The translations under genes and the position numbers were made by a program. Under the pieces are notes generated by a model. The model saw only the letters and a list, made by a program, of their open reading frames with translations, had not been told where the DNA came from and searched no databases. DNA of 30,163 nt from a virus: positions 24,037 to 54,199 of the IMG/VR virus record IMGVR_UViG_3300030060_006600, one strand, 5' to 3'. Shown here piece after piece: positions 1 to 30,163 of this stretch (the first letter of the stretch is position 1; every line of letters starts with the position of its first letter).

Positions 1-2
1 AA

Positions 3-866
3 GTAGATCCAATGTTGTCTCGACTTATGGTCGCCAAGAGCCAAATCGACAAATCCACTCGCACCATAGATCCTTTCGTCACTAAGTCAGTGAACCATTA
101 CCTGCCAGATGAAGTGCCATCTTGGGAAAATGATTCGGATTTAATAAGACAACTCATAGAACTGGTTTTGAATATGAGAAACAAAATTCTCGGAACATAT
201 AAGAGATACAGGAACAAGGTTTCAAATATGCCGCCCTATAAGCCGAAGCCAAGCATGCATGATTTAGAAAACTTAATGGGCAAAGCAAAGGTTCGCGAGG
301 AAGGCATCATGGACTTCTTCAAGAGTGACTCCACTGCTCCTTCAAATACAGACATGTCTCCCGAAGAAAGAGAATTTCATAAACAGCAATTCACCTTCGA
401 TGCTGAAGATTACCAAGAAATGTCCGATGCACTAAAACTTTATAAAGTGTTAATGTATGGTGGGAGGTATAGAGGAACGGGTCAGCACCAGATGCGAAAA
501 TCTCGCAAGGCATGGACCCAAATGGGAAAATCAGGTCGCAAACGCCGCTTAAAAGAAATAGCAGCCTTTCACGACAACGTTCTCCGCCCATTGGCAGACA
601 AAGCAGCCGGTTATGCAAGTGAGATAGGGTCTGGCACTTTTGTTGATGCACCATCCAGAAACGATTATTGGCTCGGTGGCATCAACCCTAAGCGGATCCG
701 CAAGATGTTACCTAAGTGGGCTAAAGCATTTGAATCAGCCTTAAAGGTATCCGCAAACTTTTATAAAAATGAGGCACCCAAATACGGATTGGAAGAGTGG
801 GAGCCACAACCCGGATTAGAAGACATCAAAGATTTTATGGATTTAGCAAGCATACAAGAGGAATAG
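3..866 (+). CDS. Hypothetical phage protein, probably cut by the left window edge
   Basis: I do not recognise a family. The reading frame is open from base 3. The first ATG, at 12, has no Shine-Dalgarno site in the few bases before it, so the true start probably lies outside the window. From the ATG it encodes 284 mostly helical, highly charged residues, with a basic stretch around residues 155-185 (rich in K/R, 'KSRKAWTQMGKSGRKRRLK') and an acidic end. No signal peptide or membrane segment is visible. The next gene starts at the base after its stop, so the two are translationally coupled. It could be a structural or DNA-contacting protein, but nothing proves that. Confidence 0.7.
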   Translation, partial: VDPMLSRLMVAKSQIDKSTRTIDPFVTKSVNHYLPDEVPSWENDSDLIRQLIELVLNMRNKILGTYKRYRNKVSNMPPYKPKPSMHDLENLMGKAKVREEGIMDFFKSDSTAPSNTDMSPEEREFHKQQFTFDAEDYQEMSDALKLYKVLMYGGRYRGTGQHQMRKSRKAWTQMGKSGRKRRLKEIAAFHDNVLRPLADKAAGYASEIGSGTFVDAPSRNDYWLGGINPKRIRKMLPKWAKAFESALKVSANFYKNEAPKYGLEEWEPQPGLEDIKDFMDLASIQEE

Positions 867-1751
867 TTGAGTTCTTTTCACTTAGCAGGGATTGTTCCTG
901 TAGCGGGACAGCCCCTTGATTTTAAAATGGACTGGCATGATTCACTAATGCCTATCGCACCAGACTATCTCGCAGTAGAGCGAGCAGTCTTTGAGTGTGC
1001 TTGGGCTGGATGTGAAACAATCTGGATTGTGGCCAATGATGATATGACACCTCTTATTCGACACAGACTAGGTGAGTGGGTACAGGATCCTGTTTGGATT
1101 GGTCGCAGTATGGACCCCTATCCGTCACAGACCAGAAAACAAATACCAATCTACTATGTTCCAGTAAGGGCCAAAGATATAGGAAAGCGAGACTGCTTGG
1201 CATGGTCGGTCCTTCACGGCGCGGTCACTGCCTTTGAGGTGTCAGCAAGGTTGAGCAAGTGGGTGATACCAAAAAGAAACTATGTAGCATTTCCTTATGG
1301 AGTTTATGATCCGGAAATAATCCGAGAGCATAGAAAATTAATTTCAAGCAATAATCCCTTTATGTTATCTCACAATGGGAAGACAGTTCAAGACGGCGAG
1401 TATCTTGGCTTCACCTTTGATAAGGATGACTTTGTTAATTCGCGCAAAGAGATTCGCAAAGGGACGGGAGAATATAATTCCAAGGTTATGGAAAACGGCT
1501 TATTCCCCAGAGAGAAGCTCCCAAAAGAAGAAAGATGGTCTGCACGCTATTTTTCCCTTGACAAAGTTTTTAAACCTGTTATAATATATAAAGAAAACAA
1601 AGTTGAAGTCCCTTGGTACTACAATGTAGATTCTTGGGAGGGATATTGTAATTACTTGGGCTCGGAAGATAGGAAGCTGGTTGAAAGACCCCATCCGATA
1701 TTTATGAAGTATCACGAATGGAATGAAATAGGAGTTGATGATGAGGAGTAA
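867..1751 (+). CDS. Putative nucleotidyltransferase-like (GT-A fold) phage protein
   Basis: A 294-aa protein starting with TTG directly after the upstream TAG, with an AGAGGA ribosome site ending about 4 bases before. The first 75 residues read like a nucleotide-sugar pyrophosphorylase start: a strand 'LAGIVPVAG', then 'LMPIAPDYLAVERAVFECAWAGCETIWIVAND'. That matches the usual layout of a loop, a small 'PI' sugar-site segment, a helix and a second strand. The canonical GxGTRxxP..K signature is not intact, so catalysis is uncertain. The rest is not recognisable. A sigma70-like promoter lies inside the 3' part of the gene. Fold assignment is an inference from pattern only. Confidence 0.72.
   Translation: MSSFHLAGIVPVAGQPLDFKMDWHDSLMPIAPDYLAVERAVFECAWAGCETIWIVANDDMTPLIRHRLGEWVQDPVWIGRSMDPYPSQTRKQIPIYYVPVRAKDIGKRDCLAWSVLHGAVTAFEVSARLSKWVIPKRNYVAFPYGVYDPEIIREHRKLISSNNPFMLSHNGKTVQDGEYLGFTFDKDDFVNSRKEIRKGTGEYNSKVMENGLFPREKLPKEERWSARYFSLDKVFKPVIIYKENKVEVPWYYNVDSWEGYCNYLGSEDRKLVERPHPIFMKYHEWNEIGVDDEE
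1558..1585 (+). promoter_or_regulatory. Intragenic sigma70-type promoter upstream of the nuclease/Dam pair
   Basis: A TTGACA box (1558-1563) and a TATAAT box (1580-1585) are separated by 16 bases, inside the 3' end of the preceding coding region and about 190 bases upstream of the ATG at 1772. Both hexamers match consensus exactly. It could drive the nuclease-like gene and the Dam methyltransferase separately from the upstream genes. Confidence 0.5.
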
Positions 1752-1771
1752 ATTCTTTAGAGGAGGGATTA

Positions 1772-2251
1772 ATGGCTGGTGGATGTAAGGCAAATAAAAA
1801 TGGATACGAAGCGGAGGATAGTGTACAGTTAATTGTAGAAAATGCAGGTCTACAATATGAAAAACAGGCACCTTTCGAAAAAGCATACGGTCCCAGAAAG
1901 GGAAAATCAGATGGAGTCGTGCATATCTCCAAAAATAGAAAAATAAGAGTAGAAGTCAAAACTCAAAATGTCTCCGGAAGTGTGTCGGAAAAAATGCCCA
2001 ACATGCTAATCCATGCATATAATCATTATGAGGAAGACGAAATTATATTTGCGATATTGGGAAATGGATGGGCAAAAGGCTCGGTGGATTGGTTTAAAGA
2101 GATGTGCGTGCCCGCTAATTGGGCTTCATACCAAGGGCATCAAAATGGGAGAATACCAGAGTCTTGGGCTTCTAAAAAAATAAAGGTGTGCACAGAATTA
2201 TCAGAACTTAAAAATTATATAACGGAGTGTAAAAATGGGCAACTACAATAA
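1772..2251 (+). CDS. PD-(D/E)XK nuclease-like protein
   Basis: A 159-aa protein with a strong ribosome site (AGAGGAGGG) 5 bases before the ATG. It has the PD-(D/E)XK layout: an N-terminal helix with E14/E16, then 'GKSDGVV' (D47), then 'RVEVKTQ' (E61-x-K63, Q65) and 'VSGSVSEKMP'. These are the metal-binding and catalytic positions of this nuclease superfamily, which includes many type II restriction enzymes. The gene overlaps the start of the Dam methyltransferase by 17 nt, the arrangement expected of a small restriction-modification pair. It could instead be a host-DNA-degrading or recombination nuclease. No target site can be predicted from the sequence. Confidence 0.8.
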   Translation: MAGGCKANKNGYEAEDSVQLIVENAGLQYEKQAPFEKAYGPRKGKSDGVVHISKNRKIRVEVKTQNVSGSVSEKMPNMLIHAYNHYEEDEIIFAILGNGWAKGSVDWFKEMCVPANWASYQGHQNGRIPESWASKKIKVCTELSELKNYITECKNGQLQ

Positions 2252-3056
2252 AGCATTTTTAAAGTGGGCTGGTGGAAAAAGAAAGCTTTTACCAAAACTT
2301 TTGCCACTCATTGGTTCTCCAGATGTTTTCATTGAGCCATTTTGTGGTTCGGGGGTGGTCTGGCTAAATGTTGAAAGCGAAAAATATTTGATAAACGACC
2401 TAAATACTGATTTGATTTCTTTATTTAAGGAACTTAAAGAAACCGGACCACAATTTATTGAATATGCCCAAAGTTTTTTCTCCCATGAATCTAATTCTTC
2501 TGAAGTATTTTATGAATTTCGCGAAAGATTTAACAACTTAGATATTGGCAGTAGCGAAAGATCGGCACTTTTTATATATTTGAATAGACATTCTTTCAAT
2601 GGGTTGTGTAGATATAATAGGTCAGGTGGCTTTAATGTTCCTTATGGAAAATATAAAAACCCACAGTTTCCCATAGAGGCAATAGAATTATTTGCTGAAA
2701 AAAGCCAAAAAGTGGAATTTATTAGCAATGACTTTGGGGAGGTATTTAATATTGCTAATGAAATTTCTACCAATAAGAATACTGTCATTTATTGCGATCC
2801 TCCATATATTCCCATGAGCGAAACTTCATCTTTTACAAGCTATTCTCCAGAATCATTTGGGTTGGCACAGCAAGAGAAATTAGCTTCTTGTATATATGAT
2901 TCAAAGCACAGAGTTGTGGTATCCAATAGCGATACGCCTAGAACTAGAGAACTTTACAAGGGGTTAAATTTGCAGGAAATATTAGTATCAAGAACGATTT
3001 CCGCAAAAGCTAGTTCTAGAAAAAAGGTTTCAGAAATAATTGCTACAAATAAATAA
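2235..3056 (+). CDS. dam: Dam-type DNA N6-adenine methyltransferase (D12 class)
   Basis: A 273-aa protein of normal length for the D12 (Dam) class, which transfers a methyl group from S-adenosylmethionine to N6 of adenine, usually in GATC. Motif X/N-terminus 'KWAGGKRKLLPKLLPLI' (from residue 10), SAM-binding motif I 'FIEPFCGSGVVWLNV' (from residue 32) and catalytic 'YCDPPY' (D188-P-P-Y191) are all present in the expected order. The C-terminus carries the usual 'VVSNSDT' region. It follows and overlaps the nuclease-like gene by 17 nt. Specificity for GATC is likely from family but not shown. It may protect phage DNA from host restriction or from its neighbour nuclease. Confidence 0.93.
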   Translation: MGNYNKAFLKWAGGKRKLLPKLLPLIGSPDVFIEPFCGSGVVWLNVESEKYLINDLNTDLISLFKELKETGPQFIEYAQSFFSHESNSSEVFYEFRERFNNLDIGSSERSALFIYLNRHSFNGLCRYNRSGGFNVPYGKYKNPQFPIEAIELFAEKSQKVEFISNDFGEVFNIANEISTNKNTVIYCDPPYIPMSETSSFTSYSPESFGLAQQEKLASCIYDSKHRVVVSNSDTPRTRELYKGLNLQEILVSRTISAKASSRKKVSEIIATNK

Positions 3057-3081
3057 TATCCATATATTACAGGAGAAGACA

Positions 3082-3375
3082 ATGAGTAAGACTAAAACAG
3101 AACTAAGCAAGATGACCAAAAAGAATCTATTGTTGCATATTGAGAACATGCAGCTTATGATTGAAAACGATCACCTTGAGACTCAACGAGAAAACAAGGA
3201 AATGCAAGACGTTCTCGCCAGACACAAAGAGGGTACCCCTGCAAACCAGCTTGATAAGGTTTGTAGATCCGTAGGTAAATTGAGATATGATTTATTTCAT
3301 TCCGATTTTTCTTCAGAGAAAGATAAACAAAAAGTAATAAAAATGGTTGACAACCTTATCAATACTATGGTATAA
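3082..3375 (+). CDS. Small coiled-coil protein, unknown function
   Basis: A 97-aa charged helical protein. I chose the ATG at 3082 because it follows an AGGAGAAGAC ribosome site, although the frame is open from 3040. Residues 1-55 ('LSKMTKKNLLLHIENMQLMIENDHLETQRENKEMQDVL') form a likely coiled coil. The C-terminal part is mixed helix. No family recognised. The last codons contain the -35 and part of the -10 box of the promoter for the DNA polymerase gene, so the two genes are tightly packed but probably separately transcribed. Confidence 0.72.
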   Translation: MSKTKTELSKMTKKNLLLHIENMQLMIENDHLETQRENKEMQDVLARHKEGTPANQLDKVCRSVGKLRYDLFHSDFSSEKDKQKVIKMVDNLINTMV

Positions 3376-3376
3376 T
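3347..3376 (+). promoter_or_regulatory. Sigma70-type promoter for dnaE
   Basis: TTGACA (3347-3352) and TATAAT (3371-3376) with an 18-base spacer overlap the end of the upstream gene. The polymerase ATG follows 25 bases downstream with a CGGAGG ribosome site. Confidence 0.65.
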
Positions 3377-3400
3377 TCTAATTATTCGGAGGTAATTTAG

Positions 3401-6400
3401 ATGACAAAGATTCCATTTGTTGGGCTACACGCTCATTCTGTTGCTGGTTCTATTTTCGATGCACTTGGGTATCCTCAAGAGCATATGGACTTTGCCTATA
3501 AAAATGGTATGACTGCACTGGCCTTGACGGACCATGGAAACATGAATGGTTTGCCACACCAAGTTCTTCATGCCAAAAAGATGAAAAGCGAAGGCAAAGA
3601 CTTCAAACCTATCTTTGGCGTAGAAGCTTATTTTCTTCCATCTATTGAAGATTGGAAGAAAGACTATGAAGCTGCCAAGGAAGATAAGAAAAAGAAAAAG
3701 ACTCTAAGCAAAGATGTAACTGCTACAACGGTGGAGGACGAAGACGCATCCAAGAAGGCGGTGCGTAATATCTTAAATCGCCGCAGGCATCTTATCTTGC
3801 TGGCCCAGAATCAGGAAGGTTTGAACAATCTGTTTTCTTTGATTTCCGAGTCATTTGGTCCGGGCAATTATTATCGTTATCCCCGCGTAGATTATAAATT
3901 GTTAAAAAAGTATTCCAAAGGTGTGATAGGGGCTTCTGCTTGCTTGGGGGGCGTTTATGCGGGAAATTATTGGGAAAACCGTGAGGAGGGCAAAGAAGCT
4001 GTCCTAGATGCCATGCGAGAAACAACGCGCAATATGCTCGATATTTTCGGCGACCGATGGTACGGCGAGTTGCAATGGAATAACATCCCGGAACAACACG
4101 AGTTGAATCAATATATTATTCAGATGCATGATGAGTTTGGAATTGAGCTTATATCAACTTCCGACTCTCATTATCCTAATCCGGATGCTTGGAAGGATAG
4201 AGAATTATATAAAAGGTTGGGTTGGCTGGGTAAATCTAAGCCAAGTTGGGCCGGCGACGAGCTTCCCATAGATGTTGAAGAAATAGGTTATGAGCTTTTT
4301 CCTCGCAATGGTAATCAGATGTGGGAGGCTTATAAAAAATATTCTTCAGAGTGCTCTGTGTCCTATGACGATGACTTAGTTATGAAGTCAATCACAAACA
4401 CTCACGATATAGCACATACACGAATAGACGACTTTTTGCCAGATAGTGAAGTACGCCTTCCCGACTTTGTAATTCCCGCAGGTGAAACAGCAGATACGGC
4501 ATTAGAAAAGTTTTGCATCGAAGGGCTCCGAGAGAAGAATCTTCATACCGACACTGAATATACTGAAAGATTGCGTCAGGAATTAGAAGTCATCACTGAT
4601 CGAGGCTTTTCAAAATATTTCCTTACTATGAACCAGATTTGTCAAAAGGCCAATGGGCAAATGCTATCCGGCCCCGGAAGAGGTTCTGCAGCAGGTTCAT
4701 TAGTGGCATACGCCCTAGATATAACACAGGTTGATCCGCTAAAGTATGACCTTCAATTTTCTAGATTTATGCGCGCCGACGCAACCGATTATCCCGATAT
4801 CGATTATGATGTGGCAGATAGCATGGTCCTTAAGGAAATTTTGATTAAAGATTGGGGCGAAGATAAAGTCGCGCCAATCTCTAATTGGAATACCTTGCAG
4901 TTAAAGTCTCTAATTAAAGACATTTCAAAGTTTTATGGAATTGAATTTAAAGAAGTCAATACGGTAACCAGTGCGATGATGGGGGAAGCAATCGGCCCTG
5001 CTAAAAAGAAGCATGGCATTACTACTGGAATGTATACTCCCACATTCGAGGATACCATGGAATTCAGCGATACTTTGAAAAAGTTTCTGGCCAAATATCC
5101 ACATGTTAGAACTCATGTTGAAATGTTATATGGTCAGGTTAGATCTTGCTCGCGCCATGCTGGTGGTGTAGTGATCGGTGAAAATCTTAACAAGCGCATG
5201 CCATTGATTAACTCTGGAGGAGTAAGGCAGACTCCATGGTCCGAAGGCCAAAACGTTCGACACCTTGAGCCTATGGGGTTTATTAAATTTGATGTACTTG
5301 GCTTATCTACTCTAAAAATGATAGAAGGGGCAATTAGGCATATTCTTAAGCGCAATCACAATATTGAGAGTCCTGCTTTCAAGGATATCAAGGAATTTTA
5401 TGATAAAAATCTACACCCAGATGTCATTGACTTTAATGATCGCGATGTTTATAAAAATATTTTTCACGATGGTAAGTGGGCAGGCGTATTTCAATTCACA
5501 GAAGCCGGTGCACAAAAGTTTTGTCAGCAAGTTAAGCCAACAAACCTTATTGACTTGGCCGCCATCACTTCAATTTATCGACCCGGCCCCCTTGGGGCAG
5601 GCGTGCACAACAACTATGTAGATGCTCGCAAGAATCCACAAAGATTAAAATTTCTAAATGAAGACCATAGGTCAATCACTGAAGAGACTTATGGGTATCT
5701 TATTTTTCAAGAGCAGATCGCCGCTCTTGCTCATAAGTTGGGCAAAGATATTACTCTCGATGAGGGAAATATGCTTCGCAAGGTTCTAACAAAGAAGGGT
5801 ACCGGCAAAGAAGCAAAAGTAAAAAATGCTTTGCATGATAAATTTATTAAGGGATTTGTAGAAAGGGGTATGAAGAAAACTACTGGTGAGAGAATGTGGG
5901 AAGAATTCGAATATTTCTCCGGTTATGGTTTTAATAAATCACATGCAGTATCTTATTGTATCATTTCCTATCAATGCGCTTGGCTTCTTAATTATTATCA
6001 ATCAGAATGGTTGGCAGCTTTCTTGGATAAAGAGCCAGAATCCAGAAAAGAAAAAGCAATTAACATTGCAAAGTCTCTTGGATTCAATATTAAGGAGCTT
6101 GATATTAATTCATCAGGGCGCGTATGGGAAATTTCAGAAGATGGTCAAACATTGATTCAGCCCCTATCTTCTATTAAAGGCTTGGGCGATGCAGCCATTG
6201 ATCAAATCATGGCACACAGACCATTTAACAAGGTTGAGGATTTCTTATTTAATGAAAATATTATATATTCTAAATTGAATAAAAAGGCGTTAGATGTGCT
6301 TTGTCGCTCCGGAGCCATGAATTCTTTGGTAGATCACCGATTTTCGGGAGGAAAACATTTTTGGTCTGCTGTTTGTGTCGACCGACCCAGAAAGTTAAAA

Positions 6401-6820
6401 AATCTTGAAGAGAACATCGAGTCCTATTATGCAGAGGGAGATTTTACTGATGAAGAAAAGATTGGATATCTTGTTGAACTTACGGGGGTCTTTCCATTCA
6501 ACAGAGTTATGAAGCCCGAAGTTTATAAACAATTAAATGATCTTTTTATCCCTCCAATCGCCAATTATGACCCCACATTGTCAGAATGTGTATGGTTCAT
6601 TCCTCGCAAAGTGGTACCCAAAAAGACCAAAACAGGCAAAGACTACTGGATTATTGAAGTGATTGACGATACAAATAATCTGACAAAAATTAGGGTCTGG
6701 GGAGTGCAGACTTATGATAAGATTTTCGTCAATAAGCCATATCTTGCAAAGTTAGAACATAACGACAAGTGGGGATTTTCCACCAGAAGTTTAAGAAGAA
6801 ATTTTAAAGTTCTTGCTTGA
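3401..6820 (+). CDS. dnaE: DNA polymerase III alpha subunit (C-family, DnaE type)
   Basis: An 1139-aa replicative polymerase, close to full DnaE length. Order of domains: PHP domain (residues 5-290; H10-x-H12, D44-H45 in 'TDHGN', 'GVEAYF', 'SDSHY'), palm with 'GPGRGSAAGSLVAY' and the metal-binding 'PDIDYD' (D466, D468), 'CSRHAGGVVI', and the third catalytic Asp in 'KFDVLGL' (D631). Then 'YRPGPLGAG', 'FSGYGFNKSHAVSY', a helix-hairpin-helix region ('IKGLGDAAIDQIMAHRPF') and an OB-fold-like C-terminus ('KTKTGKDYWIIEVID'). All catalytic residues are kept, and the PHP metal ligands also look intact, so it may proofread by itself. No clamp loader or clamp is in the window. Its TGA stop lies within the -35 box of the next promoter. 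Confidence 0.96.
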   Translation: MTKIPFVGLHAHSVAGSIFDALGYPQEHMDFAYKNGMTALALTDHGNMNGLPHQVLHAKKMKSEGKDFKPIFGVEAYFLPSIEDWKKDYEAAKEDKKKKKTLSKDVTATTVEDEDASKKAVRNILNRRRHLILLAQNQEGLNNLFSLISESFGPGNYYRYPRVDYKLLKKYSKGVIGASACLGGVYAGNYWENREEGKEAVLDAMRETTRNMLDIFGDRWYGELQWNNIPEQHELNQYIIQMHDEFGIELISTSDSHYPNPDAWKDRELYKRLGWLGKSKPSWAGDELPIDVEEIGYELFPRNGNQMWEAYKKYSSECSVSYDDDLVMKSITNTHDIAHTRIDDFLPDSEVRLPDFVIPAGETADTALEKFCIEGLREKNLHTDTEYTERLRQELEVITDRGFSKYFLTMNQICQKANGQMLSGPGRGSAAGSLVAYALDITQVDPLKYDLQFSRFMRADATDYPDIDYDVADSMVLKEILIKDWGEDKVAPISNWNTLQLKSLIKDISKFYGIEFKEVNTVTSAMMGEAIGPAKKKHGITTGMYTPTFEDTMEFSDTLKKFLAKYPHVRTHVEMLYGQVRSCSRHAGGVVIGENLNKRMPLINSGGVRQTPWSEGQNVRHLEPMGFIKFDVLGLSTLKMIEGAIRHILKRNHNIESPAFKDIKEFYDKNLHPDVIDFNDRDVYKNIFHDGKWAGVFQFTEAGAQKFCQQVKPTNLIDLAAITSIYRPGPLGAGVHNNYVDARKNPQRLKFLNEDHRSITEETYGYLIFQEQIAALAHKLGKDITLDEGNMLRKVLTKKGTGKEAKVKNALHDKFIKGFVERGMKKTTGERMWEEFEYFSGYGFNKSHAVSYCIISYQCAWLLNYYQSEWLAAFLDKEPESRKEKAINIAKSLGFNIKELDINSSGRVWEISEDGQTLIQPLSSIKGLGDAAIDQIMAHRPFNKVEDFLFNENIIYSKLNKKALDVLCRSGAMNSLVDHRFSGGKHFWSAVCVDRPRKLKNLEENIESYYAEGDFTDEEKIGYLVELTGVFPFNRVMKPEVYKQLNDLFIPPIANYDPTLSECVWFIPRKVVPKKTKTGKDYWIIEVIDDTNNLTKIRVWGVQTYDKIFVNKPYLAKLEHNDKWGFSTRSLRRNFKVLA

Positions 6821-6845
6821 CAGGAGCCCTGTGATATGCTATATT
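6817..6845 (+). promoter_or_regulatory. Sigma70-type promoter for purA, with extended -10
   Basis: TTGACA (6817-6822) and TATATT (6840-6845) with a 17-base spacer, preceded by TGC as an extended -10. The -35 contains the TGA stop of dnaE. Fourteen bases around the -10 (6836-6849) are identical to those of the promoter at 8119-8147. Confidence 0.7.
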
Positions 6846-6867
6846 AATAGAATGAAAGGAGTTAGAA

Positions 6868-7872
6868 TTGTCAGATTTGAAAGTTGATGTTATTATTGGT
6901 TTGCAGCATGGAGACGAGGGAAAAGGTAAGGTCACTCACCACTTGTTGAAGAAGGGGTCTTATACTCATTGTGTTAGATATAATGGCGGGTGTAACGCTG
7001 GTCACACAATTTATCACAATGGTGAGAAATTTGTAACTCACCACATCCCGGCAGGCGTTTTCTTTGGAGTAAAGAGTATTATCGGCCCCGGCTGCGTCAT
7101 TGATATTCACAAATTCTTTGATGAAATTAAGATGTTGCGTGAAGCAGGTATTGAGTTGTATGATAAAATATTTATCGCCAAAAATGCACATATTATTCGT
7201 AAAATACATACGAGTGCTGACTCTAATGAATCACGTCTAGGCACAACGAGGACCGGCAACGGCCCATGCTATAGCGACAAGTATGCTCGAACTGGAAAAC
7301 GCGCCGCCGATTATTCTATTTTGGATGATTATCTAATTGATATGTATGAAGAGTTCTATCTCCGTAACAGTACATCAAAAGTTTTATGTGAAGGTGCCCA
7401 AGGATTTAGCTTGGATATTGATTGGGGAGATTACCCTTATGTTACAAGCAGTCATTGTACGACTGCCGGAGCATGCTTAAATGGATTTCCACCAAACTCT
7501 ATTCGCAATGTAATCGGCGTAGCCAAAGCATACGAAACCTATGTTGGTTCAAAGGAATTTCAGCCACCCAGTGGGGTGTTTCAAAAAATTCAAGAAGCTG
7601 GCCAAGAGTATGGCGCAACCACTGGAAGAGTCAGGCAGTGCAACTGGATTAGTTTAGCAGCCCTAGACAAGGCTGTTAGAATAAATGGAGTCACAAATCT
7701 AATCTTTAATAAGATGGATGTCATGGACAAAGTTGGCTCTTGGTCGGTGTATGTCGACAGAGATAGAAATAATTTTATGACATTCCAAAATAAAGAACAA
7801 TTTTGTGATTATATAAAATACTATTTCGAAGGGGTAGATATCATTTTCTCCGCAAGTCCAGAGAGAGTTTGA
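6868..7872 (+). CDS. purA: Adenylosuccinate synthetase (PurA family, short archaeal/phage-size form)
   Basis: A 334-aa enzyme that should join IMP and aspartate using GTP to give adenylosuccinate, which a lyase (probably the host's) turns into AMP. Start is TTG with AAGGAG 7 bases upstream. Seen: P-loop 'GLQHGDEGKGK' with catalytic D16, 'NAGHT' with catalytic H46, 'GTTRTGNGP', 'CEGAQG', 'YPYVTSSHCTTAG', the aspartate loop 'GATTGRVRQC' and the GTP-base motif 'NKMD' (281-284). It is about 100 residues shorter than E. coli PurA, like archaeal and phage members. H14 and C42 replace the usual Trp and His of 'QWGDEGKG' and 'GGHNAGH'. The catalytic Asp is kept, unlike the phage PurZ enzymes of diaminopurine genomes, so a standard PurA reaction is favoured. 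Confidence 0.92.
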   Translation: MSDLKVDVIIGLQHGDEGKGKVTHHLLKKGSYTHCVRYNGGCNAGHTIYHNGEKFVTHHIPAGVFFGVKSIIGPGCVIDIHKFFDEIKMLREAGIELYDKIFIAKNAHIIRKIHTSADSNESRLGTTRTGNGPCYSDKYARTGKRAADYSILDDYLIDMYEEFYLRNSTSKVLCEGAQGFSLDIDWGDYPYVTSSHCTTAGACLNGFPPNSIRNVIGVAKAYETYVGSKEFQPPSGVFQKIQEAGQEYGATTGRVRQCNWISLAALDKAVRINGVTNLIFNKMDVMDKVGSWSVYVDRDRNNFMTFQNKEQFCDYIKYYFEGVDIIFSASPERV

Positions 7873-8138
7873 TGTCTAAAAAGAAATCTGTTTTCTTAGA
7901 CCTTCATGGTACTCGCCATGAAGAAGCAGATTTTGTGATTGAGAAATTTATAACAGACAACTTTCAAAAAATGCCCATAAAAATAATTACTGGCTATTCT
8001 GACTTCTTCATTGAGAAAATTAAATTTTATGCCACGAAATATGAATTGGGATGTTATAGGGTATCCCCGTCTAATGATGGATGCTGGGTTTTTTTTCTAG
8101 ATGATTGGAAAAAAGTCCTTGACAACAATAGCAAATAA
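7872..8138 (+). CDS. Small Smr-domain-like protein
   Basis: An 88-aa protein whose ATG overlaps the purA stop (TGATG), so it is coupled to purA. It resembles the Smr domain found at the end of MutS2, a nucleic-acid-binding or nicking fold: 'FLDLHGTRHEEADFVIEKFI' matches the family's DLHG-then-helix start, 'IKIITGYSDFFIEKI' sits where 'IIHGKG' normally is, and 'GCWVFFL' matches the last strand. The HGxG loop is not conserved, so activity is doubtful. The 3' end carries the -35 box of the next promoter. A pairing with purine synthesis has no obvious biochemical meaning. Confidence 0.78.
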   Translation: MSKKKSVFLDLHGTRHEEADFVIEKFITDNFQKMPIKIITGYSDFFIEKIKFYATKYELGCYRVSPSNDGCWVFFLDDWKKVLDNNSK

Positions 8139-8147
8139 TGCTATATT
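8119..8147 (+). promoter_or_regulatory. Sigma70-type promoter for the 8.2-12 kb operon
   Basis: TTGACA (8119-8124) and TATATT (8142-8147) with a 17-base spacer and TGC extended -10. The -10 neighbourhood is the same 14 bases (8138-8151) as in the purA promoter. The first gene starts 31 bases downstream with an AGAGG site. Confidence 0.68.
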
Positions 8148-8177
8148 AATATAGTAACTAACAAACAGAGGTACAAA

Positions 8178-8489
8178 ATGACTAATGATTTTGCAATTTT
8201 CGATAATAACGTAGTAGAGATGCACCAAGAAGATTCACAATTAAGCGAAAAGCAAGAAAAGATGTTAGAATATATCCGACAACTTGCTGATATTGAGGCA
8301 CAAATGGAGCCACTCAAGGAAGACAAGCGAGAATTGAAGGCAGAATTTAAGGATGCTGGCTGGCTGACTGGTGATGAAATCTCAATGACGGTAAAAGTTT
8401 ATCGCATGATTAAATCAGATTCATTCAACATTGACGAATTTATGCAAGTATATGATTCCCTAGCAACTTCAGTAGGAAAGAGTCAATGA
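8178..8489 (+). CDS. Small coiled-coil protein, possibly GapR-like
   Basis: A 103-aa helical protein and the first gene of an operon in which the next stops and starts overlap by 4 nt. Residues 25-62 ('EKMLEYIRQLADIEAQMEPLKEDKRELKAEFKDAGW') form a coiled coil followed by a second helical segment 'ISMTVKVYRMIKSDSFNIDEF'. This arrangement recalls GapR/DUF2312 proteins, which clamp overtwisted DNA, but key basic residues cannot be confirmed by eye. The name is a suggestion only. Confidence 0.75.
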   Translation: MTNDFAIFDNNVVEMHQEDSQLSEKQEKMLEYIRQLADIEAQMEPLKEDKRELKAEFKDAGWLTGDEISMTVKVYRMIKSDSFNIDEFMQVYDSLATSVGKSQ

Positions 8490-9130
8490 AAACCTCGCAG
8501 CTAAACAATATTCAAAAAATTGGTCAAGCGTTTGCTTCTTTTTTGGATGACCACAGGGAAGAAATACATCTAAAATCCAACGCAGATGGTCGCCTTGAAT
8601 CTCTGGAATCGGAAGATAGTATTCGTGATTTATTAATTAAAAACTTTTCAGATAAAATAAATTTCTTAGAAAAAGATCACAATCGATCATTCGGCGATAT
8701 GGACATTGAATTAGACGGTGTTGTGTATCCAATTAATATTAAGATGGTCGACCCAATTAAATCTGGAACTTATAACGGCGGAGGTGTAAAAGTAATCAAC
8801 CATATGCTTTTTGGGTTAAAGGATTCTAATTTCTCTCGTGTGGCTAAAAGAATCAAATCGCAATCCGCGAGTATGGTTAGTTTAAAAGACGACTATTATT
8901 ATTTGGTTTTCTTCAAAAGATCAGAAATGACCACAAAGTTCGCGGCATTATCTGAACTATCACCATCTTCAGTGGTAACCAATCCGTCTAATCCTATCCA
9001 GCTTAAGACAAATCTTGAAACTGTTGCGAGAACAGAATCAGAAAAGGTTGAGTTTATCATCGGCCTGTTCCGCGAAGTTTGCCTTAAGAAGGCCCAAGCA
9101 TATCTTATTTTAGAGGGTAAAGCGGCATGA
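8486..9130 (+). CDS. Putative restriction-endonuclease-like partner of the downstream methyltransferase
   Basis: A 214-aa protein overlapping both neighbours by 4 nt (ATGA). Residues 69-88 read 'FGDMDIELDGVVYPINIKMV': acidic D71/D73, a short hairpin, then N84-I-K86. This fits a PD-(D/E)XK active site in which the usual Glu is replaced by Asn, a substitution I recall from some type II restriction enzymes. It lies directly before a beta-class DNA methyltransferase, which is why I suggest a restriction role. A helical N-terminus and a C-terminal 'SEKVEFIIGLFREVCLKKAQ' helix are visible. A structural or single-purpose DNA-binding protein remains possible. Confidence 0.8.
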   Translation: MKTSQLNNIQKIGQAFASFLDDHREEIHLKSNADGRLESLESEDSIRDLLIKNFSDKINFLEKDHNRSFGDMDIELDGVVYPINIKMVDPIKSGTYNGGGVKVINHMLFGLKDSNFSRVAKRIKSQSASMVSLKDDYYYLVFFKRSEMTTKFAALSELSPSSVVTNPSNPIQLKTNLETVARTESEKVEFIIGLFREVCLKKAQAYLILEGKAA

Positions 9131-10164
9131 GTGAGGAATTCCAGTATTGGTTGAAGAACGGTGACGCATTGGAGATATTAAGGTCATTGCCAGAAAATTC
9201 CATAGATTTATGTCTGACAGACCCGCCCTATGGTACCACAACTATTAAGTGGGATCAGTTACTTGATTTTTCTGAAGTATGGAAAGAACTTGAGCGGGTG
9301 ATGAAACCGGACAGTAATATTATTTTGTTTGGGTCACAACCATTCACATCCCACGTTATTTTATCCAATCCAGACTGGTTTAAGTATGAATTAGTTTGGA
9401 ATAAAAACAAGTGTGGAAGTCCGGGTTTGGCCAAGAAGCGACCCATGAAGGTGCATGAAAATATTATGATTTTTGCTAATAGCTCGAAAGCCACCTATAA
9501 TCCCATTATGGAAGAGGGTGCAAAGTACGAGAGAAACTGCAAATCGGAGCATGGCTATGGCAGCGGTATAAATACTCACAATTATGGTTTTGGAAACAAA
9601 AAAATCATGTCATCTAAAAATGACGGAACTCGCTATCCCAAGAGTATTTTGAATGCATCTCGCAATTTTTCAGCACAACAAACCGTTCACCCAACACAGA
9701 AACCCACCAACTTGCTGTCTTGGCTAATTATGACGTATAGTAATCCAAATGACGTTGTATTGGATTTTACAATGGGTTCAGGTTCTACGGGTGTTGCCGC
9801 TAAACTAACGGGAAGAAAGTTTTTTGGAATTGAAAAAGAAAAACAATATTGTGAAATTGCCGAAAGAAGAATCAATCTCGTGTCTCATGAGTCGGTATCG
9901 CGAGAAGACTTTCAACTTACAACCCAATACCCCGATGCCTCTTTAATCAATAAAATGATTAGTGATTTTCTTAAAACTGTGCCGGATAATAAGCACGAAG
10001 ATGCCTTCCACTCCGCAGTCAAGGTGGAGAGGGAAGAGGAAAAAAAGTTGAGGATTGCGATAAAGAAAAATCTACAAACAAATCACGAGCATTGGGATAA
10101 GCTCAATGGCGCAGAGAAGAAGAGATTAATAGAAGAAACTTATAATAATTTGGAGAAAGAATGA
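9127..10164 (+). CDS. Beta-class DNA methyltransferase (N4-cytosine or N6-adenine)
   Basis: A 345-aa SAM-dependent DNA methyltransferase. Catalytic motif IV 'LTDPPYGT' (D32-P-P-Y35) comes first and SAM-binding motif I 'VLDFTMGSGSTGVAA' (from D213) comes near the end of the core, the order of the beta class. 'HPTQKPTNLLSWLI' (motif X region) precedes motif I. The middle 'GSPGLAKKRPMKVHENIMIF' belongs to the family core. Residues 265-345 are a charged helical extension not needed for catalysis, perhaps for target choice or partner binding. It overlaps the endonuclease-like gene upstream and dUTPase downstream by 4 nt each. DPPY fits both adenine and cytosine N-methylation, so the product base is uncertain. 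Confidence 0.92.
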   Translation: MSEEFQYWLKNGDALEILRSLPENSIDLCLTDPPYGTTTIKWDQLLDFSEVWKELERVMKPDSNIILFGSQPFTSHVILSNPDWFKYELVWNKNKCGSPGLAKKRPMKVHENIMIFANSSKATYNPIMEEGAKYERNCKSEHGYGSGINTHNYGFGNKKIMSSKNDGTRYPKSILNASRNFSAQQTVHPTQKPTNLLSWLIMTYSNPNDVVLDFTMGSGSTGVAAKLTGRKFFGIEKEKQYCEIAERRINLVSHESVSREDFQLTTQYPDASLINKMISDFLKTVPDNKHEDAFHSAVKVEREEEKKLRIAIKKNLQTNHEHWDKLNGAEKKRLIEETYNNLEKE

Positions 10165-10691
10165 TTTTAGAATATTATTGCACACGAGGCGACGTAGTGA
10201 AGCCCACGAGAGCCAATCCTTCAGACGCGGGACTGGATGTTCATTTTAACCCTGATGACGGAGAATTGAGTGGGGTTTATCTTGAGCCGGGTCAAAGCCG
10301 GCTATTTTCGACTGGTCTGAAATTTGGAGTGCCACACGGATACATGCTTGAAGTTAAAAACCGCAGTGGTAATGCATCAAAACGTAGCTTGCTTGTGGGC
10401 GCATGTGTAATTGACTCTGGATATAACGGAGAAGTTTTTGTTAATCTACATAATGTGGGAACTCGCACTCAATTCGTCGAACGGGGAATGAAGATCGCCC
10501 AGATAGTGATGGTGCCAGTCGTCCACTTTCGCGCCCTAGAAACAAATAAAGATAACTTATATGACTGGCACCCAATTACCATTAGTGATCGCGGCGAAGG
10601 CGCACTAGGATCTACAGATAAGGTAAAAAAAAACTTAACAATTAATCCCTTTAATTCTCATTCATCTTGGGAAATTGGAGATCCAACATGA
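10161..10691 (+). CDS. dut: dUTP pyrophosphatase (trimeric dUTPase family)
   Basis: A 176-aa enzyme expected to hydrolyse dUTP to dUMP, keeping uracil out of DNA and feeding dTMP synthesis. All five motifs are visible: 1 'PSDAGLDV', 2 'KNRSGNASK', 3 'ACVIDSGYNGEVFVNLHN', 4 'RGMKIAQIVMVPV' and the flexible motif 5 'SDRGEGALGSTDK'. Motif 2 has GNAS where GLAS is usual, and motif 5 has GAL where GGF is usual (the Phe normally stacks on the uracil), so substrate preference may differ. A 25-residue tail follows motif 5. It overlaps its neighbours by 4 nt on each side. Confidence 0.9.
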   Translation: MILEYYCTRGDVVKPTRANPSDAGLDVHFNPDDGELSGVYLEPGQSRLFSTGLKFGVPHGYMLEVKNRSGNASKRSLLVGACVIDSGYNGEVFVNLHNVGTRTQFVERGMKIAQIVMVPVVHFRALETNKDNLYDWHPITISDRGEGALGSTDKVKKNLTINPFNSHSSWEIGDPT

Positions 10692-11719
10692 TTTTAGCCA
10701 CAGCCCTCTCCTATGACGACGTACTTTTGGTACCCAAATATTCTGATATTGTCTCCCGAAAAGAAGTATCGATCACTACAGAATTAGATTGCAATAGAAA
10801 GTTTGAGTTGCCAATTATTTCATCGCCCATGGACACCATCACCGAGGCGAAAATGGCAAATGCTATGCACTCTAAGGGTGGTTTAGGGGTAATCCACCGG
10901 TACAACTCCATCGAAGAGCAGACAAACCTAGTTCGCAGGGTGAAACACGAACACAAGGCTGCTGCTATAGGTATCTCTGGAGATTATTTGGAGAGGGCTG
11001 CGGCACTAATCGCAGCAGGCGCAAAAATCCTTTGCTTGGATGTAGCTCACGGTCACCACATTTTGATGAAAGAGGCCCTGATGAAGATGAAAACTCTTTA
11101 TGGTGATGACATTCATCTTATGGCGGGCAATGTAGCCACCAAACGGGGATTTGAAGACTTGTCAAAGTGGGGAGCAGATTCAATTAGATGCAACATCGGC
11201 GGCGGCTCAATCTGTTCCACTCGTATCCAGACTGGTCACGGCGTTCCGGGCCTGCACACGATATTAGATTGTATTCAAGCCGATATTGATAGAGATGTGA
11301 AAATAATTGCAGATGGTGGATTGAGAAACAGTGGGGATATAGTGAAGGCACTAGCAGCCGGCGCAGATTTTGTCATGGTTGGCTCACTTCTGGCAGGAAC
11401 ATTCGAGACACCGGGAGAAATAATTAATCACGGCACTCAAGCCGGAACAAAAAAGAAAGTATATAGAGGAATGGCCAGTAAAGAGGCCCAGTACGATTGG
11501 AGGGGGAGACACAGCTCAAATGAGGGCATCACCACCCACGTTCCTTATCGAGGAGATGTGGGGTCCATTTTGGATGAATTGGCAAATGGAATTAGAAGCG
11601 GGTTCTCTTATTCGGGTGCTAGAAACTTAACAGAGTTTCAGATAAATTCAGAATTCATTGTACAAACTCCATCAGGCCAAGTAGAAAGTAAGACCCACAT
11701 ACTAGATAGGCTAATTTAG
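10688..11719 (+). CDS. IMP dehydrogenase / GMP reductase family enzyme, no CBS domain
   Basis: A 343-aa TIM-barrel enzyme. Start is the ATG at 10688, overlapping the dUTPase stop (ATGA) with a GGAG site. The N-terminal half is IMPDH-like ('[12 protein letters not shown]', '[16 protein letters not shown]', 'LDVAHGH'). The catalytic loop is 'GGGSICSTR' (C176, T178), followed by '[31 protein letters not shown]' and 'YRGMAS'. It lacks the CBS pair, and its flap is short: '[16 protein letters not shown]' (E279) resembles the 'ASEGKTVEVP' of GMP reductases, and no Arg-Tyr dyad of IMPDH is seen. I therefore lean to GMP reductase (GMP to IMP), which would feed the phage PurA. IMP dehydrogenase activity cannot be excluded. 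Confidence 0.9.
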
Positions 11720-12046
11720 ATGTCTTATGGTAAGAACGATAAGAGAATATCTTTTGTTGATACAGATAAAAAAGCTGCCGACCTTATTATAAGATTAAAA
11801 CACGATGGATTAACTAAAACAAAATTTTTTCAAGCAATTTTGGCCGGATATTTAGATATGAATCCCCTGATTGTTGCTTTTGTGGAGGAGCTTAAAGAAA
11901 AATTAGAGAGTCAAAGCAAATCTAAGTCGAGAAAAACAAAGAAAATCAGGAAAGAATCGCAAAATATGAAAGATAAATTTGCATTAAATGATGGTGAAAT
12001 AGAAAATATCTTCGATATGTTAGAAAAAGAACACCCAGATTTATAA
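11720..12046 (+). CDS. Small basic protein, possible ribbon-helix-helix DNA binder
   Basis: A 108-aa protein starting one base after the preceding stop. 'DKRISFVDTDKKAADLIIRLKHDGLTKTKFFQAILAGYLD' has a strand-helix-helix pattern similar to Arc/MetJ-type regulators, followed by a Lys/Ser-rich linker ('SQSKSKSRKTKKIRK') and an acidic tail. As last gene of the operon it could be a regulator, but that is inference from fold pattern. An 80-base AT-rich gap follows with no clear terminator. Confidence 0.76.
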   Translation: MSYGKNDKRISFVDTDKKAADLIIRLKHDGLTKTKFFQAILAGYLDMNPLIVAFVEELKEKLESQSKSKSRKTKKIRKESQNMKDKFALNDGEIENIFDMLEKEHPDL

Positions 12047-12126
12047 ACTTTGGTTTTTTAAAAATGTTTGAACTATTTATTATGTTATTATACCAAATTT
12101 TGCCATAGGTATTAGGAGAAATTAAG

Positions 12127-12975
12127 ATGAGCAAAAAACAAGTTTTAAATGAAGTACGTCGCTTTATGAAGTTGGCCAACTTAGATGTAGGCATTTCAAG
12201 CAATTTCGTCAACAAATTAGAAGAAATGGAGACAGCCTATCAGCGCGATGATGAGGCCGCCGAAGATGAAGAAATGGAAATGGGCGTAGAAGATGAAGAA
12301 GATTCTGCCGAAGACATGGAAATGGACATGGATATGGATATGGAAATGGACATGGACATGGATGAAGACGAGGCAGTAATATCTGATGAAGAGGCTGATA
12401 TTATTATCGCCTTGGGTCAAAAACTCGCAGCAGCTAAAGAAGGTGCAGCCGAGGAAGAAGTAGGAGATGCTATGGATGACCTTGAGGATGCAGACGAGCT
12501 AGAGGACGAGGCTGAAGACCTCGAAGACGATGCAGTTGAAGATCTTGAGGACGCAGCCGATGACTTAATGGAAGACGATGGCGAGACTCTTGAAGAAATT
12601 TTGGATTCAATTTTGGAAGTCGAAGTTGAAGAGGGTATGCATGGTGGAAACAAAGGTGATAAGCTGAAGCACTCCCAGAAGGGCCGTGGCGAAAAGAAAG
12701 GCGACGAGGCTTATGTCAATGAAGAAGTCACAGACGATGAAGAGGAAGCTTGGATGGATGGTGAATCCATGGCCGATATCAAACTTAACAAATTGCAGCA
12801 GAAAGCAAAGAAAGAAAAAGAAGCCAAGCCAGCCGGTGACAGAGCCGACCGAGCAAAAAATAGAATGAGATCCCGCGACAGAGATGCAACCAAGGGATAC
12901 ATTAGAGAAGAAGAATTAGTTCAAGAAGTTCTAAAAAGAGTGAAGGGCAGAATTGCCAAACTCGCAAAAAAATAA
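12127..12975 (+). CDS. Very acidic low-complexity phage protein, possibly head-assembly related
   Basis: A 282-aa protein. It has a short helical head ('SKKQVLNEVRRFMKLANLDVGISSNFVNKLEEME'), then about 160 residues dominated by D/E, including a (M-D/E)n run near residues 63-82 and 'DLEDA/DELEDEAEDLEDDA' repeats, then a basic tail ending 'EELVQEVLKRVKGRIAKLAKK'. The ends resemble small marine-phage prohead-core or scaffold-like proteins carrying 'EEL..EV..RV..R' tails, from memory. The acidic middle could mimic DNA or act as a scaffold core. It has its own AGGAG site and is followed by a strong terminator, so it ends a transcription unit. Function unproven. Confidence 0.85.
   Translation: MSKKQVLNEVRRFMKLANLDVGISSNFVNKLEEMETAYQRDDEAAEDEEMEMGVEDEEDSAEDMEMDMDMDMEMDMDMDEDEAVISDEEADIIIALGQKLAAAKEGAAEEEVGDAMDDLEDADELEDEAEDLEDDAVEDLEDAADDLMEDDGETLEEILDSILEVEVEEGMHGGNKGDKLKHSQKGRGEKKGDEAYVNEEVTDDEEEAWMDGESMADIKLNKLQQKAKKEKEAKPAGDRADRAKNRMRSRDRDATKGYIREEELVQEVLKRVKGRIAKLAKK
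12312..12366 (+). repeat. Imperfect 6-bp tandem repeat (GAYATG/GAAATG units)
   Basis: About nine hexamer units of the form GA(C/T)ATG or GAAATG in frame, encoding alternating Met and Asp/Glu in the acidic protein. Such tracts expand and contract by slippage, so length may vary between related phages. Confidence 0.75.
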
Positions 12976-12995
12976 AATAATTATTTCTCCGCTAT

Positions 12996-13035
12996 AAAAA
13001 TGCCGCAAATGAAGGAGTTTATTTGCGGCATTTTT
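12996..13035 (+). terminator. Strong bidirectional intrinsic terminator
   Basis: A perfect 15-bp inverted repeat (12996-13010 and 13021-13035, arms AAAAATGCCGCAAAT / ATTTGCGGCATTTTT) with a 10-base loop. A-tract and T-tract flank the GC core, so it can stop transcription from either side. It separates the acidic protein gene from the next unit. Confidence 0.9.
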
Positions 13036-13051
13036 GCACTCAGGAAACACA

Positions 13052-13426
13052 ATGATAGCCAATATTTTGATCGGAATTTTTATAGGAATCACAGGTAAAA
13101 CAATTTACAATAGGTATTTTATTCCTAAAGATAAAATTGCGATGTTTCGTGAAGTGGAGCTAAGTTGTCTATATTTGTTTTTAGCTACATATGAAGACTT
13201 TCATTACTTAAAACAAAAGAAGGAAATGATGATGCATAAGATGGGGGTTTCAGAGAACGAGATTAAAATGACAAAAAATGTCGACGAACAAAATATATTA
13301 AGTTGGCAAAAAACAGCAATTAATAAATTTTTATTAGCAGTCCCATCGCGCTTTAGGCCGCTTATATCCTATAGAAATTGGAAGGGAGCAATGGCATATT
13401 TGAATACTTTCAAAAAAAGTACTTGA
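13052..13426 (+). CDS. Small membrane-anchored protein, unknown function
   Basis: A 124-aa protein. I chose the ATG at 13052, which follows an AGGAAA site, over a TTG six codons earlier inside the terminator arm. Residues 1-16 ('MIANILIGIFIGITGK') form a hydrophobic N-terminal segment, probably a membrane anchor. The rest is helical, basic and soluble-looking, with a Met-rich helix near residues 55-66. No family recognised. The TGA stop lies inside the -35 box of the following promoter. Confidence 0.72.
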   Translation: MIANILIGIFIGITGKTIYNRYFIPKDKIAMFREVELSCLYLFLATYEDFHYLKQKKEMMMHKMGVSENEIKMTKNVDEQNILSWQKTAINKFLLAVPSRFRPLISYRNWKGAMAYLNTFKKST

Positions 13427-13451
13427 CTTATTTTTTAAAAAAGGTTATAAT
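13423..13451 (+). promoter_or_regulatory. Sigma70-type promoter for the 13.5-16.3 kb unit
   Basis: TTGACT (13423-13428) and TATAAT (13446-13451) with a 17-base spacer. The -35 box includes the TGA stop of the upstream gene. The next ATG (13476) has an AGAGGAG site. Confidence 0.75.
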
Positions 13452-13475
13452 TAAAAAAGAAAGAGGAGATTCTTT

Positions 13476-13808
13476 ATGAAAAGTGTGGCATGGAAAAATA
13501 CAAGATTAACAAGTGACGATTTTCTATACGTCCTGCAGGTTGATGAAATTAAGGGAGCGCGACAGCAAAATAGGTTATTAAAAGATGTTGAAGGGTGGGA
13601 ATGTACTGGAAATGCATACGACCCAAAGAGTAAAACGGAATCACTTATCTTCAAAAGAATTTTTAGAACAGAGTCTGAATGGAAGTCATGGGCGCGAAAG
13701 TTTCCATACTTACTAGAAGAGATTACCGAAAAAACAGGCCGGCCCAAGCCCTACAAGCTTGGATTAGATTATCAAAATAAAACCAGAGGGAGAAAAGCGC
13801 ATGTCTGA
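13476..13808 (+). CDS. Hypothetical protein before clpP
   Basis: A 110-aa basic protein with a good AGAGGAG ribosome site. Trp-rich segments ('GWECTGNAY', 'EWKSWARKFPYLLEEI') and a basic end ('NKTRGRKAHV') are visible. No signal peptide, metal motif or known domain is seen. It overlaps the ClpP-like gene by 8 nt and is likely co-translated with it, so it could be a partner or adaptor, but nothing in the sequence shows that. Confidence 0.75.
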   Translation: MKSVAWKNTRLTSDDFLYVLQVDEIKGARQQNRLLKDVEGWECTGNAYDPKSKTESLIFKRIFRTESEWKSWARKFPYLLEEITEKTGRPKPYKLGLDYQNKTRGRKAHV

Positions 13809-14352
13809 AGATTCAGAAAAAACAGAAGCCACGCCACCACCACCAGAAACAAGAGTGATGGGCTTGTTTCAAGAAGTTGATGAGCAAAAATCTGAAGAAA
13901 TAATTTATGCTTTAAAGCTTTATCAGATGGAATCCGATGATGAAATAGAATTTTATATTAATTCTCCCGGCGGCTGTGCAAGTGACATGTTTGCGATTTA
14001 TGATTTTATGAGGCATACTAAAAAAACCACTAGCATTTCAACATTTGGCATGGGCAAGGTGATGTCTGCATCTGTTCTTCTTCTGGCAGCGGGTACAACC
14101 GGTCGCCGTAGGGTTGGCAAGAATTGTAGAATTATGATCCATTCCGTAATCGCCGGCAATGCCGGCGGGTTACATGATTTGAAAAATGAAATGAAAGAAA
14201 TACAAAAAACACAAGATTTGTATGTTGATGCCTTGTGTGAAGAGACAAAATTAACTAAGAAAAAGATAAAAGATTTGATTTCCAAAAATGTTAATGTATA
14301 TCTTTCAGCAGAAGAAGCCGTCGAATATGGCATCGCAGATATTATTGTATAA
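13801..14352 (+). CDS. clpP: ClpP-like serine protease (S14 family) with altered triad
   Basis: A 183-aa S14 peptidase, slightly short of bacterial ClpP. Seen: 'IEFYINSPGGCASDMFAIYDFM', the nucleophile loop 'GMGKVMSASVLLLAAGTTGRR' (S89 at the catalytic Ser position) and 'RIMIHS' (H114). The helix 'DLYVDALCEETKLTKKKIKDLI' leads to 'NVNVYLSAEEAVEYGIADIIV'. In ClpP the third triad residue is the Asp in the '(R/V)D(R/V)(F/Y)LSA' position; here it is N165. Activity may be lowered or lost, or another residue may substitute. Phage ClpP-like proteases often mature the prohead, so a role in head processing or host-protein turnover is plausible. No ClpX/ClpA is in the window. The N-terminus is proline-rich. 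Confidence 0.93.
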   Translation: MSEDSEKTEATPPPPETRVMGLFQEVDEQKSEEIIYALKLYQMESDDEIEFYINSPGGCASDMFAIYDFMRHTKKTTSISTFGMGKVMSASVLLLAAGTTGRRRVGKNCRIMIHSVIAGNAGGLHDLKNEMKEIQKTQDLYVDALCEETKLTKKKIKDLISKNVNVYLSAEEAVEYGIADIIV

Positions 14353-14366
14353 AGGAAACCACAACC

Positions 14367-15002
14367 ATGTCTATTATTAAAGGATTACATGCCAAGATGA
14401 TTGCCGATAAAATAAAATCGGTAATGGAGAAGAAGGGTTACGCCTTCTTCTCGAATGGTATCTTCAATGTCAATATTGTTGGCATCCGCTCGAAGGAAGC
14501 GAGGTCCAATAAGTTTGATGATACCATGCTTTTGATTTATAAGAATAAGAAAAAAGAATGGGAAGTTCAGTCTTCTGTCATCACCACAGACCCCGGCGAG
14601 AAGTATTTAGTTCACCCGATGAATAAGAAGGGAACTGCAATTCTGGTTCCTAATCAGTACCGTGGGGTGTATAGAGTGGACATCCATGCTAGGCATAACT
14701 CTAAGTTTGCTCACGAGGCTTTGTGTCAGCGAGGTAATGTGTTGAAAGTTTGGCGCGATGGAAACAGGGATAAGATTTTGGACCATGACCCAGAGACAGT
14801 AGATGAAGGGTGGTTTGGAGTTAACATCCACAGATCTAAGGTGGGCGAAGCATCCTATGTGGGATCGTATTCAGCCGGATGTCAAGTTTTTAAAAACGGC
14901 ACAGATTTCAAATTGTTCATGTCGGCTGTAAAGAAATCAGCCGAGCTTTATGGAAATAGTTTTAGCTATACTCTACTAGAAGAAAAAGATTTTGAGGACT
15001 AA
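14367..15002 (+). CDS. L,D-transpeptidase-like / cell-wall enzyme-like protein
   Basis: A 211-aa protein with an AAAGGAAA site. The core 'EGWFGVNIHRS...YVGSYSAGCQVF' has H155 and C172 in an H-x16-C arrangement with 'SAGC', the pattern of L,D-transpeptidase (YkuD-type) catalytic centres ('H...S.GC'). The upstream strands 'TMLLIYKNKKKEWEVQSSVITTDPG' and 'GTAILVPNQYRGVYRVDIH' also fit that fold. There is no signal peptide, so it would need lysis, a holin or virion delivery to reach the peptidoglycan. It could be an endolysin or a virion-associated enzyme. Active-site assignment is by motif only. Confidence 0.82.
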   Translation: MSIIKGLHAKMIADKIKSVMEKKGYAFFSNGIFNVNIVGIRSKEARSNKFDDTMLLIYKNKKKEWEVQSSVITTDPGEKYLVHPMNKKGTAILVPNQYRGVYRVDIHARHNSKFAHEALCQRGNVLKVWRDGNRDKILDHDPETVDEGWFGVNIHRSKVGEASYVGSYSAGCQVFKNGTDFKLFMSAVKKSAELYGNSFSYTLLEEKDFED

Positions 15003-15010
15003 TTAGTATT

Positions 15011-16318
15011 ATGAAAGAGTTAGATATGTTGATTGAAAACACCTTTGTCGCCACAAAAGCGAAGTCTCAAAGTTTAGACTTGATTTCGCTAGTAGAGTCG
15101 GTATTGGATAATTATTATGAATTATCATTTGATAAACCCAAAGCACCGACTACCCTACAAGAACAGGAGGCTACTAAATTTGAAAAAGGTCGCGAGTTTG
15201 TTCTAAGCCTGCCCAAGTTTGCCCCTAATGAAAACTGGGGAGATCCCAACACAGCCGACCGTCAATCTGTAAGTAGAATATTCGATGCTATTGGTGGCGA
15301 TGCTACCCTTGAAGCAAAGCTGGCCTTCTTGGAGAGAATCACAGATCCTAGTGCTAATATTACAGGGACAAGAAGAATTATATCTAGCTTGATTCTTTTA
15401 GAGTCTTTGTCGTCTATTCTTACCAGTTTCCAAGCAGCTCCGGCAGGTTTCGTATTTGAGTCTTTTTTGGCAGCTTTACTCAGAGGTCATCAGATTCCTG
15501 CAACTGGCGCAAATACGATTGCCGACCTGCAAGCCTTTTCCCAACTTAAGGGATCCGAGAATCTATCAGTAAGTCTCAAGTTGCTCAATCCCAATACGAA
15601 AATTGAGGGAAGTTACACAGACTTAGTTGATTCCTTAAACAATGAAGGGACAATGACTTACGTTGTAGCTAGAAAGGATGGGAAAAGATTAAACATTGAA
15701 TCTTTTGTCTTCACACAAGATAACTTCATCAAGGCACTTACAACACTTGCCAGTAGCGATAAAATGAATGTGAGATCGAGATTGTTTCAGCTTGATGGCG
15801 AAGAAGACGCTCTATCATCTATAAAAACGATAGAGGATGCTCCTAGTTGGGAGGAGAAATACAAACTTCTGCAACAGACAGCAGGATACAGAGTAAAAAA
15901 AGGCAAAAAAATAGCATCTTCACAAGAAGAAGATTCACAAGAAGAAGACTCACAAGAAGAGCTGCCAATCGCTGCTGAAATCCTTCAATTGAATGAGTCC
16001 AAGACACAGTGGTCGTTAGATGGCCCAGTTTTAGACAAGTTGGCTACACAAGACGCGATGGAGAGAACAAACCTCGGATCTCTCCCCTACGATCCAGAAT
16101 TGATTTATGAGATTGCGGAAAAACGAATGAAATATTTGAACACCAATCTTTTAGAATTGTTCTCTTCAGCAAAGAGCCTATCAGATAATATTAATTTATA
16201 TGTCTCTGAAGAGAAGCGGGCCAATGCGATCAATCATGGCAAAGAAGCAGTGAAAGATACGACAAAAGTGGCCCAAACCCTGCGTTCTGAAATTAAAGAT
16301 GGCCAAAAACAAAAATAA
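15011..16318 (+). CDS. Large phage protein with a PD-(D/E)XK-like core, possible virion protein
   Basis: A 435-aa protein. The central segment 'GFVFESFLAALLRGHQIPATGANTIADLQ...LSVSLKLL' keeps a Glu on a helix (E150), an Asp on a strand (D172) and S-L-K190 on the next strand, the layout of PD-(D/E)XK nucleases with Ser replacing the usual Glu. A similar 'FE.FLAAL...ADL...S.KL' protein occurs in marine T4-like phages, from memory, with no proven role. Residues about 303-318 are a 'SQEED' repeat linker. The C-terminus is a charged helical region. No signal peptide. It ends the ClpP unit just before the groEL promoter. Confidence 0.82.
   Translation: MKELDMLIENTFVATKAKSQSLDLISLVESVLDNYYELSFDKPKAPTTLQEQEATKFEKGREFVLSLPKFAPNENWGDPNTADRQSVSRIFDAIGGDATLEAKLAFLERITDPSANITGTRRIISSLILLESLSSILTSFQAAPAGFVFESFLAALLRGHQIPATGANTIADLQAFSQLKGSENLSVSLKLLNPNTKIEGSYTDLVDSLNNEGTMTYVVARKDGKRLNIESFVFTQDNFIKALTTLASSDKMNVRSRLFQLDGEEDALSSIKTIEDAPSWEEKYKLLQQTAGYRVKKGKKIASSQEEDSQEEDSQEELPIAAEILQLNESKTQWSLDGPVLDKLATQDAMERTNLGSLPYDPELIYEIAEKRMKYLNTNLLELFSSAKSLSDNINLYVSEEKRANAINHGKEAVKDTTKVAQTLRSEIKDGQKQK
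15920..15964 (+). repeat. 15-bp tandem repeat, three units
   Basis: Two nearly exact 15-bp units (TCACAAGAAGAAGAT/C) and a third partial unit encode the SQEED linker of the surrounding protein. The repeat keeps the frame, so copy-number changes would lengthen or shorten the linker without breaking the gene. Confidence 0.8.
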
Positions 16319-16321
16319 TCC

Positions 16322-16350
16322 TTGACTTATTAATCAAATGTGGTTATAAT
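16322..16350 (+). promoter_or_regulatory. Sigma70-type promoter for groEL
   Basis: TTGACT (16322-16327) and TATAAT (16345-16350) with a 17-base spacer, 31 bases before the groEL start. No CIRCE-type inverted repeat is seen, so host HrcA control is not suggested. Confidence 0.78.
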
Positions 16351-16380
16351 ATATAATAGTTAAACTTTAAGAGGTGTAAA

Positions 16381-17955
16381 TTGACAAAGCATTTTAGTTC
16401 CGGCACTGGCATGAACGATAAAATCTTAAGTGGGGTAAATATTTTAGCAGACAATGTTGGATCAACTCTTGGCCCAAGAGGTCGAAATGTTATCTTGCAA
16501 GAGAAGGGTAAGCGACCTATCATTACGAAAGATGGCGTAACAGTGGCAGAGTTTATTGATTTGGAAGATCCAGTCGAAAACGCCGCAGTCCAGATTGTTA
16601 AGCAAGCAGCAGCCCAGACAAATATTGATGCGGGTGACGGCACAACTACTTCCACGGTATTGGCTAGAGAGATCCTAAATCGCGCACAGAAACATATTTC
16701 TGCGGGAGTACCACCAGTAGAGATACAGAGAGGCATTGAGAGGGCTGTAGATGCCATTGTAGAAAGGTTGGAGGGTATTTCCTCACCTATTAAGTCAGAA
16801 TCTGATATTGCCCATGTAGCAGGCATTTCTGCGAATAATGATAAGTTAATAGGAAATCTAATCGCCAAAGCTGTGACCGCAGCCGGAAAAGACGGCGCAA
16901 TTACTGTTGAGGAGGCTAAGTCTCATAAAACCTCTCTGGATTTGGTAGAGGGATTTAGAATGGATGCTGGGTATGCAGCAACCGCATTTATCACTGACGA
17001 ACGTCGACGCTCTGCGACCTATGATGATCCGATGATTTTAGTTACGGATGAAAAGATCGAACATGTGCAAGACATAATGAAGGTATTGGAACTTTCAGCC
17101 CGCGAAGCGAGGCCCTTAGTATTTGTATCTACGGAGGTCGAAGGACAGGCCCTAGCTGCAATGATTATGAATGCCATCAAGGGTACTTTAAAGGTTGCTG
17201 CCATCAAAGCACCATCGTATGGGGAAGAGAGGCAAAATATTTTGAAAGATTTGGCAGTTTCAATCGGTGCAACTTTCATAAGCAGGTCAGAGGGTAAAAA
17301 GATTCAAGATGTAAGGTTAACAGATTTTGGAAACGCAACTAGGATTGATATTACTAGGACCAATACTACTATCGTGGGTGGAAAAGGTGATTATGATTTA
17401 ATTGATAGAAGCATTTCGGACTTAAAAGAAGATTTATTGCAAGAGTCAGACCTGCTAGAGTGTGAAAAAATTCAAAGTAGAATCGCAAGACTAGCCAGCG
17501 GCATCGCAATTATTCGAGTAGGCGGCGCAACTGAAGTTGAAATGATTGAGAGAAAACATCGAATTGAGGATGCTCTTGAGGCTGTAAGGTCTGCACAAAT
17601 GAACGGAATTGTACCCGGCGGTGGAGTTGCATTGCTTAAGGTGACGAACAACCTGACGGTCGAATGTGAAAACGAAGACCAAGCTATTGGTGTTCAAATC
17701 ATCAAGCGCGCTGTTGAAGGCCCACTACGCCAAATGGCCCAAAACGCAGGATTATCTCCAGATATTATTTGTGAGTTAGTGAAGGGGTCTTGCCAAGAAA
17801 GTAATGTGGGCTATAATTTTGCAACCAACGAGGTGGAGGATCTTTTCGACGCAGGCGTTATCGACCCGGTTAAAGTCACTAAAACTTCTTTGCAGAATGC
17901 CGCATCTGTCGCAGGAACTTTAATTACTACAAACTACGCAGTTATTGAGAAATAG
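16381..17955 (+). CDS. groEL: GroEL chaperonin (group I, phage-encoded)
   Basis: A 524-aa ATP-driven folding chaperone. Start is TTG with AGAGGTG 5 bases upstream. Seen: 'GVNILADNVGSTLGPRGRNVIL', 'TKDGVTVAEFIDLEDPVENAAVQIVKQAA', nucleotide loop 'DAGDGTTTSTVLA', apical-domain 'APSYGEERQNILKDLAVSIGATFIS', 'VGGATEVEMIERKHRIEDALEA' (D397 is the ATP-hydrolysis Asp) and 'GIVPGGGVAL'. It lacks the C-terminal Gly-Gly-Met tail and stops after 'TLITTNYAVIEK'. No GroES gene is in the window, so it may use host GroES or work alone like the chaperonin of Pseudomonas phage EL. Likely clients are phage structural proteins. Confidence 0.96.
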   Translation: MTKHFSSGTGMNDKILSGVNILADNVGSTLGPRGRNVILQEKGKRPIITKDGVTVAEFIDLEDPVENAAVQIVKQAAAQTNIDAGDGTTTSTVLAREILNRAQKHISAGVPPVEIQRGIERAVDAIVERLEGISSPIKSESDIAHVAGISANNDKLIGNLIAKAVTAAGKDGAITVEEAKSHKTSLDLVEGFRMDAGYAATAFITDERRRSATYDDPMILVTDEKIEHVQDIMKVLELSAREARPLVFVSTEVEGQALAAMIMNAIKGTLKVAAIKAPSYGEERQNILKDLAVSIGATFISRSEGKKIQDVRLTDFGNATRIDITRTNTTIVGGKGDYDLIDRSISDLKEDLLQESDLLECEKIQSRIARLASGIAIIRVGGATEVEMIERKHRIEDALEAVRSAQMNGIVPGGGVALLKVTNNLTVECENEDQAIGVQIIKRAVEGPLRQMAQNAGLSPDIICELVKGSCQESNVGYNFATNEVEDLFDAGVIDPVKVTKTSLQNAASVAGTLITTNYAVIEK

Positions 17956-17987
17956 GACTATTTATAGGTTGCAGGAGGCAAATAAAT

Positions 17988-18266
17988 ATGTCCGAAACAA
18001 ATGAAGTTAAAATAGATATAGTTGAATTGGGTGGTAAAATTGACCGAATGGCCGACAATATAGAAGTTGTCAAGCAACGCTGCGAGGAGATGGCAACTTC
18101 CCTAAACTCTGTCAAAAAGGCTGTTTATGATCCGGATCAAGGCCTTTATGCAAGATTGAGAGAACTTGAACAATGGAAAGAAAACACCTCCAGAATTATC
18201 TGGGTCATAACAACTAGCGTGATTGGCCTTTCGACTGCAACCATTTGGCACACTTTTTTTAAATAG
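17988..18266 (+). CDS. Small coiled-coil protein with C-terminal membrane anchor
   Basis: A 92-aa protein with a GCAGGAGG ribosome site. A coiled coil covers residues 8-45, then comes the phage-typical stretch 'VYDPDQGLYARLRELEQWKENTS' and one hydrophobic segment 'IIWVITTSVIGLSTATIWHTFF' at the end. This layout resembles XhlA-like and related phage membrane proteins often found near lysis genes. It could be a holin accessory or tail-linked membrane protein. The name rests on topology, not on a catalytic motif. Confidence 0.8.
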   Translation: MSETNEVKIDIVELGGKIDRMADNIEVVKQRCEEMATSLNSVKKAVYDPDQGLYARLRELEQWKENTSRIIWVITTSVIGLSTATIWHTFFK

Positions 18267-18274
18267 AGGTAACT

Positions 18275-18550
18275 TTGAAAGTAAATATTTCTTATGCTGT
18301 TGAGCTTGAAGACATACCTATCGAGGTGGGAAAGCTGATAACAAATGCCGGATATACGCTGGCCGTTATTTTGGATGAAATTGAGAATATAGCTACCAGT
18401 GAGCCACTTAATGCTATTAATATCATAGATAGTGTAAGAAAAGATTTATCAGGAATAGATCTAAGATTGGCTGATAGTCGTCAAATTTTATCCGGCTATT
18501 TAGACCTAAAAACTGAAGACACAATCTTACCAGAGGAATCGAGTGAATAA
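18275..18550 (+). CDS. Hypothetical acidic protein
   Basis: A 91-aa acidic helical protein starting with TTG after an AGAGGT site. No known motif. The repeated pattern of helices with 'NAINIIDSVRKDLSGIDLRLADSRQIL' suggests a small helical bundle. It overlaps the next gene by 8 nt, and that gene starts with GTG inside its last codons, so the two are coupled. Confidence 0.7.
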   Translation: MKVNISYAVELEDIPIEVGKLITNAGYTLAVILDEIENIATSEPLNAINIIDSVRKDLSGIDLRLADSRQILSGYLDLKTEDTILPEESSE

Positions 18551-18779
18551 AGATTTTAAAAAAGGCGACTTTGTGTTTTTACCAGCCTCCACCCTTATAT
18601 TTAAATTTAAAGAAGATGGTGGTGATTGGGTAGAGGCTTCTACGTCATTAGACGAGCCGTCATATCTTCCATATATTGGTAGAAACAACGGGAATACGTC
18701 AATGTGTTTGGTATTTTTCGACGGTTCTATTTGGTCAGTGCCAGAAAAAAATGTTTATGAAGGAGTGAAGTGTGAGTAA
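18543..18779 (+). CDS. Small beta-rich 'GD' protein
   Basis: A 78-aa protein with a GTG start inside the previous gene. It begins 'NKDFKKGDFVFLPASTLIFKF' and ends 'FFDGSIWSVPEKNVYEGVKCE', a short SH3-like barrel pattern seen in several other small genes of this window (near 24.6, 26.1, 26.6, 27.1 and 29.8 kb). Overlaps the next gene by 8 nt. Function unknown. Confidence 0.68.
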   Translation: MNKDFKKGDFVFLPASTLIFKFKEDGGDWVEASTSLDEPSYLPYIGRNNGNTSMCLVFFDGSIWSVPEKNVYEGVKCE

Positions 18780-19065
18780 TGTGAGACTAACAGAAATATA
18801 TGGTTCGGGACACGGATCAAGTAAGGTGTATTCTTTGAGAAGTATTTATATTAATACGTCCCATGTAATATGTTTAAGGGAAGATGAGCCTCTAAAAATG
18901 TTGCTTTCCGAAGGGCGACTCGTTGATGGCATGGATAAGAGGCAGGATTTTACCCGAATCACCATTAACAAATCAAACTTGCATGAGGATATTGTAGTAG
19001 TAGGCGCGATAGAGGAAATACAAAAAAAAATTAGTTCAAGTAATAAAGAAATTTTGAGAGGTTGA
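18772..19065 (+). CDS. Hypothetical protein
   Basis: A 97-aa protein with a GTG start overlapping the previous stop region and an AAGGAGTG site. The sequence mixes strands and helices ('VYSLRSIYINTSHVICLREDEPLKMLL', 'FTRITINKSNLHEDIVVVGAIEEIQKKI'). No metal motif, signal peptide or recognised domain. It belongs to the same overlapping run of small genes. Confidence 0.68.
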   Translation: MSNVRLTEIYGSGHGSSKVYSLRSIYINTSHVICLREDEPLKMLLSEGRLVDGMDKRQDFTRITINKSNLHEDIVVVGAIEEIQKKISSSNKEILRG

Positions 19066-19067
19066 AA

Positions 19068-19490
19068 ATGGAAGTAAGGTGTAAATTACAAGAACTTGGT
19101 TCACTGGCACCCTGCATGGAGATGGAGGGCGAAAAAAAGAAACTAGGCCGCTATGAAGGTGGTGCCGTACCCCCGCTGGAAGGCACCGATAAGAGGTGGG
19201 CCGTCGCCGCCTATATCATTTTAGAAGAGCCAATTAAAAATTATTTAGAAGATGGGATGTCTGAAGAACAGCTAGTGGAAAAATGTGTAAAATTTCTTAA
19301 TAAAAAACCATATCGTGCAAGAAAGCTGCCTTATGGCGACCTTGGCTATCGACACTTCATCATACATCCAGATAGGATTAGTGTTTCTCTCATGACTAGT
19401 GACAGAAACAACAAGCACTTCTGGGGAAGGGGCGACGTACAAACCATAAAGAAAAACACTAAACGTGGACGGCCAAGGAAGAAAAAATGA
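19068..19490 (+). CDS. Small protein with C-terminal AT-hook-like tail
   Basis: A 140-aa protein. I chose the ATG at 19068 because GAGAGG lies 6 bases upstream; a TTG two codons earlier is also possible. The body is not recognised ('KRWAVAAYIILEEPIKNYLEDGMSEEQLVEKCVKFLNKKPYRARKLPYGDLGYRHFIIHPDRISVSLM'). The last residues 'KNTKRGRPRKKK' contain the GRP core of an AT-hook, a minor-groove AT-tract binder, flanked by Lys/Arg. It overlaps the metalloprotease gene by 4 nt (ATGA). It may bind AT-rich DNA of phage or host. Confidence 0.78.
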   Translation: MEVRCKLQELGSLAPCMEMEGEKKKLGRYEGGAVPPLEGTDKRWAVAAYIILEEPIKNYLEDGMSEEQLVEKCVKFLNKKPYRARKLPYGDLGYRHFIIHPDRISVSLMTSDRNNKHFWGRGDVQTIKKNTKRGRPRKKK

Positions 19491-19876
19491 TTTTCAATGA
19501 TATCGAGAATTATTTGGAATCTGTAGAGAGTTATCTGATGGATATTCACGGAGTTGCCGTCGATTTTGACCCGATGGGTATGGATGAATATTGGATCAAT
19601 GATAGGGTTATTACCATCAATGATGTGAAAAGTCAAGAAAAACAATTGTTTGTTTTACTTCACGAGGCTGGACATGTTATTCTTAGAGATAACCCCGAAT
19701 TTAAAGATATGTTTCCCGACTCTGAAACTAGCAAGGTCGAAATTTTAAAAGAAGAAATAATGGCATGGGAGGAGGCAAGGAAATTAGCAAAGAAATTGCA
19801 GATTCCTTTAAGCAAAGAATGGCAAGTTCATGTAAGGCGCGCCATTATGAAATATGTACATTGGGTAAGGTTGTAA
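19487..19876 (+). CDS. ImmA/IrrE-like zinc metallopeptidase
   Basis: A 129-aa protein with the zincin motif 'LLHEAGHVIL' (H59-E60-x-x-H63) and a downstream 'EEIMAWEEARKLAKKL' helix that can supply the third zinc ligand (around E90-E95), as in ImmA/IrrE proteases. Those enzymes cleave phage or mobile-element repressors or respond to damage; this one has no fused helix-turn-helix. It overlaps the AT-hook gene upstream and the cupin gene starts one base after its stop. A role in cutting a host or rival-phage repressor is an inference. Confidence 0.85.
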   Translation: MIFNDIENYLESVESYLMDIHGVAVDFDPMGMDEYWINDRVITINDVKSQEKQLFVLLHEAGHVILRDNPEFKDMFPDSETSKVEILKEEIMAWEEARKLAKKLQIPLSKEWQVHVRRAIMKYVHWVRL

Positions 19877-20209
19877 ATGCAGATTGTGGAAAAACCGTGG
19901 GGCTATGAAAAGATTTGGGCCCAAACAAAAGACTATGTGGGAAAGATTTTGTTTATCAAAAGTGGTCACCGACTATCTAAACAATATCACGAGGTAAAAG
20001 AGGAAACCATTTTAGTCCTCAAAGGAACTTTATGTGTTTATGATGGGGAGGATAGAGTCACCCATATATATCCGGGGGAGAATTTTCATGTTGTGCCGGG
20101 ACAAGTCCATAGGTTTGGGGCAACATTTTCAAATGTGGAGATGGTCGAGGTAAGCACAAATCATCTTGAAGATGTGATAAGGTTGGAAGACGATTACAGG
20201 AGGGAGTAG
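19877..20209 (+). CDS. Cupin, like the C-terminal domain of mannose-6-phosphate isomerase type II
   Basis: A 110-aa single cupin barrel. 'VEKPWGYEKIWAQT' and 'GHRLSKQYHEVKEETILVLKGTLCVYDGE' (Q36, H38, E42) match motif 1 of the AlgA/ManC-type cupin. 'YPGENFHVVPGQVHRF' supplies the second cupin motif, and 'VEVSTNHLEDVIRLEDDYRRE' is a typical ending. In the family this domain isomerises or binds sugar phosphates with a metal. Phages carry such cupins perhaps to modify surface sugars. Substrate unknown. Confidence 0.87.
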   Translation: MQIVEKPWGYEKIWAQTKDYVGKILFIKSGHRLSKQYHEVKEETILVLKGTLCVYDGEDRVTHIYPGENFHVVPGQVHRFGATFSNVEMVEVSTNHLEDVIRLEDDYRRE

Positions 20210-20212
20210 GAG

Positions 20213-20560
20213 ATGACTTCAAAATTTGCTCTAGCTTGCGTATTGATTACAGCAGGACAGGTTGTTTCATGGTACGGTACTTACTCCCCCTTCATTTGGA
20301 AATGGGCCAAAGACAACATGGTTTTCATGCCCCTCATATTCTCTATACCTACAGGATATCTTTTCCTGTATGGCATGAGGTTCGCTGTAGAAGAGATGGG
20401 CGAGACATGGGGCCCAAGACTTTTAGGCTTTGGTTTATCATATTTGGTGTTCCCGTTTTTGGTGTATCATTATTTTGGAGAAAGTTTCACGAGTCCTAAA
20501 ACTTTAGTGTGCATTTTACTTTCATTTGTTATCGTAGCAATACAGGTATTTTGGAAATAG
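20213..20560 (+). CDS. Small four-helix membrane protein
   Basis: A 115-aa, very hydrophobic protein with an AGGAG site in the end of the preceding region. Four probable membrane helices: residues 5-22, 36-55, 67-90 and 96-113. The order resembles small DMT-like or unknown phage membrane proteins. It has no obvious charged pore motif. Located between a cupin and an ACT-like protein, it gives no strong context. Function unknown. Confidence 0.78.
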   Translation: MTSKFALACVLITAGQVVSWYGTYSPFIWKWAKDNMVFMPLIFSIPTGYLFLYGMRFAVEEMGETWGPRLLGFGLSYLVFPFLVYHYFGESFTSPKTLVCILLSFVIVAIQVFWK

Positions 20561-20590
20561 TATACTATTTATATAACGGAGCGATAACCA

Positions 20591-20956
20591 ATGGAAAACA
20601 ATATTATTGACAACGCCATAGATGACAAATTAATGCAGCTGCGAGAGGAAAAGTATAAGTTAAGAACATTCCAGATCGAAATGGTTGTAAGAATAGATTC
20701 TAATTTCGGTGTAGAGGAGACTTTGCAGGATATTAGGTCAATTGGGGGTGTTACTGTGGTCACGGCCTTGGATTCTGCCTTTAGAGACAATACGAAGTCT
20801 TATCTAAGTCATATTAAGATAAAGTTTCATCCCAAGAGTGACTCTACTGGTGCAAAGACTTTCTTAAGAGATCATCTATTGCCAACTATAAGAAGTTCTG
20901 AAATACCGGGATGTAAAGTTGTTCGTGTTATTGGAAATCCAGATCTTGTCGCATGA
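20591..20956 (+). CDS. Ferredoxin-fold (ACT-like) protein of phage type
   Basis: A 121-aa protein with a GGAGCG ribosome site. After a helical start, the core 'FQIEMVVRIDSNFGVEETLQDIRSIGGVTVVTALDS...YLSHIKIKFHPKSDSTGAKTFLRDHLLPTIRSSEIPGCKVVRVIG' has the beta-alpha-beta-beta-alpha-beta order of an ACT/ferredoxin-like fold. Similar proteins occur in marine phages, from memory, where the role is not known. No small-molecule site can be read off. Confidence 0.78.
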   Translation: MENNIIDNAIDDKLMQLREEKYKLRTFQIEMVVRIDSNFGVEETLQDIRSIGGVTVVTALDSAFRDNTKSYLSHIKIKFHPKSDSTGAKTFLRDHLLPTIRSSEIPGCKVVRVIGNPDLVA

Positions 20957-20977
20957 TAAGATAAACAGGAATACATT

Positions 20978-21127
20978 ATGAGCCGCATTATAACAATTCT
21001 CATGCTAATGACTTCAGCTTGTGCTAAAAAAGAAATAAATATAAGCCCTGTAGAAAGATCAGTGGACATACTGAATGAGGAAGATATCGAGGAGTTGCCA
21101 GAGTCTAAAATAAAAAACTTCTTTTAA
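20978..21127 (+). CDS. Tiny candidate lipoprotein (49 aa), spanin-like size
   Basis: ATG with AGGA 8 bases upstream. The N-terminus 'MSRIITILMLMTSACAKKE' is a short hydrophobic signal ending in a lipobox-like 'TSAC' (Cys15; the -3 residue Thr is unusual). The mature part is a 34-residue acidic tail. Small outer-membrane lipoproteins of this size act as o-spanins in Gram-negative phages, but no partner i-spanin is seen. It could also be a surface peptide. Confidence 0.6.
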   Translation: MSRIITILMLMTSACAKKEINISPVERSVDILNEEDIEELPESKIKNFF

Positions 21128-21180
21128 ATTTTTGTTTGATAGTTACTAATAGGGATATATTCCGAAGGATAACTATTATT

Positions 21181-21966
21181 ATGAGAAGTTTTTTATTATT
21201 AATGGGCTTTGTTATGATGCTCACTGTGCCTAGTTGTACTAGGCATTCGCCAGAGCCGACAAGCCACGAACAGGCTGTTCAGCAACTCAAAGACAGTCAG
21301 GAATGTTGCTACTTAGAGTACGGTGTAAAAGAAAAAGTAGAAGGTAAAGCAGCTAAGATTTCCAGATCAGCTGCTGTTGTGGTCCATGTTCAGCAGCCGG
21401 GAGGCCGATATCGCGGCACCGGAACTTATTTTAAATATAAGGGTCACCACATTGTTGTAACAGCAGCACACATATGGGCCGAATCAGTACCAGAGCCACT
21501 ATCAAGTGCTGCAATGGTCGAGTCACCGCATGAACAAGTTATTGGAAAAATAGTATATTGGGATCAGATTGTTGATATTGCCGTCCTCGTAGTCCCTAGT
21601 ATGGAAAGCCGAACTCCGGCCAAATTCAACAGGGATCCCCAGTACACTGTGGGCGAAGATGTTGTCTATTCTGGTTTTCCCGGCGCAAATTCCCTTCTAA
21701 CATTCGAAGGCCAGCTCGCTGGCGATGGATATGGAACCGATTTAGCAATGCACAGTTTAGCATGGGGAGGCTCTTCGGGATCCGGAGTCTTTGATTCCAG
21801 TGGTCGCTTTGTGGGTGTGGTTAGTTCGATTATGGTTGGCCGTGGATTTATGGGACCACAATTGGTCGGCACTATTGTTTATGTTGCTCCTGCCAATTTG
21901 ATTGATATGGTTTATTTGAGGCAGAATATTGAAAGATTGGGGGGCAAAAAGAATGACCGTTTTTAG
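21181..21966 (+). CDS. Trypsin-like serine protease lipoprotein
   Basis: A 261-aa protein. Start is the ATG at 21181 (signal peptide begins here; a TTG 15 codons earlier is less likely). 'MRSFLLLMGFVMMLTVPSC' is a lipoprotein signal with lipid Cys19. The triad is visible: H97 ('VVTAAH'), D132 ('VDIAVLVV') and S199 ('GGSSGSGVF'). Chymotrypsin-fold strands 'GTGTYFKYKGHHIVV' and 'GEDVVYSGFPG' surround them. The enzyme would be anchored outside the cytoplasmic membrane. It overlaps the vWA lipoprotein by 14 nt. A role in altering the infected cell's surface or cutting an exported protein is inferred. Confidence 0.88.
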   Translation: MRSFLLLMGFVMMLTVPSCTRHSPEPTSHEQAVQQLKDSQECCYLEYGVKEKVEGKAAKISRSAAVVVHVQQPGGRYRGTGTYFKYKGHHIVVTAAHIWAESVPEPLSSAAMVESPHEQVIGKIVYWDQIVDIAVLVVPSMESRTPAKFNRDPQYTVGEDVVYSGFPGANSLLTFEGQLAGDGYGTDLAMHSLAWGGSSGSGVFDSSGRFVGVVSSIMVGRGFMGPQLVGTIVYVAPANLIDMVYLRQNIERLGGKKNDRF

Positions 21967-22903
21967 AACTCTTTTCTTTGCCTTGTTGTTTCTCGGCGGG
22001 TGCGACAATGGTATAGACTATGTGGTGCACGGCGCAGGTGAAACAGAGACAGAATATATTGTTGTGGAACCCGATGCCGAAATCTGGATAGATTCTTTCG
22101 TACAGTCTGCAAGTTATGATGAAGTGGATATTTTGTGGGTCATTGATGGCTCCTGTTCTATGCTCCAACATCAAACCAACCTATTATCGGGAATTGAATT
22201 AATGATGGATAGCCTTCCGCCGGATGTAAATTGGCGGCTAAAAATGATAACGACTGGCGATGGCCGCGCTGTCAAGCAGCCACAAACTTTCCCTCTGACA
22301 AGAGGCGACGACATAGCCGATGCCCTCGCTATGTATCAAGATCTGCCTCCTGATGGTATGGAGAAAGGATTCGATGCGGTAAAGAATTATATTACGCTGG
22401 ATCCCTATGCACAAACTTGGATGCGCCCCACTGCCGCCTTATTGACAGTCTTTGTATCGGATGAGCAAGAGCAAAGTACTCAGACTGCCCCTGATTTCAT
22501 AGCTTGGTACCAGACACTGCGTTCAAATGCATTTGCTTCTTTTATAGGTAATGTAGAAATCGCAGACTCTATTTGTACTCGGCCACCCGCACCGGTTGAT
22601 GTGGGGAGAAAATATATGGACGTAGTTACTTATTTTCTCGGCACAATTATAGATATTTGTGAGACAGACTGGTCTGCGGGTGTCGAGGATGCCACACAGA
22701 AAATAGACCCAGTGGAAGATTTAGAGCTAACGCACGAGCCTTATCCCCATACCGTCGTGGTGTTTGAAAATGGCTCACCTATGGATACGTCCAAGTGGAC
22801 TTATATTAAAGCTGATAACATTGTTGAGTTCGACCCTATTCCTCTCGAAGGAACACTAGTTGAAGTCGGATATGCCGTAAAATATTATAACTTAGCCCCT
22901 TGA
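21953..22903 (+). CDS. vWA-domain lipoprotein
   Basis: A 316-aa protein starting at ATG 21953, inside the protease gene's end. 'MTVFRTLFFALLFLGGC' is a lipoprotein signal (LGGC, Cys17). 'VDILWVIDGSCSM' is a von Willebrand A MIDAS (D65-x-S67-x-S69), and 'TVFVSDEQEQS' carries the later MIDAS Asp (D170). The C-terminal 'TIIDICETDW' and beta-rich end are typical of a vWA family seen mostly in deltaproteobacteria, from memory. It should be a metal-dependent ligand binder on the outside of the membrane, perhaps tethering protein partners with the neighbouring protease. Its TGA lies in the -35 of the next promoter. Confidence 0.87.
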   Translation: MTVFRTLFFALLFLGGCDNGIDYVVHGAGETETEYIVVEPDAEIWIDSFVQSASYDEVDILWVIDGSCSMLQHQTNLLSGIELMMDSLPPDVNWRLKMITTGDGRAVKQPQTFPLTRGDDIADALAMYQDLPPDGMEKGFDAVKNYITLDPYAQTWMRPTAALLTVFVSDEQEQSTQTAPDFIAWYQTLRSNAFASFIGNVEIADSICTRPPAPVDVGRKYMDVVTYFLGTIIDICETDWSAGVEDATQKIDPVEDLELTHEPYPHTVVVFENGSPMDTSKWTYIKADNIVEFDPIPLEGTLVEVGYAVKYYNLAP

Positions 22904-22928
22904 CAGATAACATTTAATCAGTTATATT
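22900..22928 (+). promoter_or_regulatory. Sigma70-type promoter after the vWA gene
   Basis: TTGACA (22900-22905) and TATATT (22923-22928) with a 17-base spacer. The -35 overlaps the TGA stop of the vWA gene. The next ATG is at 22969 with an AGAGG site. Confidence 0.65.
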
Positions 22929-22968
22929 ATAGGAAGAACTACTTATTATTAGTAGGAAGAGGTGCATA

Positions 22969-23298
22969 ATGCTTAAAAGAGCGATATCTTATATAATGGG
23001 ACAATGTGGCTATATACATCGTTCGCGCTATAATGAATTGGATGAATTAAATATCGATTTACGTGAAGAAAACAAAAGATTAAGAATGAAAAATCGGGAT
23101 TTGGATGTCTTAAATAAATCCATATCTGAAGAAATTATAGCTTTAGATGAGGAAAACAGATCTCTCTGGGATATGTTAGACGAGACAAAAAATTCAGAAA
23201 CATTCGGAAAGGATCAGGTCAAATCTATGATGGAGGACTTATCTGATCTTTTTACGGATGAAATGTTAAAGGATTTTAAGCCCATTGGCGAGGCTTAG
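22969..23298 (+). CDS. Coiled-coil protein
   Basis: A 109-aa protein. A short hydrophobic or amphipathic start ('MLKRAISYIMGQCGYIHRS') is followed by a long heptad region from about residue 22 to 73 ('LDELNIDLREENKRLRMKNRDLDVLNKSISEEIIALDEENRSLWDML'), then an acidic end. No catalytic motif. It could be a membrane-associated or oligomerising adaptor. First gene after the 22.9-kb promoter. Confidence 0.75.
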   Translation: MLKRAISYIMGQCGYIHRSRYNELDELNIDLREENKRLRMKNRDLDVLNKSISEEIIALDEENRSLWDMLDETKNSETFGKDQVKSMMEDLSDLFTDEMLKDFKPIGEA

Positions 23299-23307
23299 GA
23301 GTTTAAA

Positions 23308-23646
23308 ATGAATGAAGAAACAGAATCTGATGAAGGCGCACTGGCTTTGGAGCAGGAAGACTTAAAGCCCCAGCCCAGACCAAAACTGGCACCACGGGGC
23401 ATAGAAGCTTTTACCGTATGCCGACAGCATGATGAAACAGGAGTAAGCGGAGAGGGTGTAATTATAGAGGGCGTTGTACTGGCCACTGGTCAGTGTATCG
23501 TTCATTGGCTGTATCCACCACCACGAGGAGGTATTGCCATTTTTGATTCAATGACAGATTTTGTAAAAGTCCACATTGAACCACATCCGGGAAATAAAAC
23601 ACTAATAACCTATCAAGATGGGCAACAAGACATATATGGTGACTAA
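23308..23646 (+). CDS. Hypothetical acidic-headed protein
   Basis: A 112-aa protein 9 bases after the preceding stop, with AGGAG in the spacer. The first 30 residues are acidic and proline-containing ('EETESDEGALALEQEDLKPQPRPKLAPRG'). The rest is beta-rich and looks like a small barrel ('GVVLATGQCIVHWLYPPPRGGIAIFDSMTDFVKVHIEPHPG'). No family recognised. Confidence 0.7.
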   Translation: MNEETESDEGALALEQEDLKPQPRPKLAPRGIEAFTVCRQHDETGVSGEGVIIEGVVLATGQCIVHWLYPPPRGGIAIFDSMTDFVKVHIEPHPGNKTLITYQDGQQDIYGD

Positions 23647-23667
23647 TTATATGTGCGAGGTATAGCA

Positions 23668-24585
23668 ATGAAAGAATGGAATGAATATAAAGAAATAGTT
23701 TCAGAGTTGGAAGATTTTCAAAAAAAGATGGCCAAGCTGAATGATCGCTCTAAAAAAAGATTATTAACAAAAGGCAAACAGTCAAACACGGCCCCCTATA
23801 CGGTCAAGCCTTCTTTAAAAAGGTCTAAGTCAGCACCACCCGGCTTTGGCGCAATTGGTGAGTCTGAAATTGATATTGTTCCGAACATTAAAGAAGACCT
23901 AGAGCGAAATATTTGGGAAAAAGATAACAAATTAAATGAAGAAATTTCCAAAAGATTAGTAAAGGTGGCCAAAGACTTTTACGATAAGCTAGATTTACCC
24001 GCACCAATTTTAGATATTACATTTACAGGCTCGATGGCCAACTATAATTGGACCGACATGTCGGATATTGATTTACATATTGTTGTTGATTATAAAGATA
24101 TAAATGAAGACCAAGAGCTTGTAAGAAATTACTTAATGGAAGCAAAATCAAATTGGAACCGAAATCACGATATTAGAATTAAAGGATATGAAGTGGAGAT
24201 ATATGTGCAGGACTCAAACGAGCCACACCACTCGACAGCCGTTTATTCTCTATTAAATGATGATTGGCTTATCAAACCACGTAAGAAGCGATTTGAGGCA
24301 AGTGAGGACGCAATTCGTCAAAAAGCTGACCACTTTATAAAGATGATAAATGATGCTGAAAAAAGAAGCGAAGAAGGTCGCCATGAAGAGGTTTATGGCG
24401 ACACAACTAGATTATCCGAAAAATTAAGAAATTATAGACAATCCGGTCTTGAAAAAGGCGGAGAATATTCTACAGAAAACTTAGTTTTTAAATATTTGAG
24501 AAATTCTGAAGAAATTGAGCGACTGTATGATTTAAAAAAACAATCTTATGATGCCATGATGTCAGTCAAAGAGGTGAAAAGGTAA
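23668..24585 (+). CDS. Nucleotidyltransferase (MNT/pol-beta-like) of phage type
   Basis: A 305-aa protein. I chose the ATG at 23668 over a GTG five codons upstream; the site before it (GCGAGG) is modest. The core 'ITFTGSMANYNWTDMSDIDLHIVVDY' is the nucleotidyltransferase signature GS...DxD (G121-S122, D133, D135), with a third acidic residue probably in 'GYEVEIYVQD'. Such enzymes transfer nucleotides to proteins, RNA or small molecules. The N-terminal 60 residues are basic and the C-terminal 90 are helical. A similar gene is frequent in marine T4-like phages, from memory. Target unknown; no antitoxin-like partner is visible. Confidence 0.86.
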   Translation: MKEWNEYKEIVSELEDFQKKMAKLNDRSKKRLLTKGKQSNTAPYTVKPSLKRSKSAPPGFGAIGESEIDIVPNIKEDLERNIWEKDNKLNEEISKRLVKVAKDFYDKLDLPAPILDITFTGSMANYNWTDMSDIDLHIVVDYKDINEDQELVRNYLMEAKSNWNRNHDIRIKGYEVEIYVQDSNEPHHSTAVYSLLNDDWLIKPRKKRFEASEDAIRQKADHFIKMINDAEKRSEEGRHEEVYGDTTRLSEKLRNYRQSGLEKGGEYSTENLVFKYLRNSEEIERLYDLKKQSYDAMMSVKEVKR

Positions 24586-24595
24586 TTTTTGATGT

Positions 24596-24898
24596 ATGCA
24601 AGACATAGACTTTAAACTGGGTGATATAATTCGCTGGAGAGATTCAAAAATGAGTCTTGATTATGATTATGGAATGGTCATAAAAGAGCCGCATGAAATT
24701 AGCGGGGGAACATATAGTGTAGTTGAAAAGCTTGCAGACATCACAGATTTTGAAGGCAGCACTTTTATAATGAGTGACCCGGTTATGGCCTTGAGCGTAT
24801 TTTCTTTCGCAGCCCAAAAAGTAGTAATAATCTATAAAAATCCAGAAGATTTGCCTTTATTTATAGAAAAAGTAAATTTTTATGAAGAAAGTTCTTGA
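24596..24898 (+). CDS. Small 'GD' barrel protein
   Basis: A 100-aa protein with a weak ribosome site; an ATG four bases earlier is in another frame. The start 'DIDFKLGDIIRWRDSKMSLDYDYGMVIKE' is the same 'xxGDxI' opening as several nearby genes. The middle is beta-rich. Its TGA stop is part of the -35 box of the next promoter. Function unknown. Confidence 0.66.
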   Translation: MQDIDFKLGDIIRWRDSKMSLDYDYGMVIKEPHEISGGTYSVVEKLADITDFEGSTFIMSDPVMALSVFSFAAQKVVIIYKNPEDLPLFIEKVNFYEESS

Positions 24899-24923
24899 CA
24901 TTGTATTGACTATCGAGTATAAT
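24895..24923 (+). promoter_or_regulatory. Sigma70-type promoter before the small-gene cluster
   Basis: TTGACA (24895-24900) and TATAAT (24918-24923) with a 17-base spacer. The -35 contains the TGA of the upstream gene. A further TTGAC lies 6 bases downstream of the -35. Confidence 0.75.
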
Positions 24924-24952
24924 AGTACATATAATACGGAGCTTTTAATTAT

Positions 24953-25108
24953 ATGTCTATTGAAACACAACTTTTAATTATTAAACTTTTAGATAGGGAG
25001 ATTGCGAGATCTAATCACATCGCTACCCTAAGCTATTTAGCCGATGTACGATCGGCAAAAATAGATTTTATTGATTTCGCAAAGAAATTACCCTCAAATC
25101 CCAAATAG
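24953..25108 (+). CDS. 51-aa helical protein
   Basis: A short gene with GGAG about 11 bases upstream of the ATG and a consensus promoter 30 bases before. It encodes 'MSIETQLLIIKLLDREIARS' followed by a second helix. No known motif. Supported by its position between a promoter and the next gene, whose ribosome site overlaps its end. Confidence 0.6.
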   Translation: MSIETQLLIIKLLDREIARSNHIATLSYLADVRSAKIDFIDFAKKLPSNPK

Positions 25109-25117
25109 GAGAAGATA

Positions 25118-25330
25118 ATGCGTTTTAATAAACCCGTGAGTGTTGGTGCTGGTAGTATGTCTTGGACAGTTGTATTCCAAGAGTTAAATGGAGATGTTTC
25201 TCACGCATTGGTATCAGGTGGTCATGATAAAAAAACAGCTTGGAGGCAGGTGCAATCTTTCTTCAAACAAAGGGTATTGGCCTTAATTCCCGGCAATCAT
25301 CAAGTAATCACCAAGAAACAAATGTCTTGA
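25118..25330 (+). CDS. 70-aa protein, hypothetical
   Basis: ATG with AGGAGAAG upstream, 9 bases after the preceding stop. 'MSWTVVFQELNGDVSHALVSGGHDKKTAWRQVQSFFKQRVLALIPGNHQVI' suggests two strands, a helix and a strand, similar in outline to a small double-stranded-RNA- or ribosome-binding fold, but too short to assign. Its TGA is part of the first TTGACA of the repeated promoter element. Confidence 0.64.
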   Translation: MRFNKPVSVGAGSMSWTVVFQELNGDVSHALVSGGHDKKTAWRQVQSFFKQRVLALIPGNHQVITKKQMS

Positions 25331-25381
25331 CATTTTCTTGACAACTTTTATGTAGACAAGCTTATTTCAAACGTGTATAAT
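25327..25381 (+). promoter_or_regulatory. Repeated promoter element, copy A
   Basis: Three -35-like hexamers (TTGACA 25327, TTGACA 25338, TAGACA 25353) precede TATAAT (25376-25381), the last pair with a 17-base spacer and ACGTG before the -10. The same spacing (11, 15, 23 bases) recurs in copies B and C at 27.6 and 28.9 kb. Starts the 75-aa gene at 25407. Confidence 0.8.
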
Positions 25382-25406
25382 ATATATATAAATCAGGGAG
25401 AACCCA

Positions 25407-25634
25407 ATGAGTGAAAATATTGTTAATATTACAGAAACCGCCGCAGTAGATGTAGAGTTACTCAAAGAGCAGCGTAACGCCCTACTGGAGCTTATAGAGG
25501 TTTTATCAAATTCCAATCGTTTCGATGTCGAAGAATTTTTCGCCTTCGACCGAGATGATGCCTGTGAAAAGATTGAGGGAGTAGTAAGTCTCTTGGATGC
25601 TCTACTTGATGATGCAGAAGGCTATAACCTATAA
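25407..25634 (+). CDS. 75-aa acidic protein
   Basis: ATG after a CAGGGAG site, the first gene of the copy-A promoter. Strongly acidic and helical ('VDVELLKEQRNALLELIEVLSNSNRFDVEEFFAFDRDDACEKIEGVVSLLDALLDDAEGYNL'). Such small acidic proteins behind strong phage promoters are often inhibitors of host enzymes, but that is a guess. No conserved motif. Confidence 0.68.
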   Translation: MSENIVNITETAAVDVELLKEQRNALLELIEVLSNSNRFDVEEFFAFDRDDACEKIEGVVSLLDALLDDAEGYNL

Positions 25635-25660
25635 TTTAATTTTTTGAGTGAGAGAATAAA

Positions 25661-26017
25661 ATGATTAAGACTTGCAAACACTGTGAAATTGAATTTAACT
25701 TACATTCACGTCGAAAGAAACTTGTTGGCGGATATATCAATGAGTGCCCCGATTGCGTTGAGGAAAACGGCGGCGACCAATCCCCACCCAAGTACCTCGG
25801 AGTCACAGCCGGTAACGGTAAAATGACAGATGTTACTATCCTCAAATTTGAAGACCAAGCATCTCGAAACTCTTTCCAGAAAGCATGGCGTAACAATGTT
25901 GGCCAGAACTTAGGTAAGGAATGTCAAATCGGTAAACATACTTCCATGACATCAGGCCTAAAGTTCAAGATTGTTTCAGAGAACCGAGGCAACGACAACC
26001 ACAAGGGCAAACTATAA
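25661..26017 (+). CDS. Zinc-ribbon protein
   Basis: A 118-aa protein. Two CxxC knuckles (C5/C8 'CKHC' and C29/C32 'CPDC') form a small treble-clef or zinc-ribbon at the start. The rest is basic and beta-rich ('DVTILKFEDQASRNSFQKAWRNNVGQNLGKECQIG'). A GAGTGAGAG site precedes. It may bind nucleic acid or a host transcription or translation factor. Unknown target. Confidence 0.78.
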   Translation: MIKTCKHCEIEFNLHSRRKKLVGGYINECPDCVEENGGDQSPPKYLGVTAGNGKMTDVTILKFEDQASRNSFQKAWRNNVGQNLGKECQIGKHTSMTSGLKFKIVSENRGNDNHKGKL

Positions 26018-26145
26018 TGCAGCATTTAACTAACTGTCATGGAGAGTGGACTGCCTTAGTCGCACTAGCGGGATACTTTTCTTTTAGTGCCCTGTGGGTT
26101 AAATTAAGATGGGAATCCTTTAAGGGGTCAAAGAATGAGGGTTGA
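26017..26145 (+). CDS. 42-aa small membrane protein
   Basis: ATG overlaps the stop of the zinc-ribbon gene (TAATG) and its TGA overlaps the next gene. 'WTALVALAGYFSFSALWVKLRW' is a single membrane helix, and the tail is basic ('KGSKNEG'). Tight overlap on both sides supports it as a real gene. Unknown role. Confidence 0.55.
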   Translation: MQHLTNCHGEWTALVALAGYFSFSALWVKLRWESFKGSKNEG

Positions 26146-26374
26146 AGATATCCAAACGGGCATGATTTTAAATTGGCAATCAACCACATGGCCCGACAAA
26201 ACCAGCCGATGGATTGTCTTAGAGCAAATAGAAAACCTACACGTAGAGGGTAGAAGATTTGAAATATTCTGTATTAAGTCTGACTTGAATTCGGCCCCTA
26301 CTATAAATCAATCAACAACTTACGTTTTTCATTCTGAAAACATCCACCGATTCAGTGTTCATTCCCAAATTTAA
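26135..26374 (+). CDS. Small 'GM' barrel protein
   Basis: A 79-aa protein with an AAGGGG site. 'VEDIQTGMILNWQSTTWPDKTSRWIVLEQIENLHVEGRRFEIFCIKSDLN' has the 'xxG[DM]xI' opening and strand pattern of the small-barrel group seen in this window. Starts inside the preceding 42-aa gene. Function unknown. Confidence 0.66.
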   Translation: MRVEDIQTGMILNWQSTTWPDKTSRWIVLEQIENLHVEGRRFEIFCIKSDLNSAPTINQSTTYVFHSENIHRFSVHSQI

Positions 26375-26393
26375 AAATAATTTCATTTTTTTC

Positions 26394-26422
26394 TTGACAA
26401 CCTTAAACAAAATGTGTATAAT
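26394..26422 (+). promoter_or_regulatory. Sigma70-type promoter, extended -10
   Basis: TTGACA (26394-26399) and TATAAT (26417-26422) with a 17-base spacer and TGTG just before the -10, as in the three-copy element but without the extra upstream hexamers. Confidence 0.75.
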
Positions 26423-26450
26423 ATATCATAACTTAAACAATGGAGCACAA

Positions 26451-26603
26451 ATGCTTAATGACCCATCACTTGCAGACCTTTACAATCAAACCTCTGAAGA
26501 ATATTACGATGGTCTTTCCTCGTTCGATGATGAAGAAATTGATATGGATGACGAGTGTCCAGACTGGATTAAGGAGCAGCTAGATGAAGAACTTCCATTT
26601 TAA
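26451..26603 (+). CDS. 50-aa acidic protein
   Basis: ATG 28 bases after the -10 with TGGAGC upstream. Strongly acidic ('YYDGLSSFDDEEIDMDDECPDWIKEQLDEELPF'). First gene of its promoter; the next gene begins inside its end. No motif recognised. Confidence 0.62.
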   Translation: MLNDPSLADLYNQTSEEYYDGLSSFDDEEIDMDDECPDWIKEQLDEELPF

Positions 26604-26823
26604 TAATGGGGATAAGTTGAAAATTTCTTTCAACGATAAAGCGTCATCTCGAACAAAAGGCCGTGTAAAAGACCACGGCCCTTTATTTGTATTTTTTAAA
26701 GAAACCAAGTCATTTCGAGGTGCCGGACTCCTATCCTCTCGCGAGTGTGTTCTAGTCGGTTCTCTATCTACAGGATGGGATGGCTGGCTACCCTGTGATG
26801 AAATAGCGATTATAAAAGAGTGA
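26584..26823 (+). CDS. Small 'GD' barrel protein
   Basis: A 79-aa protein whose ATG lies 7 bases after an AAGGAG site inside the previous gene. 'HFNNGDKLKISFNDKASSRTKGRVKDHGPLFVFFK' continues the GD-type small-barrel theme. A terminator-like hairpin lies within the coding sequence (26656-26697). Overlaps the next gene by 4 nt. Confidence 0.68.
   Translation: MKNFHFNNGDKLKISFNDKASSRTKGRVKDHGPLFVFFKETKSFRGAGLLSSRECVLVGSLSTGWDGWLPCDEIAIIKE
26656..26697 (+). terminator. Possible intragenic terminator/attenuator hairpin
   Basis: GGCCGTG (26659-26665) and CACGGCC (26674-26680) form a 7-bp stem with an 8-base loop, flanked upstream by A-tract and downstream by a T-rich run. It sits inside the coding region of the 79-aa gene, so it may be partial attenuation or coincidence. 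Confidence 0.35.
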
Positions 26824-27068
26824 GGCCCCTAGTAGAGGTACCCTATTATCCCGGCTGCTTATTGAAAGAATATTGCAACCGACTAAGAGACAATCATCCA
26901 ATCCTACAGGGGCTGTTTCTCATAATTAGTATGGACGAGTTTGATGTCAAGGCTATATCTTTATATGATAAGGATGGATATTTTAAAATTAATGAATCGG
27001 TAGGAATTTCTCACGAAGATTTACACAGAAAGCAAAATAGTTTTTTATGGGTAATACAGGAGCCTTAA
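26820..27068 (+). CDS. 82-aa protein, hypothetical
   Basis: GTG start (GTGA overlap with the previous TGA). The first 20 residues contain Pro, Cys and Tyr; the rest is mixed ('LQGLFLIISMDEFDVKAISLYDKDGYFKINESVGISHEDLHRK'). No known motif. Coupled to its neighbours by overlap. Function unknown. Confidence 0.62.
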   Translation: MRPLVEVPYYPGCLLKEYCNRLRDNHPILQGLFLIISMDEFDVKAISLYDKDGYFKINESVGISHEDLHRKQNSFLWVIQEP

Positions 27069-27317
27069 ATGATTTTGACGCAGGGTGATATTATAGATGT
27101 GATCGGCGCATTGACTCACTTCTCTCGTCATATAGTTTTAGGATCTCACTATGATGACGAGTATGAGGAAAAGGTATACTCTACTTACGCCATATATATA
27201 GCCGATGAATCAGATAAAGATAGATTAAACACAGTTTGGAAAATGCCACTAGATAGTTATGTGGAGAGAGATGAAGAAAACATAGTGATAATAATAAAGG
27301 AGCAATATGAAAAATAA
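27069..27317 (+). CDS. Small 'GD' barrel protein
   Basis: An 82-aa protein starting one base after the previous stop, with AGGAG in its end. Starts 'MILTQGDIIDVIGALTHFSRHIVLGSHYDDEYEEKVYSTYAIYIADE' and ends acidic. Same 'GDII' opening as others in the window. Overlaps the next gene by 11 nt. Confidence 0.68.
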   Translation: MILTQGDIIDVIGALTHFSRHIVLGSHYDDEYEEKVYSTYAIYIADESDKDRLNTVWKMPLDSYVERDEENIVIIIKEQYEK

Positions 27318-27450
27318 AATTAAAAAGAGAAATATTGTAGCCCTACAAATGCAACACCGACACAAAAACGGCGGGTCAGCAGGATTTCATAATAAAAAAG
27401 GCTATTCTAGGAAAGAAAAACACAAAAGAAGGGAAAAATGGCCCCAATAA
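27307..27450 (+). CDS. 47-aa very basic protein
   Basis: ATG with AAGGAGC upstream; overlaps both neighbours. More than a third Lys/Arg/His ('MKNKIKKRNIVALQMQHRHKN', 'RKEKHKRREKWPQ'). Likely binds nucleic acid or is a disordered basic peptide. No fold assigned. Confidence 0.55.
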   Translation: MKNKIKKRNIVALQMQHRHKNGGSAGFHNKKGYSRKEKHKRREKWPQ

Positions 27451-27644
27451 AATTAAACCAACTACAGGCTTTTGAATTTGATAACGGTCAGGATTTATTA
27501 TCAGGGCCAGTCGGTACTTGGTTTGAAGCTCCAGCCAATCAGATACTTCCTCCAGAAGATAAGCCAAATAGAGAAAAACTATTATTTGTTAGGACACAAT
27601 CCTGTGGTCCGGGATGGTATCAAATACATCCTAAAATCTCTTGA
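27438..27644 (+). CDS. 68-aa protein, hypothetical
   Basis: ATG after AAGAAGGGAA inside the preceding gene. The sequence is beta-like with a conserved-looking 'GPVGTWFEAPANQILPPEDKP' and 'GPGWYQIHP'. Its TGA stop forms part of the first TTGACA of promoter copy B. Function unknown. Confidence 0.62.
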   Translation: MAPIKLNQLQAFEFDNGQDLLSGPVGTWFEAPANQILPPEDKPNREKLLFVRTQSCGPGWYQIHPKIS

Positions 27645-27695
27645 CATTCTCTTGACAACTTTGTTGTAGACAAGACCTTTTCAAACGTGTATAAT
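27641..27695 (+). promoter_or_regulatory. Repeated promoter element, copy B
   Basis: TTGACA 27641 and 27652, TAGACA 27667, TATAAT 27690-27695, with the same spacing as copies A and C. Precedes the 199-aa gene at 27722. Confidence 0.8.
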
Positions 27696-27721
27696 GTATA
27701 TACAAATCAGGGAGATATTAC

Positions 27722-28321
27722 ATGTCTGATAAGCAAGCCGAAAGACTTCAAAAACTCGTCGAGAATCCAAATCTTAATAACTGGGAAAAGAACTTTATTG
27801 CCTCTGTAAATTACTATTTTCAAAAGCATGGTCGTGTTTCCAATAAGCAATGGGCAACGGTCCAAAAGGTGGAAGCAAATTACTCTCCCGAAGTTATCGC
27901 CCAACGTCAGGCATGGAATGATGACTTCACCGATGAAATGCGCCAGAAATGGGAGATAGCTATGGATTACTATGAAAATAATCCTCCCTATTTTCAAGAT
28001 TTGGTCACGCGATATCGCTTATCCCCCGAAATGATTCCAACCTCAAAGATGTACAATAAGATTGTTGAGAACAAATACGTTCGGAATGTTATCGCCACCA
28101 TTCAATCAGAGCCTCTCTACGAGGTGGGCTGCTTGGTTCAAGTGCGTCGAACCGCGAAAGGGCCACACTATCGCTTTCGTGACTGCATCGCGCTGGTAGT
28201 GGATAACTCTGGACCTGTAACTTCAGCCACCAAGGGCGCAAAGACCTATTCTATTCTACCATTCGGTGAAACCGCACCTGTAAAGATTCAAGAGCGATGG
28301 CTAAAAAGGAAGAGGGGCTAA
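27722..28321 (+). CDS. 199-aa two-part protein, possible SH3-like C-terminus
   Basis: ATG after a GGGAG site, first gene of copy B. Residues 1-60 are helical with an 'NWEKNFIASVNYYFQKHGRVSNKQW' segment that recalls small phage proteins of unknown role. Residues 130-199 are beta-rich ('EVGCLVQVRRTAKGPHYRFRDCIALVVDNSGPVTSATKGAKTYSILPFG') and could be a KOW/SH3-like nucleic-acid binder. The C-terminus is basic ('RWLKRKRG'). No firm family. Confidence 0.8.
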   Translation: MSDKQAERLQKLVENPNLNNWEKNFIASVNYYFQKHGRVSNKQWATVQKVEANYSPEVIAQRQAWNDDFTDEMRQKWEIAMDYYENNPPYFQDLVTRYRLSPEMIPTSKMYNKIVENKYVRNVIATIQSEPLYEVGCLVQVRRTAKGPHYRFRDCIALVVDNSGPVTSATKGAKTYSILPFGETAPVKIQERWLKRKRG

Positions 28322-28323
28322 TC

Positions 28324-28605
28324 ATGGCTAGTATAGAACAATATGACGATATTATGATTAACACTAACCCCAAGGTTCTATGTCCCTTCACACTAAAGGA
28401 GGGCATGAATATTTTCAGCGTTTTTAAAGCCCTTCCTTTTAAAGTGCATAACCGCTGGCTTGTTCTCAAAATTACCGAAGAACAGTGGGGAAGGCCTAAA
28501 GCCTTTTGTGTGTTACTGTATGGACACCGAGCATACACGCCGGGAGAAACAACAAAGACGATAGATTTATGCTCATTGCCTAGAGATTTGTGGAGGATGT
28601 GTTAG
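28324..28605 (+). CDS. 93-aa hypothetical protein
   Basis: I chose the ATG at 28324 (GAGGGG 7 bases upstream) over an in-frame ATG at 28297 that overlaps the preceding gene. 'NPKVLCPFTLKEGMNIFSVFKALPFKVHNRWLVLKITEEQWGRPKAFCVLLYGHRAYTPG' has a small-barrel look. The following 355 bases contain no coding sequence. Confidence 0.7.
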   Translation: MASIEQYDDIMINTNPKVLCPFTLKEGMNIFSVFKALPFKVHNRWLVLKITEEQWGRPKAFCVLLYGHRAYTPGETTKTIDLCSLPRDLWRMC

Positions 28606-28627
28606 TGTTAAACTTCTGAATATTGGG

Positions 28628-28862
28628 CTATCAAGGTTAAAAGTGCACCATGGAAAATCCAGACCAATATCTGACAGGTCTGGCTCCTGATTCTAAGGGC
28701 GAAGGTTGAGCTTCACAGGGTGACGCAATATATGTTTTCAATGCTCATTATCAAGGTGACAGCAGTTGGCTGTATCAATAAAGAAATTTCAGATTAGGAT
28801 GGCGGGAATCCGAGTAAACCGCCCACGTCGCTGGATGAACAGTTCCCGCCTCACCTTGATAG
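28628..28862 (+). ncRNA. Candidate structured RNA with alternative closing strands
   Basis: A 235-base stretch in the longest gene-free region (28606-28960). Closing stem CTATCAAGGT (28628-28637) with ACCTTGATAG (28853-28862), 10 perfect pairs. A second 11-bp partner for the same 3' strand lies inside: TATCAAGGTGA (28749-28759) with TCACCTTGATA (28851-28861). Further hairpins: CCAGACC/GGTCTGG (28659-28683), TGAGC/GCTCA (28707-28747), ACAGC/GCTGT (28759-28773) and GGCGGGAA/TTCCCGCC (28801-28850). No known RNA family is recognised, no promoter is evident just upstream and no T-tract terminator follows. Strand is inferred from gene direction. Confidence 0.5.
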
Positions 28863-28875
28863 TCCATTAATTCTC

Positions 28876-28930
28876 TTGACATTCTCTTGACAACTTTTAT
28901 GTAGACACGATAAGAAAAAACGTGTATAAT
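28876..28930 (+). promoter_or_regulatory. Repeated promoter element, copy C
   Basis: TTGACA 28876 and 28887, TAGACA 28902, TATAAT 28925-28930, same spacing as copies A and B, 14 bases after the structured-RNA candidate. Drives the zinc-knuckle gene at 28961. Confidence 0.8.
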
Positions 28931-28960
28931 GTATATGCAATTAAGACAGGAGCCTATCAC

Positions 28961-29827
28961 ATGCCTATCGTTCATAAATCATACAAAAAAACCGTTCGTT
29001 GTGGATACTGCCGTCAGCCGGGACACAATAAATCATCTTGCCCGCAATACGCCGCCCGTATCGAGGAAATTCGCGCAGAATCCGGTGATGACCATTATGC
29101 AGTCGCAGCTTACGATTACAAAAAGAACAAGCGCAAGGCAGCAGGCAAAAATCGTAGCTGCTCCTATTGTGGAGAGAAGGGACACAACCGGAAGACCTGT
29201 AACGCTCTCAAATCTGACATGTTCGCGGTAAAAGCTAAGAACACTGAATACCGCAAGGGCTTATTCAACGCGATGGTAAATAATGGTATTTTTACAGGTG
29301 CTATCGTTAAGAGCACAAACAATACCAGACTGATAGATACGAAGGACTATCAAGCTGGCCGCTGGCAGATTCCTATGGTAATCACTCGTGTGGTGTGGGA
29401 GCATCTTAATATTTGGGAAACCGAATTCCGCTATTATAGCAGCACTATGGGCGAACGCAGCCCATTCGAGGCGAAGCCTCTGGACGAGCTTACCACTCCT
29501 TACCCCCATAGAATGGGATTTCCGCAAGACTATGATTTAGTATGGAACAAGATGACTTCGGACATCTTTGAGAAATATACAGCAGGTCTGGACGACTGGT
29601 ATGGCAGGTTTAAGCACACTTATTTTTGTACCGTGGTATCTCCGGTTAATGCAGAAAAGCCACCGCTTGGTTGGTTGACTTGCGACGATACCGAGAGCCA
29701 AAAGAGTCTAAAAGAGTTCTTCAAAAAGCGAACTTCTAAGGACATTTATCGCTCGCACACGAAGGGCTTGACCCGCGATGAAGAGTTTGAATTGAGACAG
29801 AAAGAAATGGAAGAAGGAAGCCTATAA
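28961..29827 (+). CDS. Double CCHC zinc-knuckle protein
   Basis: A 288-aa protein starting at ATG 28961 after ACAGGAG; an upstream GTG is inside the promoter and unlikely. Two perfect zinc knuckles, C14-x2-C17-x4-H22-x4-C27 and C67-x2-C70-x4-H75-x4-C80, are of the type that binds single-stranded RNA or DNA in retroviral Gag and some eukaryotic proteins. The 200-residue remainder ('YWGR'-type aromatic-rich, 'KSLKEFFKKRTSKDIYRS') is not recognised. It follows directly on the structured-RNA candidate. Rare in phages as a pair, so a role in RNA handling is suggested but untested. Confidence 0.86.
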   Translation: MPIVHKSYKKTVRCGYCRQPGHNKSSCPQYAARIEEIRAESGDDHYAVAAYDYKKNKRKAAGKNRSCSYCGEKGHNRKTCNALKSDMFAVKAKNTEYRKGLFNAMVNNGIFTGAIVKSTNNTRLIDTKDYQAGRWQIPMVITRVVWEHLNIWETEFRYYSSTMGERSPFEAKPLDELTTPYPHRMGFPQDYDLVWNKMTSDIFEKYTAGLDDWYGRFKHTYFCTVVSPVNAEKPPLGWLTCDDTESQKSLKEFFKKRTSKDIYRSHTKGLTRDEEFELRQKEMEEGSL

Positions 29828-30163
29828 TGCAATTATTGAATAATTCATCATCAATTAATGTAGGCGATATTATCTCGGAACAAGGGGTAATATCTAACAT
29901 GTGGAATGAAGATTATGACGACGGCGGAACCGAATACAATGAATTTTGTCGCTTCATTGTCGTGGAGAAAATACACAAAGACGAAACGCCCATGACAATC
30001 ACAGCGGCCAATGAATATTATTTCATGGTCCAAATGATTTATATGATACCGGAAATCGCCAACCTTTACAAGCGCATGTCTGCTGCCCGCTCTATGGTGA
30101 CGGACTATGAGATTGATGATGAAGATGATGATGGTTATGGGGCCGACTCGCCTCGCAAGTGGT
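29827..30163 (+). CDS. Small 'GD' barrel protein, cut by the right window edge
   Basis: ATG overlaps the zinc-knuckle stop (TAATG) and the frame stays open to the window end (112 codons seen). 'SSSINVGDIISEQGVISNMWNEDYDDGGTEYNEFCRFIVVEKI' is another 'GDII' opening. The visible end is acidic ('EIDDEDDDGYGADSPRKW'). Function unknown. Confidence 0.7.
   Translation, partial: MQLLNNSSSINVGDIISEQGVISNMWNEDYDDGGTEYNEFCRFIVVEKIHKDETPMTITAANEYYFMVQMIYMIPEIANLYKRMSAARSMVTDYEIDDEDDDGYGADSPRKW

Follow-up and report, generated by a model that had tools for sequence, protein, structure and literature searches.

A conserved pseudoknotted fold at phage gene junctions and a candidate family of noncoding RNA

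A gene-poor interval of an uncultivated phage genome carries one copy of a structured RNA, of which 14 distinct examples (five of type A, two of type B and seven of type C) were recognized in 12 distinct phage records. Judged from comparison of the copies, it is very likely that a fold including a pseudoknot has been conserved at the level of RNA. The reading that we prefer, with a probability of roughly 0.55, is that these sequences form a new family of noncoding RNA in phages, one that originates at operon 3′ ends and probably acts in trans.

The copy that started the analysis lies in a stretch of 30,163 nucleotides, referred to here as the window, which comprises positions 24037–54199 of a 60,679-base virus record (L011). 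The window encodes a DnaE-like polymerase (polymerase III alpha; 3401–6820), whose closest phage match is about 31% identical, and a GroEL-like chaperonin (16381–17955). The original prediction had described the interval around the RNA as free of genes, and indeed no credible long gene runs across 28606–28960. Elsewhere in the record, at window positions 26135–27317, are runs of short open reading frames of about 65–100 residues each, alike in make-up and many of them behind a promoter cassette. Translations at L011 46–60 and 1225–1365 start with or include short runs of X; the record thus has short runs of unread bases, and small genes may be hidden or broken.

Fold and covariation

All members share an outer stem, P1, the hairpin P2, a conserved joint resembling AUAGnAAG, and the hairpin P9 (Table 1). 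The loop of P2 forms a covarying pseudoknot with a strand that lies immediately 5′ of the joint. Type A copies possess in addition P3 and a variable insert, and the length of the RNA ranges across the family from 115 to 255 nt. By reading of the sequences, 13 of the 14 P9 loops contain UNNRA, a motif that may form a T-loop.

Table 1. Parts of the type A RNA in the window and the cassette that adjoins it
Feature	Positions	Strand	Basis and remarks
Whole structured RNA, type A copy, P1 to P1′	28624–28866	+	~243 nt; R1 match; homologous blocks in G001, G003, G008, G020
P1 5′ strand (closing stem)	28624–28637	+	Partner 28853–28866; sequence differs yet pairs in 14/14 members
P2 5′ strand CCAGACC	28659–28665	+	Covarying hairpin; 7/7 pairs kept in 5/5 type A; 3 pairs changed on both sides
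Pseudoknot strand AUCUGA in P2 loop	28669–28674	+	Partner UCAGAU 28789–28794
P2 3′ strand GGUCUGG	28677–28683	+	As for P2 5′ strand
P3 5′ strand, opens type A block CUCYYGAUUCUAAGG	28684–28691	+	Partner 28750–28757; 90% of cells paired (type A)
P3 3′ strand, within second TATCAAGGT copy	28750–28757	+	Conserved AUUAYCRnGG
Pseudoknot 3′ strand UCAGAU	28789–28794	+	Alignment of members
Conserved joint UAGGAU (family AUAGnAAG)	28795–28800	+	Alignment of members
P9 hairpin GGCGG-(GAAUCCGAGUAAA)-CCGCC; loop UNNRA and AG..AA	28801–28823	+	Covarying stem; loop kept in types A, B, C
Insert between P9 and P1′	28824–28852	+	Present in window and G001; absent in G003, G008, G020
P1 3′ strand	28853–28866	+	Pairs with P1 5′ strand
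Promoter cassette directly 3′ of RNA	28870–28935	+	Two CTCTTGACA words, then TAGACA-17-TATAAT at 28902–28930

Of the single pieces of evidence, the replacement of P1 in every copy is, in our judgment, the most convincing. The outer stem has 14–24 pairs in the relatives and a different sequence in each; its strands in the five type A copies are GGGCUAUCAAGGU/ACCUUGAUAGUCC, AUGACCGAGGAGGU/ACCUCCUCGGUCAU (part of a longer stem), UGACCGAGGAGGUC/GACCUCCUCGGUCA, UUCCAAGUAGUAUUUC/GAAAUACUACUUGGAA and AUGGCCAAGUGGGGCC/GGCCCCACUUGGUCAU. The letters of the pseudoknot also differ among relatives and still pair, as in CUAUAUA/UAUGUAG, CUGUAUA/UAUGCAG, CUGGUUU/AAACCAG and GUCUCU/AGAGGC. In P3, one U-A to C-G double change is seen within type A, and the window copy pairs at six of eight positions.

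Counts of compensatory change, in which sequences rather than independent events are tallied and the five rows per alignment are a small sample, were made for two types of the RNA. In the type A core (P2, pseudoknot, P3, P8 and P9), 92.4% of cells are paired, and 10 pairs show double changes as against 4.8 in shuffles, a number reached in none of 500 shuffles; sliding the partner strands by 1–3 columns lowers pairing to 36–40%. In type C, 99.4% of cells are paired and there are nine double-change pairs versus 4.8 in shuffles (again 0/500), with at most 56% paired after the same slide. The type A count includes pseudoknot columns that are partly misaligned, the register of the window copy being slightly off that of the others; by eye its two strands form a perfect six-pair match. 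Because the compensatory changes exceed those in every shuffle and the pairing collapses when strands are displaced, the original prediction of a structured RNA is borne out. G-U pairs outnumber A-C mismatches on the plus strand by 19 to 4 in the two counted alignments, an excess that favors RNA of that strand.

Folding energies are less informative for the window copy. Taken as a single sequence it folds slightly better than shuffles, with an unremarkable z of −1.2 to −1.6, whereas the blocks of its relatives fold far better than shuffles (z of −3.8 to −6.8). The case for an RNA is therefore comparative and not energetic.

Members of the family

Exact-pattern and single-protein scans around the locus found no relatives. 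The entry point was a search with DnaE, which gave 27 loci, several of them about 82% identical, and the records of these DnaE relatives encode, in synteny, homologues of P0002 and P0004, the two flanking proteins. A homologous block lies between the two genes in G001, G003 and G008; G020, reached by an alignment-guided scan, has the block at another gene junction. The block measures about 215–255 nt in these four related phages, and the same records emerged when the entire viral collection was scanned by pattern. The RNA is not universal, for no copy was seen in at least one close relative: in G014, which has the same flanking genes and promoter as G020, it is cleanly missing between the stop codon and the promoter cassette.

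A covariance model, R1, was built from the five type A copies, the window copy included, and matches 28619–28871 in the window. With this model, short blocks were recognized in L070 and L071, and G020 and G001 proved to have a second block each; these two records both carry one type A and one type B copy. L152 (identical to L156), L155, L159 and L161 came from a pattern scan of viral sequences for the conserved joint and the P9 loop, and G029 from a second covariance model, R2, built on type C. R1, trained on type A only, matches type C copies over their full length with E-values of 2e-9, 3e-6 and 4e-5, and in one case over the 3′ core only (E = 0.002). The sole match of R2, trained on type C only, in the record of the window is the RNA region, with a weak E-value of 0.16 and the 3′ core correctly aligned. 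Through models trained independently, types A and C support each other, well in the direction from R1 to C and only weakly from R2 to A. Further weak R1 matches, L104 and L105, stand outside the family count, and L104 was not accepted.

Membership of type B, with two copies (G020:18944–19142 and G001 near 11610; L106, L107), is the least secure. These are assigned to the family on the basis of a common order of P1, P2, pseudoknot, joint and P9 and of an R1 match to the G020 copy (E = 4e-6). They are flanked by a gene of 123–126 residues and a short downstream gene, of 80 residues in G020.

The Rfam comparison that had been proposed as a check gave no gathering match in the window (Rfam 15). 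Scans of the window block and of type A, B and C members to E = 10 returned nothing over the RNA except one sub-threshold match, on the opposite strand of L070, and no Rfam ribozyme matched that would point to a self-cleaving ribozyme. Searches with blastn against phages and plasmids gave no usable match, the block being absent from isolate phages, and the open-licence papers searched contain no description of the RNA. Two matches in a pattern scan of GTDB lack the structure and are attributed to chance, as is a match of type B to MT835469, where the fold is missing from the stretch concerned. A group I intron-like arrangement in type A, with P3 crossed by CUAUCU/AGAUAG, was rejected: the 5′ strand is missing in types B and C, the pairing is broken in the window, and Rfam offers no match. 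Mimicry of a CRISPR repeat, considered from the loop word GUAUA, was dropped because the window loop differs.

Gene ends, promoters and the preferred reading

The RNA is found at four gene junctions, and the downstream gene is not constant between them. In 11 of 14 cases it lies 3′ of a gene and directly 5′ of a promoter-like site, which separates it from the next gene in 11 of the 12 copies of types A and C; the type A RNA of G001 is followed by a small gene and only then by a promoter cassette. Type C copies, where the surroundings could be read, sit between genes for a MoxR-like AAA ATPase and a VWA/DUF2201 metallopeptidase. The cassette, in which two CTCTTGACA words 11 nt apart precede TAGACA-17-TATAAT, occurs at eight places in the record, including the one adjoining the RNA and another at window 27638–27700, and is found in relatives too. 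The doubled word could be a candidate activator site of the phage.

No convincing promoter-like site was seen just upstream of any type A or C copy. By consensus matching, the strong plus-strand site 5′ of the window copy precedes P0002, at 27667, and downstream none follows until 28902; the block is thus predicted to be the likely 3′ end of a P0002–P0001 transcript. The type B copy of G020 has its own promoter-like sequence, TTGACG-17-TATACT, again a consensus match. U-rich tails are seen in type C (UUUUUCUUU), in the type B copy of G001 as a U-run, and in the type A copy of G020 (AUUUUAUUUAU at the end of P1). A good U-tract is missing from the window copy and from the type B copy of G020. 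No intrinsic terminator, that is, a GC-rich short-loop hairpin followed by a U-run, is present in window 27600–29000; P1 of the window copy encloses more than 200 nt, and the U-tract belongs to other copies only.

The downstream protein P0004 (window 28961–29827) has two CCHC zinc knuckles. A relative of it is encoded in 11 of the 12 distinct RNA-bearing phages (G032 being the exception) and also in G014, which has no RNA. The genes are linked, and since linkage may explain the pattern we do not count this co-occurrence as evidence of partnership.

In the reading that we prefer, types A and C would be transcribed as the final part of the upstream operon, as the missing upstream promoter-like site suggests. 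P1, together with the U-rich tract of many copies, would end the transcript just before the next promoter, and the folded RNA would then be released or protected. It may act in trans, either as a stable RNA or within an RNA–protein complex, and the conserved elements (P2 loop, joint and P9 loop) would bind its partner. The four junctions, the two copies each in G001 and G020 and the clean absence from G014 show the RNA to be separable from its neighbors. A fuller version of the proposal, to which we would commit ourselves only tentatively, is that the family is a class of phage noncoding RNA, not described before, with a role in trans during infection. It might, for example, sequester a host or phage protein through the pseudoknot and P9 loop as a counter-defense decoy or ribonucleoprotein scaffold, and it would be transferred as a separable module from one gene junction to another.

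That types A and C sit where genes end would be expected equally of an element that acts purely in cis. P1 might be a terminator with its loop enlarged to a pseudoknotted cap, which would block nucleases and insulate the upstream operon from the promoter that follows. Most copies of type A and all those of type C do lie between a gene end and a promoter-like site, many copies combine P1 with a U-rich tail, and the type C U-run abuts the TTTACY −35 box of the promoter-like site that follows. Nevertheless we consider this explanation less likely, as the same junction in G014 manages without the RNA and has no substitute hairpin, some copies lack the U-tract, and neither a terminator nor a cap accounts for the conserved unpaired core of types A, B and C.

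The RNA is best described as a new family within structured phage noncoding RNA and not as a new category, since new RNA families are regularly found. GOLLD, ROOL and OLE RNAs are far larger than the family RNA. Like it, they are structured natural RNAs, with roles that are not or only partly known (PMC12286853), but the family RNA is without an Rfam 15 match even at E = 10. Type III toxin–antitoxin RNAs offer another comparison. ToxI consists of pseudoknot units of 36 nt in an array, which assembles with ToxN (PMC12373285), and the pseudo-ToxI mimic of phage PhiTE is an example of a phage RNA directed in trans against a system of the host (PMC3475682). The family RNA resembles these in being phage-borne and pseudoknotted; unlike ToxI it is one non-repeated fold of 115–255 nt, with no adjoining toxin gene recognized and no Rfam match. 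A repeat search of the region found pairs of 9 and 11 nt only, and not the tandem array of short pseudoknots that characterizes type III antitoxin RNAs. The AbiF-associated RNA (RF03085; RCd22) is also phage-borne, about 130 nt long with a terminator at its end, and the RF03085 motifs are short hairpins upstream of an abiF gene, two of them in RCd22 (PMC12373285). The family RNA differs in that it has no cmscan match to RF03085 and no tested neighbor matches an Abi family.

Competing pairings, other readings and implications

The nine-letter word TATCAAGGT does occur on the plus strand at 28629 and 28749, with its complement at 28853, as first reported; the whole 60.7-kb record holds one further copy only, at genome position 1904, and three of the words fall within about 230 nt. 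The outer stem 28629/28853 has the perfect 10 bp claimed for it, within 17-nt arms that are 88% complementary and form 14 pairs including one G-U, a stem that appeared in 0 of 300 shuffles of the flanks. The rival stem, 28749–28759 with 28851–28861, likewise has its perfect 11 bp. Of the two closing stems proposed, the outer one covaries in every relative, whereas the rival is confined to the window phage: its longest match is 13 pairs in the window versus six in each of the four relatives. The counterpart of the 28749 strand in those relatives, AUUAYCRnGG, forms the 3′ side of helix P3 by pairing with CUCYYGAU. The rival stem is best read, from these alignments, as a by-product of a resemblance between the P1 letters of the window and the conserved P3 strand. 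The window offers another competing pairing, between GGCGGGAA and UUCCCGCC in the insert, which would oppose P9; the insert is missing in three relatives.

The notion that the two stems are mutually exclusive states of a switch is accordingly not supported by the comparison. A riboswitch or attenuator acting on the downstream gene is improbable on wider grounds too. The competing pairings of the window copy, and the likeness of P1 with a U-tract in some members to a transcription-termination switch, are what such a device might present. Nonetheless, the competing stem is not conserved by covariation, and the RNA does not form the 5′ leader of a regulated gene: a promoter-like site follows it in the window and most relatives (in 11 of 12 type A and C copies), and the downstream gene varies with the junction. 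The RNA shares a compact pseudoknot and a conserved core with preQ1 and other pseudoknotted riboswitches (PMC11625349), from which the same promoter-like sites, the varied downstream genes and the lack of an Rfam match set it apart.

A function as DNA, whether as an origin, packaging site or set of repressor operators, or as a mobile element with terminal inverted repeats, is improbable as well. It would suit the perfect terminal inverted repeat of 23–24 bp in G020, the clean empty site in G014 and the occupation of several gene junctions. The inverted repeats, however, covary and differ in every copy, covariation extends to the internal hairpins and pseudoknot, the G-U excess is the strand bias expected of RNA, and each record has one or two copies with no adjoining transposase recognized. 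An eroded or tiny protein-coding gene is scarcely credible: codon scores are mildly positive in one plus-strand frame over 28620–28770 and several copies contain short open reading frames, but stops break the frames, which are not common to relatives (those of G003 and G008 stop where G020 and G001 continue in another frame), and indel lengths are not multiples of three.

The catalogue of structured RNAs from uncultivated phages is poor, and the 14 divergent copies assembled here provide a pseudoknotted fold that can be tested, with covarying pairs that open the way to direct experiments by compensatory mutation. If the RNA acts in cis, it would be an unusually elaborate 3′-end element. If it acts in trans, as we prefer to think, it would represent a new tool in the interaction of phage and host.
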